Under the pieces are notes generated by a model that made no database searches, was not told where the DNA came from, and saw only the letters and a list, made by a program, of their open reading frames with translations. A stretch of DNA of 64,000 nucleotides from Hellea balneolensis DSM 19091 (GTDB lineage Bacteria > Pseudomonadota > Alphaproteobacteria > Caulobacterales > Maricaulaceae), in assembly GCF_000428525.1 (NCBI RefSeq), contig NZ_AUAC01000002.1, positions 558,001-622,000 on the forward strand, in the 5' to 3' direction. Positions 1-64,000 of the stretch are shown piece after piece. The stretch's first letter is position 1; the number at the start of each line of letters is the position of its first letter. A program made the position numbers and the translations under genes.

Positions 1-871
1 TTGTTGTAAGTTGCGGATACAAAATTTGTGCGAGAGGTGTATCATCAAAGCCCCCTACGGAGAGCTCGCCTGGAACGGAAATACCAAGCCGGCTTGCGAC
101 AGAGACAACAGCTGCCGCCATATCATCATTACTGGCAAAAATAGCTGTTGGACGCTGCTCTGCGGATAATAATCGCTCTGCCGCTACGACGCCTGATTTA
201 AAAGAAAAGTCACCATCAACAACGGCATCTAAATCGACTTCAAGTCCCGCGGCTTCTACGGCTTTTACAAATCCTAAATATCTTAGTGTGCTGGCGCTGT
301 GCTCGGGATGCCCTTTAATGAAGCCAAGCCTCTTATGACCATTACGTATCATATATTCGGTCATTTCGAAAGAGGCTTGCACATCGTCCATTTTTACAGA
401 TGTCACATCTTCTGGCTCTCTCGAAGGGGCTACGGGCACATAAGGTATTTTCAAACGGGTTAAGATATCTAAGAGATCTACATCATCGCATAAAGGCGGG
501 GTCAGTATGATACCATCAACAGGAAGCCTCTCAAGACGCAATTCAAGTGCATCTCCTCTATTGGCGGCATTCATATTGAGCGGCTCAATGACAAGATGAT
601 AGCCGCTGTCGCGGCAAGCATCTATGGCCCCTTTTTGTATATTCGCGATATAATTCGGGCTCGGATTATCATAGAGAAGTGCAAGCAAATAGGACTTAGA
701 ACTCGCCAAACCACGGGCTGCCAAATTGGGCGTGTAACGCAATTCTTTCGCAACAGCTAAGACTCGGTCGCGCGTTTTTTTGGCGACATTGGGCTCATTA
801 TTGAGCACGCGCGAAACTGTCTTCATTGAGACACCGGCCTGTTTGGCCACATCTGTGATTGTTGACTTCAT
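1..871 (-). CDS. LacI-family transcriptional regulator, partial (C-terminus beyond window)
   Basis: DNA-binding sugar-responsive regulator. The start is the ATG at 869-871; the protein opens with a LacI helix-turn-helix (TITDVAKQAGVSMKTVSRVL) and continues into a periplasmic-binding-protein-like sensor domain (for example GHKRLGFIKGHP and PTAIFASNDDMAAA). About 290 residues are visible of a family that usually has 330-350, so only the end is missing at the window edge. It is divergent from glk, and a LacI-type palindrome lies between them, so it is a good candidate to control glk and itself. It closely resembles the second LacI gene at 11316-12305 in architecture. The inducer cannot be read from the sequence. 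Confidence 0.93.
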   Translation of the reverse strand, partial: MKSTITDVAKQAGVSMKTVSRVLNNEPNVAKKTRDRVLAVAKELRYTPNLAARGLASSKSYLLALLYDNPSPNYIANIQKGAIDACRDSGYHLVIEPLNMNAANRGDALELRLERLPVDGIILTPPLCDDVDLLDILTRLKIPYVPVAPSREPEDVTSVKMDDVQASFEMTEYMIRNGHKRLGFIKGHPEHSASTLRYLGFVKAVEAAGLEVDLDAVVDGDFSFKSGVVAAERLLSAEQRPTAIFASNDDMAAAVVSVASRLGISVPGELSVGGFDDTPLAQILYPQLTT

Positions 872-1007
872 CGTCCCTTTATATCGCGAATGCGAGCTCC
901 CCCTAAATCTGTAATAACAATGGCTTAGAGCCAATCAAAGGTCAATAAAGACCCTGCTTTTATCTTCACCTCTTAATTGTCACCTGCTGTAATGCGTTAA
1001 GCAATAT

Positions 1008-1021
1008 TGACAGCGCTGTCA
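1008..1021. promoter_or_regulatory. LacI-type operator, copy 1 (upstream of glk)
   Basis: Perfect 14-bp palindrome TGACAGCGCTGTCA with the central CG typical of LacI-family operators. Preceded by T, it forms a TTGACA -35-like hexamer, so bound repressor would block RNA polymerase. Identical copies lie at 4762 and 11294 and a variant at 12348. Confidence 0.8.
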
Positions 1022-1080
1022 CGCGGCCTTAAGCCTTAGAAAAAAGAATACTATCCGATAAATCGGTAAAAGGGAAAATA

Positions 1081-2049
1081 GTGCAAAACCGCATCTTAGT
1101 AGGTGATATTGGCGGGACGAATATCCGCTTTGCCGTCGCACATCGACATGCGTCTGGTCTGCCCTCGCTTTCCCATATATGGCGCGCCCCTGCGAATGAT
1201 TTCGAGAAATTCAGCGATGCTTTAGCCTGTTTCCTAGAGAATACGACAGGCCATGATCACCCAACCCAAGCCGTGTTTGCTTTGGCTGGGCCGATGGATA
1301 AAGACTCAGTCAGCCTGACCAATAAAGACTGGACCGTAAGACGGTCTGACTTAATCTCACGTTTTGGGTTTGACCGCCTTGTTTTCATGAATGACTTTGC
1401 AGCCATGGCGCGGTCAATTCCAGAGCTTTCGGATGATGCTTTTCACAATATTCAACTAGGACATCCGGGCGAGTCTTTATCCCCTCTAAAGACTATATCT
1501 GTTGCCGGTGCCGGAACCGGGCTAGGTCAAGCTCTTCTCGTCGGTGATGCCGTCAAAGGATGGAGTGTTCTGCCAACAGAAGGCGGACATCAACCCTTTG
1601 CGCCGCTGGATGATTATGAACGTCAAATTCAAGCATATTTGAATGCCAAATATGGCTATGTTTCGTTCGAACTTATTTGCTCAGGCCGAGGCTTGGAAGT
1701 TGTTTATGATGCTATATCAGCTGTAAACGGTATTACCCCTGCTGATCTAAGAGCCAATGACGTTACGCAGCGCGCAAAGTCAGGCGACATGACAGCCCAA
1801 GATACATGTGAGTTTGCAGCAAATGCTTTGATGAACTTTATCGGCAATACCGTTTTAGCCAGCGGTTCTTGGCAAGGCGCGGTTTTAGCTGGCGGCGTTT
1901 CACAGCATCTCTTGCCATATCTTTCAAAACCCTCCGCAATTGAGCGGTTCACAGGTAAAGGCAAAATGGAATCACGGATGGCGCGTGTGCCTCTAAGGCT
2001 TTTAATTGACTCCACCGCCCCTCTCATAGGTGCGGCGTCTTCTTCATAA
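1081..2049 (+). CDS. glk: Glucokinase
   Basis: Phosphorylates glucose with ATP to glucose-6-phosphate in the cytoplasm. The phosphate-binding motif GDIGGTN is at residues 8-14 and a conserved MNDFAA segment holds the likely catalytic Asp. The later AGAGTGLGQA and CSGRGLE blocks fit the bacterial Glk family (PF02685) rather than ROK kinases; 322 aa is the normal length. The start is GTG at 1081 with AGGG about six bases upstream. It would phosphorylate glucose released by the GH3 glucosidases of this locus. The palindrome at 1008-1021 makes it a likely member of the local LacI regulon. Confidence 0.93.
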   Translation: MQNRILVGDIGGTNIRFAVAHRHASGLPSLSHIWRAPANDFEKFSDALACFLENTTGHDHPTQAVFALAGPMDKDSVSLTNKDWTVRRSDLISRFGFDRLVFMNDFAAMARSIPELSDDAFHNIQLGHPGESLSPLKTISVAGAGTGLGQALLVGDAVKGWSVLPTEGGHQPFAPLDDYERQIQAYLNAKYGYVSFELICSGRGLEVVYDAISAVNGITPADLRANDVTQRAKSGDMTAQDTCEFAANALMNFIGNTVLASGSWQGAVLAGGVSQHLLPYLSKPSAIERFTGKGKMESRMARVPLRLLIDSTAPLIGAASSS

Positions 2050-2054
2050 CCAAC

Positions 2055-2086
2055 AAAAAGCCAAGCCCAAATAAGACTTGGTTTTT
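2055..2086. terminator. Bidirectional terminator between glk and GH3 gene
   Basis: Hairpin CCAAG (2061-2065) / CTTGG (2077-2081) flanked by A-run on the left and T-run on the right, so it can end both convergent genes. The stem is short. Confidence 0.5.
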
Positions 2087-2106
2087 ATGAATTTGATAAA
2101 GACGTC

Positions 2107-4671
2107 TTAGTCAAGACAAACGGCTTGTCCCTCATTCGCGACTAGTTTTATATCCGATATGCTAAAGCTCACCTTATCCGCTGTTTCAACAGCAAATGGC
2201 GCGGAGACATATTCCATTGAAGAGCCTTCAGCGAAGCAAGAGAGTTTGACAGAAACCTCTGTCCATTCACCCGCTTTGACGGCGCCTAGAATCTTGCCTA
2301 GAGGCTGCACTGGATCGCAGCCTTTGCCGCAATCCAAAGTCAATGAGACGTCCGCATTTTCGGCACCTGCTTCTGGACGCAATCGCATATATATCGCCAT
2401 ATCACCTGTATTTTGGCGGGATAAATCAACGGGTGTACCGCGAACTTCAAAACGCGCCTTACCAGTACCGTCAAAGCTCAGCGTCCGGATATTTTCCTGA
2501 ACTCCATCATCAGCAGAAACAATAGACACCACACCCGCTGGGGAAGCCGCCTTAGTTGTTTTAACTGTTGTCTTCCCGGATGGATCGCCAATCACGAGCG
2601 CCCAAGGGAATACAGCCTTACCAGCCTTAAAGAACTCACTGTCATTCTTTGCAGAAAGCTCAATTCCGGCCTCTTCAGGAAGCGCGCCGACTTTACCCGG
2701 CTTTGAATATGACAAGCCATATCCATAGGCGAAGAGCGGGTCATAATCCTCATCATCATAGTTGAGCGGTGTTTGGATCGCTGTTCGCGGCCAAGAATAA
2801 GGGAGCGTCCCTTTGAAGTCATAACTGACTTTACCGTCTTTATCTGTGAACAGTAAGTCTGCCGCATATCCGCCTTCAGATCCTGGAAGCCATGCGGCCA
2901 CAAATGCATTGGAAGCATTTAGTTCACGGTTCATCCAGAGCGGGCGCCCTGAGAGGAATACAGCAACCGTGGGAATACCCGCCGCTTGATATTTTTTCAA
3001 AAGCGCTAAATCGCTGTCATCGCCCGGCTTATAAGCCAAATTATCGATATCGCCTTTAAATTCAGCATAAGGTTCTTCGCCAAAGACAACAATCGCAACA
3101 GTTGGGTTACCCATATAGATACCTTGCGCATCTGCTTGGATAACGGAACCGCCCGCTTTTTCGACATGACGCTTAATACCATCTAGGAAAGAGGAACCTC
3201 CCGGGAAATCTGAATTTTTATTGCCCGTGCCCTGCCAAGATAAGGTCCAACCGCCGGATTGCTTTCCGATATTATCCGCACCGTCGCCGGCCACCAACAC
3301 TGTGGCCGCAGGGTTAATCGGCAAAACACCATCGTTTTTGAGAAGAACCTGACTCTCTCGTACGGCTTGCCGCGCGACCTCTTTTGAAGCGGGGTCACGC
3401 AAAACGGCATACTCTGCGGCGCCGGGGCGTGAAGATGGCTTTCCAGCTTCGAACAAGCCTGAACGCAACTTTACCCGTAAAATACGGCGCACAGCATCAT
3501 CAAGTCGCTCTAAATCAAGCTCTCCACTTTCGGCCTGTGCCAAAGTGTTGTCAAAAAGACCCCGCCAGCTATCGGGAGCCATATACATATCCAGCCCGGC
3601 ATGAAGCGCGTCGGGACAATTTTCATTGGTGCAGCTATCGAGCTGTCCGTGGGCATTCCAGTCCCCGACAACAAAACCATCAAAGCCCATACGCCCTTTC
3701 AGCACATCCGTAATCAATCCCTTATGGCCGTGGAGTTTTGTTCCCTGCCAACTTGAGAATGAAATCATGACCGATTGAGCGCCTGAATCCAGAGCCACCG
3801 GATAGGCTGCGCCGTGAATATCGCGAAGCTGCTCTTCTGTGTCCAGATTGTCACCTTGGTCACGGCCTTGATTTGTGCCGCCATCACCCAGGAAGTGTTT
3901 GGCTGTCGCAATAACTTTTTTACCCTTGAGCCATGTTTCTGATCCTGGCCGACCTTGAATACCGCGGATAAGTTCACCGGCATATGACGCCGTCACGTCG
4001 GGATTTTCAGAGTAGCCCTCATAGGTTCGCCCCCATCGGTCATCGCGCACGACAGCGATAGTGGGCGCAAAAGTCCACTCCTGAGCACCGACGCGGATTT
4101 CCTGCGCCGTAATCGCCCCGATTTTTCCCAAAAGCTTTGGATTGCGCGTCGCGCCAAGCCCAATATTGTGCGGAAAGACTGTCGCGCCAGGAATATTATT
4201 ATGACCATGCACGGCATCTGTTCCCCAAATCATCGGAATGAAAGGAACGCCACCTGTATAAGCCTCTTTTGAAGCCTCATAATATTCATCCGCCAGTTTC
4301 ACCCATGCCGAAGCCGGAGAGCGGTTATCGCCATTAGGTGCCGAGTTACCGCCATTTAGAATTGACCCTAACGGATAGGTTTTTATGTCTTCAGGCGTGA
4401 TAGAACCAATATCGGCTTGAATGACTTGCCCGACTTTATGGCGCAAAGTCATTTGAGACATTAATTCAGTAATGCGGGCTTCCATCGCGGCATCGAGCCC
4501 GACCGGGCTCTTCGCCATAGGCCAAATTGACGGGTCAACAGACCCCGGAGCACGCGGCGAAGGTTTCGTATCCGTTGAGGCTGCCGAAACATCGCTTTGT
4601 CCCCCGCACCCAATTAGGGCTATTGCCAAGCTACAAATGGCTGCACTTTTTAGAAGATGTGAATGCGTCAT
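2107..4671 (-). CDS. Glycoside hydrolase family 3 lipoprotein (exo-beta-glucosidase, ExoP-like)
   Basis: Likely removes glucose from beta-1,3/1,4-glucan oligosaccharides in the periplasm or at the outer membrane. The N-terminus is a lipoprotein signal (lipobox LIGC near residue 22). The GH3 N-domain follows; the nucleophile Asp is in GFVVGDWN, the HDW-type loop of the family. The alpha/beta C-domain is followed by about 170 extra residues resembling the galactose-binding-like tail of marine ExoP-type enzymes, giving 854 aa. It is divergent from the first halogenase, and an operator at 4762-4775 lies about 90 bases upstream. Family assignment is firm; substrate is inferred. Confidence 0.9.
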   Translation of the reverse strand: MTHSHLLKSAAICSLAIALIGCGGQSDVSAASTDTKPSPRAPGSVDPSIWPMAKSPVGLDAAMEARITELMSQMTLRHKVGQVIQADIGSITPEDIKTYPLGSILNGGNSAPNGDNRSPASAWVKLADEYYEASKEAYTGGVPFIPMIWGTDAVHGHNNIPGATVFPHNIGLGATRNPKLLGKIGAITAQEIRVGAQEWTFAPTIAVVRDDRWGRTYEGYSENPDVTASYAGELIRGIQGRPGSETWLKGKKVIATAKHFLGDGGTNQGRDQGDNLDTEEQLRDIHGAAYPVALDSGAQSVMISFSSWQGTKLHGHKGLITDVLKGRMGFDGFVVGDWNAHGQLDSCTNENCPDALHAGLDMYMAPDSWRGLFDNTLAQAESGELDLERLDDAVRRILRVKLRSGLFEAGKPSSRPGAAEYAVLRDPASKEVARQAVRESQVLLKNDGVLPINPAATVLVAGDGADNIGKQSGGWTLSWQGTGNKNSDFPGGSSFLDGIKRHVEKAGGSVIQADAQGIYMGNPTVAIVVFGEEPYAEFKGDIDNLAYKPGDDSDLALLKKYQAAGIPTVAVFLSGRPLWMNRELNASNAFVAAWLPGSEGGYAADLLFTDKDGKVSYDFKGTLPYSWPRTAIQTPLNYDDEDYDPLFAYGYGLSYSKPGKVGALPEEAGIELSAKNDSEFFKAGKAVFPWALVIGDPSGKTTVKTTKAASPAGVVSIVSADDGVQENIRTLSFDGTGKARFEVRGTPVDLSRQNTGDMAIYMRLRPEAGAENADVSLTLDCGKGCDPVQPLGKILGAVKAGEWTEVSVKLSCFAEGSSMEYVSAPFAVETADKVSFSISDIKLVANEGQAVCLD

Positions 4672-4761
4672 GAAAGACTCCCCATTATTTTTGATGGCTT
4701 ATAGCGAAAACAAGGCCGCACCACTACACGATAATTATACAAGTTTCCAAAATGAGAATAT

Positions 4762-4775
4762 TGACAGCGCTGTCA
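4762..4775. promoter_or_regulatory. LacI-type operator, copy 2 (GH3 / halogenase divergent region)
   Basis: TGACAGCGCTGTCA, identical to the copy before glk. It is flanked by T and A to give the 16-bp palindrome TTGACAGCGCTGTCAA. It lies between the divergent GH3 gene (start 4671) and halogenase gene (start 4959), so it could control either or both. Confidence 0.78.
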
Positions 4776-4958
4776 ATTGTTTATTCTCTTTATAGCCCTT
4801 TAAGCCATCTTTTGGCTTTCAGGCCTTCTAAAATAAGTGTGAGAGCCAAATTTTAGCGGATTTCACACGCCATAATGTCGCTTGCAGAACGGAAATTATT
4901 GCGTCTTTGGACACGCCGTGACATCAATCTCATAAAAGAAACATAAGGGTTAAACGTT

Positions 4959-6464
4959 TTGGACAGTGATAGAGTCAAATCAGTCGTTATCGTCGGCGGC
5001 GGAACGGCAGGCTGGATGACAGCTGCCGGATTATGCGCGACCCTGCAAAGCCAAGGGCTTTCCATAACCTTGATTGAGTCCGCTGCAATTGGCACGGTGG
5101 GTGTGGGCGAGGCGACACTTCCGCATATCAGATTTTTCAACCAAAGACTGGGTATTGATGAAGCTGAATTGATGAAGGCCACCAAAGCGACCTTTAAGCT
5201 TGGCATTGAATTTAAGGATTGGGGTAAAATCGGGGACAGTTATATCCACCCTTTTGGAAATTTTGGTGAGGACATTGCCCGCGTGGGTTTCCACCATTTC
5301 GTTAGCCGTGCCGCACAGCAAGGTCTCGATATTCATATGGATAAATGGTCCCTGCCCGTCATGGCGGCCCGCCATGGGAAGTTTCAGCTTCCGCACCCTG
5401 ATCCGAACAATATTCTCTCAAGCTTCGGTTTTGCTTATCAGTTTGATGCTAGCCTTTATGCAAAGTTTCTCAGAAGCTTTTGTGAAAAGCGCGGTATAAA
5501 GCGAATTGAAGGACGTATAACCGATGTAAACCTTCGTAGTGAAGACGGGTTTATTTCGTCAGTTGACCTTGAGAACGGCTCTAGCATAGAGGCAGATATT
5601 TTCATTGATTGTTCAGGCTTCAGAGGCCTCTTGATAGAACAAGCTTTAGAAACAGGGTACAAAGATTGGACAAATTTTCTCCCCTGTGACCGCGCCGTGA
5701 CAGCCGCTTGTGAGCATGAAGGCCCTAGCCTACCTTATACAACAGCCACGGCCAAATCTGCGGGCTGGCAATGGCGTATTCCGCTGCAACACAGAACCGG
5801 CAATGGTTATGTCTATTGTTCCGATCACATTAGTGACGACGAAGCGGCTGCATCGATGTTGGCCGATTTGGAAGGGGAGCAACGCACAGAGCCCAAAACA
5901 TTAAGATTTAAAACTGGTCAAAGAAACAAGAGCTGGCATAAAAACTGTATCGCAATTGGGCTATCAGGCGGTTTTTTAGAGCCGCTTGAATCGACAGGCA
6001 TTTTCCTCATTCAGGAAGCCATAACGAATTTCATTGAGATGTTCCCTACGAAGGATTGCCCTCAAATTGATCAAGACGAATATAACCGCATAATGGATTT
6101 AAATTTTGAGCGCGTACGTGACTTCCTGCTTTTGCACTACGTGGCAACCACGCGGGACGATAGTCCATTCTGGCGTCATATCCGGGATATGGACCTTCCT
6201 GAAAGCCTCACCTATAAAATGGAGCTTTTCAAATCGAGCGGGCGGATTGTCTCTTATGAACTCGGCGCCTTTAAAGACCCGTCATGGCTCGCGGTTTATT
6301 ATGGCCAAGGCATAATCCCTAGGGCTTATGACCCAGTTGCAGATCACATACCGCTTGAGTCTCTTCCGCAACAGCTTGGCAAGATGGAACATGAGGTCGC
6401 CCAAGCTGTCGCTAGCATGAGCCGGCATGACGATTATATTCGCCGCTATTGCAACGCCGCATGA
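4959..6464 (+). CDS. Flavin-dependent tryptophan-halogenase-family protein
   Basis: FAD-dependent oxidoreductase of the tryptophan halogenase family (PF04820). The FAD motif GGGTAG is at residues 13-18. A Lys at residue 80 in FKLGIEFKDW matches the catalytic Lys79 of PrnA, WQWRIP is the family signature, and LEPLESTGI carries the catalytic Glu-Ser. All key residues are present. The start is TTG at 4959 with AAGGGT eight bases before; no other in-frame start fits. In Caulobacter- and Xanthomonas-type genomes such proteins sit in TonB-receptor/carbohydrate loci with no proven halogenated product, and this one lies beside GH3 genes. It overlaps the next gene by ATGA. Confidence 0.9.
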   Translation: MDSDRVKSVVIVGGGTAGWMTAAGLCATLQSQGLSITLIESAAIGTVGVGEATLPHIRFFNQRLGIDEAELMKATKATFKLGIEFKDWGKIGDSYIHPFGNFGEDIARVGFHHFVSRAAQQGLDIHMDKWSLPVMAARHGKFQLPHPDPNNILSSFGFAYQFDASLYAKFLRSFCEKRGIKRIEGRITDVNLRSEDGFISSVDLENGSSIEADIFIDCSGFRGLLIEQALETGYKDWTNFLPCDRAVTAACEHEGPSLPYTTATAKSAGWQWRIPLQHRTGNGYVYCSDHISDDEAAASMLADLEGEQRTEPKTLRFKTGQRNKSWHKNCIAIGLSGGFLEPLESTGIFLIQEAITNFIEMFPTKDCPQIDQDEYNRIMDLNFERVRDFLLLHYVATTRDDSPFWRHIRDMDLPESLTYKMELFKSSGRIVSYELGAFKDPSWLAVYYGQGIIPRAYDPVADHIPLESLPQQLGKMEHEVAQAVASMSRHDDYIRRYCNAA

Positions 6465-7804
6465 CACGTCAACGCATCGTCATTCTAGGCGGAGACCTCT
6501 CAGGTGCCATGGCGGCAGCTTATTTGGGTTTACACCTCCCGCGCGGGCGCAGTGAAATCATCTATGTTGACAATGGACCCTTGGTAAAAGCCGAGTGGTG
6601 CATGAGCAGCTATAGCGACCTTCGTCAATTTAACCAAAAAATCAGTCTTGGCGAAGCTGAATTTGCGAAAACTTGCGCCGCGGGGCTCAAGCTAGGCGAG
6701 GACTATAGGGGCTGGGGCCCTGCGCCCTATATCAATAGTTTTGTTGATTACGGCGCGAATATTATGGGTGTGAACTTCATCGACCTGATGCTTCAGCAAG
6801 GGACCTATAAATCACTTGAAGATTTAATTCCCTATTCTCTTCCTGTTCGCGCGGCAAAAGAAGGCAAGTTTTTACCGCCCGACCCCAAAGGCCGCCCTAT
6901 CGTATCAGATTTTGACTATGGCTATCATTTTGATCCTAAGGCTTATGCTGATCTGCTCTTGGAGAAAGCGAAAAGTTTTGGGGTTCAAATCACGACATCA
7001 AAAAGCGTCAGCAACACTGCAGACCTCATCATAAATGCGACAGGCGAAGCGCTAGAGAATAACACGGATAGTTTTATTCCGTGGACAGGCTGCAATAGCT
7101 ATACCGTTAATATGTCAGCCCCTCAATCTGAGAGATTGAAACTTACAACCGATATTTCAGCTTATGCTAAAGGCTGGACATTCAGGGCCTTCCACCAGAC
7201 ACAAGATACGCAAATAAGTTTCTTTTTTGACAAAGATATCGGAGAGCAGCAACATAGATGCGGACGCCTGACAAAGCCTTGGTCCGGAAATGTATTGAAT
7301 ATCGGCTTTGCGGCTGTCTGTGTTGAACCGCTTATGGGCTCTCCGCTCCGCCTCATGCAGCATGACATTGAACGCCTTGTAAAACTCTTTCCGCCAAATA
7401 TGTCTGACCCCATTGAACGCGAGGAATATAATAGGCAGACCACAAGCACGTATGACCGTGTATGGGATTACCATTCCCTACAATATGCAACATCAACAAT
7501 TTGGACGCGTGAATTTCCGCTAACAGAAAAAGCAGCCCATAAGCGCAATGTTTTTGCAGCGCGAGGCAGAATTGTGACTTATGATGAGGATATGCTCTTT
7601 AGAGATAATTGGACAACATTATTTCTCGGCCAAGGCATAACGCCCCAACGCTATGACCCTTTCGCCGAAGGCTTGCCGTCAAAAGACGTAAACACTCAGC
7701 TCATCGCTATTGAAAAAATTATAACTCAGGCCTTAAGATCAATGCCACGACATGAAGACTTCATAGCAAGGCAATGTGCGGCCCGCGATTTTGCGTATAA
7801 GTAA
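6461..7804 (+). CDS. Degenerate tryptophan-halogenase-like flavoprotein
   Basis: Second member of the halogenase pair, 447 aa, starting at the ATG that overlaps the stop of the first gene (ATGA), so it is translationally coupled. The FAD loop is altered to GGDLSG (residues 10-15). Lys77 in LKLGEDYRGW aligns with the catalytic Lys, but the WxWxIP signature has become GWTFRAF and the Glu-Ser of LEPLESTGI is replaced (VEPLMGSPL). It therefore probably does not halogenate in the usual way and may be a partner subunit or a different flavoenzyme. An upstream in-frame TTG at 6449 was not chosen because the ATG overlap is the normal coupling. Confidence 0.85.
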   Translation: MTRQRIVILGGDLSGAMAAAYLGLHLPRGRSEIIYVDNGPLVKAEWCMSSYSDLRQFNQKISLGEAEFAKTCAAGLKLGEDYRGWGPAPYINSFVDYGANIMGVNFIDLMLQQGTYKSLEDLIPYSLPVRAAKEGKFLPPDPKGRPIVSDFDYGYHFDPKAYADLLLEKAKSFGVQITTSKSVSNTADLIINATGEALENNTDSFIPWTGCNSYTVNMSAPQSERLKLTTDISAYAKGWTFRAFHQTQDTQISFFFDKDIGEQQHRCGRLTKPWSGNVLNIGFAAVCVEPLMGSPLRLMQHDIERLVKLFPPNMSDPIEREEYNRQTTSTYDRVWDYHSLQYATSTIWTREFPLTEKAAHKRNVFAARGRIVTYDEDMLFRDNWTTLFLGQGITPQRYDPFAEGLPSKDVNTQLIAIEKIITQALRSMPRHEDFIARQCAARDFAYK

Positions 7805-7902
7805 GATTTACAAAGTTTGACCACTTTAATTTGCCCATGGCTATTGAGCTCATAGGGCAAAGACGCCGTAAAGTGATAAGACGGGTGGGGCTTAAAGCCT
7901 GC

Positions 7903-7980
7903 TTAGAGCCCTAAAAAAAGGGCCACTAAGAAAGCCACAATAACGATGAGGGCTTCCTTGATTTTCATTAGTGTTGTCAT
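7903..7980 (-). CDS. Possible 25-aa membrane peptide
   Basis: Small reading frame with ATG at 7978-7980 and TAA at 7903-7905. It is preceded by GAGAGA about five bases upstream. The peptide starts MTTLMKIKEAL and then has one hydrophobic stretch (IVIVAFLVALFLGL) that could span the membrane. It lies alone in a 274-bp gap; 7805-7902 otherwise holds only a TTTGCCC/GGGCAAA hairpin near 7830-7862. No family is recognised. Confidence 0.35.
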   Translation of the reverse strand: MTTLMKIKEALIVIVAFLVALFLGL

Positions 7981-8078
7981 GATATCTCTCTGTTATGGAA
8001 CACGCATAGCTTCAAACATCAAAAAAGTAAATATTTTTTGCAAGAAAGCGCCATGAAGTTTTTATTACAGTCCAAATT

Positions 8079-9389
8079 CTAGGGTCTAATATAGGGTTTA
8101 AGCGTTTCTGCCCAAACTTTGTACCCCGTCTGATTCAAGTGCAGTCCGTCATATGTAAGATCTGCTTTTAGCGTTCCATTAGGGGCCGCAAAAGCGGGCG
8201 TTAGGTCGATATAATTGACTCCGCTTTGCAAAGCGATACGGGCATAATGCTGATTTATCTCTTTAACAGCTGCCATTGCCGATAATTCGCGTGGCAAGAG
8301 GCTTTGGATGTAAATCTCAGTCTTTGGCCGCTTCTCTTTGATAGCCGAAACAATGTCTAGCAGTTCATCTGCCATAAGCTCAGGGTCACGATCATAACCT
8401 ATATCATTCGTTCCAATCAGAATAAAAACCTTATCCGGAGAATGTGCTAGCATTTGCGGCAAGCGAAGCTTTAATCCGGTCACTGTATCCCACCCAATTC
8501 CATGATTGGAAACAGCCGCTCCCAAATCTATATCATATCCGAGCCAGCCTTCCGTGATGCTGTCCCCGGCAAGCATGATGCCCCCTTCTAATAAAGGCTG
8601 TGCATCTATTTCGGGCAGTCGGGCTCGAAAATGAGCCTTACCGCCTGGCAGCATATAATCGGGCGGCGATATAGCGTTAGGCGGAGGCAACTCAAGGGGC
8701 GTAAAAGACCATCCTTTGATTTGGGCAATATGGGCCGATAATTTATTCGCCATTTTGCGCATGGAGTTTCGCCCCGGATGATAATTGCAACTCCACCTAA
8801 GTTCGCCGTCAAAGAGTGATAAATTCAAAGTAGACATATTCGAGTCGCTCAACGCCTCCATTGCGCCGTCTATGCCGTCTCGCGCCGCCTCTGCTTTTTC
8901 ACCAGTCAACAATGGCCCCGTCACGGTTACGATATGCGCATCTGGAAAGCGACTTCGTAAATCACTTAGCATATCGCGATATCCTGCACGAAATTTATCT
9001 TCTCCCGGATTAATCACCGACCAGTCATTTGTCCCAACTGTCGTCACAACAACATCAGGCATGAAAAGGCTGTGGTCCCATTTAGTGCCGGGCGCATCGG
9101 GCAAAGCTAAATCGATTTGCGCAGGTATTACGGGCGAAGGATTAGCGTCCCAATTATGCACCACCCCTCGCCCCGAAATCGCAATCAGTTGCGGCTCGGC
9201 GCTGAGCATATCCGCGCTGAGCATAGCATAGCTCTCAGTGGGGGAATGCAGCGCAGGCGTATTGGCGCAGTCCTTCGTATCGCCGCCAACACCAAACCCC
9301 GCCGTGATGGAGTCGCCGAGGAAGAGGATTTTGCGATCTAATAGGCTAAACTCAATTGGAACTACTCTTTCATCGCCCTCATTAGACAA
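8079..9389 (-). CDS. CE2/SGNH esterase, main part with two SGNH domains (separated from its 5' part by a frameshift)
   Basis: Carbohydrate O-acetyl esterase region of 436 aa. Domain one has the GDSIT nucleophile motif (LFLGDSITAGFG), TVGTNDW and CNYHPG, as in CE2 acetyl-xylan esterases. Domain two repeats the fold: LAGDSITEGW, IGTNDIG and DGLHLNQTGY. The only start available is a TTG with no ribosome site, and the frame continues upstream without a stop as YDTGYFTIGSPLFLSNEGD, which would join directly to the preceding open frame after one base shift. It is therefore best read as the 3' part of a single gene 8079-9822. The likely role is deacetylating xylan or other acetylated sugars taken up by the neighbouring transporter. 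Confidence 0.8.
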   Translation of the reverse strand: MSNEGDERVVPIEFSLLDRKILFLGDSITAGFGVGGDTKDCANTPALHSPTESYAMLSADMLSAEPQLIAISGRGVVHNWDANPSPVIPAQIDLALPDAPGTKWDHSLFMPDVVVTTVGTNDWSVINPGEDKFRAGYRDMLSDLRSRFPDAHIVTVTGPLLTGEKAEAARDGIDGAMEALSDSNMSTLNLSLFDGELRWSCNYHPGRNSMRKMANKLSAHIAQIKGWSFTPLELPPPNAISPPDYMLPGGKAHFRARLPEIDAQPLLEGGIMLAGDSITEGWLGYDIDLGAAVSNHGIGWDTVTGLKLRLPQMLAHSPDKVFILIGTNDIGYDRDPELMADELLDIVSAIKEKRPKTEIYIQSLLPRELSAMAAVKEINQHYARIALQSGVNYIDLTPAFAAPNGTLKADLTYDGLHLNQTGYKVWAETLKPYIRP

Positions 9390-9822
9390 GAATAACGGTG
9401 AACCAATTGTAAAATAACCCGTATCGTAAAATTTCTGTCCGCCGCGTTACGCGAACGTCAAACACAGACCGTTTTTGAGACTTTACAATTGGGTAAAAAT
9501 GCTTCCCTGATTGTAATTCCAGTTGGCTTTTCTCGCCATTTACGAGAACGTCCATTATACCATTGCCTGAATCTTCTATAGAAATTCCCGCGAACTTACC
9601 TTCAAATCGAAAAGCTACACCGCTTCCTGGCCAACCCATTTTGTGACCCGTTGTCAGTGTGACATCAGAGTTCTCAGTAACGGCCATCTTTTTTGTAACG
9701 GCCTCATACCGACCTAAAAGGTGAGATGACTTTGCTTCGTTATCGCTCGCCTGCGAGCAGCCCAAAAAAAAGACCGCAGCGACACACGCTGCGATCCAGA
9801 ATTTTAAAACTCTCATTGGCAT
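9382..9822 (-). CDS. CE2 esterase N-terminal part: lipoprotein signal plus beta-sandwich domain (frameshifted gene)
   Basis: Encodes a lipoprotein signal (lipobox FLGC) and a jelly-roll domain like the CE2 N-terminal domain (WPGSGVAFRFEG, then DVRVTRRTE). In intact CE2 enzymes this domain runs straight into the SGNH domain. Here the frame leaves homology after RRTE and stops at 9382, while the SGNH part continues in another frame. Removing one T from the TTTT run (plus-strand AAAA at 9428-9431) fuses the two parts. The ATG at 9822 follows the stop of the transporter gene directly, so the genes are co-transcribed. It is either a true recent frameshift or a base-call error. Confidence 0.75.
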   Translation of the reverse strand: MPMRVLKFWIAACVAAVFFLGCSQASDNEAKSSHLLGRYEAVTKKMAVTENSDVTLTTGHKMGWPGSGVAFRFEGKFAGISIEDSGNGIMDVLVNGEKSQLELQSGKHFYPIVKSQKRSVFDVRVTRRTEILRYGLFYNWFTVILV

Positions 9823-11229
9823 TTAACCGACCATATCCTCGAGCTCCATACCTTTGGTTTCTTTCACGGCCATCTTCACGAAAAAGATCGAAATGAAGGC
9901 AAATGCAGCGTAAATGAAGAAGGAAGCCGACAAACCGATATTTGCGAGCATTAGCGGGAATGTCAGCGTTACGACGAAGTTCGCAATCCACTGCGCAAAT
10001 CCGGCCACCGCAAGAGCAGACCCGCGAATTTGGTTCGGGAACATCTCGCCGAGCAAGACCCACATCACAGGGCCCCATGTCATGTTAAAGAAGAACACAT
10101 AAGCCATCGCAGCATAAAGAGATGTTTTCCCCATAGCAGGATCCAATACGAGGTTACCGTCAACAAGGTTACCCGTCCCAAAGGCCCACGCCACCACGGC
10201 TAGCATAATCGCCATTCCGACAGAGCCGATCAAAAGAAAGGGCTTACGGCCAAATTTGTCGATAAGAAAAACCGTGAGCAATGTCGCAAAAATAGACATT
10301 AGTCCCATAAAGACATTCTGCTTAAGCGCGTCAGCTTCGGTAAAGCCAGCGGCTTCCCACATCACCGCGCCATAATAGAATATGACATTAATACCTACAA
10401 GCTGCTGGAATACCGCCAGGCCAATACCGACCCATACAATAGGCCGAAGTTTTCCGCCCAAGAATATATCTGACAAACGAGGTTTATGATCACTTGCCAA
10501 AGACGCTTTAATTTCATTAACTTTACGCTCGGCCACAATGCCCCCGAAGAGTTTTGTCAATGTCTTACGTGCTCCCGCCTCATCATCTTGGACCATAGAA
10601 AAGCGAGGGCTTTTCGGAATAAAAAACAAAAGAACAAAGAATAAAGCGGCCGGGGCAATTTCCACCCAGAACATCCAACGCCATGTTTCAGTTCCTCGAA
10701 ACTCTGCCGTGGCGCCGCCTGAAACATTGGCGAGATAATAATTCGAAAAGAAGGCCACCGTTAAGCCGACAACAATTGCAATTTGTTGGAGCGAGGCCAA
10801 GCCACCTCTTAATCGCGCTGGCGCAATCTCTGAAATATAAGCCGGGGCCATCACAGACGCCGCACCCACAGCGAGGCCGCCAAGGATCCGGAAGAAAATG
10901 AAACTTCCTGAGCTATCGGCAATCCCTGACCCCCAAGCTGAGATCAGAAAAAAGACAGCCGCGAGCATCATCATATTGCGGCGTCCGAACATATCGGACA
11001 AGCGCCCCGCAAAGAAAGCCCCCGCCGCGCAACCCAAGAGCATCGAGGCGACGTTTAGACCGCTTGCGAAATTTGTTGCGCCGAAGGCGGCGTCCAATCC
11101 TTTAACGGTGCCGTTAATCACGCCGCTATCAAAACCGAAAAGAAATCCGCCCAATGTTGCGACCAGGCAAATCAGGACGATAAAACCCATACTCCCCTTC
11201 TCTTCTGTGGCTACTGTATTATCTGACAT
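9823..11229 (-). CDS. Sugar porter (MFS) monosaccharide transporter
   Basis: Twelve-helix inner-membrane sugar:H+ symporter of the sugar porter family (XylE/GalP-like), 468 aa. Seen motifs: GGFLFGFDSGVINGT in helix 1, RLSDMFGRR between helices 2 and 3, PAYISEIAPARLRGG, PKSPRF, QQLVGINVIFYYG in helix 7, and GEMFPNQIRG. The start is taken at ATG 11227-11229 (MSDNTVATEEKG), preceded by AAGGGGA. A longer TTG start at 11283 would place the coding region against the operator and has no such site. An operator lies at 11294-11307. It probably imports glucose or xylose made by the GH3 enzymes. Confidence 0.92.
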   Translation of the reverse strand: MSDNTVATEEKGSMGFIVLICLVATLGGFLFGFDSGVINGTVKGLDAAFGATNFASGLNVASMLLGCAAGAFFAGRLSDMFGRRNMMMLAAVFFLISAWGSGIADSSGSFIFFRILGGLAVGAASVMAPAYISEIAPARLRGGLASLQQIAIVVGLTVAFFSNYYLANVSGGATAEFRGTETWRWMFWVEIAPAALFFVLLFFIPKSPRFSMVQDDEAGARKTLTKLFGGIVAERKVNEIKASLASDHKPRLSDIFLGGKLRPIVWVGIGLAVFQQLVGINVIFYYGAVMWEAAGFTEADALKQNVFMGLMSIFATLLTVFLIDKFGRKPFLLIGSVGMAIMLAVVAWAFGTGNLVDGNLVLDPAMGKTSLYAAMAYVFFFNMTWGPVMWVLLGEMFPNQIRGSALAVAGFAQWIANFVVTLTFPLMLANIGLSASFFIYAAFAFISIFFVKMAVKETKGMELEDMVG

Positions 11230-11293
11230 AAACTGTCCCCTTAAATCACGCGGATTTATATCCGCTTTTATTATCGCTACCAATCTCGCATCC

Positions 11294-11307
11294 TGACAGC
11301 GCTGTCA
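11294..11307. promoter_or_regulatory. LacI-type operator, copy 3 (upstream of transporter)
   Basis: TGACAGCGCTGTCA in the short gap between the second LacI gene and the transporter, both on the minus strand. Read on the minus strand it forms TTGACA, so the transporter-esterase pair probably has its own regulated promoter here. Confidence 0.78.
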
Positions 11308-11315
11308 ACAATTAC

Positions 11316-12305
11316 CTAATCCGACTTTGTGGATGGCGGAGCGGATGATTCTCTTTCTAGGATTTTGTGTGGCAACACAACCTGCGTCAATGGCGCCTCT
11401 TTTTGGGAAATCCTGTCGGCGAGGATGCGCACGGCCTCCCCGACCATATCTTGCGTGGATTGCTGCACGGTGGTGAGCCTTGGATAGATGGCACGAGACA
11501 CGGGCGCATCGTCAAAACCTACAACGGAGAGCGCATCGGGCACGCGAATATTAAGCTTATAAGCCGTTGCCAAAGCCGCGGATGCCATTTCATCATTGCT
11601 GGCAAAGATCGCTGTCGGGCGGTCAGCAAGGCTCAGTAGTTGCTCAGCCCCGCGCAATCCTGATTCGTAGGAGAAATCGCCCGTCACACAATAGGCCTCA
11701 TCTACGATAAGATCCGTTTCTTTCATAGCGTCCAGACACCCTTCAAAGCGGCGGCGCGAAACATCATAATCGGGATCACCTTTAATGAAGCCGATTTTAC
11801 GGTGGCCTAGGCCAAGCAAATATTCGGTCATCTCCTTGGCCGCGGCGCGGTCGTCAATTCCAATTCTATCCCCGGCCTCACTCGTCTTTTCAGCCCCAAT
11901 GCGGACGAAAGGAACTTCACGGCGCTCTAAATCTTGGATAACAGCTATGTTATTAGAAATAGGTGGCGATAAAACCACGCCGACCAAATCTTCAAAACTC
12001 TCTATCTCAGCCAAGCTTTTGCCAATGAAGAGCTGAAATCCCATAGATTGAACAGAGAGCATTGCCCCTATTTGCGTCGCCTCTTCGTAACTACCCGAGG
12101 GATTATCAATCAAGAGCGCCAACCGTTTCGCTGTTTTAGAACGCAATGTCCGCGCCGCAGGATTGACGCGGTAATCTAGCGCTTTGGCCGCAGTCAGCAC
12201 CTTCTGCTTTGTCGCGGCCCGCACATTGGCTTCGCCGTTTAGCACGCGAGCCACGGTCTTAAACGACACGCCAGCCTCGCGCGCAACATCAATAATGGTC
12301 GGCAT
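11316..12305 (-). CDS. LacI-family transcriptional regulator
   Basis: Full-length 329-aa regulator. The HTH is at residues 3-22 (TIIDVAREAGVSFKTVARVL), followed by the hinge helix region (NPAARTLRSKTAKR) and the sugar-binding sensor domain (GHRKIGFIKGDPDYDVS, TAIFASNDEMASAAL). It is divergent from the GH3-xylBA operon with an operator-promoter between, and lies just upstream of the transporter. It is the most central candidate to bind the four palindromes. The effector (a glucose- or xylose-containing sugar) is inferred from neighbours only. Confidence 0.92.
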   Translation of the reverse strand: MPTIIDVAREAGVSFKTVARVLNGEANVRAATKQKVLTAAKALDYRVNPAARTLRSKTAKRLALLIDNPSGSYEEATQIGAMLSVQSMGFQLFIGKSLAEIESFEDLVGVVLSPPISNNIAVIQDLERREVPFVRIGAEKTSEAGDRIGIDDRAAAKEMTEYLLGLGHRKIGFIKGDPDYDVSRRRFEGCLDAMKETDLIVDEAYCVTGDFSYESGLRGAEQLLSLADRPTAIFASNDEMASAALATAYKLNIRVPDALSVVGFDDAPVSRAIYPRLTTVQQSTQDMVGEAVRILADRISQKEAPLTQVVLPHKILERESSAPPSTKSD

Positions 12306-12347
12306 AAGCCTTCTCCTTGCCGCGTGATTAGCATATTAGATTTTATT

Positions 12348-12367
12348 TGACAACGTTGTCATATAAT
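12348..12367 (+). promoter_or_regulatory. LacI-type operator variant (copy 4) abutting a -10 box
   Basis: Palindrome TGACAACGTTGTCA at 12348-12361 differs from the other three by a symmetric change at two positions. The hexamer TATAAT (12362-12367) begins on the next base, so the operator fills the spacer of the GH3-xylBA promoter. It may also repress the divergent LacI gene. Confidence 0.75.
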
Positions 12368-12433
12368 CCTACCCAAATACTAAATCACCCGCGCCGCAGA
12401 GCGCCAGGTTCGTTTCTTTTATCAGAGGTCACA

Positions 12434-14833
12434 ATGTCCATTCGCCATCTTTTCACAACTGTTGCAGCTCTTTCGCTCCTTGCAGGCTGCGGCAGCGCTA
12501 CTCAATCTACACCTGAACCCACAATGGGTAGTAAGGCTGGCATGTTCCAAGCCTCCTCCAACCCTAAAGTCGAAGCTATTTTGGCCGATATGACTCTGGA
12601 TGAGAAACTTGCTCAAATCAGCTGTATTTGGTTCGACAAAGCCAAAGTGCTTGAGAAAGATGGATCGTTTAATCCCGAAAAGATGAAAGAGAACTTCCCC
12701 CATGGCGTGGGCTGTTGGGCGCGTCCGCAAGACACGTTCGGAATGGAAGATCAGGGCGAAGACAGAGATGCCAATGATGCCTCGGTCACGCGCCGCATGT
12801 CTGCACGAACACCCTCTCAAACTGTTAAGCTAAACAACGCCGTACAAAAATGGCATATTGAAGAAACCCGGCTCGGCATTCCAACCATGTTCCACGAAGA
12901 AGGTCTGCACGGTTTCCAAGGCCGCTATGCCACCGCCTTCCCGCAATCTATCGCTCTCGCCGCGACCTTTGATACGGATCTGGTCGAAGACGTCTATTCC
13001 GTCACAGCCCGCGAAATTCGCGTGCGCGGCGCCCATCACGTTCTCTCCCCCGTTGTCGATATTGCCGTTGACCCGCGCTGGGGCCGGATTGAAGAAACTT
13101 ATGGCGAAGACCCCTATCTCGTCTCGCGCATGGGAGTTGCAGCGATTAAAGGCTTCCAAGGGGATGACTTTCCCATCGCTGATGACAAAGTCCTCACAAC
13201 GCTAAAACATATGACAGGACATGGTCAGCCCGAAGGCGGCATGAATGTCGGGCCAAGCCAAGTCTCGGAACGCGTCTTGCGCGAGAAATTCTTCCCGCCT
13301 TTTGAAGCGGCGATCAAAGAAGCGGGCGCGGCCTCTGTGATGGCGTCTTATAACGAAATTGACGGCATCCCGTCACACGCCAATCCGTGGCTGCTCAATG
13401 ATGTTCTGCGCGGTGAATGGGGTTTTGACGGCGTCGTTGTCGCCGACTATTTCGCGATTAACGAACTCAATGGTCGTCATAAGATTGTGAATGATATTGG
13501 CGAAGCGGGTGCGCTGTCGCTGAAATCTGGCGTGGATATGGAACTGCCTGATGGCATTGCCTTTTACGCGCTAAAAGAAAAAATCGAAGCGGGCGAATAT
13601 GATATTAAATATGTCAACCAAGCTGTCCGCCGCGTTTTAGAAATGAAACTGCGCGGGAATATTTTTGAAACGCCTTATTCAGATGCACAGGAAGCTGACG
13701 CGCTGACTGGTAATCAAGAAGCGCGTGATTTGGCGCTTGTAGCGGCAAAGAAAGCGGCTGTGCTATTGAAGAATAAAAACGATATTCTTCCGCTAGACGC
13801 TTCGAAGTATAATAAAATCGCCGTCATCGGACCTAACGCAGCCATCACGGTTTTGGGCGGATATTCCGATGAACCCCGGCAAACCATCTCAATTCTTGAC
13901 GGCCTCAAAACAAAACTTGGCGAAGATAAAGTTGTCCATGCCCAAGGCGTGACACTCACAGATAACCGCTCGTGGTGGGATGATGAGGTAAACCTGATCG
14001 ACCGTGATCAAAATCTATCAGATATTTACAAAGCTGTATCGGCCGCGAAAGACGCGGATTTAATTATCCTTGCCATTGGCGGAGACGAGTCCACATCCCG
14101 TGAAGCCTGGTCCGAAACGCATCCGGGTGACCGCGATGACATCACTCTTATTGGTGAGCAGAAAGAGCTCATCGACGCATTAGCAGAAACAGGTAAGCCT
14201 ATGGTTTCAGTGGTTATTTCTGGACGCCCTCTGGCGCTTACTAATGTCGAAGACAAGTTAGACGCCATTCTTTATGGTTGGATTTTGGGCCAAGAAACAG
14301 GTACAGCTGTCGCTGACCTGCTCTTTGGTGATGCGAACCCGTCAGGTAAAATGCCGGTCTCTATTCCGCGTACCGTCGGGCAAATTCCGGCCTTTTACAA
14401 TCACAAACCGACGGCGCGCCGCGGCTATGCTTTTGTTGACCAAACCCCGCTTTACGTCTTTGGCGAAGGTATGAGTTATACGACATTTGAAATATCAGAA
14501 CCGACCCTATCGGCTCCCGCAATTGGTATTGACGGAAGCTCTAATGTTTCTGTGACCATCACCAATACAGGCGATATGGCTGGTGATGAAGTCGTGCAAA
14601 TGTATCTGCGCGATAAGGTTAGCTCCGTGACCCGCCCAGTCAAAGAACTTAAAGGCTTTAAGCGTGTCAGCTTGGAACCCGGCGCATCGGAAACTGTCAC
14701 CCTACCGATCACGACAGAGGCGCTACAATTCTATGGCCTGGATATGAAACGCGTGGTCGAGCCGGGCGAATTTGATGTCATGGTTGGCAATAGCTCGGCC
14801 AATGTGAAGTCTGTTACGCTGACGGTGAAATAA
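12434..14833 (+). CDS. Glycoside hydrolase family 3 lipoprotein (beta-xylosidase/beta-glucosidase)
   Basis: Exo-acting hydrolase of 799 aa. It has a lipoprotein signal (lipobox LAGC), a GH3 N-domain with KHMTGHGQPEGG and nucleophile Asp in GFDGVVVADY, an alpha/beta C-domain, and a C-terminal fibronectin-III-like domain ending in VMVGNSS. The start is ATG 12434 with AGAGG five bases upstream. The longer TTG frame at 12347 would begin inside the operator and is rejected. The stop lies two bases before the 42-aa membrane protein gene, then xylB and xylA, so the enzyme probably releases xylose. A role on glucans cannot be excluded. Confidence 0.92.
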   Translation: MSIRHLFTTVAALSLLAGCGSATQSTPEPTMGSKAGMFQASSNPKVEAILADMTLDEKLAQISCIWFDKAKVLEKDGSFNPEKMKENFPHGVGCWARPQDTFGMEDQGEDRDANDASVTRRMSARTPSQTVKLNNAVQKWHIEETRLGIPTMFHEEGLHGFQGRYATAFPQSIALAATFDTDLVEDVYSVTAREIRVRGAHHVLSPVVDIAVDPRWGRIEETYGEDPYLVSRMGVAAIKGFQGDDFPIADDKVLTTLKHMTGHGQPEGGMNVGPSQVSERVLREKFFPPFEAAIKEAGAASVMASYNEIDGIPSHANPWLLNDVLRGEWGFDGVVVADYFAINELNGRHKIVNDIGEAGALSLKSGVDMELPDGIAFYALKEKIEAGEYDIKYVNQAVRRVLEMKLRGNIFETPYSDAQEADALTGNQEARDLALVAAKKAAVLLKNKNDILPLDASKYNKIAVIGPNAAITVLGGYSDEPRQTISILDGLKTKLGEDKVVHAQGVTLTDNRSWWDDEVNLIDRDQNLSDIYKAVSAAKDADLIILAIGGDESTSREAWSETHPGDRDDITLIGEQKELIDALAETGKPMVSVVISGRPLALTNVEDKLDAILYGWILGQETGTAVADLLFGDANPSGKMPVSIPRTVGQIPAFYNHKPTARRGYAFVDQTPLYVFGEGMSYTTFEISEPTLSAPAIGIDGSSNVSVTITNTGDMAGDEVVQMYLRDKVSSVTRPVKELKGFKRVSLEPGASETVTLPITTEALQFYGLDMKRVVEPGEFDVMVGNSSANVKSVTLTVK

Positions 14834-14835
14834 AC

Positions 14836-14964
14836 ATGAAGGGCAAATACTTAAATTGGGAAACTTGGCATGGCCGTGCCTTGACAATCATCGTGTTTAA
14901 TATTGGTTTGGTTACCTTTGCATTCGTTGGCTTTCTTCTTCTTGATGCATTGGGGCAATCGTAA
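14836..14964 (+). CDS. 42-aa single-span membrane protein in xylose operon
   Basis: Small frame starting two bases after the GH3 stop and ending with TAA that shares its last base with the xylB ATG (TAATG). The peptide has a charged/aromatic N-terminus (MKGKYLNWETWHGR) and one long hydrophobic helix (ALTIIVFNIGLVTFAFVGF) ending LLLDALGQS. GGTGA about nine bases upstream can serve as ribosome site. The tight spacing on both sides supports translation. The function is unknown; helping a transporter or anchoring a complex are guesses. Confidence 0.65.
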   Translation: MKGKYLNWETWHGRALTIIVFNIGLVTFAFVGFLLLDALGQS

Positions 14965-16412
14965 TGTATCTAGGTCTTGATATAGGCACCTCCGGCGTCA
15001 AAGCCGTTCTGGTCGATGAGTCGCAAAATATTGTCGATCAGGCCACTGCGCCCCTTACCGTAAATCGACCGCAAGCCTTGTGGTCAGAGCAAAACCCACA
15101 AGATTGGTGGGAGGCGACGACCGCCGCCGTCAAACAGCTCGATGAATTTAAACGCTCGGGCGTGAAAGCCATTGGCCTGTCAGGGCAAATGCACGGCGCG
15201 ACCTGCCTTGATAAGAACGACAGGGTTATCCGCCCCGCCGTCCTCTGGAATGACGGACGAAGCGGCGTGGAATGCCTCGGCATGATGGCCGAAATGCCGG
15301 AACTCACCCGCATTACGGGCAATCTCGCTATGCCGGGTTTCACCGCGCCAAAACTTGAATGGATGCGCACTTATGAAGCGGAGAACTTTGTAAAGACCGC
15401 CAAAGTGCTGTTGCCTAAGGATTATGTCCGCCTGCTCATGACTGGCGATTATGCCTCTGATATGTCCGATAGTGCGGGGACGCTCTGGATGGATGTCGCG
15501 AAACGCGATTGGTCCGATGAAGTTTTAGCCCTAACCGCCCTCACCCGTGAACATATGCCAAAACTCTTTGAAGGCTCAGAAGCGACTGGGATTTTGCGCA
15601 AAGATATCGCAATCAATTGGGGCGTGCCGCAAGTGCCTGTGGCCGCAGGTGGCGGGGATAACGCGGCGGGCGCAGTCGGCTCCGGCACGACATCGCCAGG
15701 CGACGGTTTTATCTCCCTCGGCACGTCGGGCGTGATTTTCCTCGCCGATGATAAATACCGCCCCAACCCCGAAGGCGCAGTCCATACATTCTGCCATGCC
15801 CTGCCCGGTCTCTGGCACCAAATGAGCGTGATGCTCTCAGCGGCAAGCGCTGTGGATTTTGTCGCGAAGATGACAAGTTTCGCGCAACCCGCCGACCTTT
15901 ACGCGGCCGCCGAAGACGCCAACCAACCCGGTAAAGGTGCTTTCTTTCTGCCTTACTTGTCAGGGGAACGCACGCCGCATAATAACCCCAATGCCAAAGG
16001 CGCGTTTTTCGGCCTCACTCATGAGGATAACCAAACCACTCTCGCCCAAGCGGCGCTTGAAGGCGTGGCTTTTGCGCTGGCTGACGGCATTGATGCCCTG
16101 CGTGATACGGGGGCTGAGCTTTCAGCGCTGTCCGTCATTGGCGGCGGGGCACGGTCGCATTATTGGGGCAAGATACTCTCAGCTGCCTTTGACCTACCGC
16201 TCCATTATCGCGGCGGCGCGGCGGTAGGCCCAGCCTTTGGCGCGGCACGGTTGGCGCGGCTTTCAGTAACAGGCGAAGCAATATCTGATGTCTGCCAGCC
16301 TCCTGCCATTGAACACACCATCACCCCCGATGCGGAGCTACATGACCACTATGCGGCGCGGCGTCAGACTTTCCAAAAATTATACGAAAACACCAAGGAG
16401 CTTACCTCATGA
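14964..16412 (+). CDS. xylB: Xylulokinase
   Basis: Cytoplasmic FGGY-family kinase that converts D-xylulose to xylulose-5-phosphate. It has MYLGLDIGTSGVKAVLVD at the N-terminus, SGQMHG, VLWNDGR, the ATP-site block SLGTSGVIFL and the C-terminal VIGGGARS; 482 aa is the usual length. It overlaps the preceding small gene by one base and xylA by four (ATGA). With xylA it forms the isomerase route of xylose use, feeding the pentose phosphate pathway, instead of the oxidative Weimberg route known from Caulobacter crescentus. Confidence 0.96.
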   Translation: MYLGLDIGTSGVKAVLVDESQNIVDQATAPLTVNRPQALWSEQNPQDWWEATTAAVKQLDEFKRSGVKAIGLSGQMHGATCLDKNDRVIRPAVLWNDGRSGVECLGMMAEMPELTRITGNLAMPGFTAPKLEWMRTYEAENFVKTAKVLLPKDYVRLLMTGDYASDMSDSAGTLWMDVAKRDWSDEVLALTALTREHMPKLFEGSEATGILRKDIAINWGVPQVPVAAGGGDNAAGAVGSGTTSPGDGFISLGTSGVIFLADDKYRPNPEGAVHTFCHALPGLWHQMSVMLSAASAVDFVAKMTSFAQPADLYAAAEDANQPGKGAFFLPYLSGERTPHNNPNAKGAFFGLTHEDNQTTLAQAALEGVAFALADGIDALRDTGAELSALSVIGGGARSHYWGKILSAAFDLPLHYRGGAAVGPAFGAARLARLSVTGEAISDVCQPPAIEHTITPDAELHDHYAARRQTFQKLYENTKELTS

Positions 16413-17725
16413 GCGGCTATTTCGACCATATTGATACGATCAAATTTGAGGGCGTCGACAGCGATAATCCCCTCGCCTTTAAATATTATGACGCCAAGAA
16501 AAAAGTGCTCGGCAAAACCATCGAAGAGCATCTACGCGTTGCTGTTTGTTACTGGCATAATTTCTGTTGGGATGGGCATGACATCTTTGGCGCAGGCACG
16601 TTTGAACGGCCTTGGCTCCAAGGCAATAATGACCAAGCGGCTGCCGAAGCTAAGTTAGATGCCGCCTTTAGTTTTTTCGAGAAGCTCGGACAGCCCTTCT
16701 TCTGCTTCCACGATGTGGACATAATGGCAGACGCGAGCACCCCGAAAGAGCATGTCGAAAACCTCGCGGCTATCGTTGACAAGATCGAAGCCAAGATGGA
16801 CGCTAGCACAACAAAGCTGCTTTGGGGCACGGCCAATATGTTCTCGCATCCGCGCTTTATGGCGGGCGCGTCCACGAACCCCAATCCTGACGTGGCAGCT
16901 TTCGCAGCCCTACAAGTTAAACACGCCATGGAAGCCACACACCGTCTCGGCGGCGCAGGCTATGTGTTTTGGGGCGGGCGCGAAGGTTATGACACTATCC
17001 TCAATACTAACGTCGGCCACGAGATGAACCAACTCGGGCGTTTCCTAAATATGGCGGTCGAGCATAAGCATAAAATTGGGTTTAAGGGTGACCTCTGGAT
17101 TGAGCCCAAGCCGCATGAACCGACTAAGCATCAATATGACCGTGATGTCGGCACGGTTTATGGCTTCCTTAAAGAACACGGCCTCGAAAACGAAATCGGC
17201 GTCAATATCGAACCAAACCACGCCACCCTCGCCGGCAATGCTTTTGAGCATGAAATCGAAATGGCTAATGCCTTTGGTATCTTTGGCTCTATCGACTTTA
17301 ACCGCGGCGACCCTCAAAATGGCTGGGACACAGACCAATTCCCCAATGATTTACGCGAAAATACAATGGCGCTCTATTACATCCTCAAAGGCGGTGGCTT
17401 TAAAAATGGCGGCGCAAATTTTGACGCCAAAGTCCGCCGTCAGTCCAGCGATGCCGAAGATCTGTTCCACGCCCATATTGGCGGCATGGACCTGCTCGCT
17501 CGCGCGCTCATGAACGCCGCCGAGATGATCGAAAATGATAAATTGCAAGCGTTTAAGGACGACCGATATGCCGAATGGCACAAAGGTATGGGCAAGCAAA
17601 TGATGGACGGAAATGCGACCTTAGACGACATGGCCAATTACTGCCTTGAAGAAAATACATCCCCGGCCCCGATTTCAGGACGACAGGAATATCTTGAAAA
17701 TATTGTGACCTATGTTGTGAAGTAA
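16409..17725 (+). CDS. xylA: Xylose isomerase
   Basis: Metal-dependent isomerase of D-xylose to D-xylulose. Signature blocks are VFWGGREGYDTILNTN and WIEPKPHEPTKHQYD, with metal ligands in the Glu/Asp/His set of these loops, plus FCFHDVDI. At 438 aa it is a class II enzyme. It is last in the GH3-small protein-xylB-xylA operon and followed by a hairpin terminator. Confidence 0.97.
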   Translation: MSGYFDHIDTIKFEGVDSDNPLAFKYYDAKKKVLGKTIEEHLRVAVCYWHNFCWDGHDIFGAGTFERPWLQGNNDQAAAEAKLDAAFSFFEKLGQPFFCFHDVDIMADASTPKEHVENLAAIVDKIEAKMDASTTKLLWGTANMFSHPRFMAGASTNPNPDVAAFAALQVKHAMEATHRLGGAGYVFWGGREGYDTILNTNVGHEMNQLGRFLNMAVEHKHKIGFKGDLWIEPKPHEPTKHQYDRDVGTVYGFLKEHGLENEIGVNIEPNHATLAGNAFEHEIEMANAFGIFGSIDFNRGDPQNGWDTDQFPNDLRENTMALYYILKGGGFKNGGANFDAKVRRQSSDAEDLFHAHIGGMDLLARALMNAAEMIENDKLQAFKDDRYAEWHKGMGKQMMDGNATLDDMANYCLEENTSPAPISGRQEYLENIVTYVVK

Positions 17726-17780
17726 ATAAATTATTAAGAGCGTGACAGTGGTCACATACTTCCCCGTTATCACGGGTTTA

Positions 17781-17810
17781 GAGCGTCCTCATTGCAGGGC
17801 GCTTTTTTTT
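17781..17810 (+). terminator. Rho-independent terminator after xylA
   Basis: Stem GCGTCC (17783-17788) / GGGCGC (17797-17802) followed by eight T. Two smaller hairpins (GTGAC/GTCAC near 17742 and CCCG/CGGG near 17762) precede it. Confidence 0.8.
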
Positions 17811-17893
17811 GTTGAAGACATAGCGCGTCCTGTTTGGAGAACGTCGATTGGGGGCAAGGGGCTGCCAGCGTTCTCTGTAAATCGGAGCGTCTT

Positions 17894-20674
17894 ATGACTT
17901 ATTTAAATACAAAATTACTACTCAATAGCGCAGCAGGTCTCGCCTTGTCCTGCGCATTTTCAGTGACGGCGTTTTCCGCGCCAAATCCCGATGATAGCTG
18001 TCGCGACGGAGCAACCAATATCGACTCTTTGCAGTGCGGCGATGGAGCGGATGCCAGCGGAGATCGCAGCACAGCGATTGGTGACGTAGCCGCTGCTGAC
18101 GCAGACAGATCAACAGCCATTGGGTACCGCGCACAAGCCGTGAATGGAGCTGGAACAACAGCAGTTGGCGCAGACTCAGGTGCCTTTTTAGAAAACGCTT
18201 CAGCCTTTGGCCGTAGCGCTGTAGCTGATGCCGTAGATAGCACAGCTATTGGTGCATATGCAGTTACACTTGGTGATCGCTCAACAGCTATTGGTGGTGG
18301 TACAGACAACAATACTGCAGCTTTTGCTCAAGGCGACTCATCGGTTGCCATTGGTAGCGGTTTCAGCACGCAGCTCGGAGCCCGCTCATCAGGTTTTAGA
18401 TCGACAGCAATTGGCTCAACATCCGAAGCGTCCGGCATAAATGCCGTCGCGATTGGGGTGTTATCAGAAGCATCAGGCAATCTTTCCACAGCTGTTGGTC
18501 CGATTTCAGAAGCCTCGGGCACAGCAAGCACAGCAATCGGTCAATATTCTGCAGCGACGTCGAACTTTGCAACAGCAATTGGCTATCAATCTGATGCGAC
18601 GGCACTACAAGCAACGGCTATTGGGTTTAATTCAGAAGCCAGTGATACAGGCACCAATGCTATTGGTACAAACAGCTTGTCCAATCAGCTCAATGCCAAC
18701 GCTTTTGGTACAAATGCTGAGGCTACAGCACGCTATACCAATTCGATTGGGGCTAACTCGCAAGCAGCGGGTCAAGGCGGCGTTGCATTAGGCGGCGGTA
18801 TCTCACAAGCCACGGCGGCAGAGGCTCAAATGGATGGCGGCATCGCGATTGGTGGTCAATTTGGGGGTTTTGCGGGTGCAAAGTCTACAGCTCAGGCAGC
18901 TATTGCTATAGGGTCATTATCACAAGCAACAGGTGCTAACAGCACATCTGTTGGCTCGCAAAGTATCGCTTCAAATGCAGGGTCAAGCTCTTTTGGCAAC
19001 CAGGCTAAAGCCCTTGCCAACCTATCAACATCCATCGGGTGGGGCTCTACCTCTAACGGTGTTGCGAGTAATGCGATTGGTAAAGGCGCAAACTCAACTG
19101 GTACTTTTTCAACAGCCTTAGGCACAGACTCCATGACAAATGGTTTGGGGGCCCTTGCAATGGGTTATAAGGCAGAAGCACTTGCCCGCAACGCTATCGC
19201 ATCAGGTACATTTGCAAGCGCAAATACCGAAGAGTCAGCCATCGCCATTGGCGGCGGTCGTGCGGCAACCATTGGCGCTGAAGCTACCGGCAATGCTTCT
19301 GTGGCAATCGGCGGAGCCACATATGATACGAGCGGTGTTCTAACGCGCCAAGGCGCAGAAGCTACTATGGAGAACGCGGTTGCTATCGGATCTGGTTCTG
19401 AGTCTACAAACTCAAATGCAACGGCTTTAGGCGCCGCCAGCGTTGCCTCTGGTATAGCCAGTACAGCTATCGGCAATCGCGCTACGGCTAGTAACACTCT
19501 GGCAACAGCTATCGGCTGGGACTCTAACGCCAGCGGAATCGGAAGTGGTGCTTTTGGACGCAGAGCAAATGCATCTGCAAACTTTGCTTATGCTTTAGGT
19601 AACGAAGCCAATAGTTCTCACTTGAATTCCTTCGCTTTAGGTAGCTTGGCCACGACGACATTGGCAAACCAAATAATGCTAGGTGCGGCGAACTACACCT
19701 ATGTCATGCCAGGTGTTGTCTCAAATACGTCTGCATCAGTTCAAGGCACACCAACAGGCCTCGTAACGACAAATGCGGCAGGCGAGTTAGCCTCAGACAA
19801 TTCGTTTTACGGTTCAAACTTTGGGCTTATAACCAGCGGTATTTCCAGTTTCGGACAATTCCTCAATGAATTGGATAGACGACTAACAGAGGGAGACCCC
19901 TTTGCCGGGCAGCCTACCGCTTCAAATGCACCTGTATCTTTCAATATGGAACTCCAAGCTGTAACTGCTCAACAAGCGGCTTCGACTATGGCAACGGTTG
20001 CGTCTGAAGCGCCCAAAGCAACAGTTGTTCAGGCCCCTATTGTTGATGAACCACTAACTATGACAACGGATCAGAACACCATGGATATTGCAGAAAATCG
20101 TATGGATATTGATGAAAACCGCGCTGATATTGATACGAATACAACCGCCATCGCGACAAACTCGTCCGCGATAGCCACAAATTCGACCAATATCAGTACG
20201 AACTCCGACAATATTTCTACAAATACAGATAATATTGCCACGAATGCCGAAGGTGTTCAGACAAATAGTGCAGGCATACAGACTAATTCTGACGCTATTG
20301 GAATGAATACAACAGGTGTGTCTGAGAACCGTACAGCTATTGCTTCCAATACGAGCAATATCTCGGCGAATGCCTCTCGCATAGGTTTGGCCGAAACATC
20401 TATCAGAGCCAATGCGGATCAAATCGTGCGTATCAATGAAGAGATTACAGAGCTGAGCTCAGGTCTTGCAGCTGTCGCCTCACTGCCTGATATGTATCTC
20501 TCGCCTAATGCCAAATGGTCAGCCGCCGGCGGCGTCGGTTTCTATGGCGATGATGTCGGTTTCGGCGCAACACTTGCCTTCCGCGGAAATGACAACTGGG
20601 CTTTTGGCGCCAGTGCCGCAACAGCAGGTGATGAAGCTACCGGTAAATTACAAATTCGGTATGAAGGCTTCTAG
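17894..20674 (+). CDS. Trimeric autotransporter adhesin (YadA-like)
   Basis: Surface adhesin of 926 aa. It has a signal peptide with cleavage near AFSA, then a long head of 14-residue-type repeats of the AIG...A form (Hep/Hag, YadA head) to about residue 620. The stalk of roughly 18 uninterrupted heptads spans about residues 730-855, mostly of the form xxIxTNx with Asn in the core. The anchor domain follows (DMYLSPNAKWSAAGGVGF...) ending in the terminal Phe typical of outer-membrane barrels. The start is ATG 17894 with GGAG six bases upstream; an upstream in-frame start at 17834 lacks a signal peptide. A lone Cys pair precedes the head. The ligand is unknown. Confidence 0.93.
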   Translation: MTYLNTKLLLNSAAGLALSCAFSVTAFSAPNPDDSCRDGATNIDSLQCGDGADASGDRSTAIGDVAAADADRSTAIGYRAQAVNGAGTTAVGADSGAFLENASAFGRSAVADAVDSTAIGAYAVTLGDRSTAIGGGTDNNTAAFAQGDSSVAIGSGFSTQLGARSSGFRSTAIGSTSEASGINAVAIGVLSEASGNLSTAVGPISEASGTASTAIGQYSAATSNFATAIGYQSDATALQATAIGFNSEASDTGTNAIGTNSLSNQLNANAFGTNAEATARYTNSIGANSQAAGQGGVALGGGISQATAAEAQMDGGIAIGGQFGGFAGAKSTAQAAIAIGSLSQATGANSTSVGSQSIASNAGSSSFGNQAKALANLSTSIGWGSTSNGVASNAIGKGANSTGTFSTALGTDSMTNGLGALAMGYKAEALARNAIASGTFASANTEESAIAIGGGRAATIGAEATGNASVAIGGATYDTSGVLTRQGAEATMENAVAIGSGSESTNSNATALGAASVASGIASTAIGNRATASNTLATAIGWDSNASGIGSGAFGRRANASANFAYALGNEANSSHLNSFALGSLATTTLANQIMLGAANYTYVMPGVVSNTSASVQGTPTGLVTTNAAGELASDNSFYGSNFGLITSGISSFGQFLNELDRRLTEGDPFAGQPTASNAPVSFNMELQAVTAQQAASTMATVASEAPKATVVQAPIVDEPLTMTTDQNTMDIAENRMDIDENRADIDTNTTAIATNSSAIATNSTNISTNSDNISTNTDNIATNAEGVQTNSAGIQTNSDAIGMNTTGVSENRTAIASNTSNISANASRIGLAETSIRANADQIVRINEEITELSSGLAAVASLPDMYLSPNAKWSAAGGVGFYGDDVGFGATLAFRGNDNWAFGASAATAGDEATGKLQIRYEGF

Positions 20675-20715
20675 AGCATAACCCTATTATTGCTCTCTTA
20701 GAGCTTTCAAACCGT

Positions 20716-20748
20716 AGCCGCGCCTACCCCTTGTAGGCGCGGCTTTTC
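20716..20748 (+). terminator. Rho-independent terminator after first adhesin gene
   Basis: Perfect 12-bp stem AGCCGCGCCTAC (20716-20727) / GTAGGCGCGGCT (20733-20744) with a five-base loop, followed by a short T-run. It shows the two adhesin genes are separate transcription units. Confidence 0.88.
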
Positions 20749-20923
20749 TGAATCCACGTTAACCAACATTATCAAATCCCTAAAGGCGAAATTACTAAGA
20801 GTTAAGCTTTACAAAATACTAAGGAAGCATCGTCGGGGTGAATTTGGGCAACTTGTTATCACAGCTATGCCCAATCGTTCCTCATTATAAAGCAGCATTA
20901 GACTGCATAAAGAAGGGCTGACC

Positions 20924-23233
20924 ATGTCTCATAAATATTCTCATCTGCTATTAAGCACAGCAGCAACACTCACTTTTACAGCATTACTAACTGCGCCAGC
21001 TATTGCCGCAGACGCACCGACCGGATTGTTTTTGCGCGGGGCTGAGAGCCTGGGTGATCTCTCTAATGCAAAGTCATCATCCCCTTTAGAGGCACCTAAT
21101 GTAGGCGCAGCATGTAATGCTGGCGACGGAGGTGACACGGTTCAATGCGGAATTAACTCAGATGCTTCCGGATCAAGCGCTACAGCTTTAGGCGCAAACA
21201 CAATCGCAAGCGGCGTAGGATCAACCGCTATTGGGAATAATGCAGATGCTGTTGGGTCTCTTTCAACAGCAATGGGCGTTCATTCAAATGCAGGTGGTAT
21301 TGGCGCTAATGCTATTGGTTTGCGAGCAGACGCATCTGGAAATTTTTCAAACGCTATAGGCAGAAATGCAACGGCTTCAGGTACGGGGTCAACGGCTATC
21401 GGACTTGATAGCACGGCGTCTGGCGATTATTCGCAAAGCTTGGGACGAAATGCTGTTGCTTCAGGGGCTACCTCTATCTCGATGGGAGTTGACTCCACTG
21501 CGAGCGCATCCAATTCTATCGCCATCGGTAAAGGGGCGTCATCCACATTTGCTAATAGCGTTGCCATTGGTAATGGCGCAACTGCAACAAGAACCAATCA
21601 AATTGTTTTGGGGAACGCCTCAAGCACCTACACGATGACGGGTATCAACTCAGCCTTTTCACGCGGTCAGCAAGGCGCTGTCACAGGCTTATTAACGACA
21701 GATGCAAACGGCAATTTAGCCTCCGATGGCGGCGCGCTTCAGGCGTCTGTAGCGGATCACGAAGTTCGTATTACGGGCTTGGAAGGCGGCATATCTCAAG
21801 AGATGAAAGACACCGCTAATTTAATGTCAGAACAGGCCACTGTTATTAAATCAGGCGAACTCGCCTCTCAGGAACAGCTCTCTCAGGACGCTGACGGGAG
21901 TCCTGTAGATGCCCCGAATGTTGGAGATGCTTGTCAGGCAGGTGATGGTAGCGATAGCTTGCAATGCGGTGTAAATGCGGATGCATCAGGATCGAGCGCT
22001 ACAGCTCTGGGAGCAAACACTGTTTCTAGTGGTGTTGGATCTATTACCGTTGGCAACAATGCAGATGCTACAGGGTCATTGTCCACAGCGATTGGCGTTC
22101 ATGCCAACACATCCGGTATTGGCGCTACGGCCATAGGTCTTCGAGCTGACGCGTCAGGTAATTTTGCCCAAGCTATTGGCCGAAATGCAAATGCCGCTGG
22201 CGCAGGTGCTACGGCTATCGGCTTAGACAGCACAGCAAGCGGTGATTATGCGCAAAGTTTTGGACGCAATGCTAATGCTTCAGGCCCGGCTTCACTCGCC
22301 ATGGGCGTTGACTCGCAAGCCACAGCTCCTGACTCCATTGCCATAGGTAATGGCGCTTCAGCAACATTTGCGAATAGTGTTGCGATAGGTAATGATGCTA
22401 CGGCAACGCGCACAAACCAAGTTATACTTGGTAGTGCAACAAGTACATATACGCTAGCAGGGGTCACCTCCGCAGCCTCAAGAGGACAGCAAGGTGCTGT
22501 TGTCGGAATTTTGACGACAGATGCCAGTGGCAATATTGCGTCGGACGGAGGTGCTCTTCAAGCTTCAGTTGCCGATCACGAGGTCAGAATCACTGGGCTA
22601 GAAGGCGGAGTCTCTCAAGAGATGAGAAGCTTTGCAGATGATACAGTAACTTTCGCAGATCATTCTACTGCACAAGCAAGTGCAAATTATACAACTGTTA
22701 AAACAGCTTCACCTGTCCAACCCGCACGCTCCGTAGCTGAAGCAGCACCGGCTGAACTTTACGGCTCCAACCTTGAGGTCACGACACAGCAAGGCGCAGC
22801 AAATTCGAGTAATATTGCAACTAATGCAGGCAACATTGCAACTAATGCGCAAAATGTAGCTGTCACCTCCCAGCGTGTAAGCGTCAATTCACAACGTATT
22901 GCGTCAAATGCTACGAGCATTTCTCAAAATGCACAGCGTATCGAATTGGCGATGGGGTCCATCTTGGATAACTCACAAGCGATTGTCAGAAACAGCGAAG
23001 AAATTGCCGAATTAAGCTCAGGCCTTGCAGCCGTAACGGCTCTACCTGATATGTATCTATCGCCAGATGCAAAATGGTCTGCCGCTGGCGGCGTGGGTAT
23101 GTATGGTGATGACGTCGGGATCGGCGCGACGTTGGCCATCCGTGCGAGCCGTAACTTCGCGATTGGTGCATCTGTAGCCTCTGGAGGGGACACGGCAACA
23201 GGCAAATTACAAGTGCGCTATGAGGGATTCTAA
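20924..23233 (+). CDS. Trimeric autotransporter adhesin with duplicated head
   Basis: Adhesin of 769 aa, paralogous to the preceding gene. It has a signal peptide (cleavage near AIAA) and two head units of about 240 residues each (residues 57-294 and 330-567, see repeat entry). Each starts with a Cys pair and ends in a neck (RTNQIVLG..., GLEGG[IV]SQEM). A shorter stalk follows with heptads (SSNIATNAGNIATNAQ) and an anchor nearly identical to that of the first gene, ending RYEGF. AAGAAGGG upstream of the ATG at 20924 is the ribosome site. The pair probably arose by gene duplication with later head expansion. Confidence 0.93.
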   Translation: MSHKYSHLLLSTAATLTFTALLTAPAIAADAPTGLFLRGAESLGDLSNAKSSSPLEAPNVGAACNAGDGGDTVQCGINSDASGSSATALGANTIASGVGSTAIGNNADAVGSLSTAMGVHSNAGGIGANAIGLRADASGNFSNAIGRNATASGTGSTAIGLDSTASGDYSQSLGRNAVASGATSISMGVDSTASASNSIAIGKGASSTFANSVAIGNGATATRTNQIVLGNASSTYTMTGINSAFSRGQQGAVTGLLTTDANGNLASDGGALQASVADHEVRITGLEGGISQEMKDTANLMSEQATVIKSGELASQEQLSQDADGSPVDAPNVGDACQAGDGSDSLQCGVNADASGSSATALGANTVSSGVGSITVGNNADATGSLSTAIGVHANTSGIGATAIGLRADASGNFAQAIGRNANAAGAGATAIGLDSTASGDYAQSFGRNANASGPASLAMGVDSQATAPDSIAIGNGASATFANSVAIGNDATATRTNQVILGSATSTYTLAGVTSAASRGQQGAVVGILTTDASGNIASDGGALQASVADHEVRITGLEGGVSQEMRSFADDTVTFADHSTAQASANYTTVKTASPVQPARSVAEAAPAELYGSNLEVTTQQGAANSSNIATNAGNIATNAQNVAVTSQRVSVNSQRIASNATSISQNAQRIELAMGSILDNSQAIVRNSEEIAELSSGLAAVTALPDMYLSPDAKWSAAGGVGMYGDDVGIGATLAIRASRNFAIGASVASGGDTATGKLQVRYEGF
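21092..22625 (+). repeat. Tandem in-frame duplication of adhesin head (two units, offset 819 bp)
   Basis: Units 21092-21806 and 21911-22625 encode matching head modules, both starting APNVG[AD]AC and ending GLEGG[IV]SQEM. They are exactly 273 codons apart. The DNA has diverged at many third positions, so the duplication is not very recent. Confidence 0.85.
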
Positions 23234-23251
23234 GTCCTAAATAAAGTTTGA

Positions 23252-23280
23252 AAAGGCCGTCCCCTGAGGCGGCCTTTTTT
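23252..23280 (+). terminator. Rho-independent terminator after second adhesin gene
   Basis: AAGGCCG (23253-23259) / CGGCCTT (23270-23276) stem followed by a run of T. Confidence 0.82.
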
Positions 23281-23322
23281 ATGTGGCTTGCTGTTTTTCG
23301 CTTAGGCCGCTAAGCCGCGCCA

Positions 23323-23775
23323 ATGGCAATTATAACCTTAGATGATTTACGCGAGACTTCGGGCGCCCTGCTCGGATTGGATCCTGGCACAAAAACTCTG
23401 GGCCTCGCGATTAGTGACCGCACGCGCCTTATTGCAACGCCACTTGAGACGATTCGCCGTGAGAAATTTACGCTCGACGCAAAAAAACTTTTAGACGTTT
23501 ATGAACGCGATCAAGCCTCAGCTCTTATTATCGGCCTGCCTGTCAATATGAACGGCACGCACGGGCCACGCACGCAATCAGTACGAGATTTTTGCACGAA
23601 TTTATTGCGGCTTAAAGACTTGCCCATATTCCTCTGGGACGAGCGCCTTTCGACAATGGCGGTGACACGCGGCATGTTGGAAGCGGATATGAGCCGCAAA
23701 AAGCGCAAAGAAAATGTCGATAAACTCGCCGCGAGCTATATTTTGCAAGGCGTCTTGGATCGCCTGAGGGCTTAA
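23323..23775 (+). CDS. ruvX: YqgF/RuvX Holliday-junction-resolvase-like nuclease
   Basis: RNase H-fold nuclease implicated in 16S pre-rRNA 5' processing. GLDPGTKTLGLAISD carries the first catalytic Asp, IIGLPVNMNGTHG the second block, and LWDERLSTMAV plus DKLAASYILQGVLD the acidic C-terminal block. Length 150 aa is normal. It lies 39 bases upstream of pyrB, probably in one transcript; that gap is almost filled by a perfect inverted repeat. Confidence 0.93.
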   Translation: MAIITLDDLRETSGALLGLDPGTKTLGLAISDRTRLIATPLETIRREKFTLDAKKLLDVYERDQASALIIGLPVNMNGTHGPRTQSVRDFCTNLLRLKDLPIFLWDERLSTMAVTRGMLEADMSRKKRKENVDKLAASYILQGVLDRLRA

Positions 23776-23784
23776 ATCTATTGA

Positions 23785-23809
23785 CTCTGTACGAATTTTT
23801 CGTACAGAG
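23785..23809. promoter_or_regulatory. Perfect 11-bp inverted repeat just before the HTH-PyrB start
   Basis: CTCTGTACGAA (23785-23795), spacer TTT, TTCGTACAGAG (23799-23809), ending five bases before the ATG at 23815. No T-run follows, so it is not a normal terminator. The only ribosome-site-like bases (AGAG, 23806-23809) lie inside the right arm. It can be a DNA operator (possibly for the HTH domain encoded right after it) or an RNA hairpin that hides the start. Confidence 0.7.
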
Positions 23810-23814
23810 CATTT

Positions 23815-24987
23815 ATGACCTATTCCAAACCCCTCATTGATGATATTTTTGGCGGCATTCGTCCTGCGGCGCGCGCTTTGGACAAAGCGGCCACAACTAT
23901 TCAAGGGTGGTACGATGCGGGGACCATTCCTCAAAAACATTGGAATGACGTTATAAAAACAGCCAAAGAGTTTGATCATCATTTAACCCCCGATGACTTC
24001 TTCCCCGTTAAATCGCCTGATGCGTCATCCTTTGGATACCCCTTTGAGAAACGTCATTGCCTGTCCATCGATGATTTCCATAGGCCCGACATAGAAACGT
24101 TACTGTCTCTCGGAGAGCATTATCTGGATTTGAATGTCCAGAAAAACCCTGACCGCTCTGTTCTAAAAGGCAAGACTCTTATCAACGTATTTTTCGAAAA
24201 TTCGACAAGAACCGAAAAGAGCTTTGAGCTAGCTGGAAAACGGCTTGGCGCAGATGTCATATCCATGCAAATCGCGAGCAGCTCAGTCAAGAAGGGGGAA
24301 ACACTTTTGGACACAGCTGCGACGCTCAATGCAATGAATCCAGATATATTGGTTGTCCGCCATGGGTCCTCAGGGGCACCCGCCCTGCTCTCACAAAAGG
24401 TGTCTTGCTCGGTTGTTAATGCGGGGGACGGAATGCATGAGCATCCCACTCAAGCTTTACTGGACGCGCTCACTTTACGCCAAGCTTTTGATGGCCAAAT
24501 TGACGGCCTTCGTATCGCCATATGCGGCGATATTCTTCACTCCCGCGTGGCAAGGTCCAACGTAAAGCTTCTCAATATGCTTGGCGCAGAAGTGCGTCTT
24601 GTGGGGCCGCCAACCCTCCTCCCGACAGATGCGGATCGTTGGGGCGTTGATATATTTCATGAAATGAAAACAGGCTTAAAAGGCTGCGACGTTGTTATGA
24701 TGTTAAGGCTTCAACTTGAGCGGATGAGCGGCGCTTTTGTGCCGTCCAAACGCGAATATTTTCATTTTCACGGACTGGACCGCACAAAGCTCGGCTATGC
24801 CAAAGACGGCGCGCTTGTGATGCATCCCGGCCCGATGAACCGAGGCGTGGAGATCAGCTCAGATATTGCCGACGATCCTGATATCAGCCTGATAACGCAG
24901 CAAGTCGAAACAGGCGTAGCTATGCGAATGGGCATCCTTCACGCCCTTTCAGAAGCCCAAGACAGATCGAAAGGGGCAAACCGATGA
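23815..24987 (+). CDS. pyrB: Aspartate carbamoyltransferase with N-terminal helix-turn-helix domain
   Basis: Catalyses carbamoyl phosphate + aspartate to carbamoyl-aspartate, the committed step of pyrimidine synthesis. The catalytic part begins near residue 78 and has STRT (130-133), HPTQ (210-213), an MLRLQ loop and HPGPMNR (337-343), so it looks active. Residues about 7-63 are extra: [30 protein letters not shown] and LTPDDFF read as a short Cro-like HTH of the kind found in phage-type carph-isopro proteins. No ATG, GTG or TTG occurs in frame between the HTH and the enzyme, so they form one 390-aa chain instead of the usual 300-340. It overlaps the dihydroorotase-like gene by four bases. 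The start-proximal inverted repeat suggests autoregulation. Confidence 0.93.
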
Positions 24988-26258
24988 GCACGTTATCAAT
25001 CGCAAATGCGCGTATCATTGACCCTGCAAGCGGATATGATGATTTCGGGACAATCGTAACTCGTGACGGGCGCATCATGGCTTTCGGGCCGCATGTCCAA
25101 ACGGAAGGCGATATCATCGACGCAGACGGTCACATTTGCGCTCCAGGCCTAATCGATATGCGCGTTACAACGGGTGAGCCAGGTCGGGAAAACCGCGAAA
25201 CGATTGCCACGGCTGCAAAAGCTGCCGCAGCGGGCGGCATAACTTCTATCGTAATTATGCCGGAAACTGACCCCGTCATTGATGATATGTCGCTTGTTGA
25301 TTTCATCACGCGGCGGGCGGAAACTGCGCCAGTGAATGTCTATGCGGCAGGGGCTTTGACGAAAGGCTTAGACGGAAAAACGCTAACGGAAATAGGGCTT
25401 ATGTCGCAAGCGGGCGCCGTCATGTTTTCAAACGGCACCTCCCCCATTGCCGAAGCGCAAACCATGCGCCGCTTGCTTTCTTATTCTGCGAGCTTCAATG
25501 CACTCATTGCGAACCGCGCCATAGAGCCCTCACTCTCAAAAGGAGCCGTGGCGCATGAAAGCGATCTGTCATCACGCTTGGGCCTGACAGGCGCTCCAGC
25601 AGCTGCTGAGCGCATAATGGCAGAGCGGGATGTCGCTCTGGCGGAGCTTACCGGCGGACGGCTTTTGATTGATATGATTTCTTCCGCTGAGGCCTTGGAG
25701 GTCGTGCGCCGTGCTAAATCACGCGACCTTGAAATCGCTTGCTCAGTTAGCATAAATCACTTGTCGCTAAATGAAGTCGATATTGGCGATTACAGAACCT
25801 TCGCCAAACTTGATCCGCCTTTGCGTGAAGAGAGCGACCGTTTGGCGTTGCTCGAGGGTATAAATGACGGCACGATTGATGTGATCGTCTCTGACCATGA
25901 TCCGCGCCCGGCAGGAGAGAAGCGCCTTCCTTATGCTGAGGCCACGACAGGCGCGGTAGGGCTTGAGATATTATTAGCCGCAGGATTATCGCAAGTCGCG
26001 GATGGCCGCTTAGACCTTATGGCGTTCTTGGCAAGCGTGACGTCCAACCCTGCTGCCTTACTAGGATTAGAGAGCGGTCGTATTGCCAAAGGCGCACCTG
26101 CTGATTTGATAATCTTCAATCCAAATGCACCTTGGGTCTGCAATAGTGATGCTCTGCTCTCTCGCTCCAAAAACACTCCGCTGGACGGAAGACGCATGAC
26201 AGGCCGAAATCTCAAGACGATTTGCAAGGGCCGCCTTGTATTTGACTCCTCACACTAA
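24984..26258 (+). CDS. Dihydroorotase-like protein, probably non-catalytic (PyrC' partner of PyrB)
   Basis: Amidohydrolase-fold protein of 424 aa coupled to pyrB by ATGA. The metal-binding HxH of active dihydroorotases is absent ([14 protein letters not shown] has Arg-Val-Thr), although SDHDPR and other late blocks remain. In alphaproteobacteria and pseudomonads such inactive homologues assemble with PyrB into a class A dodecamer and are needed for its activity. The missing ligands and the position next to pyrB fit that role. An active pyrC should exist elsewhere in the genome. Confidence 0.88.
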
Positions 26259-26276
26259 CACAGATATGTTCTTATT

Positions 26277-26870
26277 ATGTTCTCTATGTCAATTTTATAT
26301 GCTCTGCTTGGCGGTTATCTTTTGGGCTCCATCCCTTTTGGGCTCCTCATCACCCGCGCGACAGGGCAAGGCGATATACGCAATATTGGATCCGGCAATA
26401 TTGGCGCGACAAATGTTTTGCGCACAGGCCGAAAGGATATCGCGCTTATCACGCTCTTACTCGACGCGGCCAAAGCTGGCGTGGCCGCACTGATTTTCAA
26501 TCATTTTTTTGGTATGCCCATTGGTCTTTTTGCCGGAGCCGCCGCCCTTATCGGGCACTGCTTTCCTGTCTGGCTCAAATTTAAAGGCGGCAAAGGCGTG
26601 GCCACATTCTTTGGGTGCTTACTAGCAACAGCTTGGCCCTTAGGACTTATCGCAGGCGGCATCTGGCTGGCCTGTGCATTTTTCACACGTATTTCCTCGC
26701 TATCGGCTCTGGCGGCAGCAGGTGCCTCGCCATTGATTGCCTTTATGATGGGGTATTATCACGTCGCAATTATGGCGGCTGTACTGGCGGTCATTATATA
26801 TATCCGCCATGCTGAAAATATCGGGCGCATCATCAAAGGCACTGAGTCCCGCATAGGCAAAAAAGGCTGA
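26277..26870 (+). CDS. plsY: Glycerol-3-phosphate acyltransferase PlsY
   Basis: Inner-membrane enzyme that acylates glycerol-3-phosphate from acyl-phosphate, the first step of phospholipid synthesis. Its motifs are GSIPFGLLI, RNIGSGNIGATNVLRTG and the later GHCFPVWLKFKGGKGVAT, within about six hydrophobic helices; 197 aa is typical. Two in-frame ATGs (26277, 26286) are possible starts. The stop shares one base with the dprA ATG (TGATG). Confidence 0.95.
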   Translation: MFSMSILYALLGGYLLGSIPFGLLITRATGQGDIRNIGSGNIGATNVLRTGRKDIALITLLLDAAKAGVAALIFNHFFGMPIGLFAGAAALIGHCFPVWLKFKGGKGVATFFGCLLATAWPLGLIAGGIWLACAFFTRISSLSALAAAGASPLIAFMMGYYHVAIMAAVLAVIIYIRHAENIGRIIKGTESRIGKKG

Positions 26871-27982
26871 TGCAGCTTCGGGAACTTAGCTTTAGCGAGA
26901 AACGCGACTGGTTAAGACTGTCCCGCTCGCTGCGCGTGGGCCCTGTTGCTTTTCGCGATCTCCTCGCGCGTTATAAAAGCGCCGAAGCCGCAATTGACGC
27001 CCTGCCCTCTATCATGCGCCGCAAAGACAGCGTGGTGCCACAGTGTCAAGAGGTCGAAGCGGAGATGGAGGAAGCGGATCGCAGAGGCGTGAAAATTCTC
27101 GCGGCTTGTGAAGCGGACTATCCGCTTTACCTCAAAGCCATTGACCCGCCGCCTCCCCTCATTTCGGTCATAGGCCGAACCGATATATTGCATAAACCCT
27201 GCGCCGCAATTGTTGGGTCACGCAATGCATCTGCAATCGGGCAACGCTTTGCAAGGCAGATCGCGGGCGAGCTTGGGGATGCAGGATTTACAATCATTTC
27301 CGGACTAGCAAGGGGCATAGATGCTAATGCCCATGGCGGAGCCCTAAAAACGGGTACAGCAGCTGTTTTAGGCGGCGGCGTTGACCATATCTATCCACGC
27401 CAAAATACAGAGCTTTACGAAGCCATGGCCGAACAAGGCGCTTTAATATCTGAAAGCCCCTTGGGATACCGCGCGACAGCCCGTGATTTTCCGCGCCGAA
27501 ACCGTATCATTTCAGGCCTGTCCATGGGCGTCATCGTAATTGAAGCCGCTGAGAGATCAGGTACTTTAATTACGGCGCGCTATGCGACGGAGCAAAACCG
27601 CGAAGTTATGGCCGCGCCTGGTTCGCCCCTAGACCCCAGAACTAAAGGCTGCAACAGACTCATACAACAGGGTGCGGCGCTGATTGAAAGTGCCCAAGAC
27701 ATCATAAACTGTCTTGAAAATATCAGGCCGCCGCAAATGATGGAGCCCAATGCGTCTTATGAGCCGGCTGAGTTTGACTGGAAATCAGCAGAAAAAGATA
27801 TTGAGAAAGCGCGGGTGGCTGTGCTCTCACTCTTATCCCCAACCCCTACGCCGCGCGATGAAATCATACGGCTGAGCGGGTTTACCACGGCCTTGGTCAC
27901 AGCTGCTCTGCTGGAAATGGAGCTTAACGGTGAAGCCGTCGTGGAAGCAGATGGCCGTGTCGCCTTAGGCGTCAGTTTCTGA
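26870..27982 (+). CDS. dprA: DNA-processing protein DprA
   Basis: Binds incoming single-stranded DNA and loads RecA during transformation. It has an N-terminal helical SAM-like region (residues 1-70), then a Rossmann-like fold with AIVGSRNASAIGQRFAR, SGLARGIDANAH and the GGGVDHIYP block, and a C-terminal winged helix (STPTP...RDEIIRLSG-like, residues 310-370). Length is 370 aa. Its last 18 bases overlap the small gene on the other strand. Confidence 0.95.
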   Translation: MQLRELSFSEKRDWLRLSRSLRVGPVAFRDLLARYKSAEAAIDALPSIMRRKDSVVPQCQEVEAEMEEADRRGVKILAACEADYPLYLKAIDPPPPLISVIGRTDILHKPCAAIVGSRNASAIGQRFARQIAGELGDAGFTIISGLARGIDANAHGGALKTGTAAVLGGGVDHIYPRQNTELYEAMAEQGALISESPLGYRATARDFPRRNRIISGLSMGVIVIEAAERSGTLITARYATEQNREVMAAPGSPLDPRTKGCNRLIQQGAALIESAQDIINCLENIRPPQMMEPNASYEPAEFDWKSAEKDIEKARVAVLSLLSPTPTPRDEIIRLSGFTTALVTAALLEMELNGEAVVEADGRVALGVSF

Positions 27983-28153
27983 TTGCATATCAATTTGTGA
28001 GGCCGCCGCAGTTGCCTTGAGTAATGAGGACAACTGCCTAAGCCCCGTTTCCCTTGCCATGACTGACAACTCTTCCAACATCTCTACAATATATGATTGC
28101 GCACTCTCAGATGGTACGGAAATGTTGTCCTGCGTGATTTTTACCTGCTTCAT
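27965..28153 (-). CDS. Small conserved alphaproteobacterial-type protein, 62 aa
   Basis: Reads convergent with dprA and overlaps its end by 18 bases. AGGAG sits six bases before the ATG, and TATAAT a little further upstream could be its -10. The central segment (YIVEMLEELSVMARETGL and SSLLKATAAAS) resembles short helical proteins common in alphaproteobacteria with a YxxxMxxELxxLAxxxxLxxLxxLL pattern. This is recalled from general knowledge, not checked. No function is assigned. Confidence 0.65.
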   Translation of the reverse strand: MKQVKITQDNISVPSESAQSYIVEMLEELSVMARETGLRQLSSLLKATAAASQIDMQSETDA

Positions 28154-28164
28154 TGCATTCTCCT

Positions 28165-28189
28165 ATTATACACTTAAAAGATGTATAAT
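28165..28189. promoter_or_regulatory. Inverted repeat over the -10 region of the 62-aa gene
   Basis: ATTATACA (28165-28172) and TGTATAAT (28182-28189) with a nine-base spacer. The left arm contains the TATAAT of the minus-strand gene. It could be an operator; A+T-rich arms make chance formation possible. Confidence 0.35.
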
Positions 28190-28293
28190 ATATTTATGAA
28201 CGCTTTAAAAGGGATATCTGTATTTTTAAGACTGTAGGGATGGTGTTGACAATTTATAGTCCATCGCCCAAATGAGCGCTGATTTTAAAGACC

Positions 28294-28321
28294 CGCCGGA
28301 CGGCCAGAAAGCCCTCCGGCG
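28294..28321 (+). promoter_or_regulatory. Strong hairpin in the topA leader
   Basis: CGCCGGACGGC (28294-28304) and GCCCTCCGGCG (28311-28321) pair with one mismatch around a CAGAAA loop. It ends 24 bases before the topA ATG and has no T-run, so it is not an ordinary terminator. It lies inside a 25-codon frame (28272-28349) that overlaps the topA ATG as ATGA. Confidence 0.4.
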
Positions 28322-28345
28322 TCGCTACATTTGGACACCACACGC

Positions 28346-30949
28346 ATGAATCTTGTCATCGTCGAATCTCCGGCCAAAGCCAAAACCATCGAAAAATACT
28401 TGGGCAAAGACTATAAAGTCCTCGCAAGCTTTGGTCACATCCGGGACCTTCCGAGTAAAAACGGCTCCGTAGATCCTGAAAATGATTTTGCGATGACATG
28501 GGCCGTGGATACACAATCCAAAAAACGCGTCAAAGATATTGAAATGGCTCTTCAGAAGTCAGAAAAGCTTATACTCGCAACCGACCCGGATAGAGAAGGC
28601 GAAGCCATTTCATGGCACTTGCTTGATGTTCTTTCCAAGAAGAAAAAGAACAAACTCGGCGACAAAGAAATTGAGCGCGTTGTTTTTAACGCCATTACAA
28701 AAAAATCTGTTACGGACGCCATTGCTAACCCACGCCAGATCGACATGGAATTGGTTGAAGCTTATCTCGCGCGCCGCGCACTTGACTATCTCGTCGGTTT
28801 TACACTCTCCCCTGTCCTTTGGCGAAAGCTCCCAGGAGCACGCTCAGCAGGGCGCGTACAGTCCGTGGCTCTGCGCTTAATATGTGAACGCGAGACAGAA
28901 ATCGAAAAATTTGAAAATCAGGAATACTGGTCTTTGGATACGGTGATGAAAAACAGCAAAGGCGGTGATTTCCCTGCACGCCTTGTGTCACTGAACGGCG
29001 AAAAGCTAACAAAGTTCTCTCTAGGAAATGCCGAAGATGCCGCCAAAGCGAAAGCGGCTGTCGATGCCGCTAAACTCTCCGTGGTTTCCGTCGAAGCTAA
29101 GCCACTCACGCGTAATCCTCAGGCGCCCTTCATGACATCAACATTACAGCAAGAAGCGTCTCGTAAGCTGGGCTTCTCGGCTACGCAGACCATGCGCACC
29201 GCACAAATGCTCTATGAAGGTGTGGATATTGGCGGCGAAACAACTGGCCTTATAACCTATATGCGTACTGACGGAATTTCCATGATTGGCGAAGCCATTA
29301 GTGAATGCCGCGCCACGATTGGTTCAGAATTTGGTGATGATTATTTACCGGGACAACACCGTGTCTACAAATCCAAAGCCAAAAATGCGCAAGAGGCTCA
29401 TGAAGCGATCCGGCCGACAAGTTTTAGCCGTACGCCTGAAAGCCTCAAGCTCTCCGGCGACATGAAAAAATTATATGAGCTGATTTGGAAACGCGCCATG
29501 TCCTCTCAAATGGCTTCAGCCAAGCTTGAGCGCACCACGATCGAGATGGCAGACAGCAACAACACTGTTGGTCTTCGCGCCACGGGCCAGGTCATTCGCT
29601 TTGATGGCTTTCTAAAGCTCTATGAAGAAACCAAGCCAAAAACGGACGAAGACGGTGAGGACAAAAACGCGACTTTAGCCCCTGTTGTTAAGGGCGACAC
29701 TGTTGAGGCGACTAAGGTCAATACGGAACAGCATTTCACGCAGCCGCCGCCGCGCTATTCTGAGGCCAGCCTCGTTAAGCGTATGGAAGAGCTCGGCATT
29801 GGCCGTCCCTCGACTTACGCCTCAATCCTGAAAGTGTTGCAAGACCGCGGATATGTGACGCTTGATAAGCGCCGCTTTACACCTGTGGACAAAGGGCGGA
29901 TGCTGATTGCTTTCTTGGAAAACTTCTTTGGAAAATATGTGCAATATAACTACACAGCCGATCTTGAAGACCGCCTTGATAAGGTTTCAGCAGGTGAGCT
30001 CGCTTGGAAAAAGCTACTCAATGATTTTTGGAATGAATTTTCTGCCTCCATTGATGAAACCAAAGAACTGCGCATTACGAATGTATTAGACGCGCTCAAT
30101 GATGCTTTGCGTCCTCTTGTCTTCCCTGACAAAGAAGATGGCTCTGATCCCCGCAAATGCACGTTATGTGAAGACGGCAAATTGAGCCTTAAGCTTGGCA
30201 AGTTCGGGGCGTTTGTTGGCTGTTCCAACTATTCTGACTGTAAGTTTACGCGTCCCTTTGGCGGCGAAGATAATGCGCCAGCAGAAGATAAAATTCTTGG
30301 CCAACACCCTGAGACTGGCAAAGACATTGTTCTTAAAGAAGGACGTTTCGGCCCCTATGTCGAAATGGAAACTGAAAAAAAACCAAAGCGCACAGGCCTG
30401 CCGAAAACATGGCCTTACGATGCAATGGACCTTGAGAAAGGCCTGCGCCTTATTAACCTCCCGCGTAAAATTGGCTCTCACCCGGATGATGGCAACCAAA
30501 TCATTACAGCTCTCGGACGCTTTGGTCCTTACCTTAAGCACAATACGACCTATGTAAGTATCAAAGACCCTGAAGAAATGTTCACTATTGGCATGAATGA
30601 TGCCGTCGCACGCATTGCTGATAAAATTGCAAATCCAGGACGCGGACGCAGCGGCGGTACAGTCGTGAAAGATTTAGGCAAACATCCAGAGGACGAAAAA
30701 CCTGTTCAAATCATGTCAGGCCGCTATGGTCCTTACGTTAAATATGAAAAAATCAACGCGACCCTTCCAAAAGGCACAGAACCTGCGGACGTAACCATGG
30801 AAATGGCTCTGGAATATATCGCCGCAAAAATCGCCAAAGGACCGGCTAAGAAAAAACGCAAAGCCCCGGCCAAAAAGAAACCAGCGGCTAAGAAAAAGCC
30901 GCCGGCAAAAAAGAAACCCGCGGCAAAGAAGACGACAGCTAAAAAATAG
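28346..30949 (+). CDS. topA: DNA topoisomerase I
   Basis: Relaxes negative supercoils. It has an N-terminal Toprim domain (VIVESPAKAKTIEKYLG, DPDREGEAISWH), a catalytic Tyr in GLITYMRTDGI, and a C-terminal zinc-ribbon-like block (CTLCEDGK...GCSNYSDC). Later repeats of the GRFGPYVE/GRYGPYVK type and a Lys-Ala-Pro tail follow. At 867 aa it is normal for alphaproteobacteria. ATG 28346 (MNLVIVESP) is chosen over TTG 28331. The leader contains a hairpin and a possible 25-codon upstream frame. Confidence 0.96.
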   Translation: MNLVIVESPAKAKTIEKYLGKDYKVLASFGHIRDLPSKNGSVDPENDFAMTWAVDTQSKKRVKDIEMALQKSEKLILATDPDREGEAISWHLLDVLSKKKKNKLGDKEIERVVFNAITKKSVTDAIANPRQIDMELVEAYLARRALDYLVGFTLSPVLWRKLPGARSAGRVQSVALRLICERETEIEKFENQEYWSLDTVMKNSKGGDFPARLVSLNGEKLTKFSLGNAEDAAKAKAAVDAAKLSVVSVEAKPLTRNPQAPFMTSTLQQEASRKLGFSATQTMRTAQMLYEGVDIGGETTGLITYMRTDGISMIGEAISECRATIGSEFGDDYLPGQHRVYKSKAKNAQEAHEAIRPTSFSRTPESLKLSGDMKKLYELIWKRAMSSQMASAKLERTTIEMADSNNTVGLRATGQVIRFDGFLKLYEETKPKTDEDGEDKNATLAPVVKGDTVEATKVNTEQHFTQPPPRYSEASLVKRMEELGIGRPSTYASILKVLQDRGYVTLDKRRFTPVDKGRMLIAFLENFFGKYVQYNYTADLEDRLDKVSAGELAWKKLLNDFWNEFSASIDETKELRITNVLDALNDALRPLVFPDKEDGSDPRKCTLCEDGKLSLKLGKFGAFVGCSNYSDCKFTRPFGGEDNAPAEDKILGQHPETGKDIVLKEGRFGPYVEMETEKKPKRTGLPKTWPYDAMDLEKGLRLINLPRKIGSHPDDGNQIITALGRFGPYLKHNTTYVSIKDPEEMFTIGMNDAVARIADKIANPGRGRSGGTVVKDLGKHPEDEKPVQIMSGRYGPYVKYEKINATLPKGTEPADVTMEMALEYIAAKIAKGPAKKKRKAPAKKKPAAKKKPPAKKKPAAKKTTAKK

Positions 30950-30964
30950 GTTTATAATCAAATT

Positions 30965-33178
30965 ATGGAATTAAGTCGCGACAGCATCTTAAAAGCCGTC
31001 AGCGGCCAACCTGATAGGTTTGATAATAAGGCCTTGGCACGCCAGCTTAAGGTTAAAGGCGAGGATCGCCGGGTGCTTCGTCAGCTGCTGCGTGAAATGG
31101 TGGATGAAGGCGTTTTAAAAAAGTCCAAAAACAAAACCTTTCGCGAGGCCGATGACCTACCTGGCGTCATGGTCATTCGCGTTACGGGTCTGGATGAGCA
31201 TGGTGATTTGGTCGGCGAGCCGGAAGTCTGGAAACAAGACGGCCCGTCGCCTAAAGTGATCGTCCGCGAAGAACCGATTTCGAAAAAGTCTAGAGGCCAT
31301 AATGCGGCCACGGTCGGTGTGGGCGGACGGGCGCTGTGTCGTATCAAAAAAGACAAGGGCCTCATCATAGCGCAGGTGATGAAACGCCTTGGCGCAGGGC
31401 CGACTAAAAACCTTGGTATTTTGTATCAAGGCGGCAGAGGTTGGCGCATACAGCCTGTCGATAAAAAAGCACGTCACGATTATAAACCGACCAAAGTGCC
31501 GGAAGGGTCTGAAAATAATGACCTCGTTTGGTTCCAATCCACACGCCGCAACCAAGGCGACTTACGCCTCGCCGAAATTGTTGAAACCGTAGGCTCAGCC
31601 AATGGCGGCAAAGCGGCCTCTCTCATTTCACTCTATCAACACGAAATCCCCGTCGGCTTTCCTGATGATATGATTGCGGAAGCTAAAGCGCTGAAATTAC
31701 CGAAATTATCTAAATATCGCGAGGACTTACGGCATCTTCCTCTGGTGACGATTGACCCTGTCGATGCCAAAGACTTCGATGATGCTATCACGGCTACGCC
31801 GACCAAGAATGGCGGCTGGGATGTATGGGTCGCCATTGCCGATGTCGCCGCCTTCGTGACGCCTGACAGCCCTCTTGACCGCGCGGCCCGTAATAAGGGC
31901 AACTCTGTGTATTTGCCAGACCGCGTAGAACCGATGCTCCCACATGAGCTCTCTTCTGACCTTTGCTCGCTTCGTCCTAATGAAGACCGCGCATGTATGG
32001 CGGTAAATATGTTCTTTGATAAAAACGGCATAAAGAAATCCCATAAATTTCACCGCGGAATCATGCGATCTCATGCCCGCCTTACTTATGCCCAGGCGCA
32101 AGAAGCCTTTACCGGAAATGCCGGAGAGGCTGCAGCGCCAGTCGTTGATATTTTGAGAGATATTTTCAGTGCTTATAAAGCTCTGCGCAAAGCCCGCAAT
32201 GAACGCGCGCCTCTTGCCATTGAGCTACCTGAACGCCGTGTGCATGTGAACGATAAAGGCGAGGTCACAGAGATTACCATTCGTGACCGCTTTGACGCGC
32301 ATAAGCTGGTCGAAGAATTCATGGTCCAAGCTAATGTCGCGGCAGCAGAAGCCTTGGGCAGTAAAGGCGTCACGACTATAGTCCGTGTCCATGAGCCGCC
32401 CTCTCGTGAAAAGCTGCAAGGCTTGTCTGATTTCCTTCCGGCCTTGGGCCTGAAATGGTCACTTGGCGAACGGGCGAGCACAAAACGGCTCAACACATTA
32501 TTAAAACAAGCCGATGAAAAAGGCCTTGCAGAAACCGTCGGCATGTCGGTTCTACGCAGCCAAAGCCAAGCCATATATGACCCTGATCCTAAGGGGCATT
32601 TTGGCTTGAACCTTACGCATTATGCGCATTTTACCTCCCCTATCCGCCGCTATGCAGACCTGGTCGTCCACCGCGCTTTGATTAATGCCTTTGATCTTGG
32701 TGAAGATGGCACCAGCCCGTCAGAAGCCTCACGCTTGAAAGAAATTAGTGAGCATATTTCAACGACAGAACGCCGCGCTATGAAAGCTGAACGCGATTCG
32801 AAGGATAGATATATCGCAGCCTTTCTTGAAAAACGGGTCGGCGCGACATTTGACGCCAGAATAACGGGCGTCACAAAATTTGGCCTCTTTATAACCCTTG
32901 ACGAAACTGGCGCGGACGGCCTCATCCCATCACGCAGTTTAGGACGAGAATATTTTGTTTTTGATGAAAAACGCAAAGCTCTGATTGGAGCGGATAGCGG
33001 CGGTACATATCGCTTTGGACGTCAGATAAAAGTCAAACTCGTCGAAGCGACCCCGATAACAGGCGGACTAATATTCGAAATTTTGACAAAGCCAGAACCC
33101 GGCAAAAAGCCTAAACGCGGTCATCATGGCGGAGGCTCCGCACGGCCTAAACAGAATCGCGGACGGCGGCGCAGATGA
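30965..33178 (+). CDS. rnr: Ribonuclease R
   Basis: Processive 3'-5' exoribonuclease that degrades structured RNA. It has an N-terminal winged-helix/cold-shock region, an RNB catalytic domain (DPVDAKDFDDAI with the metal-binding Asp residues; HFTSPIRRYADL) and a C-terminal S1 domain (GVTKFGLFITLDETGADGLIP) followed by a basic tail. Length is 737 aa. It follows topA by 15 bases and overlaps the Nudix gene as ATGA. Confidence 0.95.
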   Translation: MELSRDSILKAVSGQPDRFDNKALARQLKVKGEDRRVLRQLLREMVDEGVLKKSKNKTFREADDLPGVMVIRVTGLDEHGDLVGEPEVWKQDGPSPKVIVREEPISKKSRGHNAATVGVGGRALCRIKKDKGLIIAQVMKRLGAGPTKNLGILYQGGRGWRIQPVDKKARHDYKPTKVPEGSENNDLVWFQSTRRNQGDLRLAEIVETVGSANGGKAASLISLYQHEIPVGFPDDMIAEAKALKLPKLSKYREDLRHLPLVTIDPVDAKDFDDAITATPTKNGGWDVWVAIADVAAFVTPDSPLDRAARNKGNSVYLPDRVEPMLPHELSSDLCSLRPNEDRACMAVNMFFDKNGIKKSHKFHRGIMRSHARLTYAQAQEAFTGNAGEAAAPVVDILRDIFSAYKALRKARNERAPLAIELPERRVHVNDKGEVTEITIRDRFDAHKLVEEFMVQANVAAAEALGSKGVTTIVRVHEPPSREKLQGLSDFLPALGLKWSLGERASTKRLNTLLKQADEKGLAETVGMSVLRSQSQAIYDPDPKGHFGLNLTHYAHFTSPIRRYADLVVHRALINAFDLGEDGTSPSEASRLKEISEHISTTERRAMKAERDSKDRYIAAFLEKRVGATFDARITGVTKFGLFITLDETGADGLIPSRSLGREYFVFDEKRKALIGADSGGTYRFGRQIKVKLVEATPITGGLIFEILTKPEPGKKPKRGHHGGGSARPKQNRGRRRR

Positions 33179-33921
33179 AAGACCTCTCCCCGCAAAGTCT
33201 TGGTCAAATCCGCATGACGAAGAAAGAGCGCGAAAACCGTAAAGCCCTGGCGCGTGCCCCTCGCCCAAAAATTGCCTCAACAATCGTTTTAACGCACGGC
33301 CCCAAAGAAAACCCGCGCATTCTTATGGGACAACGCTCTTCGAAACATGACTTTATGCCAAGTGTTTATGTTTTTCCGGGTGGCCGTGTTGATCGAGGTG
33401 ACAGCTATATCGACTATGAAGATGATTTATCCCCCCGCACGCAAGCTATAATGGAGGCTGCTTACTCACCTCGAAAAGCTCGTGCCGTTGTTCTCGCCTC
33501 TGTGAGAGAGACTTATGAAGAAACCTCGCTATTGCTAGGAAAGCCAAGCCAGGTAATCCGTAATCACCGGGATCCCTCTTGGGACGCCTTCCGTGAGGCC
33601 GGCTTAAAACCCAGTCTTGACGGTATTGAAGTCTTTGGACGCGCCATCACACCACCCCATCGCCATAAACGATTCGATGCTTGGTTTTTTCTTAAGGCCT
33701 TAGACACACCAGACCTCCCTAAAATCGAAGATAGCGCAGAGTTGCTTAATGTTGGCTGGTTCACATTTGATGAAATTTGGAAATTAGAGTTACAACGCGC
33801 CACGCAAATGATGCTGAAGGTTTTACAGCAATTTATGGCCTATGATCGCCCGCCAGCTCACATCTTCTACTCCCATGCAAAATATGGAAAATTTCTGACG
33901 GACACATTTCCGTCTCGATGA
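33175..33921 (+). CDS. Nudix hydrolase
   Basis: Probable hydrolase of a nucleoside-diphosphate-linked substrate. VYVFPGGRVD opens the Nudix fold; after an insertion of about 35 residues the helix part of the Nudix box is seen (AVVLASVRETYEETSLLLG). This split-box layout matches the NUDT19/RppH-distant group of alphaproteobacteria. Length is 248 aa. Coupled to rnr by ATGA, so a role in RNA or nucleotide turnover is plausible but unproven. Confidence 0.85.
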   Translation: MKDLSPQSLGQIRMTKKERENRKALARAPRPKIASTIVLTHGPKENPRILMGQRSSKHDFMPSVYVFPGGRVDRGDSYIDYEDDLSPRTQAIMEAAYSPRKARAVVLASVRETYEETSLLLGKPSQVIRNHRDPSWDAFREAGLKPSLDGIEVFGRAITPPHRHKRFDAWFFLKALDTPDLPKIEDSAELLNVGWFTFDEIWKLELQRATQMMLKVLQQFMAYDRPPAHIFYSHAKYGKFLTDTFPSR

Positions 33922-33930
33922 ATTGGCGTG

Positions 33931-33959
33931 TTGACACAGCTTGTTATCTGCCCTAATCG
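33931..33959 (+). promoter_or_regulatory. Promoter of rpmG
   Basis: TTGACA (33931-33936), 17-base spacer, TAATCG (33954-33959), about 35 bases before the rpmG ATG. Confidence 0.5.
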
Positions 33960-33993
33960 GCGCGCTTAGAATTCAACAAGAGGGCCCGGAGCC

Positions 33994-34161
33994 ATGGCGA
34001 AGCCAACCACAATCAAAATCCGCCTGAACAGTACAGCCGGTACAGGTTACTTTTACGTGACAAAGAAAAATTCACGTACAATGACTGAAAAAATGGTCAA
34101 AAAGAAATATGATCCCGTTGCGCGTAAACACGTGGATTTCAAAGAAGGTAAAATCAAGTAA
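33994..34161 (+). CDS. rpmG: 50S ribosomal protein L33
   Basis: Ribosomal protein of 55 aa, ATG 33994 to TAA 34161. The sequence starts [18 protein letters not shown] and continues [16 protein letters not shown], typical of the Cys-free (non-zinc) form of L33. Flanked by its own promoter and a strong terminator. Confidence 0.95.
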
Positions 34162-34183
34162 TTTGACCTCTATAAAACATGAA

Positions 34184-34211
34184 AGAGCCGTTCTTTTGAG
34201 CGGCTTTTTTT
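34184..34211 (+). terminator. Rho-independent terminator after rpmG
   Basis: Stem AGCCGTTC (34186-34193) / GAGCGGCT (34198-34205) with a TTTT loop and a T-run after it. Confidence 0.88.
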
Positions 34212-34253
34212 ATGCCTCTTGGGAACATTTCAACTGAATAGCCGTAATTTTTT

Positions 34254-34661
34254 ATGACATCTCAGAAACAAACTGTAGAAGCCATAGAGTCGCTTGCCCG
34301 CTTGATGGATAGCCAGTTTAATATCCCAGGCATTCCTAGTCCTTTAGGGCTTGATACTATAATTGGTTTCATTCCTGGAATCGGAGACACAGTCGGACTA
34401 TCTGTGTCAGCCTATATCATTCTTCAAGGCGCAAGACTCGGGCTTCCAAAGCTTCAATTGATAAAAATGACTGCCAATGTGGGAATTGATTGGCTGATTG
34501 GCCTCATTCCCCTCATCGGCGATATTTTTGATTGGGGTTGGAAGGCAAATAACCGCAATGCAGCTATTATAAGAGACTTCTATAAAAGCAATCTAAGACC
34601 TAAGCCGCTTGAGAATGTGACGCCGCCGCGGACACCACTTGGTTCCGGCCCCCTTGCTTAG
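34254..34661 (+). CDS. DUF4112 family membrane protein
   Basis: 135-aa protein of the DUF4112 type. A start helix (ESLARLMDSQF) is followed by the paired glycine-rich hydrophobic motifs LGLDTIIGFIPGIGDTVGL and IGLIPLIGDIFDWGWKAN, typical of the family. Probably integral to the inner membrane; function unknown. Its 3' end overlaps the convergent pleD gene by 62 bases, an unusually long antisense overlap. Confidence 0.85.
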   Translation: MTSQKQTVEAIESLARLMDSQFNIPGIPSPLGLDTIIGFIPGIGDTVGLSVSAYIILQGARLGLPKLQLIKMTANVGIDWLIGLIPLIGDIFDWGWKANNRNAAIIRDFYKSNLRPKPLENVTPPRTPLGSGPLA

Positions 34662-35967
34662 CCTTATAGAGAGCGTCGTCAGCGCGCCTAAAGACATCAC
34701 GCAGTTGTTCTCCCCTCTCCACTTCAGCGACCCCAGCTGATGTCGTTATATGCAGCGCTTGTCCGTCAACATAAACAGGTGTTCCAGCTATAAGACTTCG
34801 AACCCTATCAGCGGCTACCAAAGCTTCCTCTTCTGAGGTTTTGGGCATAGCAATCATAAATTCTTCGCCGCCATACCGACTCACAACATCGATGGCACGC
34901 ATATTCGTGACCAAGCGTGCGGCCACTTCTTTGAGAATTTGATCGCCCATATCATGGCCTAAAATATCATTCACGCGTTTGAAATGATCAATGTCAAAAA
35001 CAATGATAGAGAACACTTCTTGTTTCTCTTTTAAACCCACAAAAAACGGGTCTATGGCACGCTCAAAATAACGGCGATTACCAAGCCCTGTGAGAGGATC
35101 CGATACAACCATTTCAAGATTTTCGTTGAAATTCTCACGTAAACTATCCGCGTAAAATTTACGGCGCAGTAAAGTATTTACACGCGCTTGCATCTCTTGA
35201 ATTTCTATCGGCCGCATCAAAGTATCGTTGATACCAATGTCATAGGCGCGAAGTAGCCGCTGCTCGTCTTCGGGGTCACCAATAATTAAAATCGGGATAT
35301 CTCGACTGGCTTCATTAAAGCGTAAACTTGCGCAAACACGCAGCCCGTCAAAGCTATCTGAAACAAGGCTAACGATGATAAGGTCAACCCCGGACTTCGC
35401 TTTTTTAAGGGCTTCAACGGGATCGCCTTCATTAAGAACATTATGATGCTTTTTTAGCGGTGCAGAAATCTTTTCAGAGCGCAGCTTATGGTCTTCTATG
35501 AGTAAGATATTGCCCTTCTTAGCATCGATACTATCTAGCAAAGGCTTCGAATTTGAACTGGTATGACCTGTATGGCTGATGAGTTGATCGGTCACCATTT
35601 TCAGGCGTAAGAGAGATCTCACGCGCGCCATCAAATTAAAATCATCAATCGGCTTAGTTATAAAATCATCGGCCCCGGCTTCTAGCCCGGCAATACGGTC
35701 TTTGGTTTCTTCGAGGGCTGTCACCATTATGACAGGAATATGCCATGTCTCTGGGTTTTGCTTGAGCTTCTGGCAGGCTTCAAAACCGTTCATGCCAGGC
35801 ATCATAGCATCCATTAGGATAAGGTCAGGTTTCTGCTCACCTGCAACGTCCAAAGCTTCCTGACCACTTTTCGCAGTTACAACGTCATAATACTCAGCCT
35901 GCAGCTTAACCTCCAATAAATGGAGGTTCGGCGCCAAATCATCTACGACGAGGATACGGGCGGACAT
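34600..35967 (-). CDS. pleD: Diguanylate cyclase response regulator PleD
   Basis: Makes c-di-GMP from two GTP when phosphorylated; in Caulobacter it drives the swarmer-to-stalked transition. REC1 has phospho-acceptor Asp53 (LILMDAMMPG). REC2 is degenerate, with Ser in the acceptor position (IIVSLVSD), as an adaptor domain. The GGDEF domain carries GGEEF at about residues 366-370 with the inhibitory I-site RAID just before it. 455 aa matches Caulobacter PleD. It starts on the base next to the divK stop, so the pair is co-transcribed. Confidence 0.95.
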   Translation of the reverse strand: MSARILVVDDLAPNLHLLEVKLQAEYYDVVTAKSGQEALDVAGEQKPDLILMDAMMPGMNGFEACQKLKQNPETWHIPVIMVTALEETKDRIAGLEAGADDFITKPIDDFNLMARVRSLLRLKMVTDQLISHTGHTSSNSKPLLDSIDAKKGNILLIEDHKLRSEKISAPLKKHHNVLNEGDPVEALKKAKSGVDLIIVSLVSDSFDGLRVCASLRFNEASRDIPILIIGDPEDEQRLLRAYDIGINDTLMRPIEIQEMQARVNTLLRRKFYADSLRENFNENLEMVVSDPLTGLGNRRYFERAIDPFFVGLKEKQEVFSIIVFDIDHFKRVNDILGHDMGDQILKEVAARLVTNMRAIDVVSRYGGEEFMIAMPKTSEEEALVAADRVRSLIAGTPVYVDGQALHITTSAGVAEVERGEQLRDVFRRADDALYKAKQGGRNQVVSAAASHSQAA

Positions 35968-36339
35968 TTAGGCGGCTTCGACGAACTTACGAACTGTTTC
36001 CAGAAAAGACGTTACTGTGATCGGCTTTGCGATATAAGCCTCACATCCGCCGTCTCGAATGCGCTTTTCATCACCCTTCATAGCAAAGGCAGTTACGGCG
36101 ACCACCGGAATATCAGCCAAAGCTTTGTCGTCTTTAATCCACTTGGTGACTTCCAGACCAGAGACTTCCGGCAGTTGAATATCCATAAGAATAAGGTCAG
36201 GATTAAAACTACGCGCGATACCAATTGCCTTTAGGCCCTCGCGTGTCTGGCGCGTCTCATATCCATGCGCTTCCAGAAGGTCGGCGAACAGTTTCATGTT
36301 CAGCTCATTGTCTTCAACGATGAGAACTTTTTTCGGCAT
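35968..36339 (-). CDS. divK: Single-domain response regulator DivK
   Basis: Cell-cycle signalling receiver that acts through DivJ/PleC and DivL to control CtrA. It is nearly all a REC domain: [18 protein letters not shown], acceptor Asp53 in [10 protein letters not shown], then [13 protein letters not shown] and YIAKPI. ATG 36339 gives 123 aa and matches Caulobacter DivK; ATG 36351 four codons upstream is possible. A one-mismatch CtrA-type box lies about 100 bases upstream. Confidence 0.96.
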
Positions 36340-36447
36340 AATCTGTAACATATTCCCAATTCACCATTTTGCAGGACGTTGCCCGCGATTCTTATATTTT
36401 ACAGCTTCTTTATGACACCATATCCTTAACTTTAGGTTTGCTCGGCT

Positions 36448-36462
36448 TTAGGGTTGAGTTAA
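36448..36462. promoter_or_regulatory. CtrA-like box upstream of divK
   Basis: TTAG-N7-TTAA, one mismatch from the CtrA consensus TTAA-N7-TTAA. CtrA-dependent divK transcription is known in Caulobacter; here it is an inference from the motif. Confidence 0.4.
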
Positions 36463-36495
36463 CCATAAAGAGGACTTCACAAGTTTTAAGAAATA

Positions 36496-36510
36496 GAACA
36501 TATATAGAAC
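36496..36510. promoter_or_regulatory. Alphaproteobacterial LexA (SOS) box before dinB
   Basis: Perfect GAAC-N7-GAAC (GAACATATATAGAAC), the reverse form of GTTC-N7-GTTC used by alphaproteobacterial LexA, ending 14 bases before the dinB start at 36525. Strongly implies damage induction. Confidence 0.8.
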
Positions 36511-36524
36511 ATTGTTAAGGAGTA

Positions 36525-37886
36525 GTGAAGCTGCCCGAGCTTGAAACAAGAAGAATGCCTTTTAAAGTGGCAAAACTATGTCGTGATTGCGCGGCATTCA
36601 CACAAGCAGAAAGTTGCGGTTCTTGTGGATCAACGCGCTTGGCTTCACACCCTGAACTCCAAAGTCTGAGCATTGCCCATGTCGATTGCGATGCATTTTT
36701 TTGTTCTGTGGAGAAGCGGGATAATCCCGATATCCGTGACAAACCTGTTATTGTAGGCGGCGGACGGCGGGGTGTTGTCTCTGCGGCCTGTTATCATGCC
36801 CGTATATATGGCGTACATTCCGCGATGCCCATGTTTAAAGCGCTCAAGCTCTGCCCAGAAGCTGTTGTCGTGCGCGGAAATATGGATAAATACGCGCGGG
36901 ACGGCGGCATTATACGCGAGATGATGCGCGACCTGACCCCCGCTGTTGAACCTCTTTCAATTGATGAAGCCTTTCTGGACTTATCAGGCACGGAACGTAT
37001 TCATGGCCGCAAGCCGAGTCAAAGCCTTATAAAACTACAAAATGATATCCTTAAAGAAGTTGGCGTGACTGTCTCTGTTGGCCTCTCCTATAATAAATTT
37101 CTAGCTAAGACGGCCTCTGATTTAGATAAGCCCAATGGCTTTGCCGTTTTGGGCCGCGCGGATGCGCTCAACTTTCTGGCCGATAAACCTGTGGGGTTTA
37201 TTTATGGGGTCGGACCCTCATTTGCCAGAAGCCTGAACAAAGAAGGACTGAACACCATAGCTGATGTCAGGCGGTGGACGGATAAGAAAATGGCGCAGCG
37301 TTTTGGCGATATGGGCTTACATCTCGCCCGATTAGCACGCGCAGAAGACAACCGCCCCGTAAAGCGTTCGCGCCTTAGAAAATCTGTTTCAGCAGAAACC
37401 ACCTTTAATGAGGACATTTCGGATATCGAAGCCTTGAAAGACAAGCTCTGGCAGGTCTGCCAAAAAACGGCGGATCGCAGCAAAGCTAAAAATATTGCCG
37501 GCACAGTCGTGACACTTAAGCTCAAGACAAAGCAATTTGAATCAATCACACGGCGCCGCACTCTACCGCAACCCGTACAGCTTGCCGATGTTATCTTTCG
37601 CACCTGTGTACCTATGCTGGAAAAAGAAGTCTCAAAGTCCAACGGCTCGCAGAGTTACCGCTTAATTGGGGCGGGCATTTCAGGACTTACAGCTCCGGTT
37701 GGTGATGGCGGCGATCTGCTTGACCCTAACGCCATAAAGCGCGGCATAGCTGAACGCGCTACCGATAAAGCGCGCGAAAAATTTGGCAAAGATGCAGTCA
37801 TGACAGGACGCGGGTTTAAAAATAAAGGACGGCGCAATGATGCAAAGTTTCTGCCGAATAAAATTAACCCAGATTCTGTGGACTGA
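36525..37886 (+). CDS. dinB: DNA polymerase IV (Y-family) with N-terminal zinc-ribbon
   Basis: Error-prone translesion polymerase, 453 aa. It opens with a Cys-rich ribbon (CRDCAAF then CGSCGSTRL) as in other alphaproteobacterial DinB proteins. The palm motifs IAHVDCDAFFCSVEKRD and PLSIDEAFLDLSG carry the catalytic acidic residues, with VSVGLSYNKFLAKTASDLDKP after them. The start is uncertain: GTG 36525 has AAGGAG only two bases upstream, while ATG 36555 has a weak AAGAAG. A perfect SOS box precedes it. The 3' end overlaps the convergent membrane-protein gene by 23 bases. Confidence 0.94.
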   Translation: MKLPELETRRMPFKVAKLCRDCAAFTQAESCGSCGSTRLASHPELQSLSIAHVDCDAFFCSVEKRDNPDIRDKPVIVGGGRRGVVSAACYHARIYGVHSAMPMFKALKLCPEAVVVRGNMDKYARDGGIIREMMRDLTPAVEPLSIDEAFLDLSGTERIHGRKPSQSLIKLQNDILKEVGVTVSVGLSYNKFLAKTASDLDKPNGFAVLGRADALNFLADKPVGFIYGVGPSFARSLNKEGLNTIADVRRWTDKKMAQRFGDMGLHLARLARAEDNRPVKRSRLRKSVSAETTFNEDISDIEALKDKLWQVCQKTADRSKAKNIAGTVVTLKLKTKQFESITRRRTLPQPVQLADVIFRTCVPMLEKEVSKSNGSQSYRLIGAGISGLTAPVGDGGDLLDPNAIKRGIAERATDKAREKFGKDAVMTGRGFKNKGRRNDAKFLPNKINPDSVD

Positions 37887-38574
37887 ATTTCGAGGGCCGA
37901 CCTTTTTCAATCCAACTTATAATAGACGCCATACCAAAAAAGATAATCAATGTCGTGACACCCAAAGCAGGCCCTCGCGGCCCCACAGATGCATCAAAAT
38001 TTCCTGCTTGGAGGGCTAATCCCGGAATCAAAATGACATAGGCTTGCAAAGCGGCCATCACGATGAAAAATGCCCACAAAGCATAATCATAACGTTTGCT
38101 TTTAGCGCTCGTAACGCGCTGCCAAAACAAAAACCCTGAAAAAACCAACCCCATCTCAAGGACGTAAGCGGCTATGGGAAAATTCCAAAAGCCAAAGCCA
38201 AGCATCAATGAGCCGCCCGGATAAAGGGGTAAATCGGGGCGATGAACAATCAAGTCCAAAATCCAATGCGAAAACACTAGACCAGCAATCACCCAAAAAC
38301 CGCGGCTACCTGCTGAGGGTTTAAAAAACCGAAACATCAGCCCTGCAAATCCAGCTAGGATCAATGATGTCAAGAGAGAGTGCGACCAAGGAATATGGAA
38401 AACAGGCGTTCCGTCCGCAGCAACACTAGGGCCTTCTATACCGAAAATTGTCAGCACAGCCCAAATAATATCGATAAATTGAACAGCCAAAAAGCCCTGC
38501 CATAAGGTAACGAGCGGCGTTTCTTTCCCCCGCTGTGTATCCCAAACGGCGGGTCCATAATGCCCGATAAACAT
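37864..38574 (-). CDS. Multi-span membrane protein, YdjM-like (metal-dependent hydrolase family)
   Basis: 236-aa inner-membrane protein with six or seven hydrophobic segments. The pattern of polar residues fits the YdjM/DUF457 membrane hydrolase family: PWSHSLLTS and SHWILDLIVHRPDLPL provide His and Asp residues at the membrane edge. Starts on the base after the stop of the thioredoxin-like gene, so the two are co-expressed. Substrate unknown. Confidence 0.7.
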   Translation of the reverse strand: MFIGHYGPAVWDTQRGKETPLVTLWQGFLAVQFIDIIWAVLTIFGIEGPSVAADGTPVFHIPWSHSLLTSLILAGFAGLMFRFFKPSAGSRGFWVIAGLVFSHWILDLIVHRPDLPLYPGGSLMLGFGFWNFPIAAYVLEMGLVFSGFLFWQRVTSAKSKRYDYALWAFFIVMAALQAYVILIPGLALQAGNFDASVGPRGPALGVTTLIIFFGMASIISWIEKGRPSKFSPQNLG

Positions 38575-39141
38575 TTATTCAGGCCCCTTAAAATCCGCCG
38601 TAAAATCTTCAAAATAATCAAAGACGTCACCTTCCGCGCGGCTCGCTGCATTCCGCCAGGTTGGGGCTGTATCCAAATTCAGCACCATTCCGTCAGAATT
38701 AGTCACAAAAACGGTCGGCGTACCGACAATATCTTTGACGCCAAAACTTTGGGCCAGTTCAATATTTCGGTTCTTCTGCCCAACATCTACATAGGTCATT
38801 TCAAAGTGCTTCTTAAGCAGTGTTTGGAAACGAGGCCTTTCAAAATGAGCCGCTAAAGCCCGGCTATCATGACACCAATTCGCGCCAAAGACGAGCAGTC
38901 CCAATTTGCCGTTTTCCTTGGCGGAAACTAAAGTGTGGTTCACATCAAGTTCAGCATCTGCGGTGGCGTCATAAGGGCGAGGTTCATCATGGACCTTGTG
39001 CGCATGGCCGCCATTGTCATGAGATATATCCGCGGTTTTGGACTGCACCTCAGACACGGCAGGAGGTTTATCTCCTCCCTCCAATGCCTGCGTCGTGCAA
39101 GCCGCCAAAAGAGCTGATATGGAAAGACCAACATATTTCAT
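38575..39141 (-). CDS. Thioredoxin-fold lipoprotein with CxxS active site
   Basis: 188 aa with a lipoprotein signal (lipobox LAAC, Cys15), then a His-rich linker (HDNGGHAHKVHDE) and a thioredoxin-like domain. The active-site motif is WCHDS, so the second redox Cys is Ser, and the cis-Pro is in GTPTVFV. A single-Cys protein cannot do normal dithiol exchange; it could form mixed disulfides, isomerise, or bind a metal with the His segment. Directly adjacent to the YdjM-like gene. Confidence 0.8.
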   Translation of the reverse strand: MKYVGLSISALLAACTTQALEGGDKPPAVSEVQSKTADISHDNGGHAHKVHDEPRPYDATADAELDVNHTLVSAKENGKLGLLVFGANWCHDSRALAAHFERPRFQTLLKKHFEMTYVDVGQKNRNIELAQSFGVKDIVGTPTVFVTNSDGMVLNLDTAPTWRNAASRAEGDVFDYFEDFTADFKGPE

Positions 39142-39195
39142 ATGAAAGCTGTAACATAGCTTTACTCTTGGCGCATAGAGTTTGTATCACGCCTT

Positions 39196-39849
39196 ATGCG
39201 TCTTTTTTCTTTCTTCCGCCGTAAAGGCCAGCCCATGCAAATGCCTGCGAAAGCGCAGGTGCCCAACCAAGAGGCCCCGTCTATTTGGAGCCCTGCCCCG
39301 TCCAAACCCGTTCAGGGACTTGATATTCGCCGCCATTTTTACAATGAGCGCGGCTTTCAATGCTATGCAAGCTTTTTTGCTCATTGGGGCGGTTGGATCA
39401 CAGCAGGTCACTGCCTCACAGAAACCAACGACTTATTGCCGCCCTTCGCAAATGGGGAGTTCACCACTTGGCCGGACGGGTTGGACGCCGCAATAATGGG
39501 CTGCCACCTTCCCGCCAAACGGCCCGCAGATCCCGTCATCGGTCAGCAGGTTATATGCAAGGGCTTCCCCGCAGGGGCTCGTAGCTTGGAAGAGCGGCGC
39601 GGTAAAGTCTATTTTGAGCGCCATCCTGGAACATGGATTGCGCATATTCAAACGCCTGATGAACCTGTTGTAACAGGCATGAGCGGGGGCCCAGTTATTG
39701 ACGCGGCAAGCGGTGAACCTGTTGGCGTAATCATAACGCGAAACAGCCCTGCGGATTTAAACAATGACCGTGACCCGGATGAAAGCTGTGACTTTATCGC
39801 CCTCTCAGCAGTGTGGGATGCCGTAATGAAAGAGACTGCAATCAGCTAA
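39196..39849 (+). CDS. Trypsin-like serine peptidase, no signal peptide
   Basis: 217-aa protein with the chymotrypsin-fold triad: His72 in ITAGHC, Asp97 in GLDAAI and Ser163 in VTGMSGGPV. The N-terminus (MRLFSFFRRKGQ) is basic and short and is not a signal peptide, so it may work in the cytoplasm or at the membrane face. No PDZ domain is present, unlike DegP. Convergent with ligA. Target unknown. Confidence 0.8.
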   Translation: MRLFSFFRRKGQPMQMPAKAQVPNQEAPSIWSPAPSKPVQGLDIRRHFYNERGFQCYASFFAHWGGWITAGHCLTETNDLLPPFANGEFTTWPDGLDAAIMGCHLPAKRPADPVIGQQVICKGFPAGARSLEERRGKVYFERHPGTWIAHIQTPDEPVVTGMSGGPVIDAASGEPVGVIITRNSPADLNNDRDPDESCDFIALSAVWDAVMKETAIS

Positions 39850-39866
39850 ATACGATAGCATCTAGA

Positions 39867-43582
<3,716 letters not shown>

Positions 43583-43600
43583 GAGGTCATCAAACCATAG

Positions 43601-44452
43601 TTAGAAGAGACGTTCTTTAAGCCGTGACCAGTAACCCTGCCGGCGCGGCTTATTGATCTCATCATTAAGGTTTACGCCATATTCAGCTAGCAATTCATAG
43701 CTATCCTCATACCACTCACTGGACGGATAGTTATAACCCAAGACCGAACCCACAAGTTTAGCCTCGTTGATAATACCTAAAGAGGTATAAGCTTCGACAA
43801 GGCGGTGAAGCGCCTCTTCGGTTTGCGACGTTGTTTCATAGTTTTTGACAACGTTTTTAAAACGGCCAATCGCGGCGAGCTGCTGATTATCTTTGAGGTA
43901 ATATCGTCCGATAGACATTTCCTTACCTGCCAAGTGATCATGTGTCAGCTCAAGCTTTAGGCGGGCATCCCGCGCATAATCACTATCGGGATAGCGGCGA
44001 ACGACTTGCTGTAAAGCTGATTCCGCGTTCACAGTTGTCGCTTGGTCACGGCCAACATCATAAATTTGGTCATAATAATTCATCGCGATCAGGTAATAGG
44101 CATATGGCGTGCTCTCATTGCCTGGGTGCAGGCCGATAAAACGCTGAGCCGTCGCAATCGACTCTTCATAATCTGTTGAGCGATAATTCGCGTAGGCTTG
44201 CATCAACATGGCGCGGCGCGCCCATTTAGAAAAAGGATGCTGACGTTCGACTTCTTGGAAAAAAAGCTTGGCGCGGTCCCAATCCCCGCGCTCCATCCGG
44301 TCGAAGCCCTGATTATAGATTTGCTCGGCAGGACGCTCGACATAAGCGAGTTTCTCATTTTTATTCCCGCCAATACCAAGCGTGGAACATGCCGATAGTG
44401 TTAGGGCCAGAGCCGCAACAGAGACAGGTTTTAAAACAGAGCGATAGCGCAT
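43601..44452 (-). CDS. bamD: Outer membrane assembly lipoprotein BamD
   Basis: TPR lipoprotein of the BAM complex that inserts beta-barrel proteins such as the adhesins of this window. Lipobox LSAC (ALTLSACSTLG) is followed by TPR helices (YNQGFDRMERGDWDRAKLFFQ, FSKWARRAMLMQAYANY). ATG 44452 is taken, with GGGA upstream; an in-frame TTG at 44464 is less likely. Length is 283 aa. Confidence 0.95.
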   Translation of the reverse strand: MRYRSVLKPVSVAALALTLSACSTLGIGGNKNEKLAYVERPAEQIYNQGFDRMERGDWDRAKLFFQEVERQHPFSKWARRAMLMQAYANYRSTDYEESIATAQRFIGLHPGNESTPYAYYLIAMNYYDQIYDVGRDQATTVNAESALQQVVRRYPDSDYARDARLKLELTHDHLAGKEMSIGRYYLKDNQQLAAIGRFKNVVKNYETTSQTEEALHRLVEAYTSLGIINEAKLVGSVLGYNYPSSEWYEDSYELLAEYGVNLNDEINKPRRQGYWSRLKERLF

Positions 44453-44524
44453 AGCGATTCCCAAATGGGTTAAAGTTCAAAGCTTACTAACGGAGATTAT
44501 CGCGCGGCGAAAGTGAGAAAACGG

Positions 44525-45433
44525 TTAGGCAGACACTGATTCCAGTTCGCGGGCTTGTGAACGCGTCGCAACTGAGGTGAACTCCCATGCATCTGCATGG
44601 CCATAGAGCGCCATAAGCAGATCATGATTCAAGCCATGCCCGCCTTTAACGGTCGTCACGCGGCCCAATATCGGCCCGCCAAGATACAGATCGCCAAGCA
44701 AATCAAGTGCCTTATGACGCACAAATTCGTCTGCAAAGCGAAGCCCCTCGGGATTCAAGACCTGATCACCATCAACGATCACCGCATTATCAAGAGAGCC
44801 ACCTTTGGACAGACCTGCGGCTTGCAACGCGGCCACTTCGTGCATACGCGCAAATGTTCGTGCCGATGCCAAGCGCTCACGGAAAGCGCGGACATTTGGA
44901 ACAATCTCAACACGCTGTTTCCCAATCGCTTTGTCTTCAAAATCAATTGTCACGTCGAGCTCCAAGCGTTCGCGAGGTTCAATACGGGCAAAACTATCGC
45001 CATTGCGCACCTCAAGAGGCTTAAGCACTCTTACGTAGCGGCGTGGCGCAGCTTGGCGCACAATACCAACTTGCTCAATAAGCTTGAGAAAAGGCTCAGA
45101 ACTTCCATCCAGAGCAGGTAATTCCTCTCCATCAATATCGATGTAAAGGTTATCAATCCCAGAGGCTGCCAGCGCGGCCAATAAATGCTCAATCGTAGAA
45201 ACTTTGACACCTCCTGCATTGGATAAGGTCGTGCAGTTTTTGACACCTGTCACAGCATCCGGACGCACAGCAATAGCATTATCGCGATCTGTTATGTCTG
45301 TTCGTACGAAGACCAGACCCGTTCCCGTGGGCGCAGGACGCATAACTAGGCGTGTATGCTCACCGCCATGCAGCTCTATCCCTGCAGTAACAGCAGGTCC
45401 GTTCAGCGTAGATTGTCGTCTTACATTGGGCAT
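44525..45433 (-). CDS. lpxC: UDP-3-O-acyl-N-acetylglucosamine deacetylase LpxC
   Basis: Zinc enzyme of the committed step of lipid A synthesis. Zinc ligands are His in STIEHLLAAL and His/Asp in HKALDLLGDL, with the catalytic base in EELPALDGSS-type and GHGLNHDLL loops. 302 aa. It lies in its usual alphaproteobacterial place between ftsZ and bamD, but here a foreign-looking gene separates it from ftsZ. A degenerate CtrA-like sequence lies at 45448-45462. The upstream gap 45434-45717 holds nothing else recognisable. Confidence 0.96.
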   Translation of the reverse strand: MPNVRRQSTLNGPAVTAGIELHGGEHTRLVMRPAPTGTGLVFVRTDITDRDNAIAVRPDAVTGVKNCTTLSNAGGVKVSTIEHLLAALAASGIDNLYIDIDGEELPALDGSSEPFLKLIEQVGIVRQAAPRRYVRVLKPLEVRNGDSFARIEPRERLELDVTIDFEDKAIGKQRVEIVPNVRAFRERLASARTFARMHEVAALQAAGLSKGGSLDNAVIVDGDQVLNPEGLRFADEFVRHKALDLLGDLYLGGPILGRVTTVKGGHGLNHDLLMALYGHADAWEFTSVATRSQARELESVSA

Positions 45434-45717
45434 AGTCAGGGATTTCCTTAACTATAACTTAGCAAGCCCGAAAAAATGAGCAATAAACGCTCCGTTACAC
45501 GGTGTTTCAGAGTGTGACGAAGATGTAAGAGTTTGGGTTGGGAAGAAAAATAAAGAATTGTAGAGCAGAGTGGAAAGATCCTCATTGCGGACGTCTCGCA
45601 AGAGGCTTAAGTCGCCCAAAACCGTCGTTCAACCAGATTAAAATCAATTGAAGCCGCAGAATTAAGCGGACACTCACGCTTTATTTGGTTTATGACGACT
45701 CTGTGTTATGAATTACT

Positions 45718-46509
45718 ATGTTTCGTTTATTTATAGTTGCACCTATTCTTGTTTTGTATGGATGCCAAGCTAATGATAAGAGTGGAGATATATCTCAGCA
45801 TTCATTCTCTGAGACCATAAAATTTCCGACCGATTCAGTATTACCTGAAAATCGAATGATGGATCCATCATGCAAATGGAAACAAAGTATTGTCCCTATC
45901 TTCAATGGTGATGAATTCATTAGTTTCCTTCATCAGGAATGTGAATTTAAGCGGATCAAAGTAAATGTTGATCAAGGCAGTGTTAAATTCACTTTGTTGC
46001 AAGAAGGAGGTATAGGTGAACCGTTTGAGTATGGATATCCACCCCTTATCATTGAGACTGGTGAAACTAACTCTCCTGAAGAATATTTGGATAAGTTTTA
46101 CACAACGGCGGAAGAACGTCTTCACTGTAAAAAAAGAGAAGTTAGTCCAGATATCTGGGAAATTAGAAATATAGGTTACGCCACCATCCCAGAACCTCCA
46201 CCAGAAGATGAAGACGTTTCCAAGTTAACTCAAGAAGAGAGAAGTCTGGAAATTCAGAAGCGAAGAAAAAAACGTGCAGAGCTAACTCACGAGGAAAGGA
46301 AGCTTGAAGATCAGAAAAGAATAAGGAAAATTGCCGAGCACCGGAATAAGCACTACAAAAAATATGAAGAGCAAAGTCGAATAAACCGAATATGCGATAA
46401 TATTCCATACACTAATTATTTTTTCTTTGAAGGTGAGTACATCCTAACAATGCCTAAAAGGCATATGCCGTTTCTGGATGTCGCCTCACTAAAGTATCAT
46501 AAAAAGTAG
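45718..46509 (+). CDS. Orphan lipoprotein with charged helical segment
   Basis: 263-aa protein of unrecognised family. The N-terminus is a lipoprotein signal (VLYGC, Cys16). A globular region with a few Cys follows. About residues 168-215 are very rich in Glu, Lys and Arg, with a repeated pattern (KLTQEERSLEIQKRRKKR then ELTHEERKLEDQKR) that should form a helix or coiled coil. It is on the opposite strand to the dcw cluster. Its DNA is clearly richer in A+T, with AGA/AAA/ATA codons, so it was probably acquired by transfer. Confidence 0.75.
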   Translation: MFRLFIVAPILVLYGCQANDKSGDISQHSFSETIKFPTDSVLPENRMMDPSCKWKQSIVPIFNGDEFISFLHQECEFKRIKVNVDQGSVKFTLLQEGGIGEPFEYGYPPLIIETGETNSPEEYLDKFYTTAEERLHCKKREVSPDIWEIRNIGYATIPEPPPEDEDVSKLTQEERSLEIQKRRKKRAELTHEERKLEDQKRIRKIAEHRNKHYKKYEEQSRINRICDNIPYTNYFFFEGEYILTMPKRHMPFLDVASLKYHKK

Positions 46510-46630
46510 TTTCAACGCTAATTTTTCTATAGAGTGCTTAGAATAAAAAAAAAGAGTGTGAAGTTGGTTTACTCTTACGTCTCCTTTGCCCTCGCACCAC
46601 CCAAAGCCACTGCCGTGGCCTTATTCGACT

Positions 46631-46656
46631 AAAATCGATTCACTGGATCGATTTTT
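46631..46656 (+). terminator. Hairpin with T-run downstream of the orphan lipoprotein gene
   Basis: AAAATCGAT (46631-46639) / ATCGATTTT (46647-46655) with a seven-base loop and five T. A+T-rich but perfect, about 120 bases after the stop. Confidence 0.45.
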
Positions 46657-46693
46657 GGGCTTTCCCCCAACGTCTTCTAAGCCCCTGACAATC

Positions 46694-46724
46694 AAAAAAA
46701 GCGCCCCTCTCTCAAGGGACGCCT
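46694..46724 (-). terminator. Rho-independent terminator of ftsZ
   Basis: On the minus strand GCGTCCCT / AGGGGCGC (plus-strand 46715-46722 and 46701-46708) followed by seven T, starting about 25 bases after the ftsZ stop. Ends the ftsQAZ transcript. Confidence 0.85.
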
Positions 46725-46747
46725 TTGTCTTTTAATGTCTTTTAAGC

Positions 46748-48184
46748 TTAGCGGTTTTGGCGACGCAAGAAGCTTGGAATTTCAAGCTCATCATCCATAT
46801 TATCACCGAAAAGGTCACCACTTTGTTGCGGTGCTTGGCGCTTTACGACAGGCGCAGGCGCCGGTTTTTGTTTCTTGAGTCCAAAAAATCCAAATGGCTT
46901 TTTCACAACATTTTGAGGTTGAGCTTCTCTTGCGGGTGGACGCTGAGGCGCGGCTTGCGGCGCATATTGCTGCGCAGGAGCAGCCTCAGGTGCTTGGATT
47001 TGCGGTGGGTATGGCTTTGGCGCAACATAAGCCGGCGCGGGCTGTTGAGCCGCCGGCTGGGGTTGAGGCGCGGGCGCGGGCGTCACAGTTTGCGGCGCAT
47101 AAGTCATCTCGGATTCAAATTCATCATCAATCGCAAACTCGTCTTCTTCCTCATAAGCGGCTTCGGGCGCAGCTTGCTCGACATAACGGGATGGAACAGG
47201 CTTTGCTTCCATGACATATTCCGTGTCAACGCCAGTTGCGACGACAGAAACACGGACAATACCGTCAAGATCATCATCCAGAGCCGAGCCAACAATAATA
47301 TTGGCGTCTTCATCGACTTGGCCGCGGATAAGGCTTGCAGCTTCGTCTACCTCATATAGCGTCAAATCTCGTCCGCCCGTGATATTGATAAGAACGCCTT
47401 TAGCGCCTTTAAGCGAGACGTCATCAAGAAGCGGATTATTGATCGCCGCTTCAGCCGCTTCAATCGCACGGCGCTCACCTGTGGCTTCGCCTGTACCCAT
47501 CATAGCTTTGCCCATTTCGTCCATAACAGTGCGGACGTCATTAAAGTCAAGATTGATAAGACCCGGCACAACCATAAGGTCCGTCACGCCGCGAACGCCG
47601 CTGTGAAGAACTTCATCCGCCATAGAGAAAGCATCCGACATTGTCGTCTGCTCTGTCGCAACGCGGAAGAGGTTTTGATTTGGAATGGTGATCATCGTAT
47701 CGACAGCTGTATAAAGGTTTTCAATGCCTTGCTCAGCCAACTTCATGCGGCGCGAGCCTTCGAACTGGAACGGCTTGGTCACGATACCCACAGTTAGAAT
47801 ACCGCGCTCACGTGCTGCTCGGGCAATCACAGGCGCAGCACCTGTACCCGTTCCGCCGCCCATACCAGCCGCAACAAATAACATATGCGCGCCGTCAAGA
47901 TGCTCTAATATCTCATCAAGGCTTTCTTCGGCAGATTGTTCACCAATCTCAGGACGCATACCGGCACCGAGGCCTTGCGTGATACCGCCGCCGAGCTGAA
48001 CTTTACGGTCTGCGCGGGACAAGGCAAGCGCTTGAGCGTCAGTATTGGCGACGATAAATTCAACACCATCAAGGCCTGCGCCGATCATATTATTCACGGC
48101 ATTACCCCCTGCGCCGCCGACACCTATGACGACAATACGAGGCTTTAACTCTACGGCTTTTGGTAAGGATAATGAGATAGGCAT
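46748..48184 (-). CDS. ftsZ: Cell division protein FtsZ
   Basis: Tubulin-like GTPase that forms the division ring. The tubulin signature [10 protein letters not shown] and the T7 loop ([11 protein letters not shown]) are present. A long Pro/Ala/Gln-rich linker (about residues 345-460) leads to the C-terminal peptide [10 protein letters not shown] that binds FtsA and other partners. 478 aa is typical for Caulobacter relatives. A perfect CtrA-type box lies upstream and a terminator downstream. Confidence 0.98.
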
Positions 48185-48239
48185 AACAGTCCCGCAAATT
48201 ATGGTAATTGATTAGTTAACACAACTTCCGCTAAAACGG

Positions 48240-48254
48240 TTAAACAGTGATTAA
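48240..48254. promoter_or_regulatory. CtrA box upstream of ftsZ
   Basis: Perfect TTAA-N7-TTAA (TTAAACAGTGATTAA), 56-70 bases before the ftsZ ATG in a 103-bp gap. CtrA represses ftsZ in Caulobacter; the position fits a promoter-blocking site. Confidence 0.65.
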
Positions 48255-48287
48255 TTAATCTTAAAATTTGCGGACCAATGCAGGTTT

Positions 48288-49559
48288 TTAGAAGTTTTCT
48301 TTTAACCACTGCAAAGAACGGCCAAGTGTATTGCCGGAATAACGTCTTTGACGGTAACGTTGTCCCGAAAGGTCTGGCGGCCCCGAAATGGCTTCGTCTG
48401 ACTCCATAAAGGCATGCTTCAAGAGCCCCGTCGCCACAGCAAAATCTGGCCCTGACATTGTTTCGCGCATCCCCAAAATACCGTGAGGGCGACCAATCCG
48501 TACACGTTTATTAAAGACATATTCAGCCAATTCGCGCACGCCATTGAGCTGACACCCCCCGCCCGTCAAGACAATGCGGCGTCCGGAATAAGTCTCAAGC
48601 CCGGATTCTGCTATGCGGTCCCGCAAGAGCTCAAAAGTCTCTTCAATGCGCGAGCGAATGATAGACGTTAGTAAATCCCGTGGATGATGGTGCAATTCTT
48701 CCTGTGCGCCCATTGGCGGACATGGCACCATAACGTCGCTATCATCTGATCCGTGGAGCGCAGAGCCATATATTGTCTTAATTCGCTCCGCGGCTTCTGC
48801 TGGCGTTGTTAATCCCCGCGCAATATCATTCGTTACGTTCTTACCGCCGACAGAAAGTGCATCAACATGCACCATTGTATTATCCCGAAAGACAGCTGCT
48901 GTAGTAATTCCGCCGCCCATATCAATAACCGTTACGCCCAAATCGCGCTCGTCATCAGTTAAAACGCCAATCCCCGCAGCATAGGGCGAGACTGTCACAG
49001 AGCTAATATCCAAATGGCACCGCTCTATACAATGTGCTAAATTTCTAAGCGGCCCGACACCTGCCAAAATAAAATGCATATCCACGCCAAGGCGCTGGCC
49101 AAACATTCCGCGCGGGTCACGTATGCCGGCCTCATCATCAACAGACCAGTTCAGAGGGATCGCATGCAAAATAGCATCTTCAGGCTGCGCAAGCTCAGCT
49201 AAGGAGGAGTTTAGTACACGTTTCAAATCGCGGTCGGCAACCTCTCCGCTCGCAAAAGCCGTTTGCACATTCATATGTTGAGAGCGCAGGGAGCGAAGCG
49301 CAACATTGACGCAAACGCTTTGGACAGTAACGCCAGCAGCACGTTCAGCTTTTTCAACAGCAATGCGAATACCGGTTTCAGCCGCTTCCATGTCAATCAC
49401 AGCGCCATTCCTAAGCCCAGCACTGACACCAAACCCTGCCCCGATCAATCGGACCCCAAAATTTGGTTCTCTCTGGCCGATAAGGCACACGACTTTGCTT
49501 GACCCAATGTCAAGAACGGCGATTGTCTCTGCCTTTTTATTCACTCCAGTCTTAAACAT
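48288..49559 (-). CDS. ftsA: Cell division protein FtsA
   Basis: Actin-like protein that tethers FtsZ to the membrane. The phosphate-1 motif AVLDIGSSKVVCLIG and the second phosphate block VIDMGGGITTAAVF are present. The C-terminal amphipathic helix (LGRSLQWLKENF) is the membrane anchor. 423 aa. Five bases after ftsQ. Confidence 0.97.
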   Translation of the reverse strand: MFKTGVNKKAETIAVLDIGSSKVVCLIGQREPNFGVRLIGAGFGVSAGLRNGAVIDMEAAETGIRIAVEKAERAAGVTVQSVCVNVALRSLRSQHMNVQTAFASGEVADRDLKRVLNSSLAELAQPEDAILHAIPLNWSVDDEAGIRDPRGMFGQRLGVDMHFILAGVGPLRNLAHCIERCHLDISSVTVSPYAAGIGVLTDDERDLGVTVIDMGGGITTAAVFRDNTMVHVDALSVGGKNVTNDIARGLTTPAEAAERIKTIYGSALHGSDDSDVMVPCPPMGAQEELHHHPRDLLTSIIRSRIEETFELLRDRIAESGLETYSGRRIVLTGGGCQLNGVRELAEYVFNKRVRIGRPHGILGMRETMSGPDFAVATGLLKHAFMESDEAISGPPDLSGQRYRQRRYSGNTLGRSLQWLKENF

Positions 49560-49564
49560 AAGAG

Positions 49565-50440
49565 TTAGGCGCGTTCCGGAGGCGACGGCGAGAGCGTAAG
49601 GCGGTCATGCAGCCGCATATCAATGGTCTTGATTGTGCGATCTAAAATTCGTGTTTGAACTTGAAGTCTCTGCAAATTCTGAAGAGCGCCCTTCATATTT
49701 TTTTCCGGCAACATCACGCGTAAAGCGCCCTCATCTAAAACCAAGTCCCATCTGCGATCACTGACATTTACATAGCTCTCAACACGAGGGGCAATATTTG
49801 GAAACTCCGCCATCATAGATTGAACAGACGCCGCATGTTCTCCGGCTTGCTCGCCCACGAATAATTTTAAATGGGTGAAAGCCTCAACTTTAGCGTCAAT
49901 GATGGAGCGGCCTTCAATATCGACCACTTTAACGTCTCTTTCATGCTGCCAAAGCGCATAAGGTTGACGTTCTATAATTTGCACAACAATGCGATCAGGC
50001 CACAAGCGGCGCACGACAGCACGGTCCACCCATGATAGACTTTCGACACGTTGCTGAGCCTCTTTAATGTTGACGCCAAAGAGATAATCGCCGCTATAGA
50101 CTCCTAAGGCGCGGCGCACATCCTCTTCACGCAAGCGGCCCTCACCCATCACATCAACGCGCTCTATGACAAAGCCCATAGACATGAGACGATTACGTTT
50201 GAAGGTTTCACCTGCCTGCGCCACGTTCGGAAGGAAGCCGCCAAGCCATAACCCTAAAAATATCACCAGTAAGAGGGTTCCAAGTATTGATAATGCAAAT
50301 CGCGTAAACCCCTTGCGCGTGTGACTCGCAGCACGCATTTTGGCTGACGCCCAATTTCTGGCGCCGCGCAATCCGGGTTTTAAGGGGCTTACACGATGTG
50401 AGCCTTTAGGTATAGATTTGCCTTTTCTTACCGCGGCCAT
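49565..50440 (-). CDS. ftsQ: Cell division protein FtsQ
   Basis: Bitopic membrane protein of the divisome. It has a basic cytoplasmic start, one transmembrane helix (ILGTLLLVIFLGLWLGGF, about residues 52-70), then the POTRA domain (FVIERVDVMGEGRLREEDV) and beta domain in the periplasm. 291 aa. Overlaps ddl by 13 bases. Confidence 0.95.
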   Translation of the reverse strand: MAAVRKGKSIPKGSHRVSPLKPGLRGARNWASAKMRAASHTRKGFTRFALSILGTLLLVIFLGLWLGGFLPNVAQAGETFKRNRLMSMGFVIERVDVMGEGRLREEDVRRALGVYSGDYLFGVNIKEAQQRVESLSWVDRAVVRRLWPDRIVVQIIERQPYALWQHERDVKVVDIEGRSIIDAKVEAFTHLKLFVGEQAGEHAASVQSMMAEFPNIAPRVESYVNVSDRRWDLVLDEGALRVMLPEKNMKGALQNLQRLQVQTRILDRTIKTIDMRLHDRLTLSPSPPERA

Positions 50441-51357
50441 GATGCATCCTCAACAATCCAGCGACAAAGCTGGCCAAAAGTCATTCCGTCATACGCGGCC
50501 TGTTCAGGGGCAAGCGATGTCGGAGTCATTCCGGGTTGAGTATTGAGTTCAAGCATTACGATTTTGTTTACAACGTCTGTTAAATCCTCATTAATATCAT
50601 TAAAAATGAAGTCAGAGCGCGTTAGGCCCTTACAGCCTAAGGCCTCATGGGCAAGTAAAGCCCAGGTTTTGCACGTTTCAGTCACCTCATCAGGGATTTG
50701 CGCAGGCACAACATGGCGCGACCCGCCCTCAACATATTTCGCTTCATAATCATACCATCCAGAGGTCGGGATAATCTCTGTCACGGCCAGCGCTTTGCCA
50801 TCTATCACGGTCACCGTGAGTTCGCGCCCTGCAATATACTCCTCAGCGATAATCATATCGCCCATATCGGCATTTGCGGCAATTTCATCGCTATGATTAT
50901 GCGCGTCGTCTTTGATGATATAGACGCCCTGACTTGAGCCTTGCCCATTAGGTTTTAACACATAAGGCGGTTCCATCGGATGGTCTTGGCTAGCTGAATG
51001 GCGCGAGACTAAAGTGCCCTTAGGCACATTAATCCCAACATCGCGCAAAACGGCTTTGGAGCGGTGCTTATCCATGGCTAGAGCAGAGGCCATCACGCCG
51101 CTATGCGTATAAGGCGCGCCGAAGAGATCGAGAACGCCCTGAACACGGCCATCCTCACCCCAGTCGCCGTGGAGGGCGTTAAAGACCACGTCAGGGTCTG
51201 CGGCATGAAGTTGCTCCCAAAGGTTCGGAGCGACATCTATTTCAGTAACATTATAACCCTCGGCGCGGAGTGCCTTAGCGCACTCCGCGCCTGAGACGAG
51301 TGACACTTCACGTTCAGAGGACATTCCTCCTTTTAAGACGGCTATGTGTTTAGTCAT
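50428..51357 (-). CDS. ddl: D-alanine-D-alanine ligase
   Basis: ATP-grasp ligase that makes the D-Ala-D-Ala end of the peptidoglycan peptide. Motifs: HIAVLKGGMSSEREVSLVSG, PNGQGSSQGVY, and ELNTQPGMTPTSLAPEQA with metal-binding residues. 309 aa. Its ribosome site (AAGGA, about eight bases before ATG) is at the edge of the inverted-repeat element at 51367-51494. Confidence 0.96.
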   Translation of the reverse strand: MTKHIAVLKGGMSSEREVSLVSGAECAKALRAEGYNVTEIDVAPNLWEQLHAADPDVVFNALHGDWGEDGRVQGVLDLFGAPYTHSGVMASALAMDKHRSKAVLRDVGINVPKGTLVSRHSASQDHPMEPPYVLKPNGQGSSQGVYIIKDDAHNHSDEIAANADMGDMIIAEEYIAGRELTVTVIDGKALAVTEIIPTSGWYDYEAKYVEGGSRHVVPAQIPDEVTETCKTWALLAHEALGCKGLTRSDFIFNDINEDLTDVVNKIVMLELNTQPGMTPTSLAPEQAAYDGMTFGQLCRWIVEDASWPR

Positions 51358-51366
51358 ACTTCTTAT

Positions 51367-51494
51367 CCTTCTCCTCGGGGAAAAGGTGCCCGAAGGGCGG
51401 ATGAGGGGATATAACTTGAGTTATGTAACGCATTCGCTTCGCTCATCAACGCCCCCTCACCCCCGCTTCGCGGACCCTCTCCCCAAGGAGAGGG
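51367..51494. repeat. Imperfect inverted-repeat intergenic element between ddl and murB
   Basis: Arms 51367-51408 and 51453-51494, 42 bases each, are mostly complementary (CCTTCTCCTCGGGG against CCCCAAGGAGAGGG; GATGAGGGG against CCCCTCACC). The loop is about 44 bases. The G+C-rich CCCTCACCC...CCCTCTCCCC pattern resembles intergenic repeats scattered through many proteobacterial genomes. It fills the gap and could fold in RNA. Confidence 0.65.
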
Positions 51495-51511
51495 AGTCGT
51501 AACAACGACCT

Positions 51512-52423
51512 TCACAGCCGCACCCCAATCCGCTTAACTTCCCATTCCAATTCCACCCCTTGCGTTTCTTTGACTTTCGCAATCATCGACTCGCCCAGTT
51601 CTTCCAAATCAGCCGCCGTCGCCTCGCCTGTATTTATCATGAAGTTACAATGCTTTTCGCTCATCTGCGCGCCGCCGACTTTGAAGCCGCGCCCACCTGC
51701 TGCGTCGATAACTTGCCAAGCTCCGCGGCCACCCGATTGGAGTTGATCCGGATTTTTAAACGTAGAGCCGCCTGTCTTTTCGCGAATGGGTTGGCTTTCT
51801 TCGCGGCGGGCCGTAATCTCGGCCATACGAGCGGTTATTGCAGCAGGGTCATCCGCCTCGCCTTTAAAGACGGCCTCAACAAATATGAGGTCATTCGGAG
51901 CCTCACTATCACGGTAAGAATATCCAAATTCAGAGAGCGGCATGACTTGCCTACGCCCCGTGCGATCAAGGGCAACAGCCTCAACCAAAACATCTTTTGT
52001 CTCTGTGCCATAGCAGCCAGCATTCATGCGAAGCGCCCCGCCAACAGTGCCGGGAATACCAGCGTAAAACTCCAGTCCCGCTATACCCGCCTTTGCCGCT
52101 TCTTTCGCGACTTTGTTGTCCAACGCCGCAGCGCCTGTGCGAAGTGTTAAGCTATCCGTCGTAATCTTCCCAAAACCCGGCCCGAGGCGCACGACGACAC
52201 CCTTAATGCCGCCATCCCGGATGATGGTGTTAGATGCCACACCTAAAATCGTGACGGGAATGTCATCTGGCGTAGAGGAGAGAAAGTGCGCGAGGTCAGC
52301 TTCATCCTTCGGCATGAAAAGCACTTGGGCAGGTCCGCCAACGCGCAGCCATGTATAAGGCGCGAGGGGGACATTCTCAGTGAGCTTTCCGCGCACGGTT
52401 GGAAGCCTGTGAATCAGACTCAT
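51512..52423 (-). CDS. murB: UDP-N-acetylenolpyruvoylglucosamine reductase
   Basis: FAD enzyme that makes UDP-MurNAc. The FAD-binding block [38 protein letters not shown] and the C-terminal GGSTFKNP carry the active-site residues. 303 aa. Overlaps murC by ATGA. Confidence 0.96.
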
Positions 52424-53850
52424 ACAGCATCCAAATTCTCAGCCAAATCTGCTGCCCAGTAAGTAATATCTCCAGCGCCAAGGCAAACAATCAAATCCCC
52501 TTTTTCGAGATTTGGCTTGAGTGTCTTGGGTAAAGTTTCTTTGGAAATAGATTGCACATTTCGATGGCCATGAGATGTAAGGCTTTCAACCAGACTTGCG
52601 CCGCTGACACCCTCGATAGGAGTCTCCCCTGCCGCATAGACATCAGCCACATAAACATGGTCCGCATCGTTAAAACAGGTCGAGAAATCCTCAAACAAAT
52701 CCTGCAAGCGTGAATAACGGTGCGGCTGCACGACAGCGTGAACCTTGCCTTTGCTGACCTGCCTTGCAGCTTGGAGTACGGCAGAGATTTCAACCGGATG
52801 ATGACCGTAATCATCAATAATTGTGATGCCGTTCCAATCTCCGACATGGGTAAAGCGGCGTTTAACACCTCCAAAGCTATCGAGTCCTGCGCGGACTTGC
52901 GCCTCGCTCAGGCCAAGCTCACGCGAGACCGCGATAGCCGAAAGTACATTTTGCGTATTATGCTTGCCGGCCATAGGCAGGAACAGACCGTCCCAGCGGT
53001 CTTCGACTCCGTCTACACCGCGAAAGACGACATCAAAGCGCGAGCCCGTGGTTTCGAGCTTTAGGTTTTCTGCCCTAACGTCAGCTTGCGGATTGAACCC
53101 GTAAGTAATCACGCGGCGGTCAGAAACGCGGCTAACGAGGGCTTGAACTTCAGGGTGGTCGATACAGAGAACCGCAAAACCATAAAAGGGAAGATTATCG
53201 ACAAAGGTATCAAAGGCGGAACGCAGCACATTAAAGTCGCCATAATGCTCCATATGCTCAGGGTCGATATTAGTCACGACGGCGACTGTCGGGAAGAGTT
53301 TGAGGAATGAGCCGTCTGACTCATCCGCCTCCACTACCATCCATTTGCCCATGCCAAGCTTCGCATTTGAGCCGTAAGCATTGATAATGCCGCCATTGAT
53401 TACGGTGGGGTCTAGATTGCCGCCTTCGAGCAGCGCCGCAATCATGGTTGTCGTTGTGGTCTTGCCATGTGTCCCGCCGACAGCCACCGCCCATTTCAGG
53501 CGCATCAGCTCGGCCAACATCTCGGCGCGGCGGACAACGGGAATAGAACGGGCGCGGGCTTCGACGAGTTCAGGGTTATCAGCCTTGATGGCAGAAGACA
53601 TGACAATCGCCCCTGCTCCATGAACCTGTTCAGCCTTTTGGCCCAGATAAATTGTTGCGCCCAATTTTTCGAGCCGCTTGGTAATCGCGGACTCGCGCCC
53701 ATCTGAGCCTTGCACCGTATATCCTAAATTCAGCATGACTTCGGCAATGCCGGACATACCAATCCCGCCTATTCCGACAAAATGTATAGGCCCAGTATCA
53801 AACGGGACTTTCGTGGCGAGCGCACGTTGTTTCAAATCAGGTTGGGGCAT
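52420..53850 (-). CDS. murC: UDP-N-acetylmuramate-L-alanine ligase
   Basis: Adds L-Ala to UDP-MurNAc. N-terminal [16 protein letters not shown], the ATP loop [16 protein letters not shown], and [11 protein letters not shown] are typical. ATG 53850 ([10 protein letters not shown]) is chosen, giving 476 aa. A longer frame back to 53967 would run into murG and lacks support. Confidence 0.96.
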
Positions 53851-53863
53851 TGCTGCGCCTTTA

Positions 53864-54943
53864 TTATTTAGCAGCTGATATGACCAGATCGGCCAATTTT
53901 GCTGCGGCGTCGGGGCGGCCCGCAAGCTTGGCCTGCTTGGACGCTCTTTTAAGCCAGTTCGAATCATTTAGTCTCGCCTCCAGAGTAGTTTTCACTTGTT
54001 CTGGGGTAAACTCTGATTCAGGCAAAATATCGGCGGCATCGAGGCGGGATAACGCCCTTGCATTGACCGTTTGATGGTCATCCATCGCAATTTTCAATGG
54101 AACGAGCAAAGCTGGCAATCCCATCACCGCCATTTCAGACACAGACGATGCGCCCGCGCGCCCGACAATGTAATGTGCTCTGGAGAGGTGTGTTTCTATA
54201 TCAGAAAAGAACGTCTCGCATATGGCTTCTACACCCGCTTCTTTATAAACTTCTTTGGCGGCCTCTTGATATTCAGGACGGGTCTGCTGCACGACCTTCA
54301 GGCGTTTGCGCATCTCGCGCGGCAATAGAGCAATTGCAGCCGGCATAGTTTCACTTATAATTTTAGCGCCCAAACTCCCGCCAACAATAAGAAGGTTGAT
54401 ATCGCTTTTGGGAGGCGTGTAGCTTTTGGGGACGGCCTTAAGCACCTGCTCACGCAATGGGTTACCTGTGCAAATATGGCTTGCCCCTTCTGGTAGCCGC
54501 TGCAATTCCTCAAACCCTGACGCTACATGCAAGGCCTTTGTGGCAAAGACGCGGTTGACGCGCCCCAGAACTGCATTTTGCTCATGGATTATGGTCGGCA
54601 CGCCCATGCTCTGTGCAGCTCTCATAGCGGGGAAGGCAGGGTAGCCGCCAAACCCAACAACAACATCCGGTTTCCAATCTTTGATAAAGCTCCTCGCCTG
54701 CATCACACCCTTGGCGAGTTTGAATGTGCCGAGAATGGCGGCAATCGGTTTACGCGGCGTTATGCTCGCGGCCTTCACTTCGATTATTGGATCAGCGGGA
54801 ATACGCCCCGCATGTTTCTTACCCCGCGCATCGGTCATCATGGCGATGTCCCAACCTTGTGCTTTCAGGGTTTCCGTCAAGGCTTGCGCGGGAAACATAT
54901 GACCGCCTGTGCCCCCTGCGGCGAGGAGTAGCCTATTGCCCAT
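53864..54943 (-). CDS. murG: MurG N-acetylglucosaminyltransferase
   Basis: Membrane-associated GT28 enzyme that makes lipid II from lipid [18 protein letters not shown] is the N-terminal glycine-rich loop; [22 protein letters not shown] and [23 protein letters not shown] are the acceptor and UDP-GlcNAc blocks. 359 aa. Overlaps ftsW by 11 bases. Confidence 0.97.
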
Positions 54944-56078
54944 AGCCGTAAGCTCCGGGACGCTTGCGGGTGAAGGATAATATAAGTCCGGCCGTAAAAC
55001 ACAGCGCTAACATGGAAGATCCGCCATAAGAAATGAACGGCAATGTCATGCCTTTGGACGGAGCCATATTCAAATTAACGAAGAGATTGATAACAACCTG
55101 CATCCCAATCATGGTCGCAAGTCCCGCGACTGCTAATTGGCTAAAATAATCATTGAGCTTTAGCGCATTGCGAAAACACCGAATGACAAAACCGGCTAAC
55201 AGAAAAATCAAAAGCAGTGAAATCATAAACCCGAACTCTTCGACAGTAACGGCAAAAATGAAATCTGTATGCCCATCGGGGAGGCTATATTTCACGGCGC
55301 CTTCACCCGGACCGCGCCCAAAAAACCCGCCATTGGATATGGCCTCCAAGGCCTTATCTGTTTGATAGGTATCCGAACTATCGGGGCTCATAAATTTCTC
55401 CACTCGTGCGCGGACATGCGGAAGCGACATATAAGCCGCAATTGCGCCAAAGATAGAAATACTCATCATAAATAAGACCCAGCCAAGCGATAAACCTGCG
55501 AAGAAAAATACTGCGGCAAAGCACAGCGTTAAGAGAAAACTCTGTCCGAAATCGGGCTGACTTATCAGCAATGCGATCAGACCCAGATAAGCAGCAAATA
55601 CAATGGCGACAGCCGGAACGCTGGCATCACGTTTGCGCACTGAGAACATCCAAGCCGCAAAAACAATAAAGGCGGGTTTTGCGAATTCCGAGGGTTGCAA
55701 GCCAAAGGGCCCAATGCGAAACCATCTGACAGAGCCTTTCACTTCATACCCAATATACGGCAACAAAACCATAAGCCCCGCAGAGCCTATAAGCGCCAAA
55801 ACCCCAATACGCCGTGCATTACTCGGCGTCATTAGAGATAGAATGAAAGCGCCAATAAGACCTACAAATACAAATAAGCCTTGGCGGAAAAGAAAGTAAA
55901 AAGGGTTTTCAATCCCCAAGCGCGCACTGGCCGCCGGGGACGCCGCCATGCCTAAGATTAAACCTGCTCCAATCAGACACACCAAAAACCCAAGCGTAAT
56001 ATGATCAACGCTTCGCCACCATTCCCCTATAAGCGAACGGTTTGTTCTTGAGGTTGAAAGTGTCGCCGTAAATGCCAT
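54933..56078 (-). CDS. ftsW: Peptidoglycan polymerase FtsW (SEDS)
   Basis: Multi-span SEDS glycosyltransferase that works with FtsI at the septum. Eight or more hydrophobic helices; conserved WFRIGPFGLQPSEFAK and PFISYGGSSMLALC blocks. 381 aa. Its ATG lies one base from the terminal repeat of the 268-bp element, whose end contains GGAGG about 11 bases upstream, so the element probably supplies the translation signal. Confidence 0.96.
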   Translation of the reverse strand: MAFTATLSTSRTNRSLIGEWWRSVDHITLGFLVCLIGAGLILGMAASPAASARLGIENPFYFLFRQGLFVFVGLIGAFILSLMTPSNARRIGVLALIGSAGLMVLLPYIGYEVKGSVRWFRIGPFGLQPSEFAKPAFIVFAAWMFSVRKRDASVPAVAIVFAAYLGLIALLISQPDFGQSFLLTLCFAAVFFFAGLSLGWVLFMMSISIFGAIAAYMSLPHVRARVEKFMSPDSSDTYQTDKALEAISNGGFFGRGPGEGAVKYSLPDGHTDFIFAVTVEEFGFMISLLLIFLLAGFVIRCFRNALKLNDYFSQLAVAGLATMIGMQVVINLFVNLNMAPSKGMTLPFISYGGSSMLALCFTAGLILSFTRKRPGAYGYGQ

Positions 56079-56079
56079 C

Positions 56080-56347
56080 TAGGCTCTGGCCTCCGCTATG
56101 GATTTTTCAAGACGGAAACGATTTTGCGCGAGGGATAGGAGCAAAGCGCAAGTAACTGCTAGCAATTTCGAGCATTTGCGACGACGCCCTCGCGTAAAAG
56201 CGTTACGCTGCAAAGCGGTATGGTCAAAATCGTCTATTGTAGCGTCAAAGACCCTCGCCGTGTTGACACACGCCTTCGAGTCTTTTCCTAAAATTATACG
56301 ATTTTGTCTCATACCTTGATAAATTCCATAGCGGAGGCCAGAGCCTA
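56080..56347. mobile_element. MITE-like element filling the ftsW-murD gap
   Basis: Perfect 23-bp inverted repeats at 56080-56102 and 56325-56347 (left begins TAGGCTCTGGCCTCCGCTAT), with about nine further imperfectly matching bases inward. The 268-bp unit has TA at both outer ends, as left by IS630/Tc1-type insertion, but TA is also part of the repeat. Internal CGCGAGGG/CCCTCGCG pairs allow folding. No transposase is encoded. The right repeat contains the murD stop codon (TAG) and the left borders the ftsW start. Confidence 0.6.
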
Positions 56348-57778
56348 TGCCGCGCTCATTCTGTTTTTCTCTTGTTCAAATAAATCAATGATTCGACTCG
56401 CGTGTTCACGGAATGCCTCACCTCTGGTTTCAAAATTCTTAAATTGATCAAAACTTGCGCAAGCCGGAGATAATAAAATTATAGGATTTTCTATGCCGGA
56501 TTGCATTGCATCACGTGTGGCGCAGAGGACGGCTTTTTCAAGCGTGCCTGAGATTTTATGTTCGACGTTTTTCTTAGTCAGCGTTTTATGAAATTCCGGC
56601 GACGACTCACCAATGAGGTAAGCTTTAGAAATATTCGGGAAATGTTTTTCCAGCGGGGTAATGCCTCCAGCTTTTGCGACGCCTCCGGCAATCCAGTAAA
56701 TATTCTCATAGGACTTCAAAGCTTGCATCGCCGCATCCGCATTTGTGGCCTTACTGTCATTGACAAAACGCACAGGTCCCGCCGACCCAATTGTTTCCAT
56801 GCGGTGCGCAAGTCCTGGAAAAGATAATATCGCCTCGCCTATGGCTTTGGGATCCAAACCAAGAGACTGAGTAGCAGCATATGCGGCAGCGGCATTTTGA
56901 TGGTTATGCTGACCTTCCAGGGCTTTGGCGTGAGTTAGGTCACACACCTCCACACATTTACTGCTCACATTGCAATAGAGCCTACCTTTCATAACCGAAA
57001 TACCACGGCCTAAGGACTTCTTTGTAGACACGGGAATAATGCGGCGGCCATTTTTAGCTGTAAGCTCCGAGAAGAGGCGTTTGGTTTCTTTATTATCCAC
57101 ACCAATAATGGCAGAATCATCATGGGTTTGATTATCAAAAATACGAAGCTTTGCTGCTTCATAAGCCTTCATCGTTCCGTGCCGCTCAAGATGGTCAGGT
57201 GAGAGATTTAGGAAGACGGCTGCGTTAGCGCGTAAGGATTGCGTACGCTCTAGCTGATAAGAAGATAACTCTAGAACGTAATATTTCCCCGCATGCATCT
57301 TATCTAGATCAAGTACACCGCGTCCGATATTTCCGCCGATCTCAGCATCTTTACCGCAAGCTTTTAGGATATGACCAATCAAAGCTGTTGTTGTAGATTT
57401 TCCATTTGTGCCTGTAATCGTAATAATTTTGGGACGCTGATGTTCGGGTCGAGCCGCAACTTCTCTGGCAAAAATTTCAATGTCACAGATAATCGGAACG
57501 CCGTGCGTCTTGGCTTTTGCAGCCGTCCAATGCGCCTTTGGCAACTCATGCGGAACACCGGGTGAGAGCACAAGCTCATTAAAGTCTGACCAATCGGCTT
57601 TGGACAGGTCTTTTACATTCACGCCTTGGGCTTTTGCAGCCTTGCGAGCCGCTTCATTATCATCCCATGCCCAGACATCCGCCCCGCCTCTGGCAAGGGA
57701 TAGGGCAGCAGTGTTTCCTGTTCGCCCTAATCCGAAGACAGCGGTTTTTTGACCTTGAAATGTGGCGGCTTTGATCAT
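56345..57778 (-). CDS. murD: UDP-N-acetylmuramoylalanine-D-glutamate ligase
   Basis: Adds D-Glu. The ATP loop GTNGKSTTTALIGHIL, ELSSYQLERT and NDSKATNADAAMQAL are characteristic. 477 aa. The TAG stop falls in the terminal repeat of the adjacent element, so the last codons may have been altered by insertion. Confidence 0.96.
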   Translation of the reverse strand: MIKAATFQGQKTAVFGLGRTGNTAALSLARGGADVWAWDDNEAARKAAKAQGVNVKDLSKADWSDFNELVLSPGVPHELPKAHWTAAKAKTHGVPIICDIEIFAREVAARPEHQRPKIITITGTNGKSTTTALIGHILKACGKDAEIGGNIGRGVLDLDKMHAGKYYVLELSSYQLERTQSLRANAAVFLNLSPDHLERHGTMKAYEAAKLRIFDNQTHDDSAIIGVDNKETKRLFSELTAKNGRRIIPVSTKKSLGRGISVMKGRLYCNVSSKCVEVCDLTHAKALEGQHNHQNAAAAYAATQSLGLDPKAIGEAILSFPGLAHRMETIGSAGPVRFVNDSKATNADAAMQALKSYENIYWIAGGVAKAGGITPLEKHFPNISKAYLIGESSPEFHKTLTKKNVEHKISGTLEKAVLCATRDAMQSGIENPIILLSPACASFDQFKNFETRGEAFREHASRIIDLFEQEKNRMSAA

Positions 57779-57782
57779 GTGG

Positions 57783-58880
57783 TTACCGAAGTTTCAATGT
57801 GGAAAGACCGATCAGCGCAAGAATAATTGCAATGATCCAGAAGCGTATAACGATGGTGGGTTCGGCCCAGCCTTTTTTCTCGAAATGGTGGTGGATTGGG
57901 GCCATGCGGAATACCCGCTTCCCCGTGAGCTTAAATGAAGCCACCTGCACAATAACGGAAACAGCTTCGAGCACAAATAAGCCGCCAATAACGGCCAATA
58001 CAATTTCATGTTTGATGGCGACAGCAGTGGTGCCCAACGCACCGCCAAGTGCCAGTGATCCTGTATCACCCATAAAGACCATCGCCGGAGGTGCATTATA
58101 CCAAAGAAAGCCCAATGAGGCGCCTATAATAGCTCCCAAGAAGATCGTAATTTCAGCAGAGCCCGGGACATAGGGAACGCCAAGATAATCAGAGAATACT
58201 GCATTACCGACAAGATAGGCGATAAAGGCCAAGCTCATACAGGCGATCATCACGGGAACAATCGCCAAACCGTCCAAACCGTCCGTTAGGTTTACAGCAT
58301 TGGACGCGCCTACAATAACAAGACACCCAAAAGGAATGAAGAAGACCCCTAGATTGAGCGTAAAATCCTTTAAAAACGGTATAGCGAGACCTGTCTCAAA
58401 GCCGTCTGGTGTTTGAGGAAAGGCCGTTGTCAGAACATAACACGCCACAGCGGCAATCCCGAATTCCAAGATGATTTTTATTTTGCCGCTAAAACCTTTT
58501 GGGTTTTGCCGCGAGACTTTTAAGTAATCATCATAAAAGCCAATGAGGCCATAAGCTGCTGTGACCAGCATAACCGTCCATAAAAACGGGTTTTTCAAAT
58601 CCGCCCAGAGCAACGTCGAAATAATGACACATAGTAAAATCAAGAGCCCGCCCATTGTCGGCGTGCCCGCTTTTTTAATAATATGTCCTTCCGGCCCATC
58701 CTCTCGGATCGGCTGTCCTTTACCTTGCTTGGCGCGCAATAAATCAATCATGCGCGGCCCCAATATGAAGGCAATGATCATTGATGTCATCAAAGCTCCG
58801 CCAACGCGGAAAGTGATGTAATTAAAGAGATTGAAGACCTGAAAATCCTCTGCATATCTCGCCAAAATTTCGTATAACAT
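57783..58880 (-). CDS. mraY: Phospho-N-acetylmuramoyl-pentapeptide-transferase
   Basis: Ten-helix membrane enzyme that makes lipid I. Motifs: [21 protein letters not shown] with the Asp pair, [24 protein letters not shown] and [12 protein letters not shown]. 365 aa. The ATG shares one base with the murF stop. Confidence 0.97.
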
Positions 58881-60238
58881 TAAGCTGTGCCCTTTTTTAA
58901 TGCCGCTACCAGCTTACCAAGGCCGACACTGTTTGATCCCTTTACCAAGACGACATCGCCCTCTTGAATTTCATCTTTGAGCGCCTGCAAAGCCGCATCC
59001 CAATCCTTGGCCCAAGCGCCTCGCATTGATTGAGGCAGGGCCCCTTTGAGCGCCCGCATACATTCGCCTGTTACAATAACGCGCGAGACTGCCGCGGCCT
59101 CTAATGGTTTTGCTAAATCTGAATGGAATTGAAGTTCATCTTTCCCCAACTCCCCCATATCCCCCAAAACGGCAAGTCGGCGCCCATGCTTGAGTCCGAG
59201 CACATTGATGGCCGCCCGCATGGATGTCGGATTTGCATTATAGCTTTCATCAATCACCGTTATTGACTTACCGTCCAATGAAAGCTTGTGCATTTCACCA
59301 CGGCCGCTTTCTGCCCTAACACCACGCAGGGCCTTGGCAGCTTTGCGAAGATCGACACCTGCAGCATAGGCCACAGCCATGCAAGCCGCGCCATTCATGA
59401 TCCAATGCTCTCCTGGCACTAGCAGTGTTACGTCAATTTGCTGCGCATTTATACGAAGGCGCGTATTGCTGCCATGCTCATGTGTTTGCGAGGTCACAAT
59501 CGTTACATCGCAATTATCGTCATGGCCGAATGTAATGACTTTTTTGCCTTTGGCTTTTCTAAGTATTTGAGGCGTATGAGGATTATCTGCATTCAAAATC
59601 AGAATGCCGTCTTCGGCAAGTCCGTCCATGATTTCTGATTTGGCATCAGCAATCGCGTCAACATTTTCGAAATGCGCCAAGTGAGCAGGCGCCACAGTTG
59701 TAATCAGTGCTATTTCAGGACTTAGCAAATTAGATAAATCGGCAAGTTCTCCGGCATGGTTCATTCCCATTTCAAAAATGCCATATTTGGAGTTGATGGG
59801 CATTCTCGCCATAGTAAGCGGGACGCCCCAATGATTATTATATGATTTGAGAGACTTATGTGTAGGTCCGAAAGCGGCAAACATGTCAGCAAGCGCTTCT
59901 TTTACGCTGGTTTTCCCAACGCTTCCCGTGACGGCGATGCGCAAGGCCTCTGACCGTTCAGTCCCAGTCCGCCCCATATCACGCAAGGCTTGTAAGCTAT
60001 CTTCGATGATGACCGCAGCACCCTCCATGGGCTTTTCAGATAGTATTCCGCCGGCGCCTTTCTCCAGAGCCATAGGTATAAAATCGTGACCATCTCGCAT
60101 ATCTTTTAACGGTACAAATAAATCTCCGGCCTGAATTGTGCGCGTATCGATAGAAATCCCGTTTACTTCAAATGGCTCTGCCGACTCGCCGCCCACGGCC
60201 CGCGTAATGTCGCCTGATGTCCAAAGCGGCTTAGACAT
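58880..60238 (-). CDS. murF: UDP-MurNAc-tripeptide D-alanyl-D-alanine ligase
   Basis: Adds D-Ala-D-Ala to the precursor. ATP loop [46 protein letters not shown] 60238 ([10 protein letters not shown]) is chosen, giving 452 aa and an eight-base overlap with murE; a longer frame to 60277 lies inside murE. Confidence 0.96.
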
Positions 60239-61655
60239 GACCCAACTCCTTGAGCGCCCACTTGACCTGATCCACATCTGAAAACGGGATGACTTTGGTT
60301 CCGACTATTTGGCCTTGCTCATGCCCTTTTCCAGCAATGACAAGGCAGTCTTGAGGTTTCAAGCGTTTAATGCCCTCTCGGATGGCCTCGGCCCGGTCGC
60401 CAATTTCAGTTGCATCAGGACAGCCCACAAGAACGGCTTTTCGAATATTTGCCGCATCCTCATTGCGCGGATTGTCGTCAGTCACGATCACACCATCGGC
60501 TAACTTCGCCGCAACTTGTCCCATCTTGGAGCGCTTATCCGGGTCACGATCACCTCCACAGCCAAAGACGACGATCACGTCGCCCATAGTGTGAGGTCTC
60601 ACTGAACGCAGCAGCTTATCAAGACCATCTTCGGTATGAGCAAAGTCCACAAATATTGGCGCCCCGTCTTTGGTTTGCCCCGCCCGCTCCATGCGGCCTG
60701 CGACGCCGTGTAGATTTTCAAGAGCTTTAAGCGCCGTGATTTTATCGATGCCTGTGACAAGTGCCAAGCCTAAAGCAGACACAGCATTTAAGACCTGAAA
60801 TTCACCAGCGAGCGGCAGTTCAATTTTATGACGCTCACCTTCAACAACCAGTGTCACAATCTGGCTTGACGCACGCGGCATAACTTCATCAATACGGATA
60901 TCCTGACCAGACCATCCGACTTGCATGACACCTTGTCCGCGCTCTTCGCACATCTGGGCAAGGCGCTGCCCGTATGCGTCATTCGTGTTAATAACTACAG
61001 GCGCATCCGATGGCGTCAGCTCTGCAAAAAGACGAGCCTTGGCCATAAAGTAATCTTCGGCGTCACTATGATAATCAAAATGATCCTGCGTTAAGTTTGT
61101 GAAACCCGCCGCCGTGATTTTCACAGCATCCAGGCGGTATTGATCCAAGCCATGAGACGACGCCTCCATCGCAGCATGAGTCACGCCCTCATCCTTCAAT
61201 TCAGACAAAGTTTTGTGCAAGGCAACAGCGTCGGGCGTAGTGTGAGTTAAGGGACGATATCCCTTGGGTGCCTGGACCCCCAAGGTCCCAAAGCACGCAG
61301 CCTGTTTACCGGCAAAGGCCCATATTTGACGCAAAAACTCGACCGTCGAACTTTTTCCATTTGTGCCTGTCATTGCGACAAGTGTTTGGGGTTGCCCTGC
61401 GTAAAGTTTAGCAGCCATTTGTGCATAACTCAGGCGCGGCTCTGAACTCTTTAAATAAGGAACAGGCAGCTCTAAAGCTCCCGTAGAGAGGATAGCCTCA
61501 GCGCCATTTTCCAAAGCGCTTTCAATATATTTTCGGCCATCTGTTACCGTGCCAGGCAAGGCTGCAAAGACATAACCCGGCTTCACCTCACGGCTGTCAC
61601 AGGTCAAGCCCGTTACAGGGGCATCGCTTTCAAAGCCTAACTCACGCAATGTCAT
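60231..61655 (-). CDS. murE: UDP-MurNAc-dipeptide meso-diaminopimelate ligase
   Basis: Adds the third residue. The ATP loop GTNGKSSTVEFLRQ is present, and DDNPRNED carries the DNPR motif that marks meso-diaminopimelate as the substrate instead of lysine. 474 aa. Overlaps ftsI by ATGA. Confidence 0.97.
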   Translation of the reverse strand: MTLRELGFESDAPVTGLTCDSREVKPGYVFAALPGTVTDGRKYIESALENGAEAILSTGALELPVPYLKSSEPRLSYAQMAAKLYAGQPQTLVAMTGTNGKSSTVEFLRQIWAFAGKQAACFGTLGVQAPKGYRPLTHTTPDAVALHKTLSELKDEGVTHAAMEASSHGLDQYRLDAVKITAAGFTNLTQDHFDYHSDAEDYFMAKARLFAELTPSDAPVVINTNDAYGQRLAQMCEERGQGVMQVGWSGQDIRIDEVMPRASSQIVTLVVEGERHKIELPLAGEFQVLNAVSALGLALVTGIDKITALKALENLHGVAGRMERAGQTKDGAPIFVDFAHTEDGLDKLLRSVRPHTMGDVIVVFGCGGDRDPDKRSKMGQVAAKLADGVIVTDDNPRNEDAANIRKAVLVGCPDATEIGDRAEAIREGIKRLKPQDCLVIAGKGHEQGQIVGTKVIPFSDVDQVKWALKELGHV

Positions 61656-63331
61656 GGCAAGGCTTCTTCCGAAAAAGGACTCATGGCGATGGGGTCAATT
61701 CTGCGCTGAACACCGAGCATCGGCGCAATACGCTCAATCACGGCTCCGGCTGTTGGGGCGGCATTCCAACCCGCCGTGGCATATCCATATGTCCCCTCGA
61801 CGGCCTTAGGTTCATCATAAGTAATCATGACAACATATGTCGGATCTTCATAAGGAAAAGCCGCTACATATGACGTAACCAAACGCTTTTCATCATACCC
61901 CCCCATAGCAGGCTTTTCGGCCGTGCCAGTTTTGCCCATGACGCCATAGCCTTTCACACGGGACTTTTTACCCGTTCCATGAGTCACCACATAACGCATC
62001 ATATCGCGCGTGTGTCGTGATGTACTCGAAGAGAAAACCCGGCGGGGCGTAGCTGCATTAGCTGCATCACGCTTAATAAGGGTCGGCGTGACATATAAAC
62101 CATCATTAAGCGTCGCCCCAATAGCCGCTGCAAGACCCAAGGGCGTGACTGAAATACCATGCCCATAAGACACAGTCACGGTCGTCAGATCAATCCACCG
62201 GTTTTGAACTTGAGGCTTAGCGCTTTCAGCAAGCTCGAACGGCACACGATCAAATAATCCCAGAGCTTTAAGATATTGCTTTTGCTTTTCTGCACCAACC
62301 CGCAAAGCCAAAATAGCTGTACCGCGATTAGAGCTTTGCGCCAGAATGTCAGGCATTGCGAGCGGCACTTTACTGGGATGATCCTCGCGAATAAATTTAT
62401 CACGCACTTTGAAAGGCTTTTGCACCGGGTGAGGCTCCGTTAAGCTGGAAACCCCCTCCTCCAAAGCCATTGCCATGGTCAGGGGTTTAAAGACTGAACC
62501 CAAGTCATAGGTGGACATTGAGGCATGATTAAAGCGAGTTTCGGGCAATGTTGCGCCAGGATCATTCGGATCAAAATTCGGCAAACTCACCATGGAAACA
62601 ATTTCGCCAGTTTTTAGGTTCAAAACGACACCCGCATTTGAAAGAGCCTCAAAACGCTCAAGCCCTTTTTGCAACTCATCCGCGACGGCATATTGAACAC
62701 GCATATCAACTGAAAGCGCTAAAGAGGGCGCGTTTTTCTCAGCAAGCCTGTCATTAAAGGCCCGCTCCACTCCCGCCGAACCATTCAAATCTACATCCGT
62801 AAACCCGGCAATATGAGAGGCGAGGTTACCGCGCGGATATACCCTTTTTGGTTCTTGACGAAAGGCCAAACCCGGCAAACCCAAAGCGAAAACAGATTGG
62901 CGCTCCTTTGGCGTTAAGCCGCGCTCAATCCACACGAATGACCGCTTTGCCGAAAGCCTTTCGCGCAGCACATTTATGTCCAACTCTGGCCTGACCGAAA
63001 TTAACTTTTGAACAGTCTCTTCAACATTCCAAACCTTACGCGGCTCCGCATAAAGAGAGTAAGTGCTGAGGGTTGTAGCGAGAACTTCACCATTGCGATC
63101 CTTAATATCCGCCCGCGTCGTCGTGATCTCTTTGGGCAGAAGATTAGCGCCGCGCTTATCGCCAAACAGGGAAACTTCCGCCAAGCGCAAAACGACAAGC
63201 AAGAGGACGAACATAAATATGAAAGCGCCAATGCGAATACGAATTCGCCCCTCGGACACTGAGGCGAATTCATCATCCGCAACCGTCATTGTGCGAGCTT
63301 GAGGGAAGTGATCAGGCGGCGTCACGCTCAT
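61652..63331 (-). CDS. ftsI: Peptidoglycan transpeptidase FtsI (PBP3)
   Basis: Class B penicillin-binding protein of the septum. One transmembrane helix (about residues 33-52), a dimerisation domain, then the transpeptidase domain with active-site Ser in GSVFKPLTM (SxxK), SSN in AQSSNRGT and KTG in GKTGTAEKP. 559 aa. Met15 is an alternative start. Overlaps ftsL by four bases. Confidence 0.97.
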   Translation of the reverse strand: MSVTPPDHFPQARTMTVADDEFASVSEGRIRIRIGAFIFMFVLLLVVLRLAEVSLFGDKRGANLLPKEITTTRADIKDRNGEVLATTLSTYSLYAEPRKVWNVEETVQKLISVRPELDINVLRERLSAKRSFVWIERGLTPKERQSVFALGLPGLAFRQEPKRVYPRGNLASHIAGFTDVDLNGSAGVERAFNDRLAEKNAPSLALSVDMRVQYAVADELQKGLERFEALSNAGVVLNLKTGEIVSMVSLPNFDPNDPGATLPETRFNHASMSTYDLGSVFKPLTMAMALEEGVSSLTEPHPVQKPFKVRDKFIREDHPSKVPLAMPDILAQSSNRGTAILALRVGAEKQKQYLKALGLFDRVPFELAESAKPQVQNRWIDLTTVTVSYGHGISVTPLGLAAAIGATLNDGLYVTPTLIKRDAANAATPRRVFSSSTSRHTRDMMRYVVTHGTGKKSRVKGYGVMGKTGTAEKPAMGGYDEKRLVTSYVAAFPYEDPTYVVMITYDEPKAVEGTYGYATAGWNAAPTAGAVIERIAPMLGVQRRIDPIAMSPFSEEALP

Positions 63332-63696
63332 GGTTCACCTCCGTCACTTAAGGCTTCACGCTCAATAATTTTAGGCCGCAACGGAAATTCTTCCATAACA
63401 TCTTTTACGGCAAGAACATTTTTCACTTTTATCGGCTCAAGGCCCAGATGCCGTTGTGATAATTGCTTAAGACGGTCCGGACTTTCCAGATAAGCAATTT
63501 CAGCCTGAAGCACGCTAAGATTAGCTTCCTCTTGCGAGATCTGGCGCTCTAACGCGGCGGATTGCTTTCGCGCCGTTTGCGATCTTGTTTTAACATAATA
63601 AAGACCGACAGTCAGAGCGACACCAATCAAAAACAATATGAAGCCCGTCATGCGCCTGGCGGCACGAATATGAGACGGGATATAAACGCCGCTCAT
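63328..63696 (-). CDS. ftsL: Cell division protein FtsL
   Basis: Small bitopic divisome protein, 122 aa: short basic start, transmembrane helix ([20 protein letters not shown]), then a periplasmic coiled coil ([20 protein letters not shown]) and the conserved-type [17 protein letters not shown] end. Identified by architecture and its position between rsmH and ftsI; overlaps both by four bases. Confidence 0.88.
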
Positions 63697-64000
63697 AATT
63701 GCGCCTCCAAATCAGATAGGTTGGACACGCGCGGCAGCAAGTCATCATCCATAGGGAATGGGACAGCTTCCGTACGAATAGCAAAACGGAGCTTCGCTGA
63801 GCGCGAGCGGGCATTTTCCGCGACTTCCGTTTTGGACGGCTTGATGACCGAACGCTTACCCTCAAGGAAACTTGGCGCAGGACCTTCATGCTTCACCTCA
63901 GGCGAGTAACGAGACCCTCCCGTGACATCACCAGCACGGCGGCGCACAAAAGACTTTACGATACGGTCTTCGAGAGAATGGAAGGTCACAACAATCAAGC
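63693..64000 (-). CDS. rsmH: 16S rRNA m4C1402 methyltransferase RsmH, partial
   Basis: C-terminal 102 residues only; the rest lies beyond the window. [20 protein letters not shown] is the conserved SAM-methyltransferase end block, and [15 protein letters not shown] is the family's C-terminal motif. First gene of the visible dcw cluster. Confidence 0.95.

Follow-up and report, generated by a model that had tools for sequence, protein, structure and literature searches.

The pyrB gene described here lies on the forward strand of a window of 64,000 nucleotides, by which the whole stretch of DNA that was analysed is meant, and constitutes one uninterrupted open reading frame (23815-24987, 390 aa) in which a Cro-like domain precedes an aspartate carbamoyltransferase (ATCase) (Table 1). 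The sequence-only reading had proposed that a phage-type helix-turn-helix (HTH) segment stood N-terminal to a complete ATCase, and profile searches bore this out. Residues 10-57 matched the carph-isopro family of NCBIfam (carphisopro, NF046037) with 53.3 bits when the whole protein was searched and with 57.1 bits when the N-terminal 81 aa were taken alone, against a curated cut-off of 38 bits, and the ATCase models TIGR00670 and NF002032 covered residues 80-378 with scores of 295.8 and 390.4 bits. The ATCase motifs S130-T131-R132-T133, H210-P211-T212-Q213 and H337-PGPMNRG were kept, among them the residues that we take to be catalytic. In Pfam, two ATCase domains were the sole matches above the cut-off, and the head alone gave weak matches to phage regulators in PHROGs (E 0.063 and 0.11).

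It had also been held that no start-type codon separates the two parts, which must then form a single chain. For this genome the statement is correct, the only in-frame ATG, GTG or TTG codons within residues 2-130 being TTG22 and TTG106; some relatives do have such a codon between the parts (ATG80 in L004, ATG70 in L005 and ATG75 in L006). None of the family's 12 fused genomes interrupts the frame through both parts, which excludes a stop or frameshift splitting the domains and rules out a local sequencing artefact; a TGA flagged in G005 and G008 was, by codon count, pyrB's own stop. The fusion of pyrB with a Cro-like head is real. The fused PyrB was the only protein of its genome above the carph-isopro cut-off, another HTH protein (C2:197387) reaching a weak 24.4 bits, and the fused gene was the only ATCase found in the genome, whose 10-contig assembly is 99.81% complete; a single further ATCase match was 24% identical and, by eye, an ornithine carbamoyltransferase. 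By gene content, the fused PyrB is the pathway ATCase of the cell, with predicted activity.

Table 1. Features of the fused pyrB locus (window positions).
Feature	Position	Strand	Remarks
ruvX (yqgF)	23323..23775	+	upstream neighbour; no divergent cI before pyrB
TTGACT, -35-like hexamer	23781..23786	+	TTGAC invariant in 11/11 aligned fused pyrB loci
Palindrome CTCTGTACGAA-TTT-TTCGTACAGAG, candidate operator	23785..23809	.	core TGTACGA-N5-TCGTACA = 23788-23806
TACAGA, weak candidate -10 hexamer	23803..23808	+	16-nt spacer, predicted from sequence
pyrB fusion gene	23815..24987	+	390 aa, Cro-like domain + aspartate carbamoyltransferase
Carph-isopro / Cro-like HTH domain	23842..23985	+	residues 10-57, NF046037
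Predicted recognition helix	23890..23919	+	residues 26-35, contains TTIQGW
Linker	23986..24048	+	residues 58-78; most variable among the parts compared
Complete ATCase catalytic chain	24052..24948	+	residues 80-378; NF002032, TIGR00670
Pseudo-dihydroorotase (pDHO), dihydroorotase homologue without any HxH motif	24984..26258	+	start overlaps pyrB stop

Class A ATCases with a pDHO are of the Pseudomonas type and form a dodecameric PyrB-pDHO holoenzyme; their PyrB carries a short N-terminal extension. The present locus resembles this class, since the gene following pyrB encodes a dihydroorotase homologue that lacks HxH, and a PyrC that does have the motif (DWHVHL) is encoded elsewhere in the genome; it differs in that a DNA-binding-type domain takes the place of the short extension. 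The head might be a protein-protein or assembly module, replacing the class A extension in a PyrB-pDHO complex and playing no transcriptional part. The pDHO-like protein encoded directly downstream favours this alternative, which the upstream DNA and the other carriers of the domain, discussed below, nonetheless make improbable. Upstream of ruvX, a 769-aa open reading frame (20924-23233 of the window) contains repeats resembling, by eye, a trimeric autotransporter.

The palindrome at 23785-23809, already pointed out in the first reading, proved to be exact, with arms of 11 bp around a 3-base centre, and comparison with related genomes tied it to the fusion as a private, conserved site at pyrB. 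In the window it was unique even at 3 mismatches (mean expected matches 0.00). The TTGACT hexamer stands at position -34 relative to the ATG and is immediately followed by the dyad, and the palindrome ends 5 nt before the start codon, in front of which no clear Shine-Dalgarno sequence was seen by eye. A sigma-70 consensus scan found no promoter and did not pick out TACAGA; if TACAGA served as the -10 hexamer, transcription would begin at about the ATG and the mRNA would be leaderless. The palindrome is regarded as a candidate operator. As an intergenic inverted repeat with perfect 11-bp arms, it could also encode an RNA hairpin, acting as an attenuator or as the ruvX terminator; no terminator-like site was called, however.

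The sequences upstream of 11 fused pyrB loci (the 10 of the genus and L114) were aligned in order to reveal the conserved footprint. All five columns of TTGAC, all seven of TCGTACA and six of the seven of TGTACGA were invariant, and conservation in the dyad spacer ranged from 0.55 to 0.91. It did not exceed 0.73 in the 16 columns preceding TTGAC, in the pair separating TTGAC from the dyad or in the columns from the dyad to the start codon. The outer arms of the palindrome were not conserved, which speaks against a hairpin, and the core was kept as a sequence. In the two fused genomes outside the genus the sites were imperfect, namely TGAACGA..TCGTACA in L114 (palindrome p 0.66) and TGCACGA..TCGTACA in L311, and neither dyad showed a compensatory change that would restore the pair at the altered position. 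This speaks for a DNA site bound by a protein and leaves the RNA hairpin with very little probability, the least among the alternatives considered here. For the same reason, and because the dyad would lie outside the putative leaderless transcript, binding of RNA by the enzyme, which the sequence-only reading had entertained next to DNA binding, is unlikely.

The core of the site stayed while synonymous sites were saturated, about 80% of them differing among the fused genes (mean pS about 0.80). The mean pN and pS values were 0.163 and 0.796 for the head, 0.303 and 0.843 for the linker, and 0.104 and 0.798 for the catalytic part, which indicates purifying selection on the head, weaker selection on the linker and the strongest on the catalytic part.

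Every one of the 10 genus genomes contained the motif TGTACGA-N(3-6)-TCGTACA exactly once, 27 nt before the pyrB start, and the roughly 110 nt read before the unfused sisters of the gene (L011-L014) held no such palindrome. A conserved cro-type site that accompanies the fused genes and was not seen before these sisters is difficult to explain by an assembly module. Among unfused PyrB upstream regions, a palindrome at p<=0.05 was found in 1/69 and a TTGAC at -40 to -28 likewise in 1/69; these 69 were drawn from 80 loci of named genomes, L080 having been omitted by choice and 10 having no usable start or stretch.

Across the order the motif was present in 9/299 genomes. Five of these had N5-spaced sites, three at pyrB fusions and two at RibBA fusions; of the other four, three had a 4-base spacer before small genes that look like the YefM type and one had a 6-base spacer and no such gene. 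The genes of L153, L154 and L155 read as YefM-type antitoxins and are preceded by TGTACGATACTTCGTACA or its reverse complement, with the 4-base spacer. A control with the pattern reversed matched 22/299 genomes by hand count, against 9 for the pattern itself, so that the rarity of the site proves little on its own and weight has to be placed on its conservation in place. It could be argued that the palindrome is the operator of another regulator and that the fused head is incidental. The similar palindrome of the antitoxin-like genes and the weakly scoring HTH protein of the same genome (24.4 bits) lend something to this idea; since the site occurs once per genome, though, such a regulator would have to serve pyrB alone. 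Together with the co-occurrence of site and head in two unrelated enzymes and the helix comparison given below, this renders another regulator improbable, slightly more so than the assembly module.

In a search of 41 genomes with the whole fused protein, all 10 of the genus (the present one included) matched from residue 1, and in the other 31 the best match began at residue 65-79. An apparent fusion in L080, where a match began at residue 17, was discarded, since its alignment crosses a stop and L080 itself encodes an unfused PyrB. When residues 1-69 alone were searched for, 12/137 genomes of the family matched, namely the 10 of the genus and G259 and G711, which belong to another genus and were both read as PyrB fusions. 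The survey of PyrB N-termini that had been suggested earlier places the fusion in all 10 genomes of the genus and in a small part of the family. A tree of the catalytic part, from which L026 and L028-L030 were left out (4 of 38 intended rows), grouped the fusions, with four changes in all, one of them at the distant L200. That the fusion arose only once within the family was considered and not retained, as the weak forks of this tree do not decide between one origin with losses and transfer.

The origin of the head was approached through its homologues. Six phage records matched it. At the top stood Paracoccus phage Psul1, whose Cro-like protein is 43.5% identical over 69 residues (E 2e-8); a further match, with 39.1% identity (E 2e-4), came from a Cro-like protein in Sinorhizobium phage phi2LM21. 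"Cro-like" is in both cases the name given by the depositors, and each gene is divergent from one annotated as a CI repressor. In 11 of 11 standalone copies from genomes, the longest divergent open reading frame upstream was HTH- or repressor-like by eye, in a set chosen by hand that did not extend to short copies such as L127, L129 and L137. The head is therefore phage Cro-like, as judged by homology to annotated Cro-like proteins. Beside pyrB there is no divergent cI, and ruvX lies upstream in the same direction, so that the locus is read as derived from a cro/cI immunity region and not as one itself.

The helices of the predicted head stand in the order expected for the five-helix Cro / lambda-repressor-like fold, in which helices 2-3 form the HTH. 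A full-length model built from PyrBs alone left the head at block pLDDT values of 37-50, and a separate model of the head was therefore made; alignments mixing short Cro domains with PyrBs, tried for the full-length model, were misaligned, to judge from their low identities, and were not used. AlphaFold2 placed helices at residues 4-12, 15-22, 26-35, 40-52 and 59-62, with a mean pLDDT of 71.9 and block values of 81-86 for residues 11-50. Cro proteins (Xfaso 1, N15, hybrid XPH1 and P22) took Foldseek ranks 1-8 and 10, with probabilities of 0.90-1.00 but E-values of only 0.1-1.4, and no match with this model reached E<=0.001 (best 0.1). A sequence profile of the head gave no significant match in the PDB (P22 Cro, E 0.29). 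In the recognition helix, T28, Q30 and W32 did not vary among the 10 sequences aligned (nine from fusions, one from a standalone copy), a pattern that again speaks against a head serving assembly.

The arrangement of the putative promoter recurs at part of the viral cro-like genes. Among 34 of 39 viral standalone loci (five that share the same domain stretch were omitted), 13 had TTGAC at -34 to -37 in the layout of TTGAC, dyad and leaderless start; some of the remaining loci had a related TTG hexamer by eye and others nothing similar. The Cro-like proteins of Psul1 and phi2LM21 thus share with the PyrB head a homologous domain, and the layout is common to 13/34 of its viral relatives; they differ from the fusion in being small standalone proteins beside a divergent CI, whereas pyrB has no cI and carries an attached ATCase, and in upstream stretches that contain no GTAC, unlike the pyrB site. 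A GTAC within 55 nt of the start was found at 6/8 standalone loci with a ..VQ.W helix and at 7/40 without (Fisher p 0.0029), in a comparison of 48 of 52 loci (four identical upstream stretches omitted) that was picked after examples had been seen. The two ..VQ.W exceptions are the named phages, L294 and L295, and for L295 (phi2LM21) the start used by the script differs from the annotated one. Post hoc as it is, this association between helix and upstream sequence weighs against an unrelated regulator at the palindrome.

The search for the domain gave matches in 115/385 genomes, from which 30 loci were read and 60 further places were fetched; NCBIfam served to check the enzyme names of 20 proteins, the others being named by eye. 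The riboflavin enzyme RibBA carries the domain at its N-terminus in one genus of a different family (60.3 bits for L111). GTACGA-N5-TCGTAC precedes the start in 7 of 7 genomes of that genus; the distance, which depends on the start chosen by the script, is 10 nt in six of them and 5 nt in the seventh. One extra site of this kind was found in G234, away from any fusion. To our knowledge, RibBA is no part of any pDHO complex, and its possession of the same head and site in all seven genomes is a difficulty for an assembly function and links site and head in an enzyme unrelated to PyrB. A second PyrB fusion was found in a distant family, in 3/11 genomes; its head is more divergent and, at 38.9 bits, barely exceeds the cut-off. 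TTGCG-N5-CGCAA lies upstream in all three fused genomes and was absent from the 110 nt before the gene in 6 of 6 unfused relatives; the remaining two genomes had distant paralogues only. In addition, an Nnr fusion (G419) has TTGTACGTATTTTACGTACAA before its start (p 0.005).

The private conserved site, the homology to phage Cro, and the RibBA and second PyrB fusions with palindromes of their own favour the proposal of the sequence-only reading that the enzyme is a trigger enzyme acting on its own gene, as the best account of the locus. We estimate at roughly 78% the probability that pyrB captured a phage cro-like gene along with its operator-promoter and so became a self-repressing ATCase. A small cro-like gene of phage origin, bringing its leaderless promoter and operator along, would have landed in frame before pyrB, and the product would be a normal ATCase carrying a Cro-type DNA-binding head. 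This head would bind the operator between the -35 and -10 regions of its own promoter, a position from which it would block RNA polymerase. A firm hold on the palindrome would need paired Cro heads, for which the ATCase oligomer could supply the partner. When abundant, the enzyme would repress its own operon, comprising pyrB and pDHO and possibly plsY-dprA; because the start of pDHO overlaps the pyrB stop, these two genes would be controlled together. The enzyme thus probably switches off its own gene when it is plentiful. Such abundance-dependent autorepression is the simplest account, and the variable linker (pN 0.30, against 0.10 in the catalytic part) makes it at least as likely as the sensing of a ligand; ligand control of the predicted DNA binding is possible.

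Trigger enzymes are established, among them PutA, BirA and NadR. PutA of Escherichia coli is both a proline dehydrogenase and the repressor of putA/putP; its head is of the ribbon-helix-helix type and its pathway is proline breakdown. PutA is reported to bind only between putA and putP (PMC8249747). Like PutA, the PyrB fusion is a metabolic enzyme with a dedicated DNA-binding-type domain, for which control of its own gene is predicted. Unlike PutA, it has a phage Cro-like head and a site laid out as a phage cro promoter, its enzyme is biosynthetic, and heads of its type are also found on unrelated enzymes.

The carph-isopro domain is already curated as an NCBIfam family (NF046037), whose name presumably refers to carbamoyl-phosphate and isopropylmalate synthases; CarA and LeuA fusions were found here among the proteins with the domain. 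A literature search by titles and abstract openings, covering few subscription papers, found no paper that treats this domain, ATCases that bind DNA or enzyme fusions of this sort, and no description of the PyrB or RibBA fusion, of the operator or of a phage Cro origin of carph-isopro. ATCase is the textbook case of allosteric control, and here a phage appears to have endowed it with transcriptional control of its own gene. If this is true, a feedback loop was built in one fusion step, phage cro genes have found a non-lysogenic use, and the fusions are natural enzyme-repressor pairs with predicted operators that are directly testable.

A wider proposition is offered tentatively, at somewhat less than even odds: cro-like genes with leaderless operator-promoters would form a portable negative-feedback plug-in, captured repeatedly before core biosynthetic genes so that each enzyme would repress a single target, its own gene, at least for pyrB (twice), ribBA and nnr, and possibly for carA, leuA, serA, ccr, hisZ, argB and coaBC. 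Heads above the cut-off were found on CarA, Ccr, SerA, HisZ (L215) and LeuA proteins, and heads below it on ArgB, CoaBC, PdhA, TorD, FghA and other HisZ proteins. A significant palindrome (p<=0.05) was present at 8/45 enzyme loci, many of which are close relatives of one another, and at 4/15 standalone loci. Four of the eight hold the sites described here (RibBA L118, PyrB L115 and L117, and Nnr L189); the others are the second PyrB L200, TorD L254 and RibBA L111 and L112, in the last two of which the top-scoring palindrome is CATGTCCGGACATG and not the GTACGA dyad. With 8/45 significant, these statistics were not accepted as proof that holds for the enzyme fusions in general, and no operators are claimed for the Ccr, SerA, CarA, GlmU, ArgB and most HisZ fusions.

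Mitofilin/Mic60-like membrane proteins of Alphaproteobacteria (mostly L165-L194, by eye) also often begin with the domain; their identity was obtained with Pfam in the two proteins tested and assigned by eye in the others. No common operator was seen upstream of the Mitofilin-like loci that were read, so that the domain need not always act as an autorepressor. These carriers, together with the many enzyme fusions lacking a significant palindrome, are what an assembly module would lead one to expect. At pyrB, self-repression through the conserved site is still the preferred reading.

Several further proteins deserve mention. Cro- or YdaS-like heads were noted on Proteobacteria enzymes, including CarA (L195, L227, L237, L240), LeuA (L335, L336), SerA (L197), Ccr (L193, L196, L238), Nnr (L189, L218, L241), HisZ (L206-L210, L215, L216), ArgB (L201-L205) and CoaBC (L211-L214). 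Upstream of the HisZ, CoaBC and TorD fusions, repeated half-sites were seen by eye and are given as leads only, and three TorD-family chaperones with an HTH head (L221, L222 and L223) have common ACAAA-N4-TTTGT palindromes upstream, also by eye. An HTH-like head under the cut-off (25.2 bits) is carried by an S-formylglutathione hydrolase (L134), and in L224 an RstR/DicA-like HTH is joined to prephenate dehydratase.
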